Shown here: one piece after another, positions 1 through 64,000 of the stretch | How the letters are laid out: each line of letters opens with the position of its first letter | Position numbering within the stretch: the first letter of the stretch is position 1 | Source: Asanoa hainanensis | Lineage (GTDB): Bacteria; Actinomycetota; Actinomycetes; Mycobacteriales; Micromonosporaceae | Assembly: GCF_900188485.1 (NCBI RefSeq) | Contig: NZ_FZPH01000018.1 | Location: 1-64,000, forward strand | DNA length: 64,000 nt | Reading direction: 5' to 3' | Program-made: the position numbers and the translations under genes | The notes under the pieces: model-generated | What the model was told of the DNA's origin: nothing | Databases searched by the model: none | What the model saw: the letters and a program-made list of their open reading frames with translations, nothing else

Positions 1-556
1 GGCCCAGTCGACACCGACCCTCACCGCTCGCGCCGCGCCGCCGTCATCAGTCACACTCAACCCAAGCTCCTCCGCTGCTCAACCCAGTGGGGAAGCACCT
101 GGTGGTTCGGGACATCACCGCCGGACGCTCATTGACGGGCGCTCAACGGCGCAGTAGCCCTGTTGCCAGTCGGGATGTCCCGGACCGCCAGACCCCGCGG
201 AAACTCCCGCAGGCCCTCAAACCGGGGGCTGCAACGGTTGGCGATGATCTAACGGCCCAGGTGCTACCCGGCCATCCAACAACCAGGCAGCACCAGGATC
301 ACCCAATGAGCAACGGTCCGGGCCACCGCGAACCCGGGAAAGCCGGGTTGTATGACGTTGAGAAAGTGGTCTGTATCACGACCTGATCTTGATGCTTCGG
401 GCCTCGTCCAACCTGCCCTTCGGGTGACGTTCGAGCCCGTCGGGATCCGGTAGGGCGCGCGGAGTCCCCAGGGGGTACCGTCGGCGTGGCGTCCGGCGAG
501 CGGCTTCGGCCGCCCACGCCGGTGGGGGAAGATGGTGCCATGAAGGGCGGAGAGCG
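1..556. other. Upstream non-coding stretch, no gene supported
   Basis: I see no convincing gene here. The open frames on either strand lack a good ribosome binding site and resemble no family I know. In related genomes rnhB usually precedes the DUF2469 gene, but no RNase HII end is recognisable in this stretch. It holds one copy of the dispersed intergenic repeat (about 308-349) and, close to its right end, the purine-rich ribosome binding site of the DUF2469 gene. Confidence 0.6.
308..349 (+). repeat. Dispersed intergenic repeat, copy A
   Basis: The core runs from GAGCAACGGTCC through ACCCGGGAAAGCCGGGT. It matches copies near 17.99, 48.41 and (inverted) 29.83 and 51.83 kb at most positions. 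Only the right half of the longer element is clear here. ACCCGG...CCGGGT is a short inverted repeat inside the core. The function is unknown. Confidence 0.6.
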
Positions 557-880
557 ATGAGCGCAGAGGATCTCGAGAAATACGAGACCGAGATGGAGCT
601 GCAGCTCTACCGGGAATACCGCGATATCGTCCGCCAATTCTCTTATGTCGTCGAGACGGAGCGCCGCTTCTACCTCGCCAACCAGGTCGACCTGCACGTC
701 CGCAACTCGGACGGCGAGGTCTACTTCGAGGTCGAGATGCACGACGCCTGGGTCTGGGATATGTACCGTCCTGCCCGCTTCGTCAAGAATGTCCGAGTGA
801 TGACCTTCAAGGACGTCAACGTCGAAGAGCTCGAGAAGCCCGACATCTCCCTCCCGGCCGACTCCGGCTTCGGCAGCTGA
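557..880 (+). CDS. DUF2469 family protein
   Basis: A 107-residue acidic soluble protein with the hallmarks of the actinobacterial DUF2469 family: an N-terminal helix starting MSAEDLEKYE, a central YVVETERRFYLANQVDL stretch and an aromatic-rich WVWDMYRPARFVKNVRV segment. The length matches the family. The ATG at 557 follows GGAGAG at a good distance. The family's biochemical role is not established; it usually sits just downstream of RNase HII and near rpsB, as here. It has no signal peptide or membrane segment, so it is probably cytoplasmic. The identification is firm and the function is open. Confidence 0.9.
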   Translation: MSAEDLEKYETEMELQLYREYRDIVRQFSYVVETERRFYLANQVDLHVRNSDGEVYFEVEMHDAWVWDMYRPARFVKNVRVMTFKDVNVEELEKPDISLPADSGFGS

Positions 881-913
881 CGACGCCTACCACAACGCCA
901 CCCCCGGCGGGCG

Positions 914-922
914 TTATCCACA
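914..922 (+). promoter_or_regulatory. DnaA-box-like 9-mer TTATCCACA
   Basis: A perfect match to the classic DnaA box TTATCCACA, lying between the DUF2469 and M23 genes and followed at once by ATCCACAG. It is one of several such 9-mers in this window; the others read TTGTCCACA, the form preferred in Streptomyces. Binding is inferred, not shown. Confidence 0.45.
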
Positions 923-982
923 ATCCACAGGCCGCCGTACGCGCCGTTGCCGCTCCCCCTGGCCACGACGAGGCTGCCATGC

Positions 983-1771
983 ATGAATCGGTACGCACTC
1001 CGTAACGCCACGCTGTATCTCGCTGCCGTCGTGCTGGTGGTCGCGATCGCGATCCTCGTGCCGGTCGGGAGGCTGGCCTCGCCCTCCGCGGCCAGGTTCG
1101 GGCCGGCGGTCGGCGCCGCGTTGGCCAGAGGATTTCCGGCGGCGGTCCGGGCCGGCCCGGCGGTCACCGTGGCGGCCGCCTACTCGCCCTTGGCCATGCC
1201 GCCGCTATCGGCGGACCTCGCGCCTAACGAGTTCACGTCGCGATCGTCGGCCACGTTGCTCGGCCGGTCGCGTGGAGCACTCCCGTTGTTTGCTCGATCG
1301 CGTGGTCGGGCGCCTGACCTGAGCGAGCCGGGTCCGCCTGTTCTTTCTATGGTGGCGGCACCTGTTGGTCGGTTCAGGCCGCCGGTCGCCCCGCCGCTGC
1401 GGGTCACTCGGCGGTTCGACGGGCCGCCCAGACCCTGGCGGCCGGGTCATCGCGGCGTCGACCTGGCCTCGGTGCCCGGCGCCACCGTGTGGGCGGCCGG
1501 CTCTGGCGAGGTCGTCTTCGCCGGCACCGTGATCAACCGGCAGGTCGTCAGCATCGAGCACGCGGGTGGGCTGCGCACCACCTACGAGCCACTGATCCCG
1601 GCGGTCCGTAAGGGCGACCACGTCGCGGCCGGCGACCCGATCGGGATGGTCGCGCCCGGGCACGCGGGGTGTCCCGCACCGGCCTGCCTGCACTGGGGCC
1701 TACGTCGGGACGGCGAGTATCTCGACCCGATGCTCCTACTTGGCTTCCGGGTCCGGCTGTTGCCCATCTAG
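983..1771 (+). CDS. M23/LytM-like exported peptidase-family protein
   Basis: 262 residues from the ATG at 983; an in-frame ATG at 947 would add 12 residues ahead of the signal. The N-terminus (MNRYALRNATLYLAAVVLVV...) is a membrane anchor or signal of about 25 hydrophobic residues. A disordered Ala/Pro/Arg-rich linker follows, then a C-terminal LytM domain with the metal-binding HRGVD motif (H-x3-D) and a CLHWGLR strand. The usual HxH is therefore CxH: the outer zinc ligand is kept and the first His is replaced, so hydrolytic activity on peptidoglycan is uncertain. The fold assignment is firm. Known M23 proteins cut or bind cell-wall crosslinks outside the membrane. Confidence 0.85.
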   Translation: MNRYALRNATLYLAAVVLVVAIAILVPVGRLASPSAARFGPAVGAALARGFPAAVRAGPAVTVAAAYSPLAMPPLSADLAPNEFTSRSSATLLGRSRGALPLFARSRGRAPDLSEPGPPVLSMVAAPVGRFRPPVAPPLRVTRRFDGPPRPWRPGHRGVDLASVPGATVWAAGSGEVVFAGTVINRQVVSIEHAGGLRTTYEPLIPAVRKGDHVAAGDPIGMVAPGHAGCPAPACLHWGLRRDGEYLDPMLLLGFRVRLLPI

Positions 1772-1807
1772 ACCCCGCCGATCGGTAGGGCCGGCGCTGG
1801 CGGGCGG

Positions 1808-2983
1808 TTATCGGAGAAGGGAGGGGAGGCGTTCGGCGAAGCGGTCGTACTCGGCGGCTTGGTTGTAGACCTGGCCGCAGATCCGCAGCCAGCCACGGCC
1901 GTTCCAGGCGTTGAGGCTGACCTCGGTCTTGAGCTCGTCGGAGATCCGCTCCCGCAGGGTGACGGCATCGGGTTGGGTGGTGGCGACGCCCTCGGGTAAG
2001 GGTAGGAGGCGCATGGGCACGTCGGGGCCGCCCGGGTCGGGCAGCTCCTCCGGTGTCAGGCCCAGGGCCGTGCCGATCACCCGCTGCCCGTAGGCGGCGA
2101 GGGCCGCGTTGTGCTCACGCACGCGGTCGATGCCGAGGCCGCGCAGGGTGAACAGGCCGACCGGCGCGGCCAGCCACGGCGTGTAGTCCAGCGTCGCCTG
2201 GAACTCGACGTTGTCGGGGAAGCCCTTCGGCTGGAGCCACGACACGACGAGCGGCTCGATCTGGTCGACCCAGCGCTCGGCGACGCTGAGCACGGCGGTG
2301 CCGCGCGGCGCGTACGCCCATTTGTGGAAGTTGCCCACCCAGAAGTCGGCGCCGATGCGGTCGACCTCGACCGGCAGCATGCCGGGGGCGTGGGCACCGT
2401 CCACGAGCACCGCCACGCCCAGCCGGGCCGCGACGGTGGCGATGGTCGCGACGGGAAGCTGGTACGCGGTCGACGACGTGACCTGGTCGACGATCAGCAG
2501 CCGGGTGCGGTCCGGACGCAACGCGGCGCGGATCCGCGCCACGACCTCGGTCTCGCTCGCCCGCAGCGGCAGCGTGACCAGGCCGGCCGTGGCACCAGTG
2601 CGGGCGCACTCGCGCTCGACGGCGTATGAGATCGACCCGTACCCGTGGCTGGTGGTCAGGATCTCGTCGCCGGGCCGCAGCCGCAGCGACTGGAGCGCGA
2701 TCGCGATGCCGGTGGTCGCGTTGCCGACCAGCGCGGTGCGGTCCGGGTCGGCGCCGAGGAACGTCGCGAGGTGCCGCCGGGTGTGCGCGATGCGGTCGAA
2801 GAAGCCACGGTCGAAGAACCGCAGCGGGTTGCTCTCGACCTCGTCGCGTAGGCGCTGCTGAGCGCGTTGCACGTTGATCGGCACCGCGCCGAACGAGCCG
2901 TGGTTGAGATGTGCCACGCCCGGGTCGAGCGAGAAGAGCAGCCGGGCACCGGGGATCGGGGTGGGCGGTTGCGGCTCAACCAC
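1808..2983 (-). CDS. Class V aminotransferase (isopenicillin-N epimerase-like)
   Basis: 391 residues with the fold-type I PLP layout of the CefD/NifS group: LNHGSFG near the N-terminus, VDGAHAPG holding the Asp that contacts the PLP ring nitrogen, and GNFHKWAYAPRG with the Schiff-base lysine. Known relatives include isopenicillin-N epimerases and cysteine desulfurase-like enzymes. No beta-lactam genes are nearby, so the true substrate is unknown and epimerase should not be taken literally. It is transcribed divergently from the NUDIX gene, with 72 bp between the starts. The protein is full length and cytoplasmic. Confidence 0.88.
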   Translation of the reverse strand: MVEPQPPTPIPGARLLFSLDPGVAHLNHGSFGAVPINVQRAQQRLRDEVESNPLRFFDRGFFDRIAHTRRHLATFLGADPDRTALVGNATTGIAIALQSLRLRPGDEILTTSHGYGSISYAVERECARTGATAGLVTLPLRASETEVVARIRAALRPDRTRLLIVDQVTSSTAYQLPVATIATVAARLGVAVLVDGAHAPGMLPVEVDRIGADFWVGNFHKWAYAPRGTAVLSVAERWVDQIEPLVVSWLQPKGFPDNVEFQATLDYTPWLAAPVGLFTLRGLGIDRVREHNAALAAYGQRVIGTALGLTPEELPDPGGPDVPMRLLPLPEGVATTQPDAVTLRERISDELKTEVSLNAWNGRGWLRICGQVYNQAAEYDRFAERLPSLLR

Positions 2984-3055
2984 GCGTGGACCTCATACCG
3001 ATGATCGTACGAGTCGTCCCGCTGATCGGGGCCGGGTCCGCCGTAGGCTTCGTGA

Positions 3056-3553
3056 ATGGCCTCCCGCGACGCGCACTGCTCGTTCTGTGGCGCCGCCTAC
3101 GCGCCCGACCAGCCCTGGCCGCGGGTCTGCGCGGCGTGCGGCGAGACCACGTACCGCAACCCGGTCCCGGTCGCGGTCGCGGTGCTGCCGGTCGACGACG
3201 GCGTGCTGGTCATCCGGCGGGCGATCCCGCCGCGCGTGGGCCTGCTGGCCTTGCCGGGCGGCTTCGTCGACCACGGCGAGTCATGGCAGCGGGCGGTGAC
3301 CCGCGAGCTGTTTGAGGAGACCGGGATCGTGGTCGCGGATTCCGACGTGTCACTCTTCGACGTGCACAGCGCCCCGGACGGCACGGTGCTCATCTTCGGC
3401 CTGCTCCCGGCGACGACCGCGGCGGCGCTGCCGGCGTCGACCCCGAACGCCGAGGTCGCCGGCTGGCAGGTCACGCGCGACACCACCGACCTGGCCTTCG
3501 ACCTGCACGCCCGAGTCCTGACCCGCTACCTTTCGGACCGAATCTCCGCCTGA
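3056..3553 (+). CDS. NUDIX hydrolase with N-terminal zinc ribbon
   Basis: 165 residues. Residues 6-30 carry two CxxC knuckles (CSFC and CAAC), a zinc ribbon as in NudC/YjaD-type pyrophosphatases, followed by TYRNP. The NUDIX box is complete: G-x5-E-x7-REL-x-EE-x-GI, from GGFVDHGE to REL-FEETGI. Family members cleave nucleoside diphosphates linked to another group (NADH, ADP-ribose, dNTPs); the particular substrate cannot be read from the sequence. The ATG at 3056 has a weak ribosome site. The next gene follows after 14 bp and probably shares its transcript. Confidence 0.88.
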   Translation: MASRDAHCSFCGAAYAPDQPWPRVCAACGETTYRNPVPVAVAVLPVDDGVLVIRRAIPPRVGLLALPGGFVDHGESWQRAVTRELFEETGIVVADSDVSLFDVHSAPDGTVLIFGLLPATTAAALPASTPNAEVAGWQVTRDTTDLAFDLHARVLTRYLSDRISA

Positions 3554-3567
3554 CCCCACCCCGCACG

Positions 3568-3990
3568 ATGGACAAGGCGGGAGGGCGTACCGTCGCGATC
3601 GTGCTTGAACGTGTTCAACTTCCCTATTCGACGCCCGGGCAGCGGGCCCTTGCGTGGCTCGCCGCCGGATACTGCGCCAGCATCGCCGCCGTTATCGCGC
3701 CGGACTGGCCGGAACTCACTCCGTTCCTCGCCATCCCCGTCCTGGCCACCGCCCTGCCGGCCGTCATCCGCCCGCCGCGCGGTTTCCAGGTCGCGATCGG
3801 TTTGGCGATCGCGGCGCTCGTGCCGTTCAGCGTGTTGTTCTACTTCCTCGCCTGCGTGCATCTGGCGGCCGTCATCCCCTTGGCGCTCGCGCCGACCCGG
3901 GCCGCCGCCCGCGCACCGGTCATCCTCGGTGTGACCTGCGGCGCGCTGCTCCTGTTGCCGCTCGGGTTCTTAGCCGACGCGACGTGGTGA
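3568..3990 (+). CDS. Small multi-pass membrane protein, unknown function
   Basis: 140 residues with roughly four hydrophobic segments (about 27-45, 50-66, 75-110 as a pair, 117-135) and a short cytoplasmic N-terminus. I do not recognise a family. It lies 14 bp behind the NUDIX gene and ends 2 bp from the end of the convergent xerC gene. A GTG at 3601 is an alternative start that would trim a basic leader without a clear ribosome site. Coding character (GC-rich third positions, coherent hydrophobicity) supports a real gene. Confidence 0.6.
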   Translation: MDKAGGRTVAIVLERVQLPYSTPGQRALAWLAAGYCASIAAVIAPDWPELTPFLAIPVLATALPAVIRPPRGFQVAIGLAIAALVPFSVLFYFLACVHLAAVIPLALAPTRAAARAPVILGVTCGALLLLPLGFLADATW

Positions 3991-3992
3991 GG

Positions 3993-4940
3993 TCAGGCGC
4001 GCGGGTGGGCCTGGCGGTAGGCGGCGCGCAGGCGCTCCATGGAGACGTGTGTGTAGATCTGCGTCGTGGCGAGTGACGCGTGCCCGAGCAGCTCCTGCAC
4101 CGCCCGCAGGTCGGCACCGCCCTCCAGCAGGTGGGTGGCGGCCGAGTGGCGGAGACCGTGCGGCGTGGTGTGGGGGAGGCCGGACGCTCGGGCGTACCCG
4201 CTGACGAGCCGCCGCACCACCGTCGCCTGCAGGCGGCCACCCCGCGCGCCGAGGAACAACGCGTCGGCGCTGGCGGGCGTGGACAGCGCGGACCGGCCCA
4301 ACCGGAGCCAGTCGTCGACCGCCTCCTGCGCCGGTTGTCCATAAGGGACCGAGCGTTCCTTGTTGCCCTTGCCGAGCACCCGGACCACGCGACGGCCGGC
4401 GTCGACGTCGGCCCGGTCCAGTCCGCACAGCTCGCTGACCCGGATGCCGGTGGCGTACAGCAGCTCCAACACCGCGCGGTCGCGCAGCAGCGTCGGCGCG
4501 GCCTCGTCACCCGGTGCCAGCACGAGCTCGGTCGCCTGGTCGGCGCGCAGCACGGCGGGCAGGTCGCGGTTCGCCTTGGGCGTGGCGAGTTGGGCGCCGA
4601 CATCGCTGTCCAGCAGCCCGCCGCGGTGCGCCCACGCGCTGAACGTGCGGGCCGCGGCGGCCCTGCGGGCCAGGGAGGCACGGGCGCCGCCGAGCGTACG
4701 CAGGCGGGCCAGCCAACTGCGCAGCACGGCGAGGTCGAGGTCGCCCGGGGTCGCGCCGCCCATCCGCACGGCGTGGTCGAGCAACGAGACGACATCGCCG
4801 ACGTACGCGCGTACGGTGTGGGCCGATCGATTCTCGACCTGTGCCAGGTGCCGCGCGAACTCGTCGACCGCCTCGCGCATCGCGGGCGGAAGCGACTCGT
4901 GGAGTGCCTGCGTCGATCGGGCCATCACCGCGACGGTCAC
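3993..4940 (-). CDS. xerC: Tyrosine recombinase XerC
   Basis: 315 residues. The N-terminal SAM-like core-binding domain starts near VDEFARHLAQVENRSAHT. The catalytic domain shows every tyrosine-recombinase residue: Arg in GIRVSELCGLD, Lys in GKGNKER, H-x2-R in HGLRHSAATH, His in LLGHASL and the nucleophile Tyr in TQIYTHVS. XerC acts at dif with XerD to resolve chromosome dimers. The position upstream of rpsB near yraN-comM-dprA is the usual actinobacterial site for the host xerC, which argues against a phage integrase. GTG at 4940 was chosen; an in-frame ATG at 4925 is possible. Confidence 0.88.
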   Translation of the reverse strand: MTVAVMARSTQALHESLPPAMREAVDEFARHLAQVENRSAHTVRAYVGDVVSLLDHAVRMGGATPGDLDLAVLRSWLARLRTLGGARASLARRAAAARTFSAWAHRGGLLDSDVGAQLATPKANRDLPAVLRADQATELVLAPGDEAAPTLLRDRAVLELLYATGIRVSELCGLDRADVDAGRRVVRVLGKGNKERSVPYGQPAQEAVDDWLRLGRSALSTPASADALFLGARGGRLQATVVRRLVSGYARASGLPHTTPHGLRHSAATHLLEGGADLRAVQELLGHASLATTQIYTHVSMERLRAAYRQAHPRA

Positions 4941-4979
4941 CGCCGTCGGACCTCACGTCAAGCCGCCGCGCCGTCGTTG

Positions 4980-5840
4980 TCAGGCGGCCGCTAATCCGGC
5001 GGCGATGATCAGGCCGAGGCCGACGACGAGGTAAACGGCCGGTGGGCGCAGCCAGCCGCCCGGGCCCTCGGCGGCCCGCGCACCACCCGTCGTGGCGGCG
5101 TAGAGGCCGGCCGCGAGCAGGGGGAGGCCGGCGATCAGCAGCATTCCGGAGACGATGCCCGCGATGACCAGGTCGCCGCTGAACATCGAGTCGAAGAAGA
5201 TCCGCAGTGCGCCGATCTCGAAGATGGCGGTGACCACGCCGTAGATCAGCAACAGGCCCGGCCGGCGCGTGCGGTAGACGCCGTCGGCGGGCGCACCGGG
5301 TGCGGCACCCGGGCGGCGCATCGGCTCGGTCGGGAAGCGCTGGGTCTCGTCCCGCGGTGCGATGGGCGGCATCAGGCCCGTGGGCGCGTTCAGACCGTCG
5401 GCGGGCAGACCCGGTCCGCCCGGCCCTGGTTCGGGGAGCGACAGCGGCGGCGGCACCGGCTCGCCGACCGGGATGTGCGGCTCCATCGGCACGGAACGGG
5501 GCATCTCGCCCGTCGCCGGGGCGCTCGGGTCGACCGCGTACAACCTCGGGGGTCCGTCGTCCATCGGGCGCCGCATGCCGTCGGCCGGCAACGGGCGCGC
5601 GGAGGTGTTCCACGACGGCTGGTCCGGCGGGCCGTCGCCGCTCCACCGCGGATCGCCCGGTGCGCCGCCGTAGCCGCTCACGAACCCGTTGAACGACGGC
5701 TCGGCACCGCGGTCGCCGCCGGCCTCGCGGGGGTAGCCACCCTCGCGCCAGCCGCCACCGCCCGTGCCCTGGTCGTCATCGGTCCAGCGCTGTTGCTGCT
5801 CGTCGTCCGGGTACCCGCGTCGTCCGTCCACGCGCCGCAC
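4980..5840 (-). CDS. Membrane protein with Pro/Gly-rich N-terminal half, unknown
   Basis: 286 residues. The first ~185 are low-complexity, rich in Gly, Pro, Asp and Arg, and look disordered. The last ~100 contain three to four transmembrane helices (LLLIYGVVTAIFEIGALRIF, LVIAGIVSGMLLIAGLPLLAAGLY, AVYLVVGLGLIIAAGLAAA). I recognise no named family; the layout resembles many actinobacterial proteins with a cytoplasmic disordered tail and a small membrane domain. It is transcribed away from yraN and lies upstream of xerC with a 39-bp gap. GTG start at 5840. Confidence 0.65.
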   Translation of the reverse strand: MRRVDGRRGYPDDEQQQRWTDDDQGTGGGGWREGGYPREAGGDRGAEPSFNGFVSGYGGAPGDPRWSGDGPPDQPSWNTSARPLPADGMRRPMDDGPPRLYAVDPSAPATGEMPRSVPMEPHIPVGEPVPPPLSLPEPGPGGPGLPADGLNAPTGLMPPIAPRDETQRFPTEPMRRPGAAPGAPADGVYRTRRPGLLLIYGVVTAIFEIGALRIFFDSMFSGDLVIAGIVSGMLLIAGLPLLAAGLYAATTGGARAAEGPGGWLRPPAVYLVVGLGLIIAAGLAAA

Positions 5841-5969
5841 GGTAATTGAGGTTCCTCGGAACCGGCCAGCCGGGTATCCGAAATGCGAGTTTAAGCGCGG
5901 CGATTCCGGTCCCGGTGGAGTGATGTATCACGCTCCGTGGTGCTGGGCGCCGGTTTCCACAGGCCATCG

Positions 5970-5978
5970 TTGTCCACA
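5970..5978 (+). promoter_or_regulatory. DnaA-box-like 9-mer TTGTCCACA
   Basis: An exact Streptomyces-type DnaA box, 43 bp before the yraN start. A weaker relative, GTTTCCACA, sits 17 bp upstream (5953-5961). With the two boxes at 6409-6434 it brackets yraN. Confidence 0.5.
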
Positions 5979-6021
5979 GGGGAGGGTGCGGTCTCACCTG
6001 TTGGTCACGCATCGTCGGCCC

Positions 6022-6384
6022 ATGACGGTGGTACGACAGGCATTCGGCGCGTGGGGTGAACGGCGGGCGGCGCAGCACCTGGCCGACGAGAGCTTCCGGA
6101 TCGTCGCGCGCAACTGGCGCTGCCCGCTCGGTGAGATCGACATCATCGCGTGGGACGGCGACGCACTGGTCTTCTGCGAGGTGAAGACCCGGCGCGGGCT
6201 CGGCTTCGGTGTGCCGGCCGAGGCGGTGGTGGCGGCCAAGGCGCGCCGCCTGCGCAGGCTCGGGGCGCGGTGGCTGGCCCTGCACACCAACGCGCATCCG
6301 CGCGAGATCCGGTTCGACGTGATCGCCGTCCTGGTCCGTCGTCCGGGCAACGTCGAGATAGACCACATCCGTGGCGCCTTCTAG
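6022..6384 (+). CDS. yraN: YraN/UPF0102 family putative nuclease-fold protein
   Basis: 120 residues from the ATG at 6022. An upstream extension of the frame is open but has no homology character. The segment GEIDIIAWDG ... FCEVKTRR carries the Asp and the E-x-K of a Holliday-junction-resolvase-like PD-(D/E)xK fold, typical of UPF0102. The conserved N-terminal GAWGERRAAQHL is also present. The family is often encoded next to comM/yifB and dprA, and a role in DNA processing is suspected but unproven. DnaA-box 9-mers lie on both sides of the gene. Confidence 0.88.
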   Translation: MTVVRQAFGAWGERRAAQHLADESFRIVARNWRCPLGEIDIIAWDGDALVFCEVKTRRGLGFGVPAEAVVAAKARRLRRLGARWLALHTNAHPREIRFDVIAVLVRRPGNVEIDHIRGAF

Positions 6385-6408
6385 CACAGTCCGGGCACGG
6401 CGTGTGCG

Positions 6409-6434
6409 TTGTCCACAACCGAGAGTTGTCCACA
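6409..6434 (+). promoter_or_regulatory. Pair of DnaA-box-like 9-mers TTGTCCACA
   Basis: Two exact TTGTCCACA copies in the same orientation (6409-6417 and 6426-6434), starts 17 bp apart, in the short gap between yraN and the comM-like gene. Such spaced identical boxes suggest DnaA binding, possibly as a titration site or for control of the downstream gene. This is inferred from sequence only. Confidence 0.55.
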
Positions 6435-6478
6435 GGCGTCGAGCGGGATCATGCCTCCGCCCGGCACCGTCGTACCTC

Positions 6479-8011
6479 GTGAGCTACGCGAAGGTGCTGT
6501 CCGTCGGGTTGGTCGGTGTCACCGGACACCTGGTCGAGGTCGAGGCCGACCTCTCCGCCGGGCTGCCCGCCGTCGTGATGTCCGGGCTGCCGGACACGGC
6601 TCTCAACGAAGCCCGCGACCGGGTACGAGCGGCGGTTGTCAACTCCGGTGAGCGCTGGCCCAACCGGCGCATCACCGTCAACCTGCTGCCCGCGACCCTG
6701 CCCAAATACGGCTCTGCCTTCGACATGGGCATCGCGGCGGCACTGTTGGGGGCGGCCGGCGAGCTACCGCTAGCTGCCCTCGACGGTGTCGTGATCCTGG
6801 GTGAGCTAGGTCTCGACGGCAGCGTGCGCCCCGTGCGCGGGGTGTTGCCGATGGTCGTCGCGGCCCTGCGCGCCGGCATCAACCGCGCGGTGGTGCCGCT
6901 GGCCAACGCGGCCGAGGCCGCGGTCGTGCCGGGCGTCACGGTCAAGGCGGTCGAGACCCTGCACCGGCTGGTGGCCTACGTCCGCACCGGTGGCGCGTTG
7001 CTCGACCCGCCCTCCGACCACCCGCCACCCGAGCCGCCGATGCTCGACCTGGCCGACATCGCGGGCCAGGCAATGGGCCGGCGCGCGATCGAGGTGGCTG
7101 CCGCCGGCGGACATCACGTGGCCCTCTTCGGTCCGCCAGGTGCTGGGAAAACGATGCTCGCCGAGCGGTTGCCGTCGCTGCTGCCTGCGCTTGACGACGA
7201 CGCCGCCCTCGAGGTCTCGGCGTTGCACTCGGTGGCCGGGTTGCTGCCCGAGGGCGGTCGCCTGGTGCGTCGCCCGCCGTTCCAGGCTCCGCACCATTCG
7301 GCGACGCTCGCCGCGCTGGTCGGTGGCGGCTCCGGTCTGGCCCGACCGGGCGCGGTCTCGCTGGCGCATCGAGGCGTCCTGTTTCTAGACGAAGCCCCCG
7401 AATTCGCCGCCAGGGCGCTCGAGGCGCTCCGCCAGCCGCTGGAGTCCGGCCGGGTGCTGCTGAGCCGCACGGGCGGCACGACCGAATACCCGGCCAGGGT
7501 CCAGCTCGTCGTCGCGGCCAACCCCTGCCCCTGTGCCAAGCCGCAGGGAGACGCGCACTGCGAGTGCACGCCGCTGGCCCGGCGCCGCTACCTGGGCCGG
7601 CTGTCGGGGCCGCTGCTCGACCGCATCGACGTCCAGATCGAGCTGATGCCGGTCACCGCCGCCGACCTGTTCGTCACCAGCGGCGGTGGCGAGCCGTCGG
7701 CCGACGTGGCCGAGCGGGTGGCCAAGGCCCGGGCGGCCGCGTCCGCGCGCTGGTCGGCCGAGCGCTGGCGGGTCAACGCCGAAGTGCCCGGCCCGCGCCT
7801 GCGCCAGCCACCCTGGCGGTTGCCGCCGCGCGACACCCAGCCGTTGCGCCGGCGGCTCGACAGCGGGTCGTTGTCGGCCCGGGGCTTCGACCGGGTCCTC
7901 CGGCTGGCCTGGTCGATCGCCGATCTCGACGGCCGCGACCGGCCGAACGTTGACGACGTCGACGAGGCGCTGGCGCTCCGTACGGGTGGCGGGAGGCGGT
8001 TCGATGGCTGA
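6479..8011 (+). CDS. comM: YifB/ComM family Mg-chelatase-like AAA+ ATPase
   Basis: 510 residues from GTG at 6479 (start SYAKVLSVGLVGVTG, the family's usual beginning). The N-terminal ~190 residues form the Lon-like fold (ChlI domain), followed by an AAA+ module with Walker A FGPPGAGKTML, Walker B VLFLDEAPEF and the PCPC zinc-knuckle insert typical of ComM. In naturally competent bacteria ComM is a hexameric helicase that drives branch migration during integration of transforming DNA. It overlaps dprA by 8 bp, so the two are translated from one message. The upstream gap has two DnaA-box 9-mers and no strong ribosome site. Confidence 0.9.
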   Translation: MSYAKVLSVGLVGVTGHLVEVEADLSAGLPAVVMSGLPDTALNEARDRVRAAVVNSGERWPNRRITVNLLPATLPKYGSAFDMGIAAALLGAAGELPLAALDGVVILGELGLDGSVRPVRGVLPMVVAALRAGINRAVVPLANAAEAAVVPGVTVKAVETLHRLVAYVRTGGALLDPPSDHPPPEPPMLDLADIAGQAMGRRAIEVAAAGGHHVALFGPPGAGKTMLAERLPSLLPALDDDAALEVSALHSVAGLLPEGGRLVRRPPFQAPHHSATLAALVGGGSGLARPGAVSLAHRGVLFLDEAPEFAARALEALRQPLESGRVLLSRTGGTTEYPARVQLVVAANPCPCAKPQGDAHCECTPLARRRYLGRLSGPLLDRIDVQIELMPVTAADLFVTSGGGEPSADVAERVAKARAAASARWSAERWRVNAEVPGPRLRQPPWRLPPRDTQPLRRRLDSGSLSARGFDRVLRLAWSIADLDGRDRPNVDDVDEALALRTGGGRRFDG

Positions 8012-9191
8012 GCCCGACCTCCGGCTGGCCCGGGTCGCGCTGACCCTGCTCGCCGAGCCCGGCACCCGGGCGGTGCACCGGCTGGTCGCCCGGCACGGCC
8101 CGCACGACGCGCTGTCGATGGCGTTGGCGGGCGAGATCCCGGACGACGCGGCCCGCGACGCCGTCCGCGCCCGCCTGGCCGCCGGCGACCCCCGCCCGGC
8201 GGCCGAGGCCGCGCTGGCGACGGGGGGCCGGCTCGGGGCCCGCGTGGTGATCCCGGAAGACGACGAGTGGCCCGCGCAGCTCGCCGGGCTCGAACACGTC
8301 CGACTCGCCGGCACCGACCGCCGGGTCGACCGTGAGCTGGCGCCGCCGTTGTGTTTCTGGGTGCGCGGGACCTGGCCGCTGGCCGAGGCGTTCGACCGCT
8401 CGGTCGCGATCGTGGGCTCGCGGGCGGCGACCCAGTACGGCGAGCACGTCGCCACGGACCTCGCCTACGGCCTGGCCGAACGCGAGTGGACGGTGGTGTC
8501 GGGCGGTGCGTTCGGCATCGACGCGGCCGCGCATCGGGGTGCCCTGGCCGTCGGCGGGCTGACCGTGGCGGTGCTCGCGTGCGGCATCGAGCGCGCCTAC
8601 CCGGTCGCCAACACGGCCCTGTTCGACCGCATCGCCGACACCGGCCTGCTGGTCAGCGAGTGGCCACCGGGCGCCGACCCACTGCGGCCGCGCTTCCTCA
8701 TCCGCAACCGGGTGATCGCCGCGGCCACCCGGGGCACGGTCCTGGTCGAGGCCGCCGCGCGCAGCGGAGCCACCCAGACCGTGCGGCGTGCGCTCGCTCT
8801 GCGCCGTCCGGCCATGGTCGTGCCCGGGCCGGTCACGTCGGCCATGTCGGTCGGCTGCCACGAGATCCTGCGCCAGCACGACGGCGCGCGGCTGGTCACC
8901 AACGTCGCGCACGTCCTGGAAGAGGTCGGCCGGATCGGCGCCGACCTGGCCCCGGTGGCGCAAGGCCCAGAACAGCCACGCGACCAGCTCGACGACCAGG
9001 CGACCTTCGTGCTGGAGTCGATGCCTCGGCGCGGCGCGATCACACCGGACGCGCTGGCCGTCCGGGCGGGCGTCGACATCCGCACGACCCTGCGCAAGCT
9101 CACGCTGCTGGAAACGCTGGGCTTCGTCGCCCGCCGCGCGGGCGGTTACGGCCTCGTCCCACTCGCCCTCCGCCGCCCGGGGCCGCCATGA
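8004..9191 (+). CDS. dprA: DNA-processing protein DprA
   Basis: 395 residues. The central Rossmann-like domain shows AIVGSRAATQYG, VVSGGAFGIDAAAHRGAL, RFLIRNRVIAA and LVEAAARSGA, all hallmarks of DprA/Smf. A helical N-terminal domain precedes it, and a C-terminal winged-helix (about 325-385, RGAITPDALAVRAGVDI) follows. DprA loads RecA on incoming single strands. The ATG at 8004 lies inside the 3' end of the comM-like gene. The last codons are repeated beyond the stop as part of an 84-bp duplication. yraN-comM-dprA is the normal actinobacterial order. Confidence 0.9.
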   Translation: MAEPDLRLARVALTLLAEPGTRAVHRLVARHGPHDALSMALAGEIPDDAARDAVRARLAAGDPRPAAEAALATGGRLGARVVIPEDDEWPAQLAGLEHVRLAGTDRRVDRELAPPLCFWVRGTWPLAEAFDRSVAIVGSRAATQYGEHVATDLAYGLAEREWTVVSGGAFGIDAAAHRGALAVGGLTVAVLACGIERAYPVANTALFDRIADTGLLVSEWPPGADPLRPRFLIRNRVIAAATRGTVLVEAAARSGATQTVRRALALRRPAMVVPGPVTSAMSVGCHEILRQHDGARLVTNVAHVLEEVGRIGADLAPVAQGPEQPRDQLDDQATFVLESMPRRGAITPDALAVRAGVDIRTTLRKLTLLETLGFVARRAGGYGLVPLALRRPGPP

Positions 9192-9320
9192 CAGCGCCCA
9201 ACGCGGACTTCGCGGGCGCATGCGGATGGCTCCGCCCCCGTCCCGCTCGCTTCCCGCCGCCCCGAGCCTCCATGGCGGCGTCCGACGCCGGTCTCGCGGG
9301 CGCGCACCGAGCTGCCCGGC
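9153..9320 (+). repeat. 84-bp degenerate tandem duplication across the dprA stop
   Basis: Bases from about 9153 recur 84 bp later from 9237. CTCGTCCCACTCG matches CCCGTCCCGCTCG, the CCATG around the dprA stop recurs at 9271, and TTCGCGGGCGC recurs as CTCGCGGGCGC. Over the first 70 bases most positions agree by eye. The 84-bp period equals 28 codons, so the frame is kept. In the second copy the dprA stop is lost. Confidence 0.6.
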
Positions 9321-9467
9321 TGCGGGTGGGCGGTCTCCGTTGCCCGCGGTGGTTGGCGGTCCGTGTGCTGGCGGCGCGGGCGGTGATCGTCGAGGTGATC
9401 GAGCTTGTGTGCGTGGCTCGGCCTCCCTCGCCCGAGGCCCTTCATCCGGAGTCAAGGAGTACGCGCG

Positions 9468-9671
9468 ATGACCTATCCGACGGAGGACGAGATGAATGAG
9501 CGCCTGCGGGCGGGCGTGGACGCTGCCGCCCGACGAAGGTCGGAACGCCACAGGTGCAGGGCTGCCTTCGCCGCGACCCGCGGAGCCGGCCTCGAACTGC
9601 GCCATGCCACCAAGCTCGCGCACCTGGATCGAGAACTCGCCGACCTCCCCGACCCGACCCCGCCGCCCTGA
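9468..9671 (+). CDS. Small hypothetical protein (67 aa)
   Basis: Starts at ATG 9468 behind AAGGAG at a good spacing and ends before the rpsB leader. The product is charged and helical in character (MTYPTEDEMNERLRAGVDAA ... LRHATKLAHLDRELADL), Arg- and Glu-rich, with no membrane segment or recognised domain. Support is the ribosome site and the amphipathic helical pattern. It could be a small conserved actinobacterial protein, but I cannot name a family. It is separated from dprA by 276 bp that hold the tail of the 84-bp duplication. Confidence 0.45.
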   Translation: MTYPTEDEMNERLRAGVDAAARRRSERHRCRAAFAATRGAGLELRHATKLAHLDRELADLPDPTPPP

Positions 9672-10129
9672 CGACCCGGGCTGGGTTGGCGCTGCCTGGG
9701 TCCGCACGCCTCGGCTGGGGTGGCCGTGTCGGGCGCGAGCGGTGGGACGGCGTCGGGTCAGAGCGGCAGCAGTTGGCGCTGTCACCCATCGCAGCCACGG
9801 AATCTGGATCTTGGCGAATGGAGCGAATCGATCGCAACTGACAACCAGCCATATAACCGACGCAACGGCGATTGATTGTCGTGGTGGAAGGGTCCGTGGA
9901 GGTGGGGAAGGGTGGCGACCGCAGACGGCGTACACTTGGGTTTTGGCGACCGCCGCAGGGCGGTCGACCTCGCGCGCCCTTCTCGCGTTCGCGTCCTTGT
10001 GGCTCGAGGTGAGCGACGGTCCCCTGGTCCTGATTTTGATTGGGCCCACCATGACCGTCGACCGGGCGCCAGGACGCTCGGCCGCCCGGCCGGCGTGACA
10101 ACCAGGGACAACACGAGGAGTACCCCACC
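9672..10129 (+). promoter_or_regulatory. rpsB upstream region with leader hairpin
   Basis: No gene is supported in these 458 bases. A hairpin with an 8-bp perfect stem (CGACCGCC, 9948-9955, with GGCGGTCG, 9960-9967) lies about 165 bp before the rpsB start. Upstream of it is a possible -10, TACACT (9932-9937), without a clear -35. A long leader is common for rpsB because S2 represses its own operon, but I cannot match this one to a described leader motif. GAGGAG precedes the rpsB ATG. Confidence 0.4.
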
Positions 10130-10975
10130 ATGGCCGTCGTGACCATGCGTCAGCTGCTGGAGAGCGGTGTCCACTTCGGGCACCAGACCCGGCGCTGGAA
10201 CCCGAAGATGAAGCGCTTCATCTTCACCGAGCGTAACGGTATTTACATCATCGACCTGCGCCAGACTCTCGACTACATCGAGAAGGCGTACGAGTACATC
10301 CGCACCACCGTCGCCGAGGGTGGAAGCGTGCTGTTCGTCGGCACGAAGAAGCAGGCGCAGGAAGCGATCGCGGAGCAGGCCTCGCGGGTCGGCATGCCCT
10401 ACGTGAACCACCGCTGGCTGGGCGGCATGCTCACCAACTTCCAGACGGTCTACAAGCGGCTGCAGCGGATGAAGGAGCTCGAGGCGCTCGGCGACCTCAG
10501 CGGCACCGCCGCCGGCTACACCAAGAAGGAGACCCTGCAGCTCTCGCGCGAGAAGATCAAGCTGACCCGCACCCTGGGCGGCCTGCGCGACATGCAGAAG
10601 ATCCCGGCCGCCGTGTGGATCGTCGACACCAAGAAGGAGCACATCGCGGTTGACGAGGCCCGCAAGCTGGGCATTCCGGTCATCGCGGTGCTCGACACCA
10701 ACTGCGACCCCGACGAGGTCGACTTCCCGATCCCGGGTAACGACGACGCGATCCGGTCGGCCGAGCTGCTGACCAAGGTCGTCGCGGCCGCCGTCGCCGA
10801 TGGTCTGATCGCCCGCTCGGGCCGTGGTCAGCGTGGCGGCGACGACAAGCCGGAGCCGGGTGTCGTCGGCACCGACGAGCCGCTGGCCGAGTGGGAGCGC
10901 GAGCTCCTCGAGGGCGCGGACAAGAAGGCCGACGAGAAGCCCGCCGACGAGACCGCAACCGTCGCCGCGGAATGA
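10130..10975 (+). CDS. rpsB: 30S ribosomal protein S2
   Basis: 281 residues beginning [20 protein letters not shown], the S2 signature, followed by [12 protein letters not shown] and the second signature region [30 protein letters not shown]2 joins the small subunit late and sits at the head-body junction. The C-terminal ~50 residues are an acidic/charged extension usual in actinobacteria. A clear GAGGAG ribosome site precedes the ATG. The gene is followed by a strong hairpin and then tsf, the conserved rpsB-tsf pair. Confidence 0.98.
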
Positions 10976-10982
10976 GCTGGCC

Positions 10983-11010
10983 CCGGGCCCGCCCTACCGG
11001 GCGGGCCCGG
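10983..11010 (+). terminator. rpsB-tsf intergenic hairpin (attenuator-like)
   Basis: A perfect 12-bp stem, CCGGGCCCGCCC with GGGCGGGCCCGG, closes a TACC loop. There is no T-run after it, so it probably lowers readthrough into tsf or stabilises the rpsB 3' end; a full stop is unlikely. Confidence 0.7.
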
Positions 11011-11044
11011 CCACGACCCCCACTAACCATCAAAAGAGAGAGTC

Positions 11045-11881
11045 ATGGCTGACTTCACCGCCGCGGACGTCAAGAAGCTCCGCGATCTCACCGGCGCCGG
11101 CATGATGGACAGCAAGAAGGCGCTCACCGAGGCCGACGGCGATTTCGACAAGGCCGTCGAGGTGCTGCGGATCAAGGGTGCGAAGGACGTCGGCAAGCGC
11201 GCCGGGCGTACCGCCGCCAACGGTCTGGTGGCGCACTCCGGCCGGGCGTTGCTCGAGCTCAACTGCGAGACCGACTTCGTCGCCAAGAACGCCGACTTCG
11301 TCGCGCTCGCGCAGCAGCTCGTCGAGCACGCCGAGGCCGCCGGTGTCACCGACGTCGAGGCGCTGCTGGCGAGCAAGCTCGCCGACGGCCGCACCGTCGC
11401 CGACACCGTCCAGGAGGCTTCGGCCAAGATCGGCGAGAAGCTGGTGCTCAACCGCTTCGCCGTCCTTGACGACAGCGGCTCCGTCGGCGTCTACCTGCAC
11501 CGCAAGAGCCAGGACCTGCCGCCCGCGGTGGGCGTGCTCGTGCAGTACACCGGCAAGAGCGACGAGGCCGCCGACGCCGACGCGCGTGGCGTGGCGATGC
11601 AGATCGCCGCGATGCGTCCGAAGTACCTCACGCGTGACGAGGTGCCGGCCGACGTCGTCGAGTCCGAGCGCCGCATCGCCGAGGAGACCGCCCGCGAAGA
11701 GGGCAAGCCCGAGGCCGCGCTGCCGAAGATCGTCGAGGGTCGCACCAACGCCTTCTTCAAGGACTTCGTGCTGCTCGAGCAGGCTTCGGTCGCTGACAAC
11801 AAGAAGTCCGTCAAGCAGGTCGTCGGCGAAGCCGGCATCGAGGTGACGCGGTTCGTCCGCTTCGAGGTCGGCCAGGCCTGA
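11045..11881 (+). CDS. tsf: Elongation factor Ts
   Basis: 278 residues. The UBA-like N-terminus ([20 protein letters not shown]) and the TDFVAKN motif, which inserts into EF-Tu to displace magnesium and GDP, are both present. Core dimerisation subdomains follow. EF-Ts recycles EF-Tu-GDP to its GTP form. AAGAGAGAG precedes the ATG at 11045. A strong GC hairpin follows the stop. Confidence 0.98.
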
Positions 11882-11889
11882 CCGGCTGC

Positions 11890-11918
11890 CGCGCCCCCGT
11901 CCGTCGGGCGGGGGCGCG
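11890..11918 (+). terminator. Hairpin after tsf
   Basis: A 10-bp perfect stem, CGCGCCCCCG with CGGGGGCGCG, lies 8 bp after the tsf stop. No T-run follows. It is a probable terminator or attenuator before pyrH. Confidence 0.65.
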
Positions 11919-12057
11919 CCACCGGCTGGGGGCGCCGGTGGCCCGCGTGGGCAACACGCTCCAGGCGGCACCGGATCGGTGCCGCGGCGACGGGCACCGG
12001 AGATCGGTGCCGGGAAGCGATGCGCACCGACGGGGTGCCGAGGCGAGAGGCGGTCGG

Positions 12058-12828
12058 ATGACGGACGTGGCAGGCGAGTCGACGCAGGTGGTCGAGGATC
12101 CCACCGCACCTCCTCCGGGCCGGCCCCGCCGGGTCGTACTCAAGCTGTCCGGTGAGGTCTTCGGCGGTGGCATGGTCGGTGTCGACCCCGACGTGGTGCA
12201 GGCCGTCGCCCGCCAGATCGCCTCCGTGGTCCGCCGCGGCGTCCAGGTCGCCGTCGTCGTCGGTGGTGGCAACTTCTTCCGGGGTGCCGAGCTGCAGAAG
12301 CGCGGCATGGACCGCGCCCGGGCCGACTACATGGGCATGCTCGGCACCGTCATGAACTGCCTGGCCCTCCAGGACTTCCTGGAGAAGGAGGGCATCGAGA
12401 CCCGCGTGCAGAGCGCGATCACGATGGCGCAGGTCGCCGAGCCGTACATCCCGCTGCGGGCGATCCGGCACCTGGAGAAGGGCCGCGTGGTCATCTTCGG
12501 TGCGGGCGCCGGTATGCCCTACTTCTCCACCGACACCGTCGCCGCCCAGCGTGCGCTGGAGATCCGTGCCGACGTGGTGTTGATGAGCAAGAACGGTGTC
12601 GACGGGGTCTACACCGCCGATCCGCGTACGGACCCGACGGCCAGCAAGTTCGACTCGGTCACGTTCGCCGAGGTGCTCCGGCGTGGGCTGCGGGTGGCCG
12701 ACGCCGCCGCGTTCAGCCTCTGCGAGGAGAACGGCTTGCCGATGCTGGTGTTCGGCGCCGAGGGCGACGACACGATCATGAGGGCCGTCGCCGGCGAGCG
12801 CATCGGCACCTTGATCACAGCCAACTGA
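12058..12828 (+). CDS. pyrH: Uridylate (UMP) kinase
   Basis: 256 residues from the ATG at 12058, preceded by GAGAGG; the longer frame from 11938 adds a low-complexity Arg-rich leader. Amino-acid-kinase-fold motifs are present: [13 protein letters not shown] at the start, [11 protein letters not shown] for phosphate binding and [13 protein letters not shown] in the nucleotide pocket. PyrH makes UDP from UMP in pyrimidine synthesis and acts as a hexamer, usually GTP-activated and UTP-inhibited. It lies 33 bp ahead of frr, the conserved order. Confidence 0.96.
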
Positions 12829-12861
12829 GAGCCACATCCCCAGAAGGAGGCGACGGACCCG

Positions 12862-13419
12862 GTGATCGACGACACACTCCTCGAGGCCGAGGAAAAGATG
12901 GATGGCGCGGTCAGCCACGCCAAGGAGGAGTTCGCCGCGATCCGCACGGGTCGGGCCAACGCCGCGATGTTCTCCAAGATCATCATTGACTACTACGGCA
13001 CTCCGACGCCGCTGACCCAGATGGCGTCCGTCGGCACGCCGGAGCCTCGGATGGCGATCATCAAGCCGTACGACAACTCGCAGCTCGCCGCGATGGAAAA
13101 GGCGATCCGCGACTCGGACCTCGGTGTCAACCCCAACAACGAGGGCAACCAGCTGCGCATCGTGCTCCCGCAGATGACCGAGGAGCGGCGCCGCGACATG
13201 ATCAAGGTGGCGCGGCACAAGGCCGAGGAAGCCAAGATCGCGGTGCGCAACGTACGACGCAAGGCCAAGGAAGAGCTCGACCGGCTGGTGAAAGACGGCG
13301 AGACCGGGGAAGACGACGGTCGACGGGGCGAGAAGGACCTTGACGACCTGACCCACCGGTACGTCACCCAGATCGATGAACTCCTCAAGCACAAGGAGAC
13401 CGAGCTGCTCGAGGTCTGA
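12862..13419 (+). CDS. frr: Ribosome recycling factor
   Basis: 185 residues from GTG at 12862 with AAGGAGG upstream. The three-helix bundle and beta domain are clear: [23 protein letters not shown], then [14 protein letters not shown] and the C-terminal helix [23 protein letters not shown] is present in shorter runs. It is full length for the family. RRF splits post-termination ribosomes together with EF-G. It lies directly behind pyrH, as in most bacteria. Confidence 0.97.
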
Positions 13420-13535
13420 GTCGGAGAATGCCGCAGGTGCAGTAGGCTCGGCACGATTCCTCCTGGTCAGGAGATCGATGGGCGAAGGGGGCTCGGCGAC
13501 ATGAGACGTTCGACGGCGGGCTCGATTGTGGCGTG

Positions 13536-14687
13536 ATGTCCTACTCCGACCCCTATTCGAGCGCTGATCCGCTTCGGGCGCGACACTCCGGTGTCGCGCC
13601 CGAGAAGTACGACCCCGGGTTTCCGACCAACCTCGATGTCCCGGGGTGGGCCGGCCCCACACAGCCCGGCATCGGACTGCCGGAGCCGGACCCGCGTCGG
13701 GAGCAGGACGTCAACGGCTACACCGCCGAAACGGCCCAGCTCCCGTTGGTCACCCCGCGCGCCCAGCACCAGCCCGGCGGCGGCGACGACGCCGGCGAGG
13801 ACCCCGCGCCGCCGCGTCGCCCCGGCCCCGGCAAGCGCCGCGCCGGCCCGGGTAAGCCGCCGACCGCGCAGAAGACCAGCCGCGCCGGTCGCAACCTGCC
13901 GGCCGCGATCGGCGTCGGCGTCACCCTCGGTGCGGTCCTGCTCGTCTCGCTGTACGCGTACAAGCCCGCCTTCCTCGGCGTCCTCGCGCTGGCCGTCGCG
14001 GTCGGCATCTGGGAGGTCAGCCGCGCGTTCCGTCAGGTCAAGGCCCACCCGCCGGCGATCCCGCTGATCGCGGGCGGGGTGCTGATGGTCGGCCTGGCCT
14101 GGTACGCCGGTGCCGACGCCCTGATGCTCGGCCTGGTGGCGACGCTGCTCGCGGCGACCGTGTGGCGGCTCGCCGACGGGCCGAAGGGCTTCAAACAGGA
14201 CCTGACCGCGTCCGTCCTGATCGCGGTCTACGTGCCGTTCCTCGCCGGGTTCGCCGCGCTGCTCGCGGTGCCGCAGGACGGCGCCGACCGGGTCCTGGTC
14301 GTGCTGATCGGCGTCGTCCTCTCCGACACCGGCGGCTACGCGGCCGGTGTCTTCCTGGGCCGCCATCCGATGGCGCCGAGCGTGAGCCCCAAGAAGTCGT
14401 GGGAAGGGTTCGGCGGCTCGCTCGTCGCAGCCGCCATCGGCACCGCCCTGAGCTGCTACTTCCTGCTCAGTGTCGACTTCTGGTGGGGTGCGCTGATCGG
14501 CGCGGCCATCAGTGTGGCGGCGGTCCTCGGCGACCTCGGCGAGTCGATGCTCAAGCGCGACCTGGGCATCAAGGACATGAGCCGGCTGCTCCCGGGTCAC
14601 GGCGGGCTGATGGACCGCCTCGACTCCATCCTGTTCGCGGTCCCGACCGCCTACCTGCTGCTGGCGATCTTCGCTCCGGTGCGCTGA
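13536..14687 (+). CDS. cdsA: Phosphatidate cytidylyltransferase
   Basis: About 383 residues (a GTG one codon upstream is also possible). The first ~115 are Pro/Gly/Arg-rich and disordered, an extension seen in actinobacterial CdsA. Then come about eight membrane helices. The CDP-diglyceride synthase signature is at the C-terminus: VSPKKSWEGFGGS and LGDLGESMLKRDLGIKDM. The enzyme makes CDP-diacylglycerol from phosphatidate and CTP, the precursor of PI, PG and cardiolipin, in the inner membrane. It lies 113 bp behind frr and ends in a hairpin. Confidence 0.95.
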   Translation: MSYSDPYSSADPLRARHSGVAPEKYDPGFPTNLDVPGWAGPTQPGIGLPEPDPRREQDVNGYTAETAQLPLVTPRAQHQPGGGDDAGEDPAPPRRPGPGKRRAGPGKPPTAQKTSRAGRNLPAAIGVGVTLGAVLLVSLYAYKPAFLGVLALAVAVGIWEVSRAFRQVKAHPPAIPLIAGGVLMVGLAWYAGADALMLGLVATLLAATVWRLADGPKGFKQDLTASVLIAVYVPFLAGFAALLAVPQDGADRVLVVLIGVVLSDTGGYAAGVFLGRHPMAPSVSPKKSWEGFGGSLVAAAIGTALSCYFLLSVDFWWGALIGAAISVAAVLGDLGESMLKRDLGIKDMSRLLPGHGGLMDRLDSILFAVPTAYLLLAIFAPVR

Positions 14688-14707
14688 CCCGCCCTACGGT
14701 GGGCGGG
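14688..14707 (+). terminator. Hairpin after cdsA
   Basis: A 7-bp stem, CCCGCCC with GGGCGGG, with a TACGGT loop immediately after the cdsA stop, followed by GAAA. It is a modest intrinsic terminator candidate. Confidence 0.55.
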
Positions 14708-15033
14708 GAAAGCGACGTTTCGGAAATCACTTCCGGCGAAAACGGTGTACGCGGATTGCTGCGCGACCGGCGGCCATTGGGGCATTTGCAGGGCTTGCGG
14801 CCGCGCATCACCTTCCCGCACTTTCGGCCGTGCCTATCGTGATGCGGGGGTAAATGCGGGCTTTTCGCGTGGCGCGGACCCGGCAGCGAAGCGCAGCAAG
14901 CGGTGCGCGCGGGAGCGAACGGTCGTGCCCACGACGTACGTGCGTCGATGAATTGGCTTTTGATCTCACTATTTCTGTTCCGGCACCCGGGCAGGTGAAG
15001 GTGATCGAACAGCCGTGGGAGACTTGAGCCGCC
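14708..15033 (+). other. cdsA-rlmN intergenic region
   Basis: No gene is supported. The part from 14710 to 14870 has lower GC than its surroundings and contains a short open frame from GTG 14745 with two CxxC-like clusters. Its 3' third lies in a dispersed repeat and it has no ribosome site, so I left it out. The rlmN promoter should lie between about 14945 and 15010, where AATTGGCTTTTGATC is the most AT-rich run. Confidence 0.5.
14881..14945 (+). repeat. Dispersed intergenic repeat, copy C
   Basis: GGCAGCGAAGCGCAGCAAGCG followed by GGGAGCGAACGGTCGTGCCC and ACGACG matches the left and middle parts of the copies at 17.96 and 48.38 kb. The right part (ACCCGGGA...) is missing or replaced. It lies between cdsA and rlmN. 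Confidence 0.55.
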
Positions 15034-16152
15034 ATGACGAGCCTGCCCATCATTCAGTCGGCCGCGACCGCCGGGCGGCGGCCGGCGATGCCGCCGCGCC
15101 ATCTTGCCGATCTCGACGTGTCGGGCCGTGAGGACGCGTTGGTCGCGCTCGGTGAGCCGCGGTTCCGCGCGCGGCAGCTGTCGACGCATTACTTCGGCCG
15201 GCTGGTGCGCGACCCCGACGCGATGACCGACCTGCCCGCCGCGACCCGCGCGAAGATCGCGGACGACCTGCTGCCGCGGCTCCTGACACCGGTACGGGAG
15301 ATGGCCACCGACGACGGCGCCACCCGCAAGGCGTTGTGGCGGCTGCACGACGGCTCGCTCGTCGAGAGCGTGCTGATGGGCTATCCGGATCGCGTCACCG
15401 TCTGCATCTCCAGCCAGGCCGGTTGCGGTATGGCCTGTCCGTTCTGCGCGACCGGCCAGGCGGGGCTGACCCGCAACCTGTCCACCGCGGAGATCGTCGA
15501 CCAGGCGGTCTACCTCGCGGGCGTCGCCGCGTCCGGTGCGATCGCCGGGTCGCCGTCGCGGCTCTCGCACATCGTGTTCATGGGCATGGGCGAGCCGCTG
15601 GCCAACTACAACCGGGTCCTGGCGGCCGTGCGGCGGTTGACCTCGCCGGCGCCCGAGGGTCTCGGGCTGTCACAGCGACACATCACGATCTCGACGGTCG
15701 GCCTGGTGCCGGCGATGCGCAAGCTGGCCGACGAAGACCTACAAGTGACTCTTGCGTTGTCGCTGCACGCGCCCGATGATGATCTGCGCGATGAACTGGT
15801 GCCGGTCAACCAACGGTGGAAGGTGGCCGAGGTGCTCGACGCCGCGTGGCATTACGCGGATCGCACGGGGCGCCGTGTTTCCGTCGAATACGCGATGATC
15901 AAAGACGTGAACGACCAGCCGTGGCGGGCTGATCTGCTCGGGCGTCTGTTGGCCGGGCGGCTCGCCCACGTCAACCTCATTCCGCTCAACCCGACTCCGG
16001 GCAGCAAGTGGGATGCGAGTGCCAAGCCGGTCGAGCGCGAGTTCGTCCGGAGGCTGCGCGCGGCGGGCGTGTCGACTACCGTGCGTGACACCAGGGGTCG
16101 CGAGATCGACGGCGCGTGCGGTCAGCTCGCGGCGTCCGAGGTGCCGACATGA
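15034..16152 (+). CDS. rlmN: 23S rRNA/tRNA adenine-C2 methyltransferase RlmN
   Basis: 372 residues. The radical-SAM cluster motif C-x3-C-x2-C is seen in CGMACPFC, preceded by [15 protein letters not shown], the two catalytic cysteine regions (C in the C-terminal GACGQL) and [10 protein letters not shown] are all typical. RlmN methylates A2503 of 23S rRNA and A37 of some tRNAs and improves decoding fidelity. The ATG at 15034 follows GGGAGA. Its position after frr-cdsA is conserved in actinobacteria. Confidence 0.96.
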
Positions 16153-16195
16153 CCGCGTTCGGGGCCGCGGCCGAGCGAACTAACCAGGAGACATA

Positions 16196-17377
16196 GTGGC
16201 GAGCCAGGGTCAACGATTCCGCCGTCGGGCACTGCGTCGCGGCTACAAGGTCGACGAGGTCGACGCCTTCCTGGACCGCGTCGAGGCGACCCTCGCCGGC
16301 GATCCGATCGGCCAGCCGGTCGGTGCGCAGGAGGTTCACGACGTCGTCTTCCGGGTCCGGTTCGGCGGGTACGACGAATGGCAGGTCGACCTGCACCTCG
16401 ACCGCGTCGAGCGGCAGGTCGGCGAGCTCGAGGAGCGCAACGGCCGCTTCTCCGGCCCCGACCGGATGGGCCTGCCGGACCGCATGGGTCCGCCCGGCCA
16501 GCTCGGTCCCCCGGACCGGATGGGTCCGCCGGACCGGATGGGCCCGCCCGGCCAGCTCGGTCCGCCGATCCCGGCGCCGCCGGCCGGGTCCTTCGGCCCG
16601 CCGCCGGACCGCCGTGCCGCGGCCATGGGCGGTAACCCGCTGCCGACGCGGCCGATCCCCAACGACGACCCGTACGCGCGTCCGGGCGGCCCCCCGCCGT
16701 ACGGTGGCGGCTTCGACGCCGGCCCGCGCGGCTACGACGGCCCGCAGGGTGGCGGACCCGTGCCGGGCGCTGGCCCTGGCGCGCCCGCGATGCGCGGTGG
16801 CGGGTTCCCGCCGCAGGACGACGGCTACGACGGCCCGGAGCAGCCCGGCCGCCGCGGCCGGATGGACATGACCGCGGAGATCCGGATGCCGGAGCGCGGC
16901 GACCCGGGCCGAGGCGGTCCGGGTGACCCTCGTGGCGGTCCCGGCATGGGTGGCGGTCCCGGTATGGGCGGCGGTCCTGGCATGGGCGGGCCCGGCATGG
17001 GCGGCGGTCCTGGCATGGGTGGCGGTCCCGGTATGGGTGGTGGCCCCGGCCTGGCGATGGGTGGCGCGCCCGGTGGCGGCATGGGCGCTCCCGGCATGGG
17101 TGGCCCGCCGCTGATGGGCCCGCCCGGCAGCGACCTCGCGCGGGTCGACTCGATGCGGCGGTCGTTCCAGGTCCGCCGGTTCGGCAGCGGCTACGACCCG
17201 ATGCAGGTCGACCGCTTCTTCGAGGACGTACTGACCGGCATGACCGGCCGCGGCCCGATCCCGACCACGGACGCCGACTTCGACGCGGCCCAGTTCGGCC
17301 TGGTGCCCGGAGGCTACTTCGAGGCCGAGGTCGAGCAGGCGCTGCTGGAAATCCGCGACATCGTCCGGCGGCGCTGA
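16196..17377 (+). CDS. DivIVA-domain protein with two end domains and Gly/Met/Pro linker
   Basis: 393 residues from GTG at 16196 with CAGGAGA upstream. The N-terminus, RRRALRRGYKVDEVDAFLD, is a DivIVA membrane-binding-type motif. A related motif recurs near the C-terminus, VRRFGSGYDPMQVDRFFED, followed by a helix ending the protein. The ~220 residues between are dominated by Pro/Gly and by GPGMGG-like repeats encoded by near-tandem DNA at 16940-17100. Wag31-type proteins recruit wall synthesis to poles; this one lacks a long coiled coil, so it is a DivIVA-like protein and cannot be called Wag31. It lies 43 bp after rlmN. Confidence 0.75.
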   Translation: MASQGQRFRRRALRRGYKVDEVDAFLDRVEATLAGDPIGQPVGAQEVHDVVFRVRFGGYDEWQVDLHLDRVERQVGELEERNGRFSGPDRMGLPDRMGPPGQLGPPDRMGPPDRMGPPGQLGPPIPAPPAGSFGPPPDRRAAAMGGNPLPTRPIPNDDPYARPGGPPPYGGGFDAGPRGYDGPQGGGPVPGAGPGAPAMRGGGFPPQDDGYDGPEQPGRRGRMDMTAEIRMPERGDPGRGGPGDPRGGPGMGGGPGMGGGPGMGGPGMGGGPGMGGGPGMGGGPGLAMGGAPGGGMGAPGMGGPPLMGPPGSDLARVDSMRRSFQVRRFGSGYDPMQVDRFFEDVLTGMTGRGPIPTTDADFDAAQFGLVPGGYFEAEVEQALLEIRDIVRRR

Positions 17378-17396
17378 GCCGCTCGTTGTTTCAGCC

Positions 17397-17433
17397 ATCC
17401 CGCCCGCTGGTCTCGCTGACCGGTGGGCGGGAT
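17397..17433 (+). terminator. Terminator after the DivIVA-like gene
   Basis: A 16-bp stem with two G-T wobbles (ATCCCGCCCGCTGGTC with GACCGGTGGGCGGGAT) and a TCGCT loop, 20 bp after the stop, followed by TGCTTT. It is a good intrinsic terminator. Confidence 0.8.
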
Positions 17434-18081
17434 TGCTTTGGCTGGACGCGTGGCGGCCGCCGGCTCTGGCGATGCGGTATCGAGGTCGAGCGCGGTCGGG
17501 CTCTGCGGGCGAGCCGGCGGCTCCGCGCCGACTCGGCTTCCGGACCGGACGCTGGCCCGAATGCTTAGCGTGCTGCCGTCGGCCGTCTCCGATGGCGGTG
17601 CGTGCAGTGCCGGCTTCGAGGCTTCGGGCCTGGTGCTGGAGCGACCGATGGCGGCGCCCGCGCGTTGCGGGTGTGGAGACCGGCGGGTCCGGTGCTGGGA
17701 GCCCGAGCAGGGCGTCTGTGCGCTACGCGGTGCGGAGCTCGCTGGTTGGCCCTTCGTGGCGGCGTCCACCGGCAGGTCGGGTCTTGCGGTCTGGCCCGGG
17801 CGCTCGAGCGGCACGTCGCGGTGCGGCGAGACTCGGAAGCGCCCGCCGGTAATCCGAGCCCAGCAGACGCGCCAGGTGGCACGGAATCCCTGCGGATCCC
17901 AGGTGGACGCGCCTGGTGCGCTCGGGATCGGCGCGGCGTTTGGTCTTGCGGCGCGGGCCTGGCAGCGATGCGGAGCGAGCGGTCCCCGGCGGGAGCGACG
18001 GTCGCGCCCACGACGGACCCGGGAAAGCCGGGTCTGGATCGTTCGCGGTTTGGCTGCCGACCGGACGCGGCCGGGCCGGCT
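17434..18081 (+). other. Long gap without a recognisable gene
   Basis: About 650 bases lie between the terminator and the convergent DUF2631-like gene. Frames are open on both strands, but the translations are Arg/Ser/Gly-rich, lack ribosome sites and resemble nothing known. The right end (about 17955-18045) is a copy of the dispersed repeat. The left part might be degraded coding DNA; I cannot identify a source. Confidence 0.5.
17955..18045 (+). repeat. Dispersed intergenic repeat, copy D (most complete)
   Basis: Reads GCGGGCCTGGCAGCGATGCG, then GGAGCGAGCGGTCCCCGGCG, GGAGCGACGGTCGCGCCCAC and GACGGACCCGGGAAAGCC, ending GGGTCTGGATCG. It contains every block found in the other copies, so it is a good reference. 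It lies next to the 3' end of the convergent small gene at 18082. Confidence 0.65.
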
Positions 18082-18306
18082 TTAGGAGCGTAGGCCGTTG
18101 CGGCGGAGGACGGAGTCGCCGATGACCGCGAGGATCAGGGCGGCGGCGATGCCGTTGAGCCAGATGCGCTCGACGCCGGTGACCTCGTTGTTGCAGAACT
18201 GCATCAGCACCAGTGAGATGGCGACGACGATCGCGCCGATCCGGCCGCCCTTGCGGTGGCCCGGCTTCCTCTGGTCAGGGGCGATGACCGGCTCGTGCTC
18301 TGCCAC
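18082..18306 (-). CDS. Small two-helix membrane protein, DUF2631-like
   Basis: 74 residues from GTG at 18306, chosen because GGAGGAG lies 7 bp upstream; the longer frame would run into the divergent MBL gene. The N-terminus (VAEHEPVIAPDQRKPGHRKGG) is polar and is followed by two helices, IGAIVVAISLVLMQF and LNGIAAALILAVIGDSVL. This matches the short actinobacterial DUF2631 proteins, one of which (Rv2876, from memory) also lies between rlmN and dxr. The function is unknown. It is divergent from the MBL-Rieske gene, with a shared 133-bp promoter region. Confidence 0.7.
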   Translation of the reverse strand: MAEHEPVIAPDQRKPGHRKGGRIGAIVVAISLVLMQFCNNEVTGVERIWLNGIAAALILAVIGDSVLRRNGLRS

Positions 18307-18439
18307 CTCGTGGCTCCTCCCTCGGCTGCGTGCGGAGATCAGTGTGGCACGTCCGTGGCGTCGAGGATCGGGCACCCCGGCTCGTCGGGTAGCGTTTTCG
18401 CCGTACCTGACTCGCTTTTGATCTTGGGGGTTTGCTGCC

Positions 18440-20038
18440 GTGCGAGTGACCGGGACGGGACATGCCTCCATGCGGATCGACACCCCAGCGGGGAGCATCC
18501 TGTGTGATCCATGGGTGAATCCGGCCTATTTCGCCTCGTGGTTCCCCTTCCCCGACAACTCGCTGCTCGACTGGGAGACGCTCGGCCAGGTCGACTACCT
18601 GTACCTGAGCCACCTGCACCGCGACCACTTCGACGCCGCGCACCTGCGGCGGTTCGTGTCGAAGAAGGCGCGCGTGTTGCTGCCGGAGTACCCGACCAGC
18701 GAGCTCGAGGACCAGCTCCGCGAGTTGGGCTTCACTGACTTCATCAAGACCGTGTCGGAGGAGGTTCTCGAGCTCGACGGCGGTCTGAAGGTCATGATCC
18801 AGGCGCTGACGTCGCCGACGGACGGGCCGATCGGTGACTCCTCTCTGTGGGTCGAGTACGACGGCGTGCGGCTGCTCAACCAGAACGACGCCCGGCCGAC
18901 CGACCTGGCGCTCTTCGAGTCGCTGGGCCACGTGCACGCGCACATGCTGCAGTTCTCGGGCGCGATCTGGTACCCGATGGTCTACGAGCTGCCCCAAGCC
19001 GCCAAGACCGCGTTCGGCAAGCAGAAGCGGGACCGGCAGTTCGACCGGACCTGGCGCTACATCGACGACCTGAAGGCGTCGCACGTCTTCCCGATCGCCG
19101 GGCCGCCGTGCTTCCTGGACGACGAGCTGTGGCAGTTCAACGACATCTTCGGCGACGAGGGCAACATCTTCCCGGACCAGTCGGTCTTCATGAAGGAGTA
19201 CGCCAAGGTCGGCGGCACCAACGGCGTCGTCCTCCTGCCCGGCAGCGTCTCGGAGATCACCGAGACCTCGATCGAGACGACACACCCGACCGACGTCGAC
19301 GAGTTCTTCGCCAACAAGGTCGCGCACCTCGAGGAGATGCGGGAGCGCAAGCGCCCGATCATCGAGGCCGAGAAGGCGTCGTGGCGGCACCCCGAGATCG
19401 ACGTGCTCAAGGAGATGAAGCGGCGGATCGAGCCGCTCCTCGAAGAGTCGATCTACCTGGCCAAGGGCGTCGGGGGACCGGTCCGCTTCGACCTGGTCGG
19501 CTACGACGGCGACGCGGTCGAGTCGATCGTGGTGGACTTCCCGGGCAAGGAGGTCCGGCGGTACGCGGACGAGAAGGTCCGCTACCGCTTCCGCACCGAG
19601 CGCGCGCTCATCGAACACCTCCTTTTCATCGACGAGGTCGACTGGGTCAACTCGCTGTTCCTCTCGTGCCGCTTCTCCGCGGCGCGGATCGGGCAGTACA
19701 ACGAGTTCGTCTACGCCTTCTTCAAGTGCCTGTCCGAGGAGCGGCTGCAGTACGCCGAGGGCTGGTACGACGAGCACGAGCGCACCACCGACGCCGAGGA
19801 CATCACCCTCGGCGACTGGGTCGTGCAGCGGCGCTGCCCGCACCTGAAGGCCGACCTCACCCGCTTCGGCATCGTCGACGGCGACCAGCTGACCTGCCAG
19901 CTGCACGGGTGGCGGTTCGACCTGCCGAGCGGGCGCTGCCTCACCGGCGTCGGCCACCAGATCCGCGCACGCCGCGCCGGCGAACCGGCACCGGCCACGG
20001 ACGGCGACACACCCGAAGCGGCGGCTACGCCGGCCTAG
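18440..20038 (+). CDS. Metallo-beta-lactamase-fold protein with C-terminal Rieske domain
   Basis: 532 residues from GTG. Residues 1-~240 are an MBL-type hydrolase: a VTGTGHASMRI start, LSHLHRDHFD near residue 57 (metal motif HxHxDH) and a later LNQNDARPTD. The C-terminus has a complete Rieske [2Fe-2S] site, CPH at about 466 and CQLH at about 486 (CxH-x17-CxxH), within a sequence ending HGWRFDLPSGRC. The middle ~200 residues are helical and unassigned. MBL plus Rieske occurs in CMP-Neu5Ac hydroxylase, but there the Rieske part is N-terminal. The substrate is unknown; an iron-dependent hydroxylase or hydrolase acting on a charged metabolite is possible. Confidence 0.82.
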   Translation: MRVTGTGHASMRIDTPAGSILCDPWVNPAYFASWFPFPDNSLLDWETLGQVDYLYLSHLHRDHFDAAHLRRFVSKKARVLLPEYPTSELEDQLRELGFTDFIKTVSEEVLELDGGLKVMIQALTSPTDGPIGDSSLWVEYDGVRLLNQNDARPTDLALFESLGHVHAHMLQFSGAIWYPMVYELPQAAKTAFGKQKRDRQFDRTWRYIDDLKASHVFPIAGPPCFLDDELWQFNDIFGDEGNIFPDQSVFMKEYAKVGGTNGVVLLPGSVSEITETSIETTHPTDVDEFFANKVAHLEEMRERKRPIIEAEKASWRHPEIDVLKEMKRRIEPLLEESIYLAKGVGGPVRFDLVGYDGDAVESIVVDFPGKEVRRYADEKVRYRFRTERALIEHLLFIDEVDWVNSLFLSCRFSAARIGQYNEFVYAFFKCLSEERLQYAEGWYDEHERTTDAEDITLGDWVVQRRCPHLKADLTRFGIVDGDQLTCQLHGWRFDLPSGRCLTGVGHQIRARRAGEPAPATDGDTPEAAATPA

Positions 20039-20210
20039 CCGGTGTCGGCCGCGGGCGTTGACGCTTCCGGAGCGGCGGCTGTGCCGGTCGGTCCAGGCGG
20101 TACCGACCCACGGACAGCGACGCACCCGCGTCGACAGCGCACGCCGCCCGAGGCCGCATCCGCCGCGGACAGTGACGCCGCCGGAGCCGCGGTAACGGCG
20201 GTCGGGCTGG

Positions 20211-20699
20211 TCAGCGGAGTAGGAAGGCTAGCTCCGTCTCCCATTTGTCGACCGGCACCTCGGCCGGGTTGGAGTTGTAGGTCTCTAGTCGGCAGCGCCA
20301 GACGTCGCCGGCGGGGGAGTCGTGGTGGTCGAACTCCAGGTGGCGGCCGTGTGCCCAGCCGAGGAGGTTGGCGGTCACGTCCAGGAGCTCGTCGGGGTGG
20401 CCGACGTGGGTGACGGTCACGTAGCGGCCCGCGGGTAGGACGTCGGCGAAGATCTCGCCGCTGCAGGCGACGGGCATGTTGACCGGGACGCCGGCCTCGA
20501 TCTCGAGGTCGCCGGCCATGTCGATCACGTTGTATTTGAGGAACGGTGGGCCGACCGGCGCGATGCCGCGTTGCCTCAGGAACGTGAACAGATCAGGGAT
20601 GCGGTCGGCGATGTCGGCGATCGAACTCATCGTCACCGTGCGCTTGATGGCGATGTAGTCCTGCGCCGGACGGTCGGTCACGGTGGGCTCGGTGGTCAC
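20211..20699 (-). CDS. GyrI-like small-molecule-binding domain protein
   Basis: 162 residues from GTG at 20699, which has AAAGGA upstream; the much longer open frame to 21203 runs into tetR on the same strand and is not coding. It is a stand-alone GyrI-like/effector-binding fold: RTVTMSSIADIADRIPDLFTF, then a DVLPAGRYVTVTHVGHPDEL strand-turn and the C-terminal VDKWETELAFLLR. Such domains bind hydrophobic drugs in BmrR-type regulators or act alone. It sits just behind a TetR gene divergent from an MMPL exporter, which fits a ligand-sensing or drug-binding role (inference). Confidence 0.75.
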   Translation of the reverse strand: MTTEPTVTDRPAQDYIAIKRTVTMSSIADIADRIPDLFTFLRQRGIAPVGPPFLKYNVIDMAGDLEIEAGVPVNMPVACSGEIFADVLPAGRYVTVTHVGHPDELLDVTANLLGWAHGRHLEFDHHDSPAGDVWRCRLETYNSNPAEVPVDKWETELAFLLR

Positions 20700-20788
20700 G
20701 GCCGGTCCTTTCGTGGTGGCTCGATGCGACCGGACCATTATGTGCGGGGGCTCCGACAGAAACGCCGCCGTGCGTACGCCCGAGTGGG

Positions 20789-21556
20789 TCAGCTCTTGTC
20801 GCTCTGTCCCGTGAACTGGCCGACGAAGGAGTGCAGCTCCATCTCGAACAGCGCGCCCGGATCGGACACCGCCCACCGCAGATGATGGAAGACCTCCATG
20901 GACACCAGCCCGTAGAGCCGTGACCAGCCGCTCAGGAACGCCCACGCCACCTCGATCGGCACCTCTTCGCCGTGGCCGGCGCGCAACGGCTCCAGGTGGG
21001 CCGCCAGGCGCTCCTCCATCATCGAGCGGGGCGGGGTGGGGTACTGCTCGCGGAGCCAGAGCGCGTTGATCGTCTCCATGAACGGGCGCCCGAACTCGAC
21101 GCCCGGATGGTGCTCGTCGTCGCAGCTCTCCTGGAAGGCGACGATGCCGGGCAGCGGGCTGCCGAGGATCAAGGCGAACTCGGCGGGGTGCGCGACCGAC
21201 CACTCGCGGAACGCCCTGGCCATCGCCATGATCTGCGCGACCGGATCATCGCCGGCGTCGTGCTTGGCGGCCGAGACGACCTCGGACAGCTCGATGTAGA
21301 GGTCGCCCGCGAGCGCTTCGACGAGCGCGTCGAGGCTGTCGAAATAGCGATAGATCGCGGGCGCGGTCATGCCCATCTCGCGGGCGATCGCGCGCAGGGA
21401 GATGGCGTCCGGGCCTCCGGTGACCAGCAGCCGCCGGGCCTCGTCCTTGATCTCGGTGAGAGTCGAGGTGCGGAGGCGCTCACGGCGTGTCGGCGCGCTC
21501 AAACGCGAACTCCCTTGACTCCCGGGAACACCGTTGCCATAGTTAACGGCGTTCAT
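20789..21556 (-). CDS. TetR family regulator
   Basis: 255 residues from ATG 21556, whose AGGAG is embedded in an inverted-repeat-rich promoter. The N-terminal HTH is clear: TLTEIKDEARRLLVTGGPDAISL then RAIAREMGMTAPAIYRYFDS. The C-terminal ligand domain resembles the WHG type common in actinobacteria. It is divergent from the MMPL exporter 46 bp away, the standard layout in which the regulator represses the pump and itself. The operator candidates AACGGCGTT and AACGCTGTT overlap its ribosome site and start. Confidence 0.88.
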   Translation of the reverse strand: MNAVNYGNGVPGSQGSSRLSAPTRRERLRTSTLTEIKDEARRLLVTGGPDAISLRAIAREMGMTAPAIYRYFDSLDALVEALAGDLYIELSEVVSAAKHDAGDDPVAQIMAMARAFREWSVAHPAEFALILGSPLPGIVAFQESCDDEHHPGVEFGRPFMETINALWLREQYPTPPRSMMEERLAAHLEPLRAGHGEEVPIEVAWAFLSGWSRLYGLVSMEVFHHLRWAVSDPGALFEMELHSFVGQFTGQSDKS

Positions 21557-21571
21557 TCTCCTAACGCTGTT
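21545..21571. promoter_or_regulatory. Candidate TetR operator between tetR and MMPL genes
   Basis: Two related near-palindromic 9-mers, AACGGCGTT (21545-21553) and AACGCTGTT (21563-21571), start 18 bp apart. They cover the tetR ribosome site and start codon and lie 32-58 bp before the exporter ATG. A bound TetR dimer here would block both genes. Confidence 0.5.
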
Positions 21572-21602
21572 CGTAGTTTGGCACAGATCTCTGGGGGGAT
21601 CC

Positions 21603-23780
21603 ATGTTCGCATGGTGGGGGCGGGCGGTGGTCCGGTTCCGTTGGCTCGTGCTGGCCGCCGCGGCGGCGTTGGTGCTGGTGGGGGCGGCCTGGGGCACGGG
21701 TGTGTTCGGCGCGTTGACGGGCGGTGGGTTCGACGACCCGAAGTCCGAGTCGACGCAGTTCCGCGACCGCACGATCGCCGAGCTGGGCAACCAGGATGTC
21801 GACGTGCTGGTGCTCTATTCCGACGCGACCGCGGCCGTCGACGACCCCGGGTTCCGCGACCCGGTGACCGCGACGCTGGCCAAGGTCCGGGCGTTGCCTG
21901 AGGTCGCGAGCGTGACCAGCTTCTACGACACCCAGTCGCCGGCGCTGGTCTCGGGGGACCGGCACGCCACCTACGCGATGGTCCAGCTCAAGGCCATCGA
22001 CCCGGACGGGAAGACCAGCGCGTACGAGACGATCGAGCCGGCGTTGACCGCACCTGGCATCACCACGCGCACGGGCGGCACGATCCCGTTCCTCCACGAG
22101 GCCAACAAGCAGACGAGCGAAGACCTGGCCCGGGCTGAGATGTTCTCGCTCCCGGTGCTGCTGGTCCTGCTCGTGCTGATCTTCGGTGGCCTGGCCGCCG
22201 CGGCCACCCCGTTGATGATCGGCGGCATCGCGATCCTGGGGTCACTGGTCGTCGTCCGGCTGATCAACATGGTCACCGACGTGTCCGTCTTCGCGGTCAA
22301 CATCATCACGCTGATCGGGCTGGGTATGGCGGTCGACTATGCGCTGTTCATCGTCAGTCGATTCCGCGAGGAGTTGGCCGCCGGGCACGAGCCGCCCGCG
22401 GCGATCGGGCGGACCATGGCCACCGCCGGTCGCACCGTCCTGGTCTCCGGCCTGACCATCGCGCTCGCGCTGGCCAGTCTGCTGATCTTCCCGCAGTCGT
22501 TTCTGCGCTCGATGGGCTTCGGCGGGCTGGCCGCCGTGCTGGTCGCGATGCTGGCGGCACTGACGGCGCTGCCGGCCCTGCTGGCCGTGCTCGGTCACCG
22601 GGTCAACGCACTACGCATCCCGCTGCCCTGGCGGCGCGGGCCGGAGCACACCGGCGGTGACGGTGCCTGGGCCCGGATCGCGCGGAGCGTGATGCGCCGA
22701 CCCATCGTGTACGCGGCCGGCGTCGTCGTGGTCCTCGCCGTCCTCGCCTCACCCGTCCTGCGGATCAGCTTCGGGGGCTTCGACGAGCGGGTGCTGCCGC
22801 CTGGCTCCGAGCCGCGGGTGGTGTCCGACGCGATCAGCGCCGACTTCGCCGGTGGCACGGTCGGGCCGATCGAGGTGCTGGTGTCCGGCGGCGGCCAGGC
22901 CGAGGCGCAGCGGCTGGCCTCGACCGTGACCGGCCTGCCGGACGTGACCGGGGTCCAGGTGACCGCGTCGGAGGGGGCGTCGTCGCTGCTCACCGTCACC
23001 TACCACGGTGAGTCGACCGGTGACGCGGCCCAGGGCGTCGTGCGGGCGATCCGTGACCTGCCGGCGCCCGACGGCGTCGACATCCTGGTCGGTGGTCGCA
23101 CCGCGGCTGACATCGACCTGATCGACAGCCTGGTCGCGCACCTGCCGTGGATGGCATTGATCATGGCCTTGGCGACGCTGATCCTGCTGTTCCTGGCGTT
23201 CGGCTCGATCGTCCTGCCGATCAAGGCGGTCCTGATGAACCTCGTCTCGATCGGCGCCTCGTTCGGCGTGGTCGTCTGGGTCTTCCAGGACGGGCATTTC
23301 GCCGACTTCCTCGGGTTCACGCCGACCGGCTTCATCGAACCCAGCAACCCGATCCTGATGCTGGCCGTCCTGTTCGGGTTGGCGACCGACTATGAGGTCT
23401 TCCTGCTGTCCCGGGTACGCGAGGAGTGGGACCGCACCGGCGACAACACGGCGTCGGTGGCGTCTGGCCTCCAACACACCGGCCGGATCATCACGGCGGC
23501 CGCCTTGCTGCTGACGGTGGTCGTGGCGGGCTTCGCCAGCGGCGGCATCGCCTTCATCAAGCTGATCGGCGTCGGCATGATCGTGGCCATCATCGTCGAC
23601 GCGACGCTGGTCCGACTACTTCTCGTCCCGGCGACGATGCGACTACTCGGCCGCTGGAACTGGTGGGCGCCGGGACCGTTCGGCGCGGTCTACCGCCGGT
23701 TCGGCATCCGTGAGCTCGACCCCCACCCGGACGCGGCGGCCAAGGAGGACGCCCTGACGGCCAGTGGCCGCGCGGGCTGA
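21603..23780 (+). CDS. MMPL/RND family transporter
   Basis: 725 residues in the MmpL layout: TM1 at about 13-34, an extracytoplasmic loop, TM cluster at about 180-330, TM7 near 372, a second loop, and TM8-12 at about 505-670. The pseudo-symmetric loops carry GMAVDYALFIVSRFREEL and GLATDYEVFLLSRVREEW, with the Asp/Tyr pairs that relay protons. Relatives export lipids, siderophores or drugs. GGGGGAT precedes the ATG. It is divergent from tetR, so it is probably induced by a TetR ligand. The C-terminus is short and lacks the extra domain of large mycobacterial MmpLs. Confidence 0.92.
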   Translation: MFAWWGRAVVRFRWLVLAAAAALVLVGAAWGTGVFGALTGGGFDDPKSESTQFRDRTIAELGNQDVDVLVLYSDATAAVDDPGFRDPVTATLAKVRALPEVASVTSFYDTQSPALVSGDRHATYAMVQLKAIDPDGKTSAYETIEPALTAPGITTRTGGTIPFLHEANKQTSEDLARAEMFSLPVLLVLLVLIFGGLAAAATPLMIGGIAILGSLVVVRLINMVTDVSVFAVNIITLIGLGMAVDYALFIVSRFREELAAGHEPPAAIGRTMATAGRTVLVSGLTIALALASLLIFPQSFLRSMGFGGLAAVLVAMLAALTALPALLAVLGHRVNALRIPLPWRRGPEHTGGDGAWARIARSVMRRPIVYAAGVVVVLAVLASPVLRISFGGFDERVLPPGSEPRVVSDAISADFAGGTVGPIEVLVSGGGQAEAQRLASTVTGLPDVTGVQVTASEGASSLLTVTYHGESTGDAAQGVVRAIRDLPAPDGVDILVGGRTAADIDLIDSLVAHLPWMALIMALATLILLFLAFGSIVLPIKAVLMNLVSIGASFGVVVWVFQDGHFADFLGFTPTGFIEPSNPILMLAVLFGLATDYEVFLLSRVREEWDRTGDNTASVASGLQHTGRIITAAALLLTVVVAGFASGGIAFIKLIGVGMIVAIIVDATLVRLLLVPATMRLLGRWNWWAPGPFGAVYRRFGIRELDPHPDAAAKEDALTASGRAG

Positions 23781-23820
23781 CAACCCGCTTGCCCCGCGGG
23801 TGTGCGCCGGAGGCGGGCCC

Positions 23821-24002
23821 GCGTGCTACGGGCCAGACCACTTGGTCTTTCTGGCTAGGCCGCGCGGGTCAGTGCCAGGGCCTGCGTGCGACGGGCCGGA
23901 CCACGTGGTCGATCTGGTTGGGTCGCGCGGGTCCGTGCCAGGGCCGGCGTGTTAAGGGCCGGACCACGTGGTCGATCTGGTTCAGGCCGCGCGAGCCGCT
24001 GC
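23821..24002. repeat. Three 63-bp tandem repeats carrying GACCACGTGGTC palindromes
   Basis: Units start at 23821, 23884 and 23947, each opening GCGTG. Units two and three contain the perfect 12-bp palindrome GACCACGTGGTC followed by GATCTGGTT. Unit one has the decayed form GACCACTTGGTC. CGCGCGGGTC...GTGCCAGGGCC links units. The array fills the gap between the convergent MMPL and YihY genes and runs about 20 bp into the latter's 3' end. The period is a multiple of three. Confidence 0.8.
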
Positions 24003-24818
24003 CGCATGACGCTCGGCGAGGGTCTTGCTGAGTGCGAGCGTTCCGGAATACCCGGCCAGCACGATGACGTGGAACAGGTAGAGCCAGAGCAGCACCGCCA
24101 CTGCGGCCCCGACCGCGTCGAAGCCACCGAAAGGAATGCCTAGGTCCAGCGGGAAGGAGGTGAACAGGACGAACCCATGCAGGAAGCCGGACAGGTTGGC
24201 GGCCGTGAACGAACCCACCAGGCAGGTGGAGCGCCAGTCGGGTCGGCCGGGGCCGACAACCCGGTACACCCAGATCAGCACGGGCGTCAGGACCAGCCAA
24301 ACGGCCAGGAACGACAGGACCACGCCTAGCACCACCGACCAGCCACCGCGGCGGACCAGGCCCGTCGTGTAGGGCAACGCGGCGATGGTGGCGAGCACCA
24401 GTGCGGGCGTCGGCGCGAGCAACGGCAGCAACAGCAGGCGGCCGCGCCAACCCACCAGGCGTTCCGTGCCGGGCTCCGCCGCCGACACGAACGCCCGCCG
24501 CAGGCCCTCGCCGTAGAACGAGGCTGGCAGCAGGGCCGCGAGAGCCAGCAATGGTGTCAGCGTGAGGCCACCCTCGACCAGCGCGGCCGCCGCCCGGTCG
24601 GCGCCGATCGATGCGGGCAGGGTGTCCGTCGCGTACGCGGTCAGTCGACGCACCCGGTCAGCACCGACCACGAGGCCGGTGAGCCAGAGTGCGAGGAGCG
24701 AGACCGGGACGATCGCGATCGCGCCGTAGAACGTGATGGCGGCCGCGTGCAGCGACAGGTCCCGGCCACGCAAGGGGGCGAACGCGGCTCGCGCCACCCT
24801 TCCCAGGCCCTCGATCAT
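23982..24818 (-). CDS. YihY/BrkB-like inner membrane protein
   Basis: 278 residues from ATG 24818, with GAGGG upstream; the open frame to 24860 adds an unlikely polar leader. The start LGRVARAAFAPLRGRDLSLH leads into AAAITFYGAIAIVPVSLLAL, the usual YihY/virulence-factor-BrkB opening with its conserved small-residue helix. About six TM helices follow, ending in the GFDAVGAAVAVLLWLYLFHV segment. The family's function is not settled (it was once mis-named RNase BN). The 3' end overlaps the 63-bp repeat array, which supplies its last codons. Confidence 0.85.
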   Translation of the reverse strand: MIEGLGRVARAAFAPLRGRDLSLHAAAITFYGAIAIVPVSLLALWLTGLVVGADRVRRLTAYATDTLPASIGADRAAAALVEGGLTLTPLLALAALLPASFYGEGLRRAFVSAAEPGTERLVGWRGRLLLLPLLAPTPALVLATIAALPYTTGLVRRGGWSVVLGVVLSFLAVWLVLTPVLIWVYRVVGPGRPDWRSTCLVGSFTAANLSGFLHGFVLFTSFPLDLGIPFGGFDAVGAAVAVLLWLYLFHVIVLAGYSGTLALSKTLAERHAAAARAA

Positions 24819-24868
24819 GCCCTCACTTTCCCCGGAAGGGCGACCGGCACTCCCTAACATCCCTGGAC

Positions 24869-25405
24869 ATGACGGTCTTCGAGACGGATCGCCTGATCGT
24901 TCGGCAGTGGACCGAGAGCGACGCCGACGTCGCTCGGGTCTTCGACATGCTGTCCCGCTGGGAGGTTGCCCAGTGGCTCGGTGCCCGGCCGCGTGTGCTC
25001 GAGAGCCCGAGCGAGGCGTTGGCCGTCGTCCGGCGGTGGCGGGACCGGAGCGACGACCTGCACGGGATCTGGGCGGTCGACGTCCGTGACACCGGCGCCA
25101 CGGCCGGCTCGGTGCTCGTCGTGCCCTTGCCCGGCGTCGACAACGAGCCGAGCGACGACATCGAGGTCGGCTGGCATCTGCATCCGGACTCGTGGGGGCA
25201 CGGCTACGCGACGGAATCAGCGCGCGCGGCCATCGACCGCGTGTTCGCGGCCGGCCTCCAGGAGATCTACGCGGTCATCCGGGAAGGCAACGCGCCCTCG
25301 GTCGCCGTCGCTCACCGGCTGGGCATGGCCTCGGTCGGAACCCGGACAACCTGGTACGGCGGAATCGAACTGGACACCTACCGGCTCTCGGCCGGCGATC
25401 GCTGA
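24869..25405 (+). CDS. GNAT N-acetyltransferase (RimJ/RimL type)
   Basis: 178 residues starting TVFETDRLIVRQWTESDA, the classic RimJ/RimL beginning. The acetyl-CoA loop is in HPDSWGHGYATESARAAI (equivalent to the Q/RxxGxG/A motif) and the last strands include AHRLGMASVG. It acetylates an alpha-amino or small-molecule amine of unknown identity in the cytoplasm. It is divergent from the YihY gene, with 50 bp between starts. Nothing in the flanks indicates the substrate. Confidence 0.88.
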   Translation: MTVFETDRLIVRQWTESDADVARVFDMLSRWEVAQWLGARPRVLESPSEALAVVRRWRDRSDDLHGIWAVDVRDTGATAGSVLVVPLPGVDNEPSDDIEVGWHLHPDSWGHGYATESARAAIDRVFAAGLQEIYAVIREGNAPSVAVAHRLGMASVGTRTTWYGGIELDTYRLSAGDR

Positions 25406-25565
25406 CCGGACCGGCCGACCGCCGCGAGCCGCCACCTGCGGCCGCGGGCGGGCACCTGCCGCGGGCCGTCACCTGCGGCCTCGAGCGGCCTCGAGCCGCA
25501 GCGCACCGGCGGCAGATCGCTGACCGGGCACCCGCCGGACCAGGCAGCCGATCTACCCTCCTCCG

Positions 25566-26090
25566 GTGCGCATCGTCATCGTCGCCGCCCCGGATCCCCG
25601 GCGGCCCGTCGCGGCCCTCCGCCACGTGTCGCGCTGGGTGTTCCGTAGCTTCTGGGCCGTGGGACTGCTGGTGCTCGCGCTCGGCATCGTCGCCATCGCG
25701 GTGCTGGACGGCGGCGACCTGGCGCTCGACGCCGCGATCATCGTCATCGGGTTGGTGCTGCTGGCGTCGCCAAGCTTCATGGTGGCGTCGGTGCGACGGC
25801 AGCAGCGGGCGACCGCCGGCATGACCATCGAGTACGAGTTCGACGAGGACGGCGTCCTGCGGCGCTACGACGACGGCGAGTCGCGCATGCCCTGGACGGC
25901 ACTGCTGCGTGCGGAGATCTTCTCGAACACGCTGCTGCTGTTCCAGGCGCGGAACCAGTACATCCCGGTGCCGATCGGGGCCCTGTCCAGCACTGACCGC
26001 GCCGACCTGCGCGACCTGCTGGAGCGGCACGGCCTTCTGCCACCTCCCCGCGCCGGCCTGTGGACAACTTCGGACCCCGCGTCCCGATAG
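25566..26090 (+). CDS. YcxB-like membrane protein
   Basis: 174 residues from GTG at 25566. There are two adjacent TM helices (about 28-50 and 54-74), then a cytoplasmic beta-rich domain ([39 protein letters not shown]). This arrangement is that of YcxB-like proteins, a family without known function. The gap before it (25406-25565) contains short repeats of CACCTGCGGCC and GGCCTCGAG. It ends 14 bp before the dxr start and may be cotranscribed with dxr. Confidence 0.6.
26059..26067 (-). promoter_or_regulatory. DnaA-box-like 9-mer (TTGTCCACA on minus strand)
   Basis: TGTGGACAA on the given strand, inside the last codons of the YcxB-like gene and about 40 bp before the dxr start. It is an exact match to the 9-mer near yraN. 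An isolated copy may be chance or may touch dxr transcription. Confidence 0.3.
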
Positions 26091-26104
26091 GGGAGAATGA
26101 CCGA

Positions 26105-27331
26105 GTGACCCAAGCAAACCGGCCCGCGCCCCGCGAGATTGTCCTGCTCGGCAGCACGGGTTCGATCGGCACTCAGGCCGTCGACATCGTGCGCCGCAAT
26201 CCCGAGCGGTTCCGTGTGGTGGCGCTCGGCGCCGGTGGCGGCAATGTCGACCTGCTCGCCGCCCAGGCGCTCGAGCTCGGCGTCGAGGCCGTCGGGGTGG
26301 CCAGGGCGTCCACGGCGCAGGATCTCCAGCTCGCGTTCTACGCCGAGGCGGCCAAGAAGGGCTACGCGACCGGCGACTTCCGCATCCCCAAGATCCTGGC
26401 GGGGCCGACCGCCATGGCCGAGCTGGCCGAATGGCCCGCCGACCTGGTGCTCAACGGCGTCGTCGGCTCGCTCGGCCTGGCGCCGACCCTGGCCGCGCTG
26501 AAGGCCGGCCGTACCCTCGCGCTCGCCAACAAGGAGTCTCTGATCGCCGGCGGCAGCCTGGTCAAGGCCGCGGTGACGCGGCCCGGGCAGATCGTGCCGG
26601 TCGACTCCGAGCACTCCGCGCTGGCCCAGTGCCTGCGGTCCGGCGCCGAGCGCGAGGTGCGCAAGCTGGTGCTCACCGCCAGCGGCGGGCCCTTCCGGGG
26701 GCGCCGCCGCGACGAGCTCACCGAGGTCACGCCCGACGAGGCCCTGGCCCACCCCACCTGGAACATGGGGCCGGTGGTCACGATCAACTCGGCCACCATG
26801 GTCAACAAGGGGCTCGAAGTGATCGAGGCGCACGAGCTGTTCGACGTTGACTACGACCGCATCGAGGTTGTCGTCCACCCGCAGTCGGTGATCCATTCCA
26901 TGGTGGAGTTCTTCGACGGCTCGACGATCGCGCAGGCCAGCCCGCCCGACATGCGGCTGCCGATCTCGCTGGGCCTCGGTTGGCCCGACCGGGTGCCCGA
27001 CGCGGCCAGGCCGGTCGACTGGACGACGGCCAACACCTGGACCTTCGAGCCGCTCGACGTCGCCGCGTTCCCGGCGGTCGAGCTGGCCAAGAACGCGGGC
27101 CGGGCGGGGCGGTGCCGGCCGGCGATCTACAACGCCGCCAACGAAGAGTGTGTGGCCGCCTTCACGGCCGGCCGTTTGCCCTTCCTCGGCATAGTGGACA
27201 CCGTCGAGCAAGTCCTCACGGCCGCACCCGACTTCGCCGAACCAGGTACCGTCGATGACGTGCTCGCCGCGGAAACCTGGGCCCGGAGGCAGGCGCGGGA
27301 ACTGATCGGGTCAGCGGTGAGGGGAGCTTGA
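26105..27331 (+). CDS. dxr: 1-deoxy-D-xylulose 5-phosphate reductoisomerase
   Basis: 408 residues from GTG 26105, with GGGGAG upstream. The NADPH fold begins [17 protein letters not shown]. Catalytic regions are [22 protein letters not shown] (metal Asp/Glu), ASGGPFRG and [19 protein letters not shown]. The enzyme makes 2-C-methyl-D-erythritol 4-phosphate, the committed step of the MEP isoprenoid pathway. Its stop overlaps the next start (TGATG). dxr-rip-ispG is the standard actinobacterial operon, with ispG supplying a later step of the same pathway. Confidence 0.97.
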
Positions 27332-28566
27332 TGTATCTGATCGGTGTGGCGCTTTTCGCCCTTGTCATCCTGATATCGGTCAGTTTGCACGAAGCCGGGC
27401 ACATGCTCACCGCCAAGGCTTTCGGCATGAAGGTGACCAAGTACTTCGTCGGCTTCGGGCCGACGTTGTGGTCGTTCAAGCGTGGCGAGACCGAATACGG
27501 GCTCAAGGGCATCCCCCTCGGCGGCTTCTGCAAGATCGTCGGTATGACGCCGCAGGACGACGACGTCGACCCGGCCGACGAGCCGCGCGCGATGTGGCGG
27601 TTCCCCCTCTGGAAGCGCACCGTGGTGATGAGCGCCGGCTCGGTCACCCACTTCCTGCTGGCCATCGTCACGCTCTGGCTGGCCGCGATGTTCATCGGCC
27701 TGCCTAACCCGGAACTGGCCAAACCGCAGCCGGCGTACGTCAAGATCACTGATTGTGTGATCGTCGGAGCGACCGCCAACCGCGACTGCATCCCCGGCGA
27801 CCCGGCGAGCCCGGCCAAGCAGGCCGGCCTCCAGGACGACGACAAGATCACCGCCATCAACGGTGTGCCGGTGGCGACCTACAACGACCTGGTCAACGAG
27901 ATCCGCAAGCTCCCGGCGGGCTCCCAGGCGACGGTCAACTACCAGCGCGGCGGCGCCGACCAGCAGGTCAACGTCAACCTCGCCTCGGTGCAGCGGCCTC
28001 CGGTCGACAACCCGGAAGGCCCGGTCAGCGCGGTGAGCGCCCTCGGCGTCCAGGGGCCGATCCCGCCGCCGGGCGTGCCCGTCATGGTCAAATACAACGC
28101 GGTCGAAGCCGTGCCCGCCACCGCCGACTACACCGGCAACCTCGCGGTCGGCACCGTGCAGTCGCTCCAGCGGATCCCGCAGAAGATCCCCGCCCTCTGG
28201 GACGCGGTCACCGGCGAGCCGCGCGACGCCGACACCCCGATCAGCGTCGTCGGAGCCAGCCGGCTCGGTGGCGAGGCCGTCGAACACAGCGCATGGGAAA
28301 TCTTTGTCCTGCTGTTCGTCTCGTTGAACTTCTTTATTGGTGTGTTCAACCTGCTGCCGCTGCTACCCCTTGACGGTGGCCACATCGCGATCTCGTGGTT
28401 CGAGCGGGCCAGGTCGTGGGTCGCCGCGCGGCTCGGCAAGCCCGACCCAGGGCGCGTCGACTACTACAAGCTGATGCCCGTTACGTACGTCGTTATCCTG
28501 ATAGGTGGGGCTTTTACCCTGCTGACGATCACTGCTGACATCATCAACCCCATCACGCTCTTCTAG
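27331..28566 (+). CDS. rip1: Site-2 (M50) intramembrane zinc protease, RseP/Rip1-like
   Basis: 411 residues from the ATG at 27331, one base of which is shared with the dxr stop. HEAGH lies in the first TM helix (residues ~17-21). A PDZ domain (about 140-220, [20 protein letters not shown]) sits between TM segments. The third metal ligand is in [11 protein letters not shown] near 350. Known relatives cleave anti-sigma factors within the membrane to release stress sigma factors. Position between dxr and ispG matches Rip1 of mycobacteria, hence the symbol; the local substrates are not visible. Confidence 0.93.
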
Positions 28567-28601
28567 ATCCCGCGCACAACCGTTCCGAGGTGAGTGTTCC
28601 C

Positions 28602-29774
<1,173 letters not shown>

Positions 29775-30088
29775 ACGAGTTCTCGCAGGGTCAAAGTCTG
29801 GATCATGACTCGGGTTCGCGGTGGTGCGGACCGTTCCTCCCGCGAGGGACCGCTGCGCTGCGCTCCGCTCGCCAGCCCCGCGTCGGGTCACGGTCAGCGA
29901 AACCCCCAAACCGAGCCCCTGCCGCCGAGGCGACACCGCCGCAGGCAGGTGGGCGGTCAGTCGCGAGCCTGTCGCTGGGCTGGGGTTGCCGAGAGCCAGC
30001 CGGCGCGGCGGCGGCTTCGGGCGAGACCCTGCTTGCGGTTGATCCCCGGGTGCCGGGTCCGGCGGCTGCGGCCGGAGGCCAAGAGAGA
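29775..30088. other. ispG-padR intergenic region
   Basis: No gene is supported. The left third is an inverted copy of the dispersed repeat. The remainder is GC-rich, with frames that give Arg/Pro-rich translations without ribosome sites. It ends at the perfect hairpin shared by the converging ispG and padR transcripts. Confidence 0.55.
29790..29885 (-). repeat. Dispersed intergenic repeat, copy E (inverted)
   Basis: Read on the minus strand it gives GGCGAGCGGAGCGCAGCGCA, then GGAGGAACGGTCCGCACCAC, CGCGAACCCGAGTCATGATC and CAGACTTTGACC. The blocks match copies A, D, F and G in order. Confidence 0.6.
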
Positions 30089-30127
30089 CGAAAGGCTCCA
30101 CGAGAGCAGATCTCGTGGAGCCTTTCG
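30089..30127. terminator. Perfect bidirectional terminator, ispG and padR
   Basis: A 17-bp perfect stem, CGAAAGGCTCCACGAGA with TCTCGTGGAGCCTTTCG, closing a GCAGA loop. A/T runs on both flanks make it functional in either direction. It lies 9 bp from the end of the padR gene. Confidence 0.88.
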
Positions 30128-30136
30128 CGTTGAGCA

Positions 30137-30748
30137 TCACCGGGTCTCGGGGTCTTCGGCCAGGATCGCGTAGAGCTTGCGGCGGGCCTCGTCGAGTACC
30201 TCGGCCGCGCGGGTGCGCTGGTCGTCCGATCCCGTGCGGAGCACCTGGCGAAGCGCGTTCATCGTGCCCATCGCCGCTTCGCGGATGTCCTGCCAGCTGT
30301 TGACGGCGCCGGCGGCCTCGAAGGCGCTCCAAGGAGCCTGCGCGGCAGCCTCGGTCGCCTCGGCCTGGCCGGCCTCGGTCAGGGCGAAGCTCTTGCGCCC
30401 GCCCTCGGTGGTGCTGGCGATCAGGCCCTCGTCCTCCAGCAGCTGGAGGGTGGGGTAGACCGAGCCCGGACTGGGCCGCCACATGCCGCCCGTGCGCTGC
30501 TCGAGCTCCTGGATCATTTCGTAGCCGTGCATCGGCCGCTCGGTGAGCAGCGCGAGCAGGGCGGCGCGCACGTTGGGTCGGCGTCCCCCTCGGCCGCCGC
30601 GCCCGCGGCCGCCACCCGGGCCGCCGCCGAAGCCGCCGGCACCCCAGCCGAAGCCACCGAAGTCGCCCCCCGGGAAGCCGTGACCGCGCATCCGTGCGTC
30701 ATGGCCACCGTGATGGCCGCGATGAAGATTTTCTCGCTGGAACCTCAT
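30137..30748 (-). CDS. PadR family regulator with His/Gly/Arg-rich N-terminal extension
   Basis: 203 residues from ATG 30748, with GGAGGA upstream. The first ~55 residues are rich in His, Gly and Arg (HRGHHGGHDARMRGHGFPGG...). The PadR winged helix follows: VRAALLALLTERPMHGYEMI and GMWRPSPGSVYPTLQLLEDEGLI, then a C-terminal dimer helix. PadR proteins usually repress an adjacent exporter or themselves in response to small molecules. No exporter is adjacent here, so autoregulation is likely. A nested palindrome overlies its promoter. Confidence 0.87.
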   Translation of the reverse strand: MRFQRENLHRGHHGGHDARMRGHGFPGGDFGGFGWGAGGFGGGPGGGRGRGGRGGRRPNVRAALLALLTERPMHGYEMIQELEQRTGGMWRPSPGSVYPTLQLLEDEGLIASTTEGGRKSFALTEAGQAEATEAAAQAPWSAFEAAGAVNSWQDIREAAMGTMNALRQVLRTGSDDQRTRAAEVLDEARRKLYAILAEDPETR

Positions 30749-30767
30749 CTGGTCGTCCTCCGATCTG

Positions 30768-30810
30768 TTGTCGATACGTTGACGATATATCGGCAATGCA
30801 TCGTCGACAA
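30768..30810. promoter_or_regulatory. Candidate PadR operator/promoter
   Basis: An outer inverted repeat, TTGTCGA (30768-30774) with TCGACAA (30804-30810), encloses the perfect palindrome CGATATATCG (30783-30792). The centres agree within 2 bp. It is the most AT-rich spot between padR and the GNAT gene and lies 20-62 bp before the padR start. Confidence 0.5.
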
Positions 30811-30903
30811 CACGCAGTGAGCTGGCTCACAACGAACAAGGAGATGATCAAGGGCCGAAACCGGGGGAAGCCGTTCGCACCGCGATCTGGCACCCTTGAG
30901 AAC

Positions 30904-31743
30904 GTGTTGATGGTGCCCGTCCGGCAGCTCGGCGAGACCGAGCGGGGAGCGGTCGAGCGCTTGCTGGACACCGACCCCTATGGCGCGGCCCAGGTGGCCG
31001 AGCGGGTCGCCGCGCGCGGGCTCGCCTGGTGGCGGGCCGACGGGCGGGTCTTCGGCTACGGGTCGCGCCGCCACGTCGAGGCGCTCTGCTGGCTGGGTGG
31101 CCACCTGACCCCCGTGCACGCCGGGCCAACCGCGGTCGCGGCGTTCGCCGAGCGGCTGGCCGCCGAGGACCGCACCTGCTCGTCGATCGTCGGGCGGTCC
31201 GACGCCGTCCTCGGCCTCTGGGAGCGGCTGTCCGACCACTGGGGACCGGCCCGGGATGTCCGCCCGCACCAGCCGCTGCTGATGGCCGACGCGGTGCCCG
31301 ACCTGAGCGTCGACAAGGCCGTGCGGGTCGTCCGCACCGAGGAGACCGATCTGCTCTTTCCAGCGGCGGTGGCGATGTACACCGAGGAGGTCGGCGTCTC
31401 GCCGATGCTCGACGACGGCGGCGTCGGCTACCGGAGGCGGGTGGCGGACCTGGTCCGGGCCCGCCGCGCGTACGCCCGCGTGGTCGATGGTGAAGTGATC
31501 TTCAAGGCCGAGCTCGCCGTCGTCACCAAACACACCGCGCAGATCCAGGGTGTGTGGGTCGCGCCCGACTGGCGCGGCAAGGGGCTGGCGGCGCCGGCCC
31601 TGGCCGCGGTGATGCGCGACGCGCTGCGCCGGGTCGCCCCCACGGTCAGCCTCTACGTCAACGACTACAACGAGCCGGCCCGTCGGGCGTACGACCGCTG
31701 TGGTTTCCGTCCGGTCGGCGAGTTCGCGACGGTCCTGTTCTGA
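30904..31743 (+). CDS. GNAT acetyltransferase (DUF4081-type N-terminal domain)
   Basis: 279 residues from GTG 30904 (ATG at 30910 also possible); upstream open frame overlaps the divergent padR promoter. The first half is the DUF4081-like domain, LETDERGAVERLLDTDP-style, and the second half is a GNAT domain with IQGVWVAPDWRGKGLAAPAL (acetyl-CoA loop) and VSLYVNDYNEPARRAYDRCGF. The substrate is unknown. From memory, a similar protein (Rv2867c) is encoded next to ispG in mycobacteria, so it belongs to the conserved neighbourhood. Confidence 0.85.
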   Translation: MLMVPVRQLGETERGAVERLLDTDPYGAAQVAERVAARGLAWWRADGRVFGYGSRRHVEALCWLGGHLTPVHAGPTAVAAFAERLAAEDRTCSSIVGRSDAVLGLWERLSDHWGPARDVRPHQPLLMADAVPDLSVDKAVRVVRTEETDLLFPAAVAMYTEEVGVSPMLDDGGVGYRRRVADLVRARRAYARVVDGEVIFKAELAVVTKHTAQIQGVWVAPDWRGKGLAAPALAAVMRDALRRVAPTVSLYVNDYNEPARRAYDRCGFRPVGEFATVLF

Positions 31744-31854
31744 CCCCAGGCCTCCCAGATGATGGGATTCCTCGGCTAATCTCCGATTGCCGGAATCGGC
31801 CCGCCCTCTACGCTAAGTGACGAATCAGACACCAAACGTCACTGGAGGTCCTCG

Positions 31855-32364
31855 GTGGGCAGGATCGAGAAGCAAGTCTCCGAGGGCACGGTCAAGTACT
31901 ACTGGTACCCCGGCGACAAGCGCGAATGGAAGCGGGCCGCCATCTCCGTCGGGATCGGCCTCGGCGCCTTCCTCGTGCTCTACATGATGACCCGCGACCT
32001 GTTGCCGGCCGTCGTGGGTGGCACCTCCGTCACCGCGGCCGTGTCCGGCGTCAACTTCGGCCGCCGGGACGCCCGCGCGCTCAGCACCTTCCCCACCCTC
32101 ACCGGACGCTCCGCGCGCATCGCCGCGGTTACCCAGACCGGCCGGGCCGCCTGGCGCGGTCTCGTACACGGGCTCGGTGGTGCGACGGCCGCCGTGCTGA
32201 TCCTCAACCTTCCGCACACCGGCGTCGTCGCCGACTGGGTCCTGCCCGTCGTGCCCGCGGTCGTCGGCGCGCTCGCGCACCAGGCCGGCATGCTCGCGGA
32301 GCAACTGCCCGCAAAAGCTTCCCCAGCAGCCACCCCGGTGCCAGCCGCCGACGGAGCAAAATAG
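31855..32364 (+). CDS. Membrane protein of unknown function
   Basis: 169 residues from GTG 31855 with a good GGAGG. The N-terminus is polar (GRIEKQVSEGTVKYYWYPGD). Two to three TM helices follow at about 30-62 (AAISVGIGLGAFLVLYMM and LLPAVVGGTSVTAAV) and about 105-140. I recognise no family. It stands alone between the GNAT gene and the DUF574 methyltransferase, with 111 bp upstream that should hold its promoter. Confidence 0.6.
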   Translation: MGRIEKQVSEGTVKYYWYPGDKREWKRAAISVGIGLGAFLVLYMMTRDLLPAVVGGTSVTAAVSGVNFGRRDARALSTFPTLTGRSARIAAVTQTGRAAWRGLVHGLGGATAAVLILNLPHTGVVADWVLPVVPAVVGALAHQAGMLAEQLPAKASPAATPVPAADGAK

Positions 32365-32455
32365 GAGGTGCGACGCGGGTAGCACCGCACGGCCGCACGG
32401 AAGAAGTATGCTCGGGCGCGACCACGAGCCCAGCGACATCGAACGAAGGCGGACG

Positions 32456-33271
32456 ATGGAACAGTCCAGGGCGCTACCGACGGAGGTCGATCTAAGCCGG
32501 CCGAGCGCCGCCCGGGTCTACGACTACTTCCTGGGCGGGGCACACAACTTCGAGATCGACCGGCAGCTCGCCCAGCAGATCGCCGCGATGACGCCGAACC
32601 TGGCCGACACCATGCGCGCGGGCCGGGCCTTCCTGCGCCGCGCGGTCGCGGAGCTCACCCGCCTCGGCGTCGACCAGTATCTCGACATCGGCTCCGGCAT
32701 CCCGACCGTCGGCAACGTGCACGAGGTGGCTCAGGGCATCAACCCGAAGGCCCGGATCGTGTACGTCGACATCGACCCGGTCGCCGTCGCGCACAGTCGC
32801 TCCATTTTGGAGGACAACCCGCTCACCGCCGTCATCCAGGCCGACGTCCGCGACCCGGCGCACATCCTCTCCGAGGCGCGCGAGACCGGTCTGCTCGACT
32901 TCACGAAGCCCATCGGCGTACTGCTGGCCGGCATCGTCCACTTCGTACCCGACAGCGACGATCCCGACCGCCTCATGGCCGCGCTGCGGGACGCCGTGCC
33001 GCCCGGCAGCTACCTGGTGATCTCCCACTCGACGTACGAGGACCAGCCGCAGGAGATGCTCGACGCGCAGAAGCTGTCGGCGCGCACCGCCACCGAGATC
33101 ACGCTGCGGTCCAAGGCCCAGGTTTCCGCCTACTTCGGCGACTGGGAGCTGCTCGAACCCGGCGTCGTCCACATGCCACTGTGGCGTCCGGACTCGCCTG
33201 ACGACGTCGACGACCAGCCCGAGCGGTTCGGCGCGTTCGGTGGGGTCGCCCGAAAGCCGGCCGCGGGCTGA
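32456..33271 (+). CDS. DUF574 / SAM-dependent methyltransferase
   Basis: 271 residues from ATG 32456. It carries the actinobacterial DUF574 pattern: RPSAARVYDYFLGGAHNFEID near the start, QYLDIGSGIPTVGNVHEVAQ (SAM-binding loop), VYVDIDPVAVAHS (acidic end of strand 2) and a late VISHSTYED. These proteins have a Rossmann methyltransferase fold and are expanded in Streptomyces and relatives; targets are unknown. It ends 2 bp before the PAS-GGDEF-EAL gene, so the two are probably translated from one message. Confidence 0.88.
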   Translation: MEQSRALPTEVDLSRPSAARVYDYFLGGAHNFEIDRQLAQQIAAMTPNLADTMRAGRAFLRRAVAELTRLGVDQYLDIGSGIPTVGNVHEVAQGINPKARIVYVDIDPVAVAHSRSILEDNPLTAVIQADVRDPAHILSEARETGLLDFTKPIGVLLAGIVHFVPDSDDPDRLMAALRDAVPPGSYLVISHSTYEDQPQEMLDAQKLSARTATEITLRSKAQVSAYFGDWELLEPGVVHMPLWRPDSPDDVDDQPERFGAFGGVARKPAAG

Positions 33272-33273
33272 CA

Positions 33274-35424
33274 ATGGCACTCTCCGCTCCGGAGATCAGC
33301 ACCTCGGGCGCACAGCGTTATGCCGGGCGATGGACGCACGCCATCGCCCGTCGTGCGTTCGTGCCGATGACCAGCGAACAGGTGCAGGAGCTGCTGACCG
33401 GGCACGCCGTCCGGCTCGCCCAGGCGCTGGCCGCGGAGGAGTTCAGTGCCGAGCCGGCCCGCGAGGTCGGTCGGGCGCTGGTCGAGGCCAACCTCACCGA
33501 GCCCGACACGCTCGGCTGGTCGCTGCGGGCGCTCACGGAGCATCTGGTCGACGACGTGGTGCCGGGCCTGGCGTTGCCGGACCAGGCGGCCCGGCTCACG
33601 CGGCTGCAGGCGGCGCTGGCCGAAGGGTTCGCCTGGGCGTTGCGCGACCGCACGTTCGCGCAGCAGGAGCGGATCAGCCGGTCGGCGTGGGAGGCGCGCA
33701 ACGAGGCGGAGCAGGCGCTGCGGGACAGCGAGGCCCGCTTCCGCGCGGTGTTCAGCGGTGCCGCCATCGGCATCGGCATCGGCGACCTGACCGGCCAGAT
33801 CGTCGACGTCAACCAGTCGTTCGCCGACATGCTCGGTTACTCGCGCGACGAGCTTCGCGAACTCAACGTCAGCACGCTCTTCCACGACGGCGACGCCCCG
33901 GGGATCTGGGAGCTCTACGAAGACCTGATCGAGGGCAAACGCGATCGGGTACGCATCGAGAAGCGCTACTTCCGCAAGGACGGCAGCGAGCTCTGGACCG
34001 ACCTCGCGGTCACGCTGATCCGCCACGACGACGGGCGGCCACGCTTCACGGTGGCGATGGTCCAGGACATCACCGAGCGGTACGCGTTGCAGCAGCGGCT
34101 GCGTTTCCAGGCCCTGCACGACCCGCTGACCGGGCTGCCCAACCGCACGCTCTTCTTCGAACGGCTCGAAGCGGTGCTCCAGGACCGCGAGCACGACCGT
34201 CGCGTCGGCGTCTGCTTCCTCGACCTCGACGGCTTCAAGGCCATCAACGACGCCCTCGGCCACGACGTCGGCGACCAGTTGCTCATCGTCGTCGCGCGCC
34301 GGCTCGCCGAGGCGGGTGCCGGCGCCGGTCACCTGGTGGCCCGGATGGGCGGCGACGAGTTCGTCATCCTGGTCGAGGACGTCGACGAGGAGGGCACCGC
34401 GATCGAGGTGGCCGAGTCGGCGCTGCGGGCCGTCGCCGACCCTGTCTACATCGGAGCGAACCAGCTCGCCGTGTCAGCGAGCGTGGGCGTCGTCGACCGG
34501 TTCGTCACCGAGGGCACCGCCGCCGACCTGATGAAGGCCGCCGACACCACGCTCTACTGGGCGAAGGCGGAGGGCGGCCGTGGCCGGTGGGCCCGCTACG
34601 ACCCGGAGCGCGCCGCCCGCGAGGCGACCAGCACCGCGCTGGCCGCGGCGCTGCCGGCCGCGCTGGCCCGCGACGAGTTCGTCGTGGAGTACCAGCCGAT
34701 CGTCTCACTCGGCAACGGTGGGATGCGCGCGGTGGAGGCCCTGATCCGCTGGCAGCACCCGACGCTCGGGCTGCTCTCGCCGGACCAGTTCATCGGGCTG
34801 GCGGAGGAGACCGGTCTGATCATCCGGCTCGGCCAGTGGGTGCTGGAGCGGTCCTGCGCCGAGGCCGGCCGGTGGCACAAGGAGTTTCCGCGCGCCCGGC
34901 TGATGGTCAGCGTCAACCTGTCGGCCCGCCAGGTCAGTGACCCGGAGATCGTCGACCAGGTCGCCGGCGCGTTGCGCCACAGTGGACTGCCGCCGGACCT
35001 GCTCCAGCTCGAGCTCACCGAGAGCGCCCTGATGGCGCCGGGTGGCGAGCCGGTGCGGGCGTTGCGGCGGTTGGCGAGCACCGGCGTACGGCTGGCGATC
35101 GACGATTTCGGCACCGGTTACTCGAATCTCGCGTACCTGCGGCAGCTCCCGATCCACACCCTCAAGCTGGCCGGCCCGTTCGTCGACGGGATGCGGGCGC
35201 AGGATCCGGCGAGCGTGGTCGCCGAGCGGATCGTCGACGCGCTGGTGCGGCTCGCGCACGCGCTCGGGCTGTCGGTGACCGCGGAGTCGGTGGAGACGCT
35301 GGAGCAGGTGGAACGGTTGACGGCGCTGGGTTGCGACAGCGGGCAGGGTCGGCATTTCGGCACGCCTGCCGCGCCCGCGACGATTGCCGAGCTGCTGCGT
35401 TCGGCGGAGATGCCGGGGGGTTGA
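33274..35424 (+). CDS. PAS-GGDEF-EAL cyclic-di-GMP protein
   Basis: 716 residues: a helical N-terminal ~140, PAS at about 150-270 (SEARFRAVFSGAAIGIGIGD), GGDEF domain at about 275-435 with an intact GGDEF near 359, and EAL domain at about 450-700. The allosteric I-site (RxxD, 5 residues before GGDEF) is absent: His and Gly occupy those positions. EAL catalytic residues look complete: EAL (~488), VNLS, ELTES, DDFGTG (~610), Lys in TLKLAGPF, AESVE and the Gln of SGQG. So both synthesis and breakdown of c-di-GMP are possible. No TM helices. It lies 2 bp behind the methyltransferase. Confidence 0.92.
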   Translation: MALSAPEISTSGAQRYAGRWTHAIARRAFVPMTSEQVQELLTGHAVRLAQALAAEEFSAEPAREVGRALVEANLTEPDTLGWSLRALTEHLVDDVVPGLALPDQAARLTRLQAALAEGFAWALRDRTFAQQERISRSAWEARNEAEQALRDSEARFRAVFSGAAIGIGIGDLTGQIVDVNQSFADMLGYSRDELRELNVSTLFHDGDAPGIWELYEDLIEGKRDRVRIEKRYFRKDGSELWTDLAVTLIRHDDGRPRFTVAMVQDITERYALQQRLRFQALHDPLTGLPNRTLFFERLEAVLQDREHDRRVGVCFLDLDGFKAINDALGHDVGDQLLIVVARRLAEAGAGAGHLVARMGGDEFVILVEDVDEEGTAIEVAESALRAVADPVYIGANQLAVSASVGVVDRFVTEGTAADLMKAADTTLYWAKAEGGRGRWARYDPERAAREATSTALAAALPAALARDEFVVEYQPIVSLGNGGMRAVEALIRWQHPTLGLLSPDQFIGLAEETGLIIRLGQWVLERSCAEAGRWHKEFPRARLMVSVNLSARQVSDPEIVDQVAGALRHSGLPPDLLQLELTESALMAPGGEPVRALRRLASTGVRLAIDDFGTGYSNLAYLRQLPIHTLKLAGPFVDGMRAQDPASVVAERIVDALVRLAHALGLSVTAESVETLEQVERLTALGCDSGQGRHFGTPAAPATIAELLRSAEMPGG

Positions 35425-35484
35425 GGTTCGACGGTTGACGGGCGGGCGGACACACGTTTTGGCACGCGCGCCCGCCCGCCGCCT

Positions 35485-35523
35485 CGCGCCGGTGCGATGA
35501 GAGAGGTAAATCGCACCGGTGCG
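35485..35523 (+). terminator. Terminator after the GGDEF-EAL gene
   Basis: A 14-bp stem with one G-T wobble (CGCGCCGGTGCGAT with ATCGCACCGGTGCG) and an 11-base loop GAGAGAGGTAA, 60 bp after the stop. TTCGCGCTTTCC follows. Confidence 0.65.
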
Positions 35524-35638
35524 TTCGCGCTTTCCGAGTGCGCGGTGTCTTTGGGGCCCCTTGACCTGAGACCAATCATGGGGTACGGAAATCGACGCGG
35601 CAACGTATTTTGTCGGTGCCCCCCGGCATGATGTCCGC

Positions 35639-37204
35639 GTGACTCTCCTCGCCGACACCGACTTCCGTCGCTACTGGCTGTCCCGGATGGTGTCGGTCAC
35701 CGGCTCGCTGGTGACCTACGTCGTGCTGCCGGTGTTGATCTACTCGGTGACCGGCTCGGCACTCTGGACCGCGCTGGTCGTCGTCGCCGAGGGCCTGCCC
35801 TACCTGTGCTTCGGCCTGTTCGCCGGCGCCCTCGCCGACCGCCTCGACCGCCGCCGGGTGATGGTGACCGCCGACCTGGTCAACGCGGTGGTGCTGGGCT
35901 CGATCCCGGCCGCCTACGCCTTCGGCGTGCTGACCGCGCCACACGTGCTGGTCGTGGCGTTCCTGACCCAGATCTTCTTCGTCTTCTTCGACGCCGCCAA
36001 CTTCGGCGCCCTGCCGGCCCTGGTCGGCCGGTCCCGCATCGCGTCCGCCAACTCGGCCGTCCACGGCGGCGGCACGGTGCTGGAGCTCGTCGTGCCGGGC
36101 CTCGCGGGCGTGCTGCTCACGGTGGCCCAGCCGGCACCGCTGCTGGTCGTCGACGCGGTCTCGTTCGCGGTGTCGGCGTTGCTGGTGCGGGCGATCGCGG
36201 CACCGTTGCAGGTCGGCGAGGTGGGCCCGTCGCCGGGCCTGCTGCGCGACATCTGCGAGGGCCTCGTCTTCCTGGGCCGGCAACCCATCGTGCGCACGCA
36301 GACCATCGTCGGCTGCCTGCAGTCGATGACCGGCGGGGCGTTCATGGGCCAGTTCGTGCCCTGGCTCGACCAGACGCTGGGAGTCCGCGCACCGGACGCC
36401 CGGCTCGGTGTCCTCTATGGAGTCTGGGGTGCCGGCGGCATCGTGGCTGCCCTGCTGTTCCCACGCGTCGCCCGGCGCATGGGAGAGCCGAGGGTCACGT
36501 TGTGGTTCCTGCCTTTGTCGGCGCTGTTCGGCTTGGCGTGCGGGCTGGCCACCAACTGGATGGTGGCCGCGGTGCTGCTGGCCCTGTGGGCGATCGTCTA
36601 TTCGGTGGTCATCCTCACGGCCATCACACTGCGGCAACGCGTCACACCGGACCGACTACAGAGCCGCGTGAACACGGCCGGCCGAATGCTCTCGTTCGGC
36701 GTGGGCTGGCCACTCGGAGCCCTCATCGGCGGCGTCGTCTCGGAGACGACAAACCCGCGGACCGCGATCATCGTCACGGCAGCGATGAGCGGGCTCGGGG
36801 TGATCGTCGCCTGGCTGTCGCCACTGCGGCGCCTGGCAGGCGAACCGATCCCGGACGCCGACGACACCGACCCACCCACAGACGCGGCGGTGATCGCGGG
36901 CGCCGCGGGGACGGCGGTGGGCGCCGGCGTGGCGGCTGTCGAGGGCGCGGGCGCCGCAGTAGGCGCGGGCATGGCGGCAGATGCGGGCGTGGGCGCCGAC
37001 ATGCGGGCGGGCGTGGCGGCAGATGCGCGCGTGGGCGCCGACATGCGGGCGGGCGTGGCGGCAGATGCCCGCACGGCACCAGGCACCGCGGCGGCGGGAG
37101 CCGATGCGGTCACGGGCGTGGCGGTGGATGGGCGCACTGCGGCAGTGGATGCGGAGGCCGTTGGATGCGGCCGGGAGAAGGGTGCGGATCGGGTTGAAGC
37201 GTAG
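35639..37204 (+). CDS. MFS transporter with repetitive C-terminal tail
   Basis: 521 residues from GTG 35639. The first ~405 form 12 TM helices of the EntS/MFS_3 type: DTDFRRYWLSRMVSVTGS, GALADRLDRRRVM (motif A) and ANFGALPALVGRSRIASANS. They resemble exporters of siderophores, macrolides or tetracyclines. The last ~115 residues are Ala/Gly/Asp/Thr-rich and include 14-residue units built on AADARVGADMRAGV. Such a tail is not part of the family and is either cytoplasmic disorder or a run-on from lost sequence. The 267-bp gap to the next gene shows nothing recognisable. Confidence 0.82.
   Translation: MTLLADTDFRRYWLSRMVSVTGSLVTYVVLPVLIYSVTGSALWTALVVVAEGLPYLCFGLFAGALADRLDRRRVMVTADLVNAVVLGSIPAAYAFGVLTAPHVLVVAFLTQIFFVFFDAANFGALPALVGRSRIASANSAVHGGGTVLELVVPGLAGVLLTVAQPAPLLVVDAVSFAVSALLVRAIAAPLQVGEVGPSPGLLRDICEGLVFLGRQPIVRTQTIVGCLQSMTGGAFMGQFVPWLDQTLGVRAPDARLGVLYGVWGAGGIVAALLFPRVARRMGEPRVTLWFLPLSALFGLACGLATNWMVAAVLLALWAIVYSVVILTAITLRQRVTPDRLQSRVNTAGRMLSFGVGWPLGALIGGVVSETTNPRTAIIVTAAMSGLGVIVAWLSPLRRLAGEPIPDADDTDPPTDAAVIAGAAGTAVGAGVAAVEGAGAAVGAGMAADAGVGADMRAGVAADARVGADMRAGVAADARTAPGTAAAGADAVTGVAVDGRTAAVDAEAVGCGREKGADRVEA
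36974..37072 (+). repeat. 42-bp in-frame tandem repeat in the MFS gene tail
   Basis: Units start at 36974, 37016 and (partial) 37058. Each encodes 14 residues of the form AADAxVGADMRAGV. Units one and two differ at only a few bases, suggesting recent slippage. Confidence 0.75.
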
Positions 37205-37471
37205 GTCGCCGTTCGGCGAGATTCTGGAGCAGTGCGGCGATCGGGCCTCGGCGCTCGGCAGGCGTTGTTCGTCAATGGCTGTGGCACGGTCGGCCTGCTG
37301 GGCTCGAAGCGGAACCAGTTGAGCCGCGCCGTCGCGTCGGAACAGCGGGCAAGCCGAAGTGCCTCGTCGACGCGTGGTCGGGGTGGCCGTGCCTCCTCCC
37401 GCGGGCCCTGCCCACGTGGTCCAGAGCCGCGCGTCGTCCGTGGGTCGAGCCCGACCTCGTCCAGACTCGTG

Positions 37472-39874
37472 TCAGCCTCGGATTCGGGTGTTGTCCGGGT
37501 CGTACAAGGGTTCTCGGGTGACTGTGGCGTGCTGCCATTCGCCGAACATGCCTACCTCGACCCGATCGCCCTCGGCCACCGTGGACGGCAGGTAGGCGTA
37601 GGCGATCGACGCCTCGACGCGGTAGCCGTAGCCGCCTGAGGTCACGCGGCCGACCGCGGCGCCGGCTGTCCGGACCGGTTCCGTGCCCAGGCAGACCATC
37701 GACGGGTCGTCCAGGACCAGGCAGCGCAGGCGGCGTTCGGGGGCGGCAGCACGGAGGGCCTCGCTGCCCAGGAAGTCCTTGTCCGTGCGGACGGCGAACG
37801 ACAACCCGGCCTCGTGCGGCGTCGTCTCGGGGGTGATGTCGGAGCCCCAGACGCGGTAGCCCTTCTCCAGCCGCATCGACTCGATCGCGCGGTAGCCGGC
37901 CGGTCGTAAGCCGTGCGGTGCCCCCGCTTCGACCAGGAGGTCCCACAAGGTCAACACGTACTCGGTGCTCGCGTAGAGCTCCCAGCCGAACTCGCCGACG
38001 AAGGTGACCCGCTGGGCCAGCACCGGCACCGGTCCGAGGGTGATTCGGCTCGCCCGCATGAAGCGGGCGTCCAGGTCGCCGTCGACCAGCGGTGCCACGA
38101 TCTCGCGTGCCGCCGGGCCCCACAGGCACAGGCACCCGGAGGCGCCGGTGACGTCGTCGATCACGACGTCCGAGGGGGCGTGGCGGCGCAGCCACGCGGC
38201 GTCGCGTACACCCGACGCCGTGCTCGTCACCACGCGGAAATGGTCTTCGGCCAGGCGGGTCACCGTCAGGTCGGCTTCGATTCCCGCGCGGGCGTTGAGC
38301 AACTGCGTGTAGGCGACGCCGCCTACCGGGCGGTCGACGTCGTTCGCGCACATCCATTGCAGGAACGTGGCCGCGCCGGCGCCGCGGACGTCGAGCTTCG
38401 CGAACGACGACTGGTCGAACAGTCCCGCCGCCGACGCGGTGGCCCGGCACTCGGCCGCGATCGCCGGCGACCAGGTGCGACCGGCCCAACCCGCGGGGCG
38501 GGCCGCGTCGGGGTCACCCGGCCGCACACCGAACCAGTTGACCCGCTCCCACCCGGCCTTCTCGCCGAGGGCAGCCGCACCGGTCCGCGGCCAGATGGCC
38601 GACCGGCGCAACGGTCGTCCGGCCGTCCACTCGGTGTGGGGATAGACCACGTCGTAGTAGCGGGAGTACGCGTCGAGCGCCTTCGCCGTTGCCCAGGAAC
38701 GGCTGGCCGCGTGCGCGCCGAAGCGGCGAATGTCCATATGCGACACGTCGTATTCGGGCTGGCCGTCGACGATCCACTCGGCCAGCACTTTGCCCACACC
38801 ACCGGCGGCGGCCAGGCCGTGTACGCAGAAGCCCGCCGCCACCCAGAAGCCGCGCACCGCGGTCTCACCCAATAGGAACTCGCCGTCGGGGGTGAAGGCC
38901 TCCGCGCCGTTGACCACCCGGGCGATCGAGGCCGAACGCAACGAAGGCACCCGATGTTGCCCCGCCGCCCAGGACTCCGCGAACAGGTCCAGCTCCGGCG
39001 GGAACAGCGCCCGTGGCGACGCCAGCGGCGGGCCCGAAGCAGGCCAGCACACCGACGGCGTGCGGATGTAGCCGCCGATCAACAGCCCGTCCGGTGTCGC
39101 CGCCTCGTCGGAGCCCCGGAAGTAGACGATGTGGTCCGGGTCCCGGACCGTCGGCAGGGCAGGCACGTCGGAGAGCGGCAGCGGGGAGCTGACCACGTAC
39201 TGGTGCTTGATCGGCACGACCGGGACCGAGACCCCGGCCAGCCCGCCCACGTGACCGGCCGCCGCGCCCGCCGCGTTGACCACGATCTCGGTGGCGACGC
39301 GGCCCCGCGACGTGTGCACCGCGCGCACCCGGCCGTCGACCACCTCGACCCCGGTCACCGCCGTGCCGGTGGCGAACGAGACCCCGAGCGCGCGGGCGCC
39401 CGCGGCGAGCGCGCCGGCCAACCGGTCGGGCCGCAGGTAGCCGTCGCCCGGGAGCCAACCCGCCAGCAGCACGTCGGCGACCTCGAGAAACGGAAGACGG
39501 TCAGCCAGCTCAGCAGGGGAGAGCAGCTCCAGCGACAGCCCGTACGTGGTCGCCGACGACGCCTGCCGCAGCAGCTCCTCGACCCGCGCAGCGGTCGTGG
39601 CCAGGCGGACACCGCCCACGCCGCGCCACCCGGAGTCGAAGCCAAGGCCGGCCAGCTCCGCGTACAGGCCCGACGAGTACATGATCATGCGCGTCTGGCT
39701 GATCGTCGAGCGCAGTTGGCCGACGAAACCCGCCGAGTGCCAGGTGGTTCCCTCGGTCAGCTCGTGCTGCTCGACGACCAGGACGTCTGTCCAGCCGAGC
39801 CGGGCCAGGTGGTACGCGATGCTGCAGCCCGCGACCCCGCCGCCGACGATCACCACACGCGCATCAGTCCGCAC
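37472..39874 (-). CDS. FAD-dependent oxidoreductase-GcvT fusion (dimethylglycine/sarcosine dehydrogenase-like)
   Basis: About 800 residues from GTG 39874 (AGGA upstream). The frame is open 7 codons further to a TTG. The N-terminal DAO domain has VVIVGGGVAGCSIAYHLARLG and GTTWHSAG, the His of which carries covalent FAD in DMGDH-type enzymes. The second half is a GcvT/aminomethyltransferase fold that in relatives passes the released one-carbon unit to tetrahydrofolate. Relatives demethylate dimethylglycine or sarcosine; PuuB-like amine oxidases share the first domain only. It is divergent from the kinase of the gamma-glutamylation cluster, with 135 bp between starts, so joint control is likely. 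Confidence 0.87.
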   Translation of the reverse strand: MRTDARVVIVGGGVAGCSIAYHLARLGWTDVLVVEQHELTEGTTWHSAGFVGQLRSTISQTRMIMYSSGLYAELAGLGFDSGWRGVGGVRLATTAARVEELLRQASSATTYGLSLELLSPAELADRLPFLEVADVLLAGWLPGDGYLRPDRLAGALAAGARALGVSFATGTAVTGVEVVDGRVRAVHTSRGRVATEIVVNAAGAAAGHVGGLAGVSVPVVPIKHQYVVSSPLPLSDVPALPTVRDPDHIVYFRGSDEAATPDGLLIGGYIRTPSVCWPASGPPLASPRALFPPELDLFAESWAAGQHRVPSLRSASIARVVNGAEAFTPDGEFLLGETAVRGFWVAAGFCVHGLAAAGGVGKVLAEWIVDGQPEYDVSHMDIRRFGAHAASRSWATAKALDAYSRYYDVVYPHTEWTAGRPLRRSAIWPRTGAAALGEKAGWERVNWFGVRPGDPDAARPAGWAGRTWSPAIAAECRATASAAGLFDQSSFAKLDVRGAGAATFLQWMCANDVDRPVGGVAYTQLLNARAGIEADLTVTRLAEDHFRVVTSTASGVRDAAWLRRHAPSDVVIDDVTGASGCLCLWGPAAREIVAPLVDGDLDARFMRASRITLGPVPVLAQRVTFVGEFGWELYASTEYVLTLWDLLVEAGAPHGLRPAGYRAIESMRLEKGYRVWGSDITPETTPHEAGLSFAVRTDKDFLGSEALRAAAPERRLRCLVLDDPSMVCLGTEPVRTAGAAVGRVTSGGYGYRVEASIAYAYLPSTVAEGDRVEVGMFGEWQHATVTREPLYDPDNTRIRG

Positions 39875-39897
39875 CTGCGCAGTCCTACCACCCAAAA

Positions 39898-39908
39898 AGG
39901 TATGACCA
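39898..39908. promoter_or_regulatory. Candidate GntR/FadR-type operator
   Basis: AGGTATGACCA fits the GT-N3-AC pattern typical of FadR-subfamily sites. It lies in the divergent promoter region between the oxidase/GcvT gene and the kinase gene, 24 bp before the former's start. A GntR/FCD regulator is encoded 2.7 kb away. Confidence 0.35.
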
Positions 39909-40009
39909 AATCAGCTATCCGGTCAGTGAACTTTTATCCTCGTGAGTATTGACCGGGGTGATCACGGAGGCGAACACTCCCGCCTAAGACGCGCCATGCG
40001 GAGGCGGGC

Positions 40010-40954
40010 ATGCGGATGGCGGAGCGACCTGAGGCCGACGAGGTGCTGCGGCGTGTGCCGCGTTTCGCCGGGCGGCCGGTGCGCACCACCCCGATCGCGG
40101 GTGGACTGTCGCACCACATCTGGCGGGTCGACACCGGCGGGCGCAGTTACCTGCTGCGCGTACTCGATCCGGCGGTCTCCGCCGCTGGTCTTGGTGTCTC
40201 GCCCGCGCAGGAGATCGAGAACACCCTGCGCGCGGCCGACAGCGGGGCCGGGGCCCGGGTGATCGAGGTGATGCCGGACGTACCCGCGCTCGTGCTCGAG
40301 TTCCTGCCCGGGCGCACGCTGCACGCCGACGACGTGCGCGACCCCGCGACGATCCGGAAGATCGCCGCCGCCTGCCGCAAGCTCCACACCGGCCCGCGGT
40401 TCACCAACGACTTCGACATCGTCGCCAAGCGGCGGGAACTCCTCGACCTCTGCGCGCGACACGACCTGCGAGTGCCGGCCGGCTACCACGATCGCGAGTC
40501 CGAAGTGGATGCGATCGCGCGGGCCGTCGAACAACGACAAACCAGGCCGTGCCACAACGACCTGCTCCCCGAGAACTTCATCGACGTGGCCGGCGAGGTA
40601 CGCATCGTCGACTACCAGCTGTCCGGCAACAACGACCCGGCTTTCGAGCTGGGTGACATAGCGGCCGAGGCCGACTTCGACCCCGACCGGACGGCGGCTC
40701 TGACGGCCGCCTACTTCGGCACAGAGAGCACGCCCGCGTTGCACGCGCGGGTGCGGCTCAACCTGATCCTGTCCAACGTCACCTGGACGCTCTGGTTCTC
40801 CGTGCACCACGGGCTGCTGCGGGCGCCGGGGTCGACGTTCGACTACTGGAACGAAGCGGCCGACAAATGGGCCCGCGCCACCAACGATCTCGACGCGCCC
40901 GACCTGGGTCGTCTGATCGACACCGCCGCGGGCCGCCCGGCCACCCCGTTATGA
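40010..40954 (+). CDS. Choline-kinase-like/APH-fold phosphotransferase
   Basis: 314 residues (second in-frame ATG at 40016). APH/choline-kinase motifs: TTPIAGGLSHHIWRVDTGG (nucleotide loop), PCHNDLLPENFID (Brenner HxDxxxxN catalytic loop) and IVDYQLSGNNDPAFELGD (metal Asp). NN-DPAFELG is typical of the LicA/choline-ethanolamine kinase group. It would phosphorylate a small amino-alcohol in the cytoplasm. It is the first gene rightward in the amine cluster, 21 bp ahead of the permease, which suggests an amino-alcohol or related substrate for the whole cluster (inference). Confidence 0.82.
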   Translation: MRMAERPEADEVLRRVPRFAGRPVRTTPIAGGLSHHIWRVDTGGRSYLLRVLDPAVSAAGLGVSPAQEIENTLRAADSGAGARVIEVMPDVPALVLEFLPGRTLHADDVRDPATIRKIAAACRKLHTGPRFTNDFDIVAKRRELLDLCARHDLRVPAGYHDRESEVDAIARAVEQRQTRPCHNDLLPENFIDVAGEVRIVDYQLSGNNDPAFELGDIAAEADFDPDRTAALTAAYFGTESTPALHARVRLNLILSNVTWTLWFSVHHGLLRAPGSTFDYWNEAADKWARATNDLDAPDLGRLIDTAAGRPATPL

Positions 40955-40975
40955 CCACCTCAGGGAGGTGTCGCA

Positions 40976-42550
40976 GTGACGACCACGTCGCCCGAAACGG
41001 GTGAGCAGCCATTGGACGAAGATGCCCAGCGGCTCGCGGAGCTCGGCTACAAGCAGGAACTCCGGCGCAAGTGGAGCGGATTCTCCAACTTCGCCATCTC
41101 GTTCTCCATCATCTCGATCCTGGCCGGCTGCTTCACCACCTTCGGCCAAGCCTGGAACAACGGCGGCCCAGTCGCGATCTCCTGGGGTTGGCCCCTGATC
41201 TCGATCTTCATCCTGATCATCGGCCTCTGTTTGTCCGAGCTGGTCTCCGCCTATCCCACCGCCGGCGGCATCTACTGGTGGGCCGCGAAGATGGGCAAGC
41301 CGGTGCACGGCTGGTTCACCGGTTGGCTCAACCTGGTGGGCCTGATCGCGGTCACCGCGTCGGTCGACTACGGCTGTGCGACGTTCCTCAACCTGACCCT
41401 GTCGGCGCTCTTCGACGGCTGGGCCGGGACGCTCAACCAGGCGTTCCTGCTGTTCGTGATCATCCTGGCCCTGCACGGCATCATCAACATCTGGGGCCAC
41501 GCGATCATCGACATCCTGCAGAACGTCTCGGTCTGGTGGCACGTCGCCGGTGCGGCGGCGGTCGTCCTGATTCTGATCATCGTTCCGGACAACCACCAGA
41601 GCTTCCAGTTCGTCTTCACCGAGCGCTTCAACAACTCGGGCTTCGGCGACGGCGACCACAACGGCCTGATGTTCTGGTTCTTCATCCTGCCGCTCGGGTT
41701 CCTGCTGACCCAGTACACGATCACCGGTTTCGACGCCTGCGCCCACGTCTCGGAGGAGACCCGCGGCGCCTCGCACGCCGCGGCCCGCGGTCTCTGGCAG
41801 TCGATCTTCTACTCGGCGATCGGTGGCTGGATCCTGCTGCTCGCGTTCCTGTTCGCGGCCACGGACGTCGACGCGATCAACGAGGCAGGCGGCTTCTCGG
41901 GCGCCATCTTCGAGACCGCGCTCACCCCGGTGATGTTCAAGATCGTCATCATCATCTCCACCATCGGCCAGTTCTTCTGCGGCATGAGCTGCGTGACGTC
42001 GATGTCGCGGATGACGTACGCGTTCAGCCGTGACCGCGCGGTCCCGGGCTGGCGACTCTGGTCGAAGGTCAACCGCGACGGCACTCCCGTGTACGCGATC
42101 GTCGCCGGCACCGTCGCCGGTGGCGTGCTGACGCTGCCGGCGCTCTACCAGTACAACGGCATCCCGGTCGCCTTCTACGCGGTCGTCTCGGTCGCGGTCA
42201 TCGGCCTGTACCTGGCGTTCCTCATCCCGATCGCGCTGCGCCTGCGCCTGGGCGACGCGTTCCGGCCGGGTCCGTGGACGCTCGGCAAGCGCTACAAGGT
42301 GCTCGGCTGGATCGCGGTCATCGAGATCGCGGTGATCTCGATCTACTTCATCCTGCCGTTCACCCCGGCCGCGGTCCCGTTCAGCGACGACTTCACCTGG
42401 AGCGCGGTCAACTACGCCCCGCTGGCGGTCGGTGGTGTGCTCCTGGCGGTCTGGATCTGGTGGCGGGTCTCCGCCCGCAAGTGGTTCACGGGCCCCCGCC
42501 GTACAGTCGACGAACCGGACACGTCCGGCGCCAGCACGCCCACGCCCTGA
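40976..42550 (+). CDS. APC-family amino acid/amine permease
   Basis: 524 residues from GTG 40976 with GGGAGG upstream. About 12 TM helices. The start QRLAELGYKQELRRKWSGFSNF followed by AISFSIISILAGCFTTFGQA is typical of the amino-acid/choline transporter group of APC permeases related to GABA permeases. AYPTAGGIYWW is the conserved TM3 motif. It takes up an amine or amino acid with protons or sodium. It follows the kinase by 21 bp and is followed by a perfect hairpin, then the regulator. Confidence 0.88.
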   Translation: MTTTSPETGEQPLDEDAQRLAELGYKQELRRKWSGFSNFAISFSIISILAGCFTTFGQAWNNGGPVAISWGWPLISIFILIIGLCLSELVSAYPTAGGIYWWAAKMGKPVHGWFTGWLNLVGLIAVTASVDYGCATFLNLTLSALFDGWAGTLNQAFLLFVIILALHGIINIWGHAIIDILQNVSVWWHVAGAAAVVLILIIVPDNHQSFQFVFTERFNNSGFGDGDHNGLMFWFFILPLGFLLTQYTITGFDACAHVSEETRGASHAAARGLWQSIFYSAIGGWILLLAFLFAATDVDAINEAGGFSGAIFETALTPVMFKIVIIISTIGQFFCGMSCVTSMSRMTYAFSRDRAVPGWRLWSKVNRDGTPVYAIVAGTVAGGVLTLPALYQYNGIPVAFYAVVSVAVIGLYLAFLIPIALRLRLGDAFRPGPWTLGKRYKVLGWIAVIEIAVISIYFILPFTPAAVPFSDDFTWSAVNYAPLAVGGVLLAVWIWWRVSARKWFTGPRRTVDEPDTSGASTPTP

Positions 42551-42570
42551 CCCTCGGGCCTTCGGCTCCT

Positions 42571-42597
42571 CCGCGACCGGCACGCCGCCGGTCGCGG
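42571..42597 (+). terminator. Hairpin between permease and regulator genes
   Basis: An 11-bp perfect stem, CCGCGACCGGC with GCCGGTCGCGG, and an ACGCC loop, 20 bp after the permease stop. No T-run. Likely a terminator or attenuator setting the regulator apart. Confidence 0.6.
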
Positions 42598-42630
42598 GGG
42601 AGAGGCCACATCCATTTGGGGGTACGCGCA

Positions 42631-43950
42631 ATGCCTACCGACGCGGTCCGCCCACCGCCCCGGCGACCCCGCCCGGCCAAGCCCGCCCAGCCCGCCGCCC
42701 CCGGACCCACCGACGTCCCACCGGACCCCGCCGCGACCTCGCCCGGCCCGCGCAAGCGGGTCGTTCCTGCGGACAGCGTGGCAGCACTGGCGGCGGACTC
42801 CCGTCCGCCAGCGAACGCGGCGTCGGTGGCGGAGTCGGGTGGCCCCCGATCCAGGAAAGCCGCGGACCGCGCGACCGCCACGCACCCGCAACAGCCATCC
42901 AACCACCGCAGGCAGAGGCCCGCCGCATCCCCTGACGCAACGGGGGCGGTGGTTGCGGAGATCGTGGAGCCGCGGCGATCGTCTGCCCGTCGTGGGCGAA
43001 AGCCGGCGGCGGATGCATCCGCCGCAGCGGACACGCTCCGGCCGTCCGCACGAACAGCACGGAGGTCGGCCGCGTCCGCTGCGGCGGTGCCCGCCATCGT
43101 GAAGCAGCGCCGTCCCCGCGATCCCGACCCACAAGCCGAGACCAACGACGGCGAACCGCTCGCGCCCCAACCGGACCGGGCCGCGAGGCGGCGTGGGGAT
43201 TCGGCGCCGGCGGTTGCCGGGGTGCCGCTCTGGCGGCCCGTCCGCGGTGGGAACGCGTTCGAGATCACCGTGTCGCGGTTGGCGCAGGCGATTCGGCTCG
43301 GGCTCGTCGGGGCCGGTGACCGGCTCCCCGCCGAACGGGATCTGGCCGAGCAGCTGCAGGTCAGCCGGGTCACGCTCAGGGAAGCCATCCGGGCCCTGCG
43401 CGAGGCCGGCTTTCTCGAGTCGCGACGAGGGCGCACCGGTGGCACCTTCGTGGTCGCGCCGGTCACCGGCGAGGTCGACAAGGGACGGAAGGCCGCGCCG
43501 AAAGCGAAGGGTGCCGCCGAGCTTGCCCGGCAGATGGGCGACAGCCTGCACGACGCCCTCGATTTTCGGCGGGTGCTCGAGCCCGGGGCGGCCGGGCTGG
43601 CCGCCACCCGCACCCTGACCGCCCCCGAGCGGCAACAGCTCGTCGCCTGTCTGGCCGCCTCCCGCGACCGCGACCCGACCACCCGGCGCGTCGCGGACTC
43701 CCGCCTGCACCTGGCCATCGCGGCCGCCGGCGGGAGCCCCTCGCTGGCCGCCGCCGTCGCGGACGTGCAGCTCGCTCTCGACCGGCTGCTGGTCGCGATT
43801 CCTGTGATCAAGAAGAACCTCGACCACTCGGACCGGCAACATACCCGCGTCGTCGACGCGATTCTTGCCGGGGACGCGGCCGCCGCGCGGGCGACGATGG
43901 AGGAGCACTGCGACGCGACCGCCGAACTGCTGCGCGGCTTGCTCGGATGA
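42631..43950 (+). CDS. GntR/FCD (FadR subfamily) regulator with long N-terminal extension
   Basis: 439 residues from ATG 42631, preceded by GGGGG. The GntR winged helix is at about 205-275 (FEITVSRLAQAIRLGLVGAG, then DRLPAERDLAEQLQVSRVTL). The FCD ligand domain is at about 300-435, with metal-type His in DSRLHLAIA, HSDRQHTRVVD and MEEHCDA. The first ~197 residues are Pro/Ala/Arg-rich and disordered; no relative I know has this. An internal GTG at 43222, just before PLWRPVRGGNAFE, would give a normal-sized protein but lacks a clear ribosome site. It is probably the cluster's regulator. Confidence 0.8.
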   Translation: MPTDAVRPPPRRPRPAKPAQPAAPGPTDVPPDPAATSPGPRKRVVPADSVAALAADSRPPANAASVAESGGPRSRKAADRATATHPQQPSNHRRQRPAASPDATGAVVAEIVEPRRSSARRGRKPAADASAAADTLRPSARTARRSAASAAAVPAIVKQRRPRDPDPQAETNDGEPLAPQPDRAARRRGDSAPAVAGVPLWRPVRGGNAFEITVSRLAQAIRLGLVGAGDRLPAERDLAEQLQVSRVTLREAIRALREAGFLESRRGRTGGTFVVAPVTGEVDKGRKAAPKAKGAAELARQMGDSLHDALDFRRVLEPGAAGLAATRTLTAPERQQLVACLAASRDRDPTTRRVADSRLHLAIAAAGGSPSLAAAVADVQLALDRLLVAIPVIKKNLDHSDRQHTRVVDAILAGDAAAARATMEEHCDATAELLRGLLG

Positions 43951-43963
43951 TTGACGCCGTATT

Positions 43964-43979
43964 GGTTTGCTAGTAGACC
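43964..43979. promoter_or_regulatory. Candidate operator/promoter of the ligase operon
   Basis: GGTTTGCTAGTAGACC is a 16-bp imperfect palindrome (6 of 8 pairs, outer GGT/ACC) centred on CTAG, 27 bp before the ligase start. TTGACG (43951-43956) lies 17 bp upstream of TAGACC, a possible -35/-10 pair overlapping it. It is a plausible target of the regulator encoded just upstream. Confidence 0.4.
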
Positions 43980-44005
43980 TTTAAAAAGCTGATGGAGGCG
44001 CGAGG

Positions 44006-45373
44006 ATGACCCGAGAACCGGCGTTCACGCTCGAAGAGCTCGCCGTCGCCGTCGACGGTGGCGAGATAGACACCGTCGCGCTCGCGCTCACCGACATGGA
44101 GGGCCGCCTCCAGGGCAAGCGCATCCACGGCCGGTTCTTCCTCGACGAGGTCACCGAGGCCGGCGCCGAGGGGTGCAACTACCTGCTGGCCGTCGACGTC
44201 GACATGAACACCGTCGACGGCTACGCGATGTCGAGCTGGGACCGCGGCTACGGCGACTTCGCGATGGTGCCCGACCTGAGCACCCTGCGTCGCGTGCCGT
44301 GGCAGCCGGGCACGGCCCTGCTCCTGGCCGACCTGGCCTGGCTCGACGGCTCCGGCGACGTCGCCGCGAGCCCCCGGCAGATCCTGCGGCGGCAACTGGA
44401 GAAGCTCAGAGCCCACGAGCTCACCGCGTACGCCGGCACCGAGCTCGAGTTCGTCCTCTACAAGGACTCGTACGAGGACGCCTGGCAGCGGGGCTACCGC
44501 GACCTGAACCCGGCCAACCTCTACAACGTCGACTACTCGATGCTCGGCACCGCGCGGGTCGAGCCGCTGCTGCGCCGGATCCGCAACGAGATGGCCGGCG
44601 CCGGGCTCGTGCCGGAGAGCGCCAAGGGCGAGTGCAACCTGGGCCAGCACGAGATCGCGTTCCGCTACGCCGACGCGCTGACCTGCGCCGACCACCACGT
44701 CATCTACAAGAACGGCGCCAAGGAGATCGCCGCCCAGGAGGGCATGTCGATCACCTTCATGGCCAAGCCGAACCAGCGGGAGGGCAACTCCTGCCACATC
44801 CACTTCTCGCTGCGCGGGCCGGACGGGCAGTCGGCAATGTTGGGGGAGGGCCCGGCCCATCTGTCGAAGACCGGGCAGCACGCGCTGGCCGGGCTGCTGG
44901 CCACGATGCGCGAGTTCAGCGTGCTGTTCGCGCCGAACATCAACTCCTACAAGCGCTACCAGCCGGGATCGTTCGCGCCGACCGCCCTGCGCTGGGGCAG
45001 CGACAACCGCACCTGCGCGCTGCGGGTGGTCGGGCACGGCCAGGGCATGCGGGTGGAGAACCGGGTGCCGGGCGCCGACGTCAACCCCTACCTCGCGATC
45101 GCCGCGCTCGTCGCCGGCACCATCCACGGCATCGAGAACGAGCTGCCCCTGGAGGCCGAGTTCACCGGCAACGCGTACGGCGACGACACGTCACCCCGGG
45201 TCCCGAGCACGTTGCGCGAGGCGGCGGCGCTCTGGGAGGGCTCCGACGCCGCCCGCGCCGCGTTCGGTGCCGACGTCGTCGACCACTACGCCAACCGCGC
45301 CCGGATCGAGCTGGCCGCCTTCGACGCGGCGGTCACCGACTGGGAGCTGTTCCGCGGCTTCGAGCGCCTGTAG
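44006..45373 (+). CDS. Glutamine-synthetase-like gamma-glutamyl-amine ligase
   Basis: 455 residues, all of them glutamine-synthetase fold: LTDMEGRLQGKRI in the beta-grasp part, GTELEFVLYKD (metal Glu), KGECNLGQHEIAFRY, GNSCHIHFSL (metal His) and KRYQPGSFAPTALRWGSDNR (ATP/glutamate). The adenylylation loop of GlnA1 is not present, and the length fits the GlnA3/GlnA4/PuuA group. Known members ligate glutamate to polyamines or ethanolamine. With the neighbouring ALDH, SDR and PuuD-like hydrolases it should activate an amine in the first catabolic step. ATG 44006 follows GGAGG. It is the first gene of a tight run to 47522. Confidence 0.9.
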   Translation: MTREPAFTLEELAVAVDGGEIDTVALALTDMEGRLQGKRIHGRFFLDEVTEAGAEGCNYLLAVDVDMNTVDGYAMSSWDRGYGDFAMVPDLSTLRRVPWQPGTALLLADLAWLDGSGDVAASPRQILRRQLEKLRAHELTAYAGTELEFVLYKDSYEDAWQRGYRDLNPANLYNVDYSMLGTARVEPLLRRIRNEMAGAGLVPESAKGECNLGQHEIAFRYADALTCADHHVIYKNGAKEIAAQEGMSITFMAKPNQREGNSCHIHFSLRGPDGQSAMLGEGPAHLSKTGQHALAGLLATMREFSVLFAPNINSYKRYQPGSFAPTALRWGSDNRTCALRVVGHGQGMRVENRVPGADVNPYLAIAALVAGTIHGIENELPLEAEFTGNAYGDDTSPRVPSTLREAAALWEGSDAARAAFGADVVDHYANRARIELAAFDAAVTDWELFRGFERL

Positions 45374-45393
45374 ACCAAAGGGGAGAGAACACC

Positions 45394-46749
45394 GTGACCG
45401 ACCTGGTCAACCCGGCCACCGGGCTGGCGATCGAGACCGTGCCGGCGAGCAGCCTGTACGACACCGACGCCGCCATCGAGCGCGCCCACGCGGCGTTCCC
45501 GCGCTGGCGGGCGATGGCGCCCGCCGACCGGGCCCGGCTGCTGCGCCGGTTCGCCGCGACCGTCGACGCGCACATCGAAGAGCTGGCCGAGCTCGAGGTG
45601 CGCAACTCCGGGCACACCATCGGCAACGCCCGCTGGGAGGCCGGCAACGTCCGCGACGTGCTCGACTACTACGCGGGCGCGCCCGAGCGGCTGATGGGCC
45701 GGCAGATCCCGGTCGCCGGCGGGCTCGACGTCACCTTCCACGAGCCGCTCGGCGTGGTCGGCATCATCGTGCCGTGGAACTTCCCGATGCCGATCGCCGG
45801 CTGGGGTTTCGCGCCGGCGCTGGCGGCCGGCAACACCGTCGTGCTCAAGCCGGCCGAAGTCACGCCGCTGACCGCCTTGCGGCTGGCCGAGTTGGCGACC
45901 AGGGCCGGGCTGCCGGAGGGCGTGTTCACCGTCGTGCCGGGGCGCGGATCCCTGGTCGGCGAGCGGTTCGTGACCCACCCGGCGGTACGCAAGGTCTGCT
46001 TCACCGGCTCGACCGACGTCGGCAAGCGGATCATGCGGGGCTGTGCCGACCAGGTCAAGCGGGTGACGCTGGAGCTGGGCGGTAAGAGCGCCAACATCGT
46101 GTTCGCCGACGCCGACCTGGAGAGGGCGGCGGCGGGTGCGCCGGCCGCGGTCTTCGACAACGCCGGGCAGGACTGCTGCGCACGGTCGAGGATCCTCGTG
46201 CAGCGCCAGGCGTACGACCGATTCCTGGAGCTGTTGGAGCCGGCGGTGCGGGCCTTCCGCGTGGAGGACCCGGCGCTGGAGACGGCGCAGATGGGCCCAC
46301 TGATCACCGCCGCGCAGCGGGACACCGTTAAATCCTATGTGGACGACGCTGCCCGGGTGGCCTTCACCGGCACCGCTCCGGAAGGCCCCGGATTCTGGTA
46401 CGCGCCAACGGTACTGCTGGCCGACTCGCCCGCGGACCGGCACTGGCGCGAGGAGATCTTCGGCCCGGTCGTCTCGGTGCTGCCGTTCGACGACGAGGCC
46501 GACGCGATCCGGTTGGCCAACGACACCGAGTACGGCCTGTCCGGCTCGATCTGGACCCGCGACGCCGGCCGGGCGATCCGGGTGGCCCGTGGTGTCGAGA
46601 CCGGCAACCTGTCGGTCAACTCCAACTCGTCAGTCCGCTATTCGACCCCGTTCGGCGGCATGAAGCAGTCCGGTCTCGGCCGGGAGCTCGGCCCCGACGC
46701 GCTGCTGCCGTTCACCGACGTGAAAAACGTCTTCCTCGCGACTGATTGA
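45394..46749 (+). CDS. NAD(P)-dependent aldehyde dehydrogenase
   Basis: 451 residues from GTG 45394 with GGGGAGAG upstream; the frame is open far into the ligase gene but that part is only a shadow. VPWNFPMPI, LELGGKS (general-base Glu, about 226) and AGQDCCARSR (nucleophile Cys, about 260) are all in place. EEIFGPVVSVLPF closes the pattern. It is slightly short at the N-terminus compared with ~480-residue relatives. In gamma-glutamylated amine pathways this enzyme oxidises the gamma-glutamyl aldehyde to the acid. 20 bp behind the ligase. Confidence 0.92.
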   Translation: MTDLVNPATGLAIETVPASSLYDTDAAIERAHAAFPRWRAMAPADRARLLRRFAATVDAHIEELAELEVRNSGHTIGNARWEAGNVRDVLDYYAGAPERLMGRQIPVAGGLDVTFHEPLGVVGIIVPWNFPMPIAGWGFAPALAAGNTVVLKPAEVTPLTALRLAELATRAGLPEGVFTVVPGRGSLVGERFVTHPAVRKVCFTGSTDVGKRIMRGCADQVKRVTLELGGKSANIVFADADLERAAAGAPAAVFDNAGQDCCARSRILVQRQAYDRFLELLEPAVRAFRVEDPALETAQMGPLITAAQRDTVKSYVDDAARVAFTGTAPEGPGFWYAPTVLLADSPADRHWREEIFGPVVSVLPFDDEADAIRLANDTEYGLSGSIWTRDAGRAIRVARGVETGNLSVNSNSSVRYSTPFGGMKQSGLGRELGPDALLPFTDVKNVFLATD

Positions 46750-46757
46750 GAGGTTCG

Positions 46758-47522
46758 ATGAACAGGCTCCAAGACCGGGTGGCCGTGATCACCGGTGCCG
46801 GAAGCGGCATCGGCCTGGCCACCGCCCGGCGGTTCGCCGCCGAGGGTGCCAAAGTGGTCTGCGTCGACGTCGGCGCCGAGGCCGGCAAGGCGGCGGCCGA
46901 CGAGGTGGGCGGGGAGTTCGTGCTCTGCGACGTGTCCGACGAGGACGGTGTCCGCGAGCTGTTCGACGGCGTCGCCCAAAGGTACGGGCGGGTCGACATC
47001 GCCTTCAACAACGCCGGAATCTCGCCGCCGGACGACGACTCGATCCTGGAAACCGGACTCGACGCCTGGGAGCGGGTCATCCGGGTCAATACCACCAGCG
47101 TCTACCTCTGCTGCAAGTACGCGATCCCGCACATGCGCCGGCAGGGCAAGGGTTCGATCATCAACACCGCGTCCTTCGTGGCCCTGATGGGCGCCGCAAC
47201 CTCGCAGATCGCCTATACCGCCAGCAAGGGCGGAGTCCTGGCGATGACCCGTGAGCTGGGCGTCCAGTTCGCTCGCGAGGGGATCCGGGTCAACGCGCTG
47301 TGCCCTGGGCCGATCGCCACGCCGCTGCTGCTGGAGCTGTTCGCCAAGGATCCGGAGCGGGCGGCGCGACGGCTGGTGCACGTGCCGATGGGGCGGTTCG
47401 GTGCGCCGGAAGAGATCGCGGCAGCCGTCGCCTTCCTCGCCAGTGACGACGCGTCGTTCATGACGGCGGCGCAATTCGTCGTCGACGGCGGAATTACAGG
47501 GGCATACGTCACACCCCTGTAG
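46758..47522 (+). CDS. Short-chain dehydrogenase/reductase
   Basis: 254 residues from ATG 46758, with GAGAGG upstream, 8 bp behind the aldehyde dehydrogenase. Classical SDR: TGAGSGIGLATARR (NAD loop), NNAGIS, the catalytic Ser region NTASFV and YTASKGG (Tyr and Lys). It would oxidise an alcohol to an aldehyde or ketone. In this operon it could turn a gamma-glutamyl amino-alcohol (for example gamma-glutamylethanolamide) into the aldehyde for the ALDH, giving a full alcohol-to-acid sequence; that is inference. Confidence 0.9.
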   Translation: MNRLQDRVAVITGAGSGIGLATARRFAAEGAKVVCVDVGAEAGKAAADEVGGEFVLCDVSDEDGVRELFDGVAQRYGRVDIAFNNAGISPPDDDSILETGLDAWERVIRVNTTSVYLCCKYAIPHMRRQGKGSIINTASFVALMGAATSQIAYTASKGGVLAMTRELGVQFAREGIRVNALCPGPIATPLLLELFAKDPERAARRLVHVPMGRFGAPEEIAAAVAFLASDDASFMTAAQFVVDGGITGAYVTPL

Positions 47523-47582
47523 CGATCGTTTGTCGATCTGGTCGCCGGGTAGCAGAGTATAGACAGGAGGTTCTCAACAACC

Positions 47583-48293
47583 GTGCGACCAATCGTCGGA
47601 ATTACGTCCTATGTAGAACCGGCGTCCTGGGGTGTGTGGATCGACCAGGACGCGGCGTTGATCAGAAAGTCCTACGTCGATGCGGTGACCGCCGCCGGCG
47701 CGCGGGCGGTGATACTTCCCCCGGATGACACTGATGCGGACGTACTCCGCGCCCTCGACGCACTGATCATTGCCGGGGGCGCGGATCTTGGGCCCGACCT
47801 GTACGGGGAGGAGCCCGGCCCACTCACCGACAGCCGCCCCGACCGCGATCGGGGCGAATCCTTGCTGCTTCAGGCGGCCCTGCGCACCGACCTGCCGGTG
47901 CTCGGCATCTGCCGCGGCATGCAACTGCTCGCGGTGACCTGCGGCGGCCGGCTCCACCAGCACCTGCCGGACGTCGTCGGCTCGGACAAGCACCGGCCCG
48001 GTCCAGGCGTCTACGGCTGGCACGGCATCACCCTGGAGCCCGGCTCCCTGGCCGCCGAGGTAGCCGGCGACGGCCCGGAGGGCGACGGCCGAGTAGAGGT
48101 CAACACCTACCACCACCAGGGCGTAGCCGACCCAGGCTCCCTGACGGTAACGGCCTGGGCAGACGACGGCGTAGTAGAAGCGGTAGAAGACCCAACAAAG
48201 CCCTTCGTCCTAGGCGTCCAATGGCACCCGGAAGAGGCAGGCGAACGCCGCATCTTCGAGTCCCTGGTAGACGCGGCGGCGCGAGCCGCCTGA
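47583..48293 (+). CDS. Gamma-glutamyl hydrolase, class I GATase (PuuD-like), paralogue 1
   Basis: 236 residues from GTG 47583 with an excellent AGGAGG. Peptidase C26 fold: VGITSYVEPASWG, LIIAGGADLGPDLYG, nucleophile Cys in LGICRGMQLL, VNTYHHQGV and the His/Glu of GVQWHPEE. It would cut glutamate from the oxidised gamma-glutamyl product. Odd feature: from about 48070 on, codons ending in A (GTA, CCA, ACA, GAA) become frequent, unlike the first two thirds and the neighbours. 60 bp behind the SDR; ends at a perfect hairpin. Confidence 0.9.
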   Translation: MRPIVGITSYVEPASWGVWIDQDAALIRKSYVDAVTAAGARAVILPPDDTDADVLRALDALIIAGGADLGPDLYGEEPGPLTDSRPDRDRGESLLLQAALRTDLPVLGICRGMQLLAVTCGGRLHQHLPDVVGSDKHRPGPGVYGWHGITLEPGSLAAEVAGDGPEGDGRVEVNTYHHQGVADPGSLTVTAWADDGVVEAVEDPTKPFVLGVQWHPEEAGERRIFESLVDAAARAA

Positions 48294-48307
48294 CCAGGCC
48301 AGCGATT

Positions 48308-48353
48308 GCAAGGGACCCTTGTTATGCGAAAAGCGATAACAAGGGTCCCTTGC
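48308..48353 (+). terminator. Perfect 18-bp hairpin with palindromic arms
   Basis: GCAAGGGACCCTTGTTAT (48308-48325) pairs perfectly with ATAACAAGGGTCCCTTGC (48336-48353). Each arm contains AAGGGACCCTT or its complement, itself an inverted repeat, so cruciform or nested structures are possible. TTTCGG follows. A likely terminator of the ligase operon; similar CAAGGGACCCTTG elements recur in Micromonosporaceae (from memory). Confidence 0.8.
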
Positions 48354-48373
48354 TTTCGGTTGTGTGCCGCGAG

Positions 48374-48450
48374 CCTGGCAGCGTAGCGAAGCGGAGCGTT
48401 CTCCGGCGGGAGCGACGGTCCGGACCACCGCGGACCCGGGACCGCGATCT
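48374..48450 (+). repeat. Dispersed intergenic repeat, copy F
   Basis: CTGGCAGCGTAGCGAAGCGG, AGCGTTCTCCGGCGGGAGCG, ACGGTCCGGACCACCGCGGA and CCCGGGACCGCGATC follow one another. It matches copies A and D closely, and lies directly after the palindromic hairpin and before the second hydrolase gene. Confidence 0.62.
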
Positions 48451-48523
48451 TTGTCCCTGAGGTTTGGCGCTCGACCAGACCTTTCGCGATCGTAAGAACC
48501 GGTTTTTTCGCTAGAGTGAGCTG

Positions 48524-49219
48524 ATGTCTCGGCCTGTGATCGGCCTGACGACCTACGCCGAAGAGGCGAGGTTCGGGCTCAACGACACGTTCGCCGCCGT
48601 GCTGCCGCTGGCCTACGTCCAGGCGGTGCACAACAGCGGAGGGCGTGCGGTCCTCATCACCCCCGACGCGCCCGATGTCGACGCCCTCGACGGTCTCGAC
48701 GGGATCGTGTTCACGGGCGGGTCCGACGTCGACCCGGCGCTCTACGGCGAGCCGGCGCACCCGACCACCCAGGTCAAGCCCGAGCGGGACGCCGCGGAGA
48801 TGCTGTTGCTGCGCGCCGCGCTGGCGGCCGACCTGCCGACGCTGGCGATCTGTCGCGGCATGCAGCTCATGACGGTCGCCTACGGTGGCAAGCTGCACCA
48901 GCACCTGCCCGAGGTGCTCGGCCACGACAACCACCGGCCGGTGTCCGGGCCGCGGTTCGGCTTCCACCGGGTCGACCTGGCGCCCGGGTCGCTGGCGCGC
49001 GGCCTGCTCGGCGAGTCGGTCGAGGTCAACTCGTTCCACCACCAGGGCGTGGCCGACCCCGGGAAGCTGACGGCGACCGGCTGGTGCCCCGAGGACAACC
49101 TGATCGAGGTCGTCGAGGACCCGGCGCTGCGGTTCGCGATCGGCGTGCAGTGGCATCCGGAGGACACCACCGACCACCGGCTCTTCGCGGCCCTGGTCAA
49201 CGCGGGTTCCAGCAGCTGA
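48524..49219 (+). CDS. Gamma-glutamyl hydrolase, class I GATase (PuuD-like), paralogue 2
   Basis: 231 residues. It has the same C26 motifs as the gene upstream: VIGLTTYAEEARFG, GIVFTGGSDVDPALYG, nucleophile Cys in LAICRGMQLM, VNSFHHQGVADPG and GVQWHPED. The two are clearly paralogues but far from identical. Its own promoter probably lies at 48480-48520, where AACCGGTTTTTTCGCTAGAGT holds a palindrome and a -10-like TAGAGT. It may serve a second gamma-glutamyl product or a constitutive housekeeping role. Confidence 0.9.
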   Translation: MSRPVIGLTTYAEEARFGLNDTFAAVLPLAYVQAVHNSGGRAVLITPDAPDVDALDGLDGIVFTGGSDVDPALYGEPAHPTTQVKPERDAAEMLLLRAALAADLPTLAICRGMQLMTVAYGGKLHQHLPEVLGHDNHRPVSGPRFGFHRVDLAPGSLARGLLGESVEVNSFHHQGVADPGKLTATGWCPEDNLIEVVEDPALRFAIGVQWHPEDTTDHRLFAALVNAGSSS

Positions 49220-49263
49220 AATCGGTTTCGGGCCCCGCGCGGGCCGGTGGCACCATCGGAAGC

Positions 49264-49866
49264 ATGAAGCTGCACGAGAAGATCGACGGTCGGCTGCGGG
49301 AGTTCGTCGAGGCCCAGCACATGTTCTTCGTGGCGACCGCCCCGTCGGGCGACGAGGGCCACGTCAACCTGTCGCCCAAGGGCATGGCCGGCACGTTCGT
49401 GGTGCTCGGCGAGCATCGGGTGGCCTACCTCGACTTCCACGGCAGCGGTGCGGAGACGCTCGCCCACCTGCGGCAGAACGGCCGCATCACGATCATGTTC
49501 TGCGCGTTCGAGGGTCCGCCCAACATCGTCCGGCTGCACGGGCGGGGCACCCACACCCCGATCGGCAGCCCGGAGCTCGACCGCCTGCTCGCCGACTTCC
49601 CGGACGCCCCTGACCTGCACGGGCTGCGGGGTGTGATCACGGTCGAGGTGACCCGCGTCAGCGACTCGTGCGGCTACTCGGTGCCGTTCATGAGCTACCA
49701 GGGCGACCGCGACCTGCTGCTGCGCTGGGCGGAGCGGAAGGACGAGGCGGCGCTGGCCGACTACCGGCGCGCCAAGAACGCCACCAGCATCGACGGGCTA
49801 CCCGGCTTCGAGGTCGACGGTCCCGGTCAGGAAGCCGATACGCCGATCAGCGTGCCGATGCCGTAG
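49264..49866 (+). CDS. Pyridoxamine 5'-phosphate oxidase-family FMN-binding protein
   Basis: 200 residues from ATG 49264. The split-barrel fold is marked by MFFVATAPSGDEGHVNLSPKG, then VAYLDFHGSGAETLAHL and the late RVSDSCGYSVPFM, typical of a PPOX subfamily that binds FMN or F420. The true reaction is unknown. It is 44 bp behind the second hydrolase and on the same strand, but nothing links it to that pathway. Its 3' end overlaps the convergent VIT gene by 40 bp. Confidence 0.85.
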   Translation: MKLHEKIDGRLREFVEAQHMFFVATAPSGDEGHVNLSPKGMAGTFVVLGEHRVAYLDFHGSGAETLAHLRQNGRITIMFCAFEGPPNIVRLHGRGTHTPIGSPELDRLLADFPDAPDLHGLRGVITVEVTRVSDSCGYSVPFMSYQGDRDLLLRWAERKDEAALADYRRAKNATSIDGLPGFEVDGPGQEADTPISVPMP

Positions 49867-50540
49867 GTCGCCGCGGCCGCCAGCCCGCCCAGCACGAGCT
49901 GGCGGAGGCCGCCGCTCCACCACGGACGCTGGGTGAACCGCCCGACCAGCGCACCGGCCAGGAAGAGCCCGGCACCGCCGGCGCCCAGCGCGACCCAGAG
50001 GTTGGACAGGCCGAGCAGGTACGGCAGCAGCGGGATGACCGCACCGATCGAGAAGAACACGAACGAGAGGATCGCCGCCGCCCACGGAGACGGGTGGTCC
50101 TCGGCGTCGACGCCCATCTCCTCCTGCACGTGTACCCGCAGCGCCTCGCGAGGGTTGTCGCGCAGCGCGTGCGCGACCTGGGTGGCCAGCTCCCGGGGCA
50201 GCCCGCGGCGGACCCAGGCGTCGGCCAGTTCCTCGGCCTCCTGCTCGGGGTGCCGCTCGAGCTCCAGCCGCTCCTTGGCCACCTCGGCGCCGACCTGCTC
50301 GTTCTGGCTGCGCACGCTCGTGTACTCGCCCAGGCCCATCGAGATCGCCCCCGCGACCAGGCCCGCCACGCCGGTGAGGACCAGGGTGTGCGAGCTCACC
50401 CCGCCACCGCCGACGCCGGCGATCAGGGCGATGTTGGTGACCAGGCCGTCCATCGCGCCGAACACGGCCGGTCGTAGGCGGCCGCCGGAGACGTCGGCGT
50501 GGTGGTGCGGAGCTGGTAGCTCTGGGTCCAGCGCGGTCAC
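49827..50540 (-). CDS. VIT1/CCC1-family iron/manganese transporter
   Basis: 237 residues from GTG 50540, which overlaps the map stop (GTGA). [20 protein letters not shown] is the family's first TM; about five TM helices in all. The cytoplasmic insert after TM2 (residues ~70-140, Glu/Arg-rich with [13 protein letters not shown]) is where VIT1 binds metal. Members move Fe2+ or Mn2+ out of the cytosol by proton exchange. It is translationally coupled to map, whose enzyme uses such metals. Convergent 40-bp 3' overlap with the PPOX gene. Confidence 0.88.
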
Positions 50541-51394
50541 GGAAGGGTCAGGATCTCGTGACCGTCCTCGGTCACCACGATCGTGTGCTCGAACTGTGCG
50601 GTCCACTTCCGGTCCTTCGTAACGACGGTCCAGCCGTCGCTCCACATGTCGTACTCGTACGTACCCAATGTGATCATCGGTTCGATCGTGAACGTCATGC
50701 CCGGCTCCATCACGTCGGTCGGCCGAGGGCTGTCGTAGTGCGGCACGTACAGGCCGCTGTGGAACGCCTCGCCGATGCCGTGCCCGGTGAAGTCGCGGAC
50801 GACGCCGTAGCCGAACCGTTTCGCGTACGACTCGATGACCCGGCCGATCACGTTGATCTGCCGGCCCGGCGCGACCGCCCTGATCCCGCGCATCATCGCC
50901 TCGTGCGTGCGCTCGACCAGCAGCCTGTTCTCCTCGGCCACGTCGCCGACCAGGAAGGTCGCGTCGGTGTCGCCGTGCACGCCGCCGATGAACGCGGTGA
51001 CGTCGACGTTGATGATGTCGCCGTCCTCCAGCACGGTGGTGTCCGGGATGCCGTGGCAGACGACCTCGTTGAGGCTGGTGCAGCAGGACTTCGGGAAGCC
51101 CTTGTAACCCAGCGTCGACGGGTAGGCGCCGTGGTCGACCAGGAACTCGTGCACCACCTTGTCGATCTCGTCGGTGGTCACCCCCGGCTTGCAGTGCTCA
51201 CCGGCGAGCTGGGTGGCCTGCGCGGCCAGCCGCGAGGCGACCCGCATCTTCTCGATCGTCTCCGGCGTCTGCACGTCGGAGCCGCGCCAGGGCGTGGGTG
51301 CCTTCTTGCCGACGTATTCAGGACGGGCGATCGAAGGCGGCACCTGGCGCCACGGCGAGATCTTGCCGGGAGACAGCGGAGCACGGTCGGACAT
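50537..51394 (-). CDS. map: Type I methionine aminopeptidase
   Basis: 285 residues. The five metal ligands are in place: Asp in INVDVTAF and HGDTDATF, His in [11 protein letters not shown], Glu in [10 protein letters not shown] and Glu in [15 protein letters not shown] supplies the catalytic His region. The N-terminal ~45-residue proline-rich linker ([20 protein letters not shown]) marks the actinobacterial MetAP1c type. It removes initiator Met from nascent proteins. Start at 51394; the stop overlaps the VIT gene by 4 bp. Its place between ispG and rimP is conserved in actinobacteria. Confidence 0.95.
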
Positions 51395-51460
51395 GCTTCA
51401 TACATTAACGACGCCGAGGGGTTGCTTGCCGGGGCCTGAGGGGTGTGCCAAGGTTGTGCC

Positions 51461-51766
51461 GTGGATCAAGAGGAGACGGTCTTCTCCGCCACCAGCGAGG
51501 GTGACGCCGACCACCGCCGCGTGGTCGTGACCGGCGAGGTCGACATGGCCACCGCGGACCAGATGTTCCAGGCCGCGACCCGAGAATCGGCCGAGCACGT
51601 CACCCTGGATCTCCGTGCCGTGACCTTTTTCGACTCAGCCGCAATTCAAGCTCTCGTGCGTCTCACTGATCGCATCCCACATCTCGCGGTGATCCCCTCC
51701 CGGCGAGTCAGGCGGGTGCTCGATATCGCCGGGCTTGGCGATCAAGGATGGCTGTCCGCCGAATAG
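51461..51766 (+). CDS. STAS-domain anti-anti-sigma-factor-like protein
   Basis: 101 residues from GTG 51461. The STAS fold is shown by RVVVTGEVDMATADQMFQAA and by FFDSAAIQALVRL, where the Ser after Asp is the one phosphorylated in SpoIIAA-type proteins. It would bind an anti-sigma kinase when unphosphorylated and free a sigma factor. No cognate kinase or sigma factor is nearby, so it is an orphan. It is divergent from map, with 66 bp between starts. Confidence 0.82.
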   Translation: MDQEETVFSATSEGDADHRRVVVTGEVDMATADQMFQAATRESAEHVTLDLRAVTFFDSAAIQALVRLTDRIPHLAVIPSRRVRRVLDIAGLGDQGWLSAE

Positions 51767-51795
51767 GCGAAATTCACCAAATCAGGATCAAGATC

Positions 51796-51895
51796 AAGGT
51801 CTGGATCGGTTCCCGGGTTCGTCGTGGGCGCGACCGTTGCTCCCGCCGGAGACCGGGCCGGGCCCTGGGGGCCCGGCCCTGCCAGGTCCGCGGTG
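51796..51895 (-). repeat. Dispersed intergenic repeat, copy G (inverted)
   Basis: On the minus strand: CCGCGGACCTGGCAGGGCCG, a GGGCCC-rich stem, GGTCTCCGGCGGGAGCAACG, then GTCGCGCCCACGACGAACCC and GGGAACCGATCCAGACC. It fills the gap between the STAS and nucleotidyltransferase genes. Confidence 0.62.
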
Positions 51896-51907
51896 GGAAG
51901 CCGAAGA

Positions 51908-52633
51908 TCAACGGTCGAAAAGATCGCTGACCGTGCCGTCAACGGGACGGCCGCGGTCGGCCAGGTCTTTGGCTTGGTCGCGCAGGATGGTGCCCAGCTC
52001 CGACAGGTCGGCTGAAGCCACGCCCGTGCGGCGGACCGCGTCGGCGCCGTTGCGGAAGTAGGTCCGGGTCAGTAGTCCGACCACAGTGGCGGCGGCCAGG
52101 CGGGCCTCGGCCAGCATCAGGAGGGCCGTGTCGGTTTCGTACCAGGCCGCCAGGCGGGTCGCGCGAGCGTGGGCGCTGGCGCCGCGGCACCACGCCTCGC
52201 GGGCCAGGGCCGTGAATTCGGCGGTGCGGGCCTCGGCCAACCGGCCGAGGTGGACGTCGCGGAGTTTTTCCAGCCAGGCGTCCGGGTCGTGGATCGGCTT
52301 CGTGGTCACGTAGCGGTCGGCGGCCAACGGCCACGAGGTGCTCAACGTGCGGGCGTGCCGCAGGTACTCCTCCGCGCCGACCACGCCGAGGTCGACCAGG
52401 ACGCCGTCGACCCTCCGGGTGACCGGCTGCGGGCCCGCGCCCCGCCGGTAGGTGACCACGACCAGGTCGACGTCGCTGGTGTCGGTGTCGTCGCCGTGCG
52501 CGAGTGAGCCGTGCACGCCGATCGCGAGAATGTCGGCCGGGTGGCGCCGGCGGGCCGCGTCGGCGACGAGCTCGGCCACCACCCAACGGGGGTTCGCGAG
52601 GTACGGGTTCGGCTCATCGGCCACGGGCGCCAT
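51908..52633 (-). CDS. Nucleotidyltransferase-fold protein
   Basis: 241 residues. The pol-beta-like signature is GVHGSLAHGDDTDTSDVDL (GS-x10-DxD), with a third Asp likely in VDGVLVDLG. The C-terminal half is helical, as in kanamycin nucleotidyltransferases. It may adenylylate a small molecule such as an aminoglycoside, or act as a minimal nucleotidyltransferase; there is no resistance gene context. ATG 52633. A dispersed repeat copy lies between its end and the STAS gene. Confidence 0.8.
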   Translation of the reverse strand: MAPVADEPNPYLANPRWVVAELVADAARRRHPADILAIGVHGSLAHGDDTDTSDVDLVVVTYRRGAGPQPVTRRVDGVLVDLGVVGAEEYLRHARTLSTSWPLAADRYVTTKPIHDPDAWLEKLRDVHLGRLAEARTAEFTALAREAWCRGASAHARATRLAAWYETDTALLMLAEARLAAATVVGLLTRTYFRNGADAVRRTGVASADLSELGTILRDQAKDLADRGRPVDGTVSDLFDR

Positions 52634-52754
52634 TGTGTCGCCTCAGGTCGGGCCGATCCAATGGATGACCGTCATGCCCATCAGAGTGGGCGCGCTCCCG
52701 CCACGACGCTCGTACCCGCCGGTTCGATGGCACGATGCCGGGACACCGTCCGGG

Positions 52755-53219
52755 TCAGACCGGCTCCAGCCGGAAGACGTGCATCCGCCGCCCCGGCGCC
52801 CGGGTCTGGTAGGTCACGTAGCCGGGCCAGGCCGCGACGAGCAGCGCCCACGCCCGCGCACGCTCGTCGCCGTCGAGCAGGCGAGCCTTGACCGGCACCG
52901 CCGCGCCGCCCATGGTCAGCGTCGCGGCCGGGTCGGCGAGCAGGTTGAGCGCCCACGCCGGCTGCCCCGGCCGGCCCCAGTTGGAGCCGATCACGACGAA
53001 GCCGTCGCCGTCGGGCAGGCAGAGCAGCGGGTTGTCGCGGAGCTGTCCGCTGCGTCGCCCGCGGGTGGTGATCAGCGCCGACGGGATCAGGCCGAGGGCC
53101 ACCACGCGACCGCGGGTGAGCCGGCTGACGATCCGGTCCAGCGGCACGAGCACCGGACCCACCCGGTAGAGGAACCGGGTGGGTCCGAGGCGCCGGGCCG
53201 TCGCCCGAAAGAGTGACAT
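52755..53219 (-). CDS. Nitroreductase/deazaflavin (F420)-dependent oxidoreductase, DDN-like
   Basis: 154 residues. LITTRGRRSGQLRDNPLL is the DDN-family strand that contacts F420, followed by FVVIGSNWGRPGQPAWALNL. The length matches DDN-type split barrels. Such proteins reduce quinones or xenobiotics with F420H2; the natural substrate is unknown. An actinobacterial F420 producer is implied. ATG 53219. It lies 32 bp from the end of the ABC permease gene, which reads in the same direction. Confidence 0.87.
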   Translation of the reverse strand: MSLFRATARRLGPTRFLYRVGPVLVPLDRIVSRLTRGRVVALGLIPSALITTRGRRSGQLRDNPLLCLPDGDGFVVIGSNWGRPGQPAWALNLLADPAATLTMGGAAVPVKARLLDGDERARAWALLVAAWPGYVTYQTRAPGRRMHVFRLEPV

Positions 53220-53251
53220 CGACGCATTCTGCGGCTAAGGACGCCCCTCGA

Positions 53252-55969
53252 TCAATCCGCCCGGCGCTCGATCGGCAGCCGGGCCCGGGTGACCAGGCCG
53301 GTGCCGAGCATCGCGATCACCGGGATCGACACCAGCAGGAGCAGGACGACACCGGGCACCGCGAACGGGTACGGGAGCTCCTGCGGCCAGCGACCGGTGA
53401 ACTGCCGGTTGTACGCGGCCAGGATCGCCCAGCCCGTGCCGAGCCCGGCCGCCGTGCCGAGCAGCGAGCCCAGCCCCGCGATCACGCCGGCCTGGCTGAG
53501 CGTCAGCACCCGGCGCACACTCGGCGCCGCACCGATCGCGGCCAGGGTCGACAGGTCGGCCCGGCCGTCGGCGGCGGTCAGGCCGGTCGCCACGAAGGTC
53601 GCGCCGAGCGCCACGATGATCGCGGCGGCGGCGAGCACCAGCGCCTCCAGCGGCACTCCCGTCGGCGCGCCCGTCTCGACCACGGCGTAGCCCTGGCCGG
53701 GCAGCTCGGCGACCGCGGCCGCCAGCTTGTCCTGCGCGCTCTGGTCGGGCACCTTCGCGGTGGACACCACGAACCCTTCGGGCACGGTGCTCAGGCCGAG
53801 CGCCGCGACCGCGCCGGGCGACAGGTAGGTGCGCTGCACCATGCCGATCGCCGGTGGGCCCTGGGCCGCCTCGACACCGGTGCGCAGCGCGTAGCCCGCG
53901 ACGGTCGCCGACCGGAGCACCTTCTCAGTGCCGTCGCCCGAGCCGTCGTCGCCGCGTACCTCCAGGGTGAGCTTGCCGTCCGTGAGCAGGTGGGGATCGC
54001 TGACCACGGCACCGCCGGCGGCGAGCACCGTGGCCGCCGCCCGGAGGTCCTCCGCCGAGGGTGCCGACAGCGCTGCCATGTTCGCTCCCGTGCCGACCAC
54101 CGCGTTGAACGGCGAGTTGCCGAACTGATAGCGGGCGGACGCGCAGCGCGGGTCGGCCAGCGCCTGCTTCTGCTGCTCAGGGGGAAGCTCTCCGGCGGTG
54201 GTGCTGAACGGGCAGGCCAGCTCGGCGGGCATCTTGGCCGCCACGTAACACCACTGGCTCTCGCCGCCCTTCGTCGGGCAGGTGATCCCGTCGACCTGCT
54301 GCACGCCGGTGACCGCCAGGCTCGGCGACACGGCGGCCGTGACCCGGTCCGTCGTCGGCACGCCCTTGTCGGCGTCGGCGAGCTGGATGGCGGCGTAACC
54401 GAGCGGCAGGCCGGTCCGGTACTGGTCGACCTGCCGGTCGTTGTCGCTGGCCAGGAACGTGCCGAGGGCGACGCAGCTGGCCACCGCGGCCATCACCGCG
54501 GAGATCGCCGGCGCGGCGGCGGCGCGGTTCCGGGCGGTGTCGCGCAGGGCGATCCGCGGCCCGAGCGGCAGGGACCGGCCCAGCGACGCGATCACACCGA
54601 CCAGCGCCGGGGTGATCAGCACCAGGCCGAGCTCGGCCAGCACGAGGCCGCCGAGGATGCCCACGGCCCGCCCGGTCAGCGCGCCGGCGACGGCCACGAG
54701 GCCACCGAACACGACGAGCAGGACGCCGAGGACCACCCAGCGGCGCCGGGAGCGCAGTGCGCCCCGCCGGCCGGTCAGCGCGGCGACCACGTCCTGCCGG
54801 GCCGCGGAGACCGCCGGTACCAGCGCGGCCAGGACTCCCGTGACCAGCGCGAGGGCGGCCACCAGGGCGAGGGCGACCGGGTAGAACCGGTAGCCGCCGG
54901 CCCGCTCGCCGGCCACGTACACCTCGACCAGCGGCCGGGCGACCACCGCGGCGGCGGACCCGAGGACGATGCCGAACACCGCACCGGCGAGGCCGAGCAC
55001 GACGCCGTCGGCCAGCACGATCCGGCGCAGGTGCGCCGGGGTGCCGCCGTTGGCCGAGACGAGCGCGAGCTCGCGGCGGCGCCGCCGGGCGCCGATCGCG
55101 AACGCCGGACCGGCCAGCAGCACCACCTCGAAGAGGCCGAGGCCACCGATGACGGCGGCGATCTGCAGTCCTTCCGCGCGGCCACCGCCGCCGCTGTCGG
55201 GCAGCACGCCCTCGGGGTTGGCCGGCGGGTCGAGGTTGACCGACCGCGACTCGACCACGATGCCCTGGGCGTTGAGCTGTCGCACGTCCGACCACAACAC
55301 AGGGCCGGGCGTGTCGACCAGCCAGCCGGAGACCTGCTCGGTGTCCGGCGGGGTGACCATCAGCTCGCCCAGGTTGCTGGGCGACTCGACCAGGCCGACG
55401 ACCGAGTACGTCGTGGTGCGGGCGGCGTCCTGCACGGTGCCACCGATGTGCGTGCCCATCCGGTCCATCGACTGGCGGCTCAGCGCCACCTCGTTGCCGG
55501 CCTTCGGCGCCCGGCCGTCGAGGACGGTGACGATGCCCTTGGCCAGCGGGCTGGCGGCGTCGATGCCGACCACCTCGAGGCTGCCGATGCCGGCGGCGGT
55601 GCGCATCTCCAGCCAGGCGCTGCTCAGCGGAGCGACGGTGCTGCCGGGCGGAAGCTGGGCGAGCACCTCCCGCTCGGTCGGCTGGAACGGCTTGCCCGGT
55701 CCGGCGTTCTCGACCTCGTTGGTCCAGCTGTCGCCCGAGAGGTTCTGCCTGATCGCCGTGTGGTCGTACCACTGGATCTTCGCGTCCGCCGCGCCGATCT
55801 GCCGGTCGATCTTCTCGGACGGGCGCAGGTCGAACATGTCGTAGGTGACCGCCGCGAACGCCAGGCCAAGCACCGGAAGGCTGATCAGGACGAGCACCAT
55901 CGCGGTGCGCCCCTTGGCCCGCCGCGCCTCGCGAACCGCGATCCGCAACGACGTGCGCCAAATGCTCAT
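53252..55969 (-). CDS. FtsX-like ABC transporter permease
   Basis: 905 residues. TM1 is near residues 20-42, followed by a large extracytoplasmic domain. FtsX-like TM blocks are at about 280-410 (GLFEVVLLAGPAFAIGARRR, RRIVLADGVVLGLAGAVFG) and at the C-terminus (about 770-895). GARRRRRELALVSANGG is the coupling loop of MacB/FtsX type permeases. It likely exports a peptide, antibiotic or lipid, or acts as a mechanotransmitter. The ATG overlaps the stop of the ATPase gene (ATGA), so the pair is coupled in translation under a PadR regulator. Confidence 0.9.
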   Translation of the reverse strand: MSIWRTSLRIAVREARRAKGRTAMVLVLISLPVLGLAFAAVTYDMFDLRPSEKIDRQIGAADAKIQWYDHTAIRQNLSGDSWTNEVENAGPGKPFQPTEREVLAQLPPGSTVAPLSSAWLEMRTAAGIGSLEVVGIDAASPLAKGIVTVLDGRAPKAGNEVALSRQSMDRMGTHIGGTVQDAARTTTYSVVGLVESPSNLGELMVTPPDTEQVSGWLVDTPGPVLWSDVRQLNAQGIVVESRSVNLDPPANPEGVLPDSGGGGRAEGLQIAAVIGGLGLFEVVLLAGPAFAIGARRRRRELALVSANGGTPAHLRRIVLADGVVLGLAGAVFGIVLGSAAAVVARPLVEVYVAGERAGGYRFYPVALALVAALALVTGVLAALVPAVSAARQDVVAALTGRRGALRSRRRWVVLGVLLVVFGGLVAVAGALTGRAVGILGGLVLAELGLVLITPALVGVIASLGRSLPLGPRIALRDTARNRAAAAPAISAVMAAVASCVALGTFLASDNDRQVDQYRTGLPLGYAAIQLADADKGVPTTDRVTAAVSPSLAVTGVQQVDGITCPTKGGESQWCYVAAKMPAELACPFSTTAGELPPEQQKQALADPRCASARYQFGNSPFNAVVGTGANMAALSAPSAEDLRAAATVLAAGGAVVSDPHLLTDGKLTLEVRGDDGSGDGTEKVLRSATVAGYALRTGVEAAQGPPAIGMVQRTYLSPGAVAALGLSTVPEGFVVSTAKVPDQSAQDKLAAAVAELPGQGYAVVETGAPTGVPLEALVLAAAAIIVALGATFVATGLTAADGRADLSTLAAIGAAPSVRRVLTLSQAGVIAGLGSLLGTAAGLGTGWAILAAYNRQFTGRWPQELPYPFAVPGVVLLLLVSIPVIAMLGTGLVTRARLPIERRAD

Positions 55970-56679
55970 GCCTTGGCCTCGAGCAACTGCTCGGGCTCGC
56001 CGACCGGGCTCGTGGTGTCGACCACGACGCCGTCGCGGAGGAAGACGACGCGGTCGGCCCAGGCGGCGTGCCGGGCCTCGTGGGTCACCAGGACGCCGGC
56101 CGAGCCCGCGTCGACCCGGTTGCGCAGCAGCCGCAGGACGGCCTCACCGGTGGCCGAGTCGAGCGCGCCGGTCGGCTCGTCGGCGAGCACCAGCCGCCGT
56201 TCGCCGACCAGCGCCCGCGCGATCGCGACCCGCTGCTGCTGCCCGCCGGACATCTCGTCGGGGAAGCGCTTGGCCAGGTCGGCCAGGCCGACCTCGTCCA
56301 ACGCGGCTTCGGCCAGCTTGCGGGCCTTGCGGACGGACATGCCGTCGAGCTCCAGCGGCAGCGCCGCGTTCTCGACCGCGGTCAGGCTGGCCAGCAGGTT
56401 GAGGTCCTGGAAGACGTAGCCGACGTGCCGGCGGCGCATCCGGGCCAGCTGCTTGCGGTTGAGGTCGCCCAGCACCTCGCCCTCGACCAGCACCGCGCCC
56501 TGGCTGGGCGAGTCGAGCCCGCCGGCCAGGTTGAGCAGGGTGGACTTGCCGGAGCCGGACGGGCCCATGACGGCCACGAGCTCGCCGGGCGCGACGCCGA
56601 GGTCGACGCCGCGCAGGGCGTGCACGGCGGTCTCGCCGGTGCCGTGGGTGCGGTGCACACCGCGCAGTTCGAGGATCAC
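55966..56679 (-). CDS. ABC transporter ATP-binding protein (LolD/MacB type)
   Basis: 237 residues from GTG 56679, which overlaps the padR stop (GTGA); the longer frame to 57303 is only a shadow of padR. Walker A GPSGSGKSTLL, Q-loop VFQDLNLL, signature MSGGQQQRVAIARAL, Walker B RRLVLADEPT, H-loop VTHEARHA. This is the MacB/LolD-type subfamily that pairs with FtsX-like permeases. It powers export from the membrane or periplasmic side. The three genes padR-ATPase-permease form a tight operon. Confidence 0.93.
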   Translation of the reverse strand: MILELRGVHRTHGTGETAVHALRGVDLGVAPGELVAVMGPSGSGKSTLLNLAGGLDSPSQGAVLVEGEVLGDLNRKQLARMRRRHVGYVFQDLNLLASLTAVENAALPLELDGMSVRKARKLAEAALDEVGLADLAKRFPDEMSGGQQQRVAIARALVGERRLVLADEPTGALDSATGEAVLRLLRNRVDAGSAGVLVTHEARHAAWADRVVFLRDGVVVDTTSPVGEPEQLLEAKA

Positions 56680-57266
56680 CGGTTGGCCTCCGTCCGGTCG
56701 TCGGTGTCGGCGCCCTCCGGCGCGGCGGTGGTGGGTGCGGCCGGGTCTGGTGGCCGGTAGCGGACGAGGCTGGCCTCGCAGTGGTCGAGCCAGCGCACCT
56801 CGGACTCGGCCTGGAAGACCATCGCGTCGAGGATCAGCCGCCAGGACAGGTCGCCGGGCTCGTCGGACCGCGACTTGAGGCGGGTCAGCTCCTGGAGGGT
56901 CTGGATGGTCGCCGTCCGCTGGGTCTGCACCACCGCGCGCACGTCGACGCCGGGCGTGGTCAGCGCGAGCGCCAGCTTGATGGCGAGCTCGTCGCGGGGC
57001 CGGTCGGTGCGGCTGATCGGCGTCACGAACCAGACCGTGATCTCGGCGCGGCCGAGGTCGGTCAGCTCGTACGGCCGCTGCCCCCCGTCGTTCTCGGGCA
57101 GCGGACGCACCAGGCCGTCGCGCTCCAGGCGGGACAGGGTCGTGTAGACCTGCCCGATGTTGAGTGGCCAGGTGGCGCCGGTCGACTCCTCGAAGGCGGC
57201 CCGGAGCTGGTAGCCGTACATGGGGCCACGCTCGAGCAGCGCGAGGAGGCCGTGTCTGATGGACAT
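56676..57266 (-). CDS. PadR family regulator of the ABC exporter
   Basis: 196 residues. The winged helix opens IRHGLLALLERGPMYGYQLR and continues GATWPLNIGQVYTTLSRLER; the C-terminal AphA-like helix domain is VirR-type, with a Pro/Ala-rich tail. It should repress the operon until a ligand (often a drug) binds. The start ATG 57266 overlaps candidate operator sequence just upstream. Stop overlaps the ATPase start by 4 bp. Confidence 0.9.
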   Translation of the reverse strand: MSIRHGLLALLERGPMYGYQLRAAFEESTGATWPLNIGQVYTTLSRLERDGLVRPLPENDGGQRPYELTDLGRAEITVWFVTPISRTDRPRDELAIKLALALTTPGVDVRAVVQTQRTATIQTLQELTRLKSRSDEPGDLSWRLILDAMVFQAESEVRWLDHCEASLVRYRPPDPAAPTTAAPEGADTDDRTEANR

Positions 57267-57273
57267 GGCTACT

Positions 57274-57294
57274 GAGTATGCATACGGAGTATGC
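57274..57294. promoter_or_regulatory. Candidate PadR operator upstream of the ABC exporter operon
   Basis: The perfect palindrome GTATGCATAC (57276-57285) sits within two direct GAGTATGC copies (57274-57281 and 57287-57294). The cluster is AT-rich against its surroundings and lies 8-28 bp before the padR start. On the minus strand CATACT elements could serve as a -10. Confidence 0.5.
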
Positions 57295-57309
57295 GGCTGG
57301 CAAATCGGG

Positions 57310-57729
57310 CTAAGCCGGTGCCTTCCCAGGGAAGGCGACGGTGATCGGGTCGATCTTGGCGAACCGGCGCCACCGGGTGGCCCGGACGGCGCAGCCGGTG
57401 AGCGCTTCGAGGGCCTGGCGACGCTGGGCGTCGACGGTGGCCGACAGGGCGGCCCGCCAGACCGCCGCCGTCTTCTCCTCGACGGAGATCGCCACCCGCA
57501 GCGCGGCCGCGCGGTCGACGACCGGCTCCGGCAGGCGGTAGGCAGCCGCGGCGGGCGGCAGGCCGCTGCCCGTCAGGCTGACCACCAGCGCGTCGCGCAG
57601 GGTGCGGTGAGCGGCCTCGGCGGCTCGGGCGGCCGCCTGCTCGGCCCCGGTCAACTGGACCCCGATCGGCCCGTACGCGAAGATCGCCGCGTATTCGGCG
57701 GACAGCGCCGCGGTGAGCTCCCCGGTCAC
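57310..57729 (-). CDS. DUF4439 ferritin-like protein
   Basis: 139 residues from GTG 57729, which overlaps the stop of the lipoprotein gene (GTGA). Four-helix character with ALSAEYAAIFAYG at the start (a likely Glu/Tyr core residue helix) and VDRAAALRVAISVEEKTAAVWR near the middle. It matches DUF4439, usually found next to a lipoprotein and upstream of rimP in actinobacteria, as here. Function unknown; the ferritin-like fold suggests a metal or redox role but full metal ligands are not evident. Confidence 0.78.
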   Translation of the reverse strand: MTGELTAALSAEYAAIFAYGPIGVQLTGAEQAAARAAEAAHRTLRDALVVSLTGSGLPPAAAAYRLPEPVVDRAAALRVAISVEEKTAAVWRAALSATVDAQRRQALEALTGCAVRATRWRRFAKIDPITVAFPGKAPA

Positions 57730-58235
57730 TTGAGCGCCTCCAGGTGGGTGGCGCGGGCGGCGGCGATCGAGCCGACCAGGGCCGCGCGGTGGTTCGGGGT
57801 GCGCAGGCAGGCCTGCACCGCGGCCTCGTACGCCGCCTTCTCGGCCACCCGCAGCGACTCGATCCGCTCCTCGGCGGTCGCAGGGGTGCCGGCGGAGCCG
57901 GACGCGGCCGGGCTCGGCGCCGGGGTGGCCATGATCCGGGCCAGCTCCCTGGCGTGCGCCTCGTGCGCCTCCGCGATCGCGGTCAGCGCCGCCGCGCGCT
58001 CGGGAAGCTCGGCCGCGGCCGACCGGTGCAACGCGGCCAGCCGGACCGCGTCGTCGGCCAGGGGGAGCAGGGGGTCCGGCGGCGGTGGCTCGTCGGGTTC
58101 CCGGTCGAGCAGCCCGCAACCGCCGGCGGCACCCACCGTGAGGGCGGCGCCGAACGCGAGCACGGCGCGGCGTCGTACGCGCAAGGGGGTTTTGTCTTTT
58201 TCGTCACCACCGGGCACCACGTCAGTCAACACCAT
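57726..58235 (-). CDS. Alanine-rich lipoprotein coupled to the DUF4439 protein
   Basis: 169 residues from ATG 58235; frames further upstream overlap the divergent rimP promoter, and internal GTGs are possible starts. A twin-arginine-like run RVRRRAVLAFGAALTVGAAGG leads to a lipobox Cys (GGCGLL), so it is probably exported and lipid-anchored. The rest is helical and rich in Ala and Glu (ERAAALTAIAEAHEAHAREL, ESLRVAEKAAYEAAVQACL). It overlaps the DUF4439 gene by 4 bp, so the two are probably partners at the cell surface. Confidence 0.72.
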   Translation of the reverse strand: MVLTDVVPGGDEKDKTPLRVRRRAVLAFGAALTVGAAGGCGLLDREPDEPPPPDPLLPLADDAVRLAALHRSAAAELPERAAALTAIAEAHEAHARELARIMATPAPSPAASGSAGTPATAEERIESLRVAEKAAYEAAVQACLRTPNHRAALVGSIAAARATHLEALK

Positions 58236-58375
58236 GGCCCGCCCGCTCGTGGGGTTCGGTGCGCCGCCCGGCTGGCCCGTGGCGGAGCGCGTTAGGCTCT
58301 GCCCAGCCACCGGACGTGGGTCCGGTGGCTCAGCGTCATGGGCATGGGCGCCGACCGACATGAAGGGTGGCCCCG

Positions 58376-58972
58376 ATGGCACAGCGAAGCCGAGCCGCCG
58401 GCGGGCGCCCCGCGCCCGGCCCACGGCCGGCCGCACCCCGCGGTGACCTGGCCGCCCGCCGGGCCCGACTGCGTTCCGTGGTCGAGCCGGTGGTGGAGAA
58501 GGCCGGTTACGACCTGGAAGACCTGAACATCTCGCGGGCCGGCCGCCGGTTCGTGGTGCGCGTGGTGGTCGACCGCGACGGCGGCCTCGACCTCGACGCG
58601 GTCGCCGACGTGTCCCGGGCGGTCTCCGCGGCCCTGGACGCCGCCGAGGAGGACGGCGACGAGCTCGTGGCCGGCGAATACCAGCTCGAGGTCAGCTCGC
58701 CCGGTGTCGACCGGCCGCTGACCCTGCCCCGGCACTGGCGGCGCAACATCGGCCGGCTCGTGAAGGTCGGCCCGATCACCGGTCGCGTGGTCGGCGTCGA
58801 CGACGCCGGTGTCATGTTGGACGTGGCCGGCGAGCACACAGCGATCGCGCACGGCGACCTTGGCCCCGGTCGGGTCCAGGTCGAGTTCAGTCGGGCCGAA
58901 GAGGTCGCCGATGACGACCTCGCGGAGTTCGACGACGACGACGAGGACGGATTGGAGGACGAGGAGAGGTGA
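58376..58972 (+). CDS. rimP: Ribosome maturation factor RimP
   Basis: 198 residues from ATG 58376, with GAAGGGTGG upstream (GTG 58367 is possible). The N-terminal alpha/beta domain shows [29 protein letters not shown] in shorter runs and [20 protein letters not shown], the family signature. An SH3-like C-terminal domain and an acidic tail follow. RimP helps 30S assembly. It opens the nusA-infB operon, its GTGA stop overlapping the nusA start. Confidence 0.95.
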
Positions 58973-60006
58973 ACATAGACCTCGCGGCGCTGCGCGCACT
59001 GGAGCGCGAGCGGGAGATCCCGTTCGAGACCATCCTCGCGGCGATCGAGACCGCACTGTTGACCGCCTACCGGCACACCGAGGGCGCCGAACCGCACGCC
59101 CGGGTGGAGATCGACCGCAAGAACGGCGCCGCGCTCGTGTACGCGCAGGAAGTCGACGAAGACGGCACGGTGACCCGGGAGTGGGACGACACTCCGCACG
59201 ACTTCGGGCGAATCGCGGCGATGACCGCCAAACAGGTCATCCTCCAGCGGCTGCGCGAGGCCACCGACGAGGTGCACTTCGGCGAGTACGTGGGCCGCGA
59301 CGGTGACCTGGTCACCGGCGTGATCCAGGCGCACGAGGCGCGCACCGAGAAGGGCATCGTCACCGTCGACCTGGGCAAGCTCGAGGCGGTCCTGCCGCAG
59401 TCGGAGCAGGTTCCCGGTGAGGTCTACGGGCACGGCCAGCGCATCCGCTGCGTCGTCGTGCACGTGGCCAAGGGCTTCCGCGGCCCGCAGATCACCCTGT
59501 CGCGGTCGCACCCCAACCTGGTGAAGAAGCTGTTCGCCCTGGAGGTGCCGGAGATCGCCGACGGCAGCGTGGAGATCTCCGCGATCGCCCGCGAGGCCGG
59601 GCACCGCTCGAAGATCGCCGTGCGCGCCGCGGTGGCCGGCGTCAACGCCAAGGGCGCCTGCATCGGGCCCATGGGCCAGCGGGTCCGCGCGGTGATGAGC
59701 GAGCTGCACGGTGAGAAGATCGACATCATCGACTGGTCGGACGACCCGGCCCAGTTCGTCGGCAACGCGTTGTCCCCGGCCAAGGCGCTGCGGGTCGAGG
59801 TGGTCGACCTGGCCACCCGCACCGCGCGGGTGACCGTGCCCGACTACCAGCTCTCCCTCGCGATCGGGCGGGAAGGGCAGAACGCCCGGCTCGCGGCCCG
59901 GCTGACCGGCTGGCGGATCGACATCCGGTCCGACAGCGAGCCGGCGGCCGCCGAGCGCGGTGTGGATCACGCGCCAGAGCCGGGCGGAGCGCCCGCGGGG
60001 GCTTAG
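58969..60006 (+). CDS. nusA: Transcription factor NusA
   Basis: 345 residues from GTG 58969. N-terminal RNAP-binding helix ([20 protein letters not shown]), S1 domain around residues 110-180, then two KH domains containing [18 protein letters not shown] and [19 protein letters not shown]. The E. coli C-terminal acidic repeats are missing, as in other Gram-positives. NusA modulates pausing, termination and antitermination. Overlaps rimP by 4 bp and is followed 11 bp later by ylxR. Confidence 0.97.
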
Positions 60007-60017
60007 GGGTAGACTGA

Positions 60018-60365
60018 ATGACGGCTCGACGTGCGCGGCCGGAGCGCACCTGCGTGGGTTGCCGGCATCGTGCGCCAGCCAACGAGCTCCTGCGGTTCGT
60101 GGCGGTCGGCGACGGTGATCATTACCGACTCAGGCCGGATCCGGATCGCAGACTGCCGGGGAGGGGCGCGCACCTGCACCCCGAGCCGGCTTGCCTCGCG
60201 CTAGCGTGCAAACGCCGTGCCTTCGGGCGGGCGCTACGTAAAGTTGGTGTCGCAGACACCGGCGAGCTGGCCGAGCACATCCACGCGTCAACCATCACGC
60301 CCGATCATCCGACTGGGCGGGTGTCGCAGCAGCAAGGTAGGACGACCGACATGAGCACACGATGA
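60018..60365 (+). CDS. ylxR: YlxR family (DUF448) nucleic-acid-binding protein
   Basis: 115 residues. ERTCVGCRHRAPANELLRFV carries the CVGC turn, and LPGRGAHLHPEPACLALACKR is the family's RGAYLHP-like motif. It has a fold that binds RNA or nucleoid DNA; roles in regulation are proposed in other bacteria. The C-terminal 25 residues are polar and variable. Conserved between nusA and infB. Confidence 0.93.
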   Translation: MTARRARPERTCVGCRHRAPANELLRFVAVGDGDHYRLRPDPDRRLPGRGAHLHPEPACLALACKRRAFGRALRKVGVADTGELAEHIHASTITPDHPTGRVSQQQGRTTDMSTR

Positions 60366-60447
60366 AGTCCCAGAAATGACCAGGCTTCAAGTGCACGATT
60401 GAGGTCGCTGCGGGTGCTGCCCGCACGGCCTCGGAGTGAGGAGTGCA

Positions 60448-63400
60448 GTGGCAGGCAAGGCCCGCGTACACGAGCTTGCGAAAGAGCTCGGGGTCGACAG
60501 CAAGACCGTTCTCGCCAAACTCAAGGAGATGGGCGAGTTCGTCAAGTCCGCGTCAAGCACGGTGGAGGCGCCCGTCGCCCGCCGTCTTCGTGGCGCATTC
60601 GTAGAGGGTTCCCAGGCTCCGGCGCCGTCCGCGCCGCCGGCCGGCAACGGGCGCCCCACTCCCAGTGAGCCGAGGATCTCGGCCAAGCCCATGCCGCCCC
60701 GCCGCCCGTCGGCGCCGGCGACACCCGCCGCTCCGGCGGCTCCGACCGCGCGTCCCAAGGGTCCGGTTCCCGGCCCGCCGGCGCCGGTCGCCAAGCCGGC
60801 GAGCGCGCACGACATCGAGGTGGCGGCCGCCGAGCAGCGCGCCGCGCAGCTCAAGGCCGACCAGGAAGCCACGGTCAAGGCCGCGCAGGAAGCCCGCGCT
60901 CAGGAGCGCGAGCAGGTCCGGCGTGAGCCTCCGGCCGACGGTGGCGCGCCGTCCCGGCCCCGTCCGGGCCCGGGCAGCGTCCCGCCGCGGCCCGGTTCGC
61001 CGGCCGCGCGGCCGGCGTCCGGCCCCACGCCGGGCGGCAACGGCCCGCGTCCCGGCCCTGGTGGTCGCCCGCCGGCGCGCAGCGGCGGCAACAACCCGTT
61101 CGGCATCACCCCGGGTGGTGGCGGCGGTCGCACGGGCAACGCGCCCGGTGGCGGCGGTCCGCGGCCCAACCCGGCGTCGATGCCGCCTCGGCCGAGCCCG
61201 GCGTCGATGCCGCCGCGGCCCAGCCCGGCGTCCATGCCGACGCAGCGTCCCGGCCGTCCGGCCGGCGGCGGCGCCGGTCGTCCCGGCGGTCCCGGTGGCG
61301 GCGCGGGTCGTCCCGGTGGTGGCGGCGGCGGTTACCGCGGCGGCCCCGGTGGCGGCGGCGGTGGCGGTGGATTCCGTCCCGGCGGCGGTGGCGGTGCCGG
61401 TGGCGGCTACCGCGGCGGTCCCGGTGGCGGTGCCGGCGGCGGTGGCTACCGGGGCGGCCCCGGTGGCGGCGGCGGTCCGGCGGGTGCCGGTGCGCCGGGT
61501 CGTCCCGGTGGTGGCGGTCGTGGTCGTGGCGGCGGCGCCGCGGGTGCCTTCGGGCGTCCGGGTGGCAAGCCGACCCGCGGTCGCAAGTCGAAGAAGCAGC
61601 GGCGTCAAGAGTTCGACAACCTGTCCGCGCCGACGATGAGCTCGGGTGCCCCGCGGGGCAGCGGGCAGATCGTCCGGCTGTCGCGCGGCGCGTCGCTCTC
61701 CGACTTCGCTGACAAGATCGACGCCAACCCGGGCTCGCTCGTCCAGGAGATGTTCAACCTGGGCGAGATGGTGACGGCGACCCAGTCGTGCTCCGACGAC
61801 ACGCTGTTGCTGCTCGGCGAGCACCTCGGCTTCGACGTGCAGATCGTCAGCCCCGAAGACGAAGACCGCGAGCTCCTGGCGCAGTTCAACATCGACCTCG
61901 ACGCCGAGGTCGCGGAGGACCGCCTGGTCAGCCGGCCGCCGGTCGTGACCGTCATGGGTCACGTCGACCACGGTAAGACCAAGCTGCTCGACGCGATCCG
62001 CAAGGCGAACGTGGTCGAGGGCGAGGCCGGTGGCATCACCCAGCACATCGGTGCCTACCAGGTGCACGTCGAGCACGACGGCGTCGAGCGGGCGATCACG
62101 CTCCTCGACACCCCGGGTCACGAGGCGTTCACCGCCATGCGTGCCCGTGGTGCCCAGGTCACCGACATCGTCATCCTCGTGGTGGCGGCTGACGACGGCG
62201 TGATGCCGCAGACCATCGAGGCGCTCAACCACGCCAAGGCGGCCGACGTGCCGATCGTGGTCGCGGTCAACAAGATCGACAAGCCGGAAGCCAACCCCGA
62301 CAAGGTCCGCCAGCAGCTGACCGAATACGGGCTGGTCGCCGAGGAGTACGGCGGCGAGACGATCTTCGTCAACGTCGCGGCCAAGCCCGGCATCGGCATC
62401 GACGAGCTCCTCCAGGCCGTCCTGCTGACCGCCGACGCGTCGCTGGAGCTCACCGCTCCGATCGACGGGCCGGCGCAGGGTGTCGCGATCGAGGCCCACC
62501 TCGACAAGGGTCGCGGCGCGGTGGCGACCGTCCTCGTGCAGAAGGGCACGCTGCGGGCGGGTGACTCCATCGTCGCCGGTGGGGCACACGGTCGCGTGCG
62601 GGCGCTCTTCGACGAGAACGGCGCTTCGGTCACCGAGGCGGGTCCGGCGCGTCCGGTCCTGGTGCTCGGTCTGACCGCGGTGCCGGGCGCGGGCGACACG
62701 TTCCTGGCGGCGGAAGACGACCGCACTGTCCGGCAGATCGCCGAGCAGCGGCAGGCACGGCGGCGGGCGGCGAGCTTCGCCAACTCGCGCGGCCGGGCCA
62801 CGCTCGAGACGCTCATGGAGCAGCTCAAGGAGGGCGAGAAGACCTCGCTCAACCTGGTGCTCAAGGGCGATGTCTCGGGTTCGGTCGAGGCTCTCGAAGA
62901 CGCGCTGTTCAAGCTCGACATCCCGGAGGAGGTCCAGCTTCGGATCATCCACCGTGGCGTCGGCGCTATCACCGAAAGCGACGTCATGCTGGCCAGCGCC
63001 TCCTCCGAGGCGGTCACGATCATCGGCTTCAACGTGCGGGCCTCCAACAAGGTCCGCGAGACGGCCGACCGCGAGGGCGTGGAGATCCGGTACTACACGG
63101 TCATCTACCAGGCCATCGAGGAGATCGACGCAGCGCTCAAGGGCCTGCTCAAGCCGGAATACGAGGAGGTCGACCTCGGTTCGGCGGAGGTCCGCGAGGT
63201 CTTCCGCTCGTCGAAGGTCGGCATGATCGCCGGTTGTATCGTGCGGTCCGGCCTCATCCGCCGGAACGCCAAGGCGCGGGTGCTCCGCGACGGCGCGGTC
63301 GTGGCGGAGAACGTCACGATCAGCTCGCTCAAGCGGTTCAAGGACGACGCGACCGAGGTCCGCGAGGGCTTCGAGTGTGGTCTGACCCTGGCCGGCTACG

Positions 63401-63459
63401 GCAACCTGCAGATCGGCGACCTCATCGAGACGTTCGAGATGCGCGAGAAGCCGCGCTGA
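60448..63459 (+). CDS. infB: Translation initiation factor IF-2
   Basis: 1003 residues from GTG 60448 (AGGAG upstream), beginning [18 protein letters not shown], the usual IF2-N domain. Residues ~55-395 are a low-complexity linker of Pro/Ala, then Gly/Arg/Pro repeats (RGGPGGGGG-like). The G domain has [12 protein letters not shown] near 505, DTPGHEAF and NKID, followed by domains II, III and the fMet-tRNA-binding C2 domain ([19 protein letters not shown]). IF-2 brings fMet-tRNA to the 30S subunit. A strong terminator follows, yet the DUF503 gene and rbfA continue the operon. Confidence 0.97.
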
Positions 63460-63471
63460 TCACGGCTTGAT

Positions 63472-63505
63472 CAACGGGCGGGTGGCTTCGGCCACCCGCC
63501 CGTTG
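63472..63505 (+). terminator. Terminator after infB
   Basis: A perfect 14-bp stem, CAACGGGCGGGTGG with CCACCCGCCCGTTG, closed by the stable CTTCGG loop, 12 bp after infB, followed by CCGTTGTTCT. A strong intrinsic terminator or attenuator. Confidence 0.88.
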
Positions 63506-63528
63506 CCGTTGTTCTACGCTGTGCGGCG

Positions 63529-63822
63529 ATGTTCACAGGAACCGCGGTATTCGATGTGCTTCTGCCGGGCGACTCGCGATCGCTGAAGGCCAAGCGCTCC
63601 TACGTCCGGCCGATCGTCGCGGCGCTGCGGCGCTTCGAGGTCTCGGTCGCCGAGGTGGGCTCGCTCGACCTGGTCGGGCGGGCCGAGATCGGCGTGGCGG
63701 TGGTCGCGTCAGAGCACGGCCACGTGACCGAGGTGCTCGACTCGTGCGAGCGCCTCGTGGCCGGCCGACCCGAGATCGAGTTGCTCTCGGCGAAGCGTCG
63801 CCTGCACGGCGAGGATGACTGA
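63529..63822 (+). CDS. DUF503 family protein
   Basis: 97 residues. FTGTAVFDVLLPGDSRSLKA followed by KRSYVRPIVAALRRFEVSVAE is diagnostic for DUF503 (YlxP). A ferredoxin-like fold, probably dimeric; a role in ribosome or rbfA-related functions has been suggested from context. Usual position between infB and rbfA. No strong ribosome site is seen ahead of the ATG, so it may be leaderless or use a weak one. Confidence 0.92.
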   Translation: MFTGTAVFDVLLPGDSRSLKAKRSYVRPIVAALRRFEVSVAEVGSLDLVGRAEIGVAVVASEHGHVTEVLDSCERLVAGRPEIELLSAKRRLHGEDD

Positions 63823-63925
63823 CAGTAGTGGGCCGTGGTGCCCGGGTGACGGGCCACGGCGGTCCGATCGCCGAACCGGCACGCGGGTAATGTCTGAGCG
63901 TAGGCAAGACGGCGGAGGTGACGAG

Positions 63926-64000
63926 ATGACGGACCCGGCCAAGGTGCGCCGGCACGCCGAGCGCGTGCGGGAGCTGGTGGCTTCGGTGGTACGCACCCAG
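63926..64000 (+). CDS. rbfA: Ribosome-binding factor A, 5' part (runs off window)
   Basis: The first 25 codons only. The reading begins TDPAKVRRHAERVRELVASV with GGAGG upstream of ATG 63926, the expected RbfA start (helix that leads into the KH fold). RbfA matures the 16S 5' end in the 30S subunit. Identification rests on the start and on the infB-DUF503-rbfA order. Confidence 0.82.
   Translation, partial: MTDPAKVRRHAERVRELVASVVRTQ

Follow-up and report, generated by a model that had tools for sequence, protein, structure and literature searches.

Organization of the locus

The window analysed here is a stretch of 64,000 nucleotides from the soil actinobacterium Asanoa hainanensis (contig NZ_FZPH01000018.1, positions 1 to 64,000). 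Its cluster has a left half coding for a DMGDH-GcvT fusion, a choline-kinase-like enzyme and an APC permease, and a right half coding for a glutamine synthetase (GS)-like ligase, two dehydrogenases and C26 hydrolases (Table 1). The genes and family assignments given in a preliminary description of this DNA are all present according to Pfam and profile matches.

Table 1. Features of the cluster and their positions in the window
Feature	Position	Strand	Evidence or remark
Flavin N-demethylase, DMGDH-like, with GcvT fusion (predicted THF-linked); belongs to kinase-demethylase module	37472-39895	-	Pfam DAO, FAO_M, GCV_T, GCV_T_C
Divergent promoter gap, DMGDH-GcvT/kinase	39896-40009		operator-like word AAAAGGTAT at 39895-39903
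Choline/ethanolamine-kinase-like enzyme, remodelled pocket	40010-40954	+	Pfam APH and Choline_kinase
APC permease of module	40976-42550	+	TIGR00907-like, below cut-off; not TIGR00908
GntR/FCD (FadR-type) regulator	43243-43950	+	HTH from ~43273; true start not certain, as a low-complexity N-terminal extension may begin at 42631
Ligase-operon promoter gap	43951-44005		operator-like word TAAAGGTCT, minus strand, 43975-43983, one mismatch
GlnA4-type gamma-glutamylethanolamide synthetase (GS-like ligase)	44006-45373	+	Pfam Gln-synt_C; GlnA4 identity
Aldehyde dehydrogenase, predicted for gamma-glutamyl aldehyde	~45394-46749	+	Pfam Aldedh
SDR alcohol dehydrogenase, predicted for gamma-glutamylethanolamide	46746-47522	+	NF004713/PRK06057, 481.5 bits, cut-off 404
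First C26 hydrolase, predicted gamma-glutamylglycine amidohydrolase	47583-48293	+	Pfam Peptidase_C26
Strong inverted repeat, terminator-like, 3' of first hydrolase	48303-48358		folding compared with shuffles
Second C26 hydrolase	48524-49219	+	Pfam Peptidase_C26

The word in the divergent gap differs by one mismatch from the motif AAAWGGTCT and overlaps the end of the DMGDH frame by 1 base. The hairpin that follows the first hydrolase gene has a folding energy of -41.3 kcal/mol (z -9.59), and none of 200 shuffles was as good. Because this very stable structure precedes the second C26 hydrolase gene, the latter is likely to lie outside the main transcript and is probably transcribed separately.

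The gamma-glutamylethanolamide core

With its GS-like ligase, aldehyde dehydrogenase (ALDH), SDR and C26 hydrolase, the right half is the gamma-glutamylethanolamide pathway of GlnA4, already described in Streptomyces coelicolor. The core amine, which the preliminary description had left unidentified, is therefore most likely ethanolamine, published as substrate of S. coelicolor GlnA4 in 2019 (PMC6529630). The same description had proposed a gamma-glutamylation route for an amino alcohol such as ethanolamine, and similarity to GlnA4 supports it. The ligase shares 65-70% identity with 10 glnA4 copies from genus g50, here equated with Streptomyces, and scores 381 bits against 5dm3. One of the g50 loci, L232, matches exactly both published S. 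coelicolor glnA4 primers. In the column of Glu327 of true GS, all 10 GlnA4-type rows carry Phe (F331 is reported for GlnA4; PMC6529630), and the genome's own GlnA (L001) has Glu. On this column and the kinship to GlnA4, a true glutamine synthetase was rejected. At the ammonium-site Asp50, the alignment places Asp in nine of the 10 rows and Ser in the remaining one, with a 14-residue insertion preceding the site; its GlnA4 counterpart is named D81 or D69, depending on the model (PMC6529630). A polyamine route was rejected: the ligase reaches 182.8 bits against the 650 cut-off of the gamma-glutamylputrescine model, and the core is that of the published ethanolamine cluster. The genome gives no match to the EutB family of the EutBC ethanolamine ammonia-lyase route.

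Genes for an SDR, an ALDH, an amidohydrolase and a repressor adjoin glnA4 in S. coelicolor, with a permease gene in some species (PMC6529630). The window shares with that cluster (SCO1610-1615, GlnA4/EpuRI) the ligase, SDR, ALDH, C26 hydrolase and GntR-type regulator, the last being 44-48% identical to the regulator encoded divergently from glnA4 in the 10 g50 loci. In contrast to SCO1610-1615, the regulator gene of the window is co-directional, the permease belongs to another APC family, and the kinase and DMGDH-GcvT are additional. The gamma-glutamylethanolamide operon of Phaeobacter also codes for a ligase, two dehydrogenases and a gamma-glutamylglycine amidohydrolase but has a TRAP transporter and an RpiR regulator, and its figure legend lists neither kinase nor DMGDH (PMC10132767).

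In the core, ethanolamine would be ligated to glutamate by the GlnA4-type ligase and the alcohol of gamma-glutamylethanolamide oxidised by the SDR and ALDH to gamma-glutamylglycine, from which the C26 hydrolase would free glycine and glutamate. The steps after ligation are proposals in the literature too (PMC6529630).

A recurring kinase-demethylase module

The new part of the locus is its left half. The preliminary description called this flank non-standard; it is not special to this locus, for the choline-kinase-like gene and DMGDH-GcvT, usually accompanied by an APC permease, form a separate module that recurs and is often found without a ligase nearby. A survey of 97 kinase rows with flanks (90 loci) found a DMGDH-type gene at most 5.5 kb from the kinase in 91 rows, from Actinomycetota, Chloroflexota and Alphaproteobacteria. 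No ligase is near the module in 35 of the 55 untruncated rows at 49% identity or above. Searches of open-licence papers listed none on a bacterial choline-kinase/DMGDH pair.

The module varies in composition. Some Chloroflexota add an MttB-family methyltransferase, a phosphoesterase and a DeoR regulator, a betaine/choline ABC transporter adjoins it on a Shinella plasmid, and five Streptosporangiaceae loci have kinase and permease without DMGDH. Of 29 short phylum loci, 16 also lack a DMGDH within ~1.5 kb, and the kinases of these 16 are 27-33% identical.

Coupling of the module to the core

The preliminary description had suggested comparing gene content around GlnA4-type ligases. Across 121 genomes of the Micromonosporaceae, a ligase match occurs in 88, the kinase at ~58% identity or more in 23 (three more have a 37% kinase) and DMGDH-GcvT at ~68% or more in 22; in the sole kinase genome lacking DMGDH-GcvT, the contig that carries the cluster is 3.2 kb long. 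Kinase and ligase share a contig and are within ~4 kb of each other in 23 of 23 kinase genomes, and the association of the three genes exceeds chance in this set. Module and GlnA4 core have come together on repeated occasions: a quick kinase tree has 5 changes in coupling to the ligase, 4 of them forced by starred branches, and Micromonosporaceae, Crossiella, Thermoleophilaceae, Thermomonosporaceae and genus g22 arrange the genes in different orders, with kinase and ligase directly adjacent in G005 (L065). Of 33 genomes chosen for carrying the module, 32 were searched, and 31 of them have a ligase elsewhere. This is weak evidence, since two (L129, L144) represent coupled loci and 38 of 41 g50 genomes possess the ligase in any case.

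The two promoter gaps have AAAGGTCT as their top common 8-mer, with 0 of 200 shuffles as good. When AAAWGGTCT was scanned in 40 loci of relatives (L041-L080), all 28 exact matches fell in gaps of the kinase/DMGDH, DMGDH/ligase or regulator/ligase type. Three of the matches are from g22-type loci that had not been inspected for the choice of the word. The window has the word only in one-mismatch form in both gaps; its one exact match is inside the DMGDH gene. A general role of the word in the module was discarded after a scan of 65 other kinase loci (L119-L190 minus seven ligase-coupled Micromonosporaceae loci), where 8 exact matches occur in 1,148,178 bases and none in a gene-free kinase/DMGDH gap. 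One match between kinase and DMGDH in L185 lies inside another frame, and that at L190:2114 is in a divergent gap of the cluster, ahead of a phosphoesterase gene. The word is absent from the ligase-coupled loci L129, L131, L134 and L144 and from the 10 g50 loci. For the joined Micromonosporaceae clusters, an operator-like word common to both gaps suggests a co-regulated route. Repeated coupling and the common word back the real link between the two halves that had been postulated.

Proposed function of the module

It is an even prospect, in our judgement, that the locus unites two modules, the left one taking up, phosphorylating and demethylating N-methylated ethanolamines to feed the ethanolamine core, probably under one regulator. 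The permease would import mono- or dimethylethanolamine (choline less likely), the kinase would phosphorylate the hydroxyl group and DMGDH-GcvT would move the N-methyl groups onto tetrahydrofolate. The freed ethanolamine would then enter the core; should phosphorylation precede demethylation, the phosphate would have to be lost on the way, and the window cluster showed neither a phosphatase nor a phospho-lyase gene. Both promoter gaps are predicted targets of the GntR regulator. In favour of this reading are the GlnA4 work in S. coelicolor, the lack of an EutB match and of a TIGR00908 permease in the genome, the kinase-DMGDH association and its repeated coupling to the ligase, the promoter word, the separate DMG oxidase orthologue, the altered kinase pocket and the extra genes of some Chloroflexota modules. 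Against it count the missing phosphatase gene, the loci in which kinases lack a DMGDH, the FAD-only protein beside the ligase, the aromatic cage of the g22 kinases, the limited spread of the promoter word and the loci with permease and ligase alone. Gene content, conserved catalytic residues, the recurrence of the module, its coupling to the core and the common word are observed; we infer the substrate of the left module, the kinase-then-demethylase order, the phosphatase step and the binding of the word by the GntR protein.

The kinase belongs by profile to the family of LicA (4r77) and 3dxq, the profile of A1 matching them with E 5.4e-23 and 6.5e-52, respectively, and it shares the catalytic Asp, two Trp and the rim Glu of the choline site. 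Compared to the LicA cage (Y197, W251, W254, Y268, with E213), two of four aromatics are lost and E213 is kept: L204, E282 and Q203 are changed in the window kinase, while W259, W262 and E220 remain. The substitutions Tyr197 to Leu, Tyr268 to Glu and Glu196 to Gln are found in 70 of 70 rows of its clade, giving a pocket with fewer aromatics and more acidic. The g22 kinases retain the aromatic cage, yet are ligase-coupled.

The full cage in 16 of 16 kinases at 34-48% identity, and the Shinella transporter, would suit a left module handling another methylated, hydroxylated cation (choline or carnitine-like) and joined to the core only via a shared response to lipid head-group supply. We hold this very doubtful, half of the cage being lost throughout the window clade and no quaternary-amine enzyme being seen in the window cluster.

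The remodelled pocket is compatible with a protonated amino alcohol, and so with a plain GlnA4 ethanolamine cluster whose kinase makes phosphoethanolamine for lipid head-group salvage or detoxification and whose DMGDH-GcvT, though adjacent, acts on something unrelated. The 65 of 88 family ligase genomes without a close kinase, the relatives that have a full core but no left genes, and the five loci with kinase and permease alone agree with this arrangement. It is nevertheless unlikely, given that kinase and DMGDH-type gene stay together in the 91 rows across phyla and that the kinase/DMGDH and ligase gaps have a promoter word in common.

The window permease does not qualify as a TIGR00908 ethanolamine permease (34.6 bits against a cut-off of 381.75), nor does any protein of the genome (best 125.6 bits). 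It is 67-78% identical to permeases of stand-alone actinobacterial modules. The 2.A.3.4 (TIGR00907) group includes the yeast choline permease. In two loci (L070, L074) the ligase is accompanied by a permease very close to that of the window (82%) and by neither kinase nor DMGDH, so the permease may serve the core. In the Crossiella locus (L129) the kinase has as neighbours a permease that passes the TIGR00908 cut-off (538.9 bits), the regulator and the ligase.

The DMGDH-GcvT protein has the layout of dimethylglycine (DMG) oxidase/dehydrogenase, a DAO and GcvT fusion with covalent His, His-Tyr dyad and folate-site Asp, as assigned with the AgDMGO residue numbers. H53, H231, Y258 and D542 are conserved in the kinase-linked DMGDH set. 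It is, however, not the orthologue of a characterised DMG enzyme, scoring only 465 bits against both rat DMGDH (4pab) and A. globiformis DMGO (1pj5); the paralogue that is the DMG oxidase orthologue scores 934 bits against 1pj5. That paralogue is encoded in a separate locus (contig C31) together with a GMC oxidoreductase and sarcosine oxidase subunits. Because this other locus fits the role, betaine/dimethylglycine breakdown was rejected for the window, and choline breakdown in that sense, an example offered by the preliminary description, is unlikely. Separately, R62, R278 and H359 are charged positions fixed in kinase-linked DMGDHs and absent from the genome's own DMG oxidase.

DMGDH, whose His-Tyr dyad has been described, is active towards DMG and weakly so towards sarcosine (PMC5082570). 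Such activity would allow N-methylethanolamine itself to be glutamylated and oxidised by the core, DMGDH-GcvT demethylating the sarcosine released, which is a strict form of the two-branch idea in the preliminary description. An FAD-only DMGDH-like protein adjoins the ligase without a kinase in three genomes of the family, which also favours this order of events and means that the oxidase may act without phosphorylation. The scheme is quite improbable: it leaves the kinase without a job, ligase-free modules are common (the 35 of 55 rows), other loci of the genome already code for sarcosine oxidase subunits and a DMG oxidase orthologue, and a figure legend calls S. coelicolor GlnA4 ethanolamine-specific among the compounds tested (PMC6529630).

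A tentative and somewhat unlikely reading is that kinase and DMGDH-GcvT carry out phospho-base demethylation, in which the kinase would phosphorylate N-methylated ethanolamines so that the phosphate replaces the carboxylate of DMG, and the folate-linked flavoenzyme would strip the methyls to yield phosphoethanolamine.

Biological significance

The common promoter word makes co-regulation of the two halves directly testable. For a kinase-demethylase pair found in at least three phyla, the analysis proposes a likely role and a testable class of substrates, and the proposed route would connect methylated membrane-lipid head groups both with one-carbon metabolism and with the ethanolamine route of bacteria. 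If true, phospho-base demethylation would be the catabolic counterpart of the pathway that methylates phosphoethanolamine to phosphocholine; it would occur in these phyla and be coupled to the gamma-glutamyl route in some actinobacteria.

The GlnA4 core

The gene list of the preliminary description for 37472..49219 is correct. The right half of the cluster (GlnA4-type ligase, ALDH, SDR and C26 hydrolase), which that description assigned to an unidentified amine, is a known system, the GlnA4 ethanolamine cluster: its ligase shares 65-70% identity with the copies in ten loci of genus g50 that have the published layout. Like the window these loci carry the same SDR and ALDH and a C26 hydrolase, while their GntR-type regulator is divergent. 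Genus g50 is taken as Streptomyces because of this layout and because both published S. coelicolor glnA4 primers match its locus L232 with zero mismatches. According to passages of the S. coelicolor paper, the product of GlnA4 is gamma-glutamylethanolamide, growth on ethanolamine requires the enzyme and EpuRI represses it; the SDR, ALDH and amidohydrolase steps down to glycine are a proposal there (PMC6529630). Proteins for the same steps increase on phosphoethanolamine in Phaeobacter, as a passage on that organism states (PMC10132767).

The window ligase and nine aligned relatives have Phe in the Glu327 column of true glutamine synthetases; an insertion lies before the Asp50 column, where Asp is still aligned in 9 of 10 rows. 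The genome has no match to EutB. Of seven Streptosporangiaceae loci with the core, six have a GcvT-domain match downstream of it, less than about 1.1 kb away in L243, L244 and L246 and at 4.5-6 kb in L245, L247 and L251 (the seventh, L242, ends early), which is consistent with glycine as the end product.

To the left of the cluster lies an MFS transporter gene, and to its right are PPOX, VIT and M24 genes; dxr, ispG, nusA and infB are also in the window. The open frame preceding the GntR domain has a GC content by codon position of 0.80/0.72/0.79, compared to 0.79/0.53/0.88 in the core; the frame is non-coding or else encodes a long N-terminal extension that is disordered.

Coordinates of individual features in the window and in related loci
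Feature	Locus	Position
Protein with Rv3818-like SCP2 domain, Rieske domain and weak metallo-beta-lactamase-like match	window	18440-20038
Open frame 5' of GntR domain, rich in Ala/Pro/Arg	window	42631-43242
Very stable inverted repeat separating two C26 hydrolase genes	window	48303-48358
FAD-only DMGDH-like protein	L077	7534-8907
FAD-only DMGDH-like protein	L078	8080-9348
FAD-only DMGDH-like protein	L079	8140-9354
Lipoate ligase-like gene near module permease	L170	12555-13193

The kinase-DMGDH module

The flank of the cluster is a module with a choline-kinase-like kinase, a DMGDH-GcvT fusion and an APC permease; no description of the kinase-DMGDH pairing was found in the literature searched. 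Gene content around GlnA4-type ligases, whose comparison the preliminary description had proposed, was surveyed in 121 Micromonosporaceae genomes (thresholds of about 58% identity or more for the kinase and about 68% or more for DMGDH). The ligase occurs in 88 genomes and the kinase always in one of these (both in 23, ligase only in 65, neither in 33, kinase only in none). Kinase and DMGDH are together in 22 genomes and both absent from 98, with the kinase alone in one and DMGDH alone in none. Fisher tests on these counts take no account of how closely the genomes are related. Gene order is uniform in the 22 complete cases, window included: DMGDH(-), kinase(+), permease(+), regulator(+), ligase(+). 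Ligase, DMGDH and kinase are common to six genomes within one genus, and three genomes of genus g22 have a kinase 37% identical to that of the window.

The kinase relatives examined were the best 80 of 562 from a named scan, 6 of 47 plasmid records and a few added family loci. Leaving out rows below 220 aa and two near-duplicates gave 97 kinases besides that of the window, in 90 loci, which were entered via the kinase except for the family loci L058 and L061-L063, whose DMGDH match was known beforehand. The closest named relative among the best 80 of 562 is from Asanoa ishikariensis (93% identity); with the six genomes of one genus that have all three genes, this makes an Asanoa species the most likely source of the window. 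In this sample, a DMGDH-type gene lies within 5.5 kb of 91 of the 97 kinases: 64 of 69 at 49% identity or more, where 66 have a related permease, and 27 of 28 below 49%. The six kinases lacking it within that distance are in L143, L150, L158, L174, L177 and the short contig L180. As 92 of the 102 DMGDH-type frames collected (window, its two own paralogues and three form-C proteins included) have at least 700 aa, most are full fusions. A phylum-wide search of 29 short loci found DMGDH within about 1.5 kb in 13; its absence at that distance from the other 16, with kinases of 27-33% identity, counts against the pairing.

Three alphaproteobacterial plasmids carry a DeoR regulator, DMGDH and kinase together, and a betaine/choline transporter adjoins the module in a fourth. 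Several Chloroflexota loci combine the module with an APC permease, a phosphoesterase and a DeoR regulator, three having an MttB-family gene. The modules of the Chloroflexota MAGs L185, L186, L188 and L190 come with a phosphoesterase, a PfkB kinase and mostly a DeoR regulator and a CBS-domain protein; the MttB-family gene of three of them was scanned in L186 only. The lipoate ligase-like gene of Streptosporangiaceae, scanned in L170, recurs in 30 other loci and may reflect plain synteny. The DMGDH match of L059 and L060 (Phytohabitans group) is in pieces, as are other genes there, possibly from sequencing error.

Joining of module and core

The module has been joined repeatedly to the known core. 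On a quick kinase tree the ligase-coupling label has to change five times, and starred branches force four of these changes. For kinases of at least 49% identity, the ligase lies within 10.5 kb in 20 rows, and was not seen in 35 (including rows with flanks down to 5.5 kb on one side), while in 14 the flanks are too short to tell; below 49% it is adjacent in two. The hydrolase is placed ahead of ALDH in Crossiella L129 and Thermoleophilaceae L131. In Crossiella, the slot of the window permease is filled by one above the TIGR00908 ethanolamine cut-off (538.9 bits). In Actinoallomurus L134, ligase, ALDH and SDR come after DMGDH, and kinase and permease run divergently; the g22 loci L062 and L063 have two DMGDHs and a permease nearest to a different model. 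The kinase directly adjoins the ligase in L065, a contig of 3.2 kb from the low-quality genome G005. An 82% permease next to the ligase without kinase or DMGDH in L070 and L074 counts against coupling.

The DMGDH/kinase and regulator/ligase gaps have in common the word AAAGGTCT, initially spotted by eye in 14 relatives. An all-word search returned it as the top 8-mer shared by the two gaps, each of which contains it in 14 of 22 loci. Its spread over genera was matched by 0 of 200 shuffles, a guide and not a probability as plain shuffling ignores relatedness. Exact AAAWGGTCT has 28 matches in L041-L080, all in these two gaps or in g22-type gaps (kinase/DMGDH in L061, DMGDH/ligase in L062 and L063), loci unseen when the word was chosen. 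The kinase loci L047, L055 and L065 lack an exact match, and among 15 loci that carry no kinase L067 alone has one. In the window, each of the two gaps contains a form with one mismatch, and the sole exact match falls within the DMGDH gene. The word is absent from the corresponding gaps of the remaining kinase loci and of the g50 loci. It is read as a candidate operator of the GntR protein.

Predicted function of the module

Passages on LicA describe a choline site with Y197, W251, W254, Y268 and V178 around choline and E213 at the rim (PMC4364537). Transferred by hand via HMMER alignments, the pocket of the window-clade kinase comprises L204, W259, W262, E282 and E220. Leu, Glu and Gln occupy the Y197, Y268 and E196 positions in 70 of 70 window-clade rows, and Tyr, Trp and Glu do so in all 16 rows of 34-48% identity. 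The window-clade pocket is less aromatic and more acidic, and would accommodate an amino alcohol in protonated form more readily than quaternary choline.

The DMGDH residues are conserved in the 72 rows of at least 49% identity (covalent His in 68, dyad His in 71, dyad Tyr in 70, folate Asp in 70), the exceptions being gaps save two other residues at the dyad Tyr; the respective counts are 21, 25, 25 and 23 in 25 more distant rows. The window enzyme is a paralogue distinct from the second DMGDH of the genome: it reaches 465 bits to A. globiformis DMGO, against 934 for the second, whose neighbours are a GMC oxidoreductase, two sarcosine-oxidase-type subunits and an ABC transporter. A third is on contig C28.

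The module most likely converts N-methylated ethanolamines to ethanolamine. It would be attractive for the kinase to act first because its phosphate could stand in for the carboxylate recognised by DMGDH; no phosphatase gene was seen in the window cluster, which counts against this order. The FAD-only proteins of three family loci, 46-48% identical, lack GcvT and are divergent from an adjoining GlnA4-type ligase without kinase, and therefore the oxidase may not need phosphorylation. The known part of the cluster is the GlnA4 core; the part without precedent in the literature searched is the kinase-DMGDH pairing, repeatedly joined to that core.
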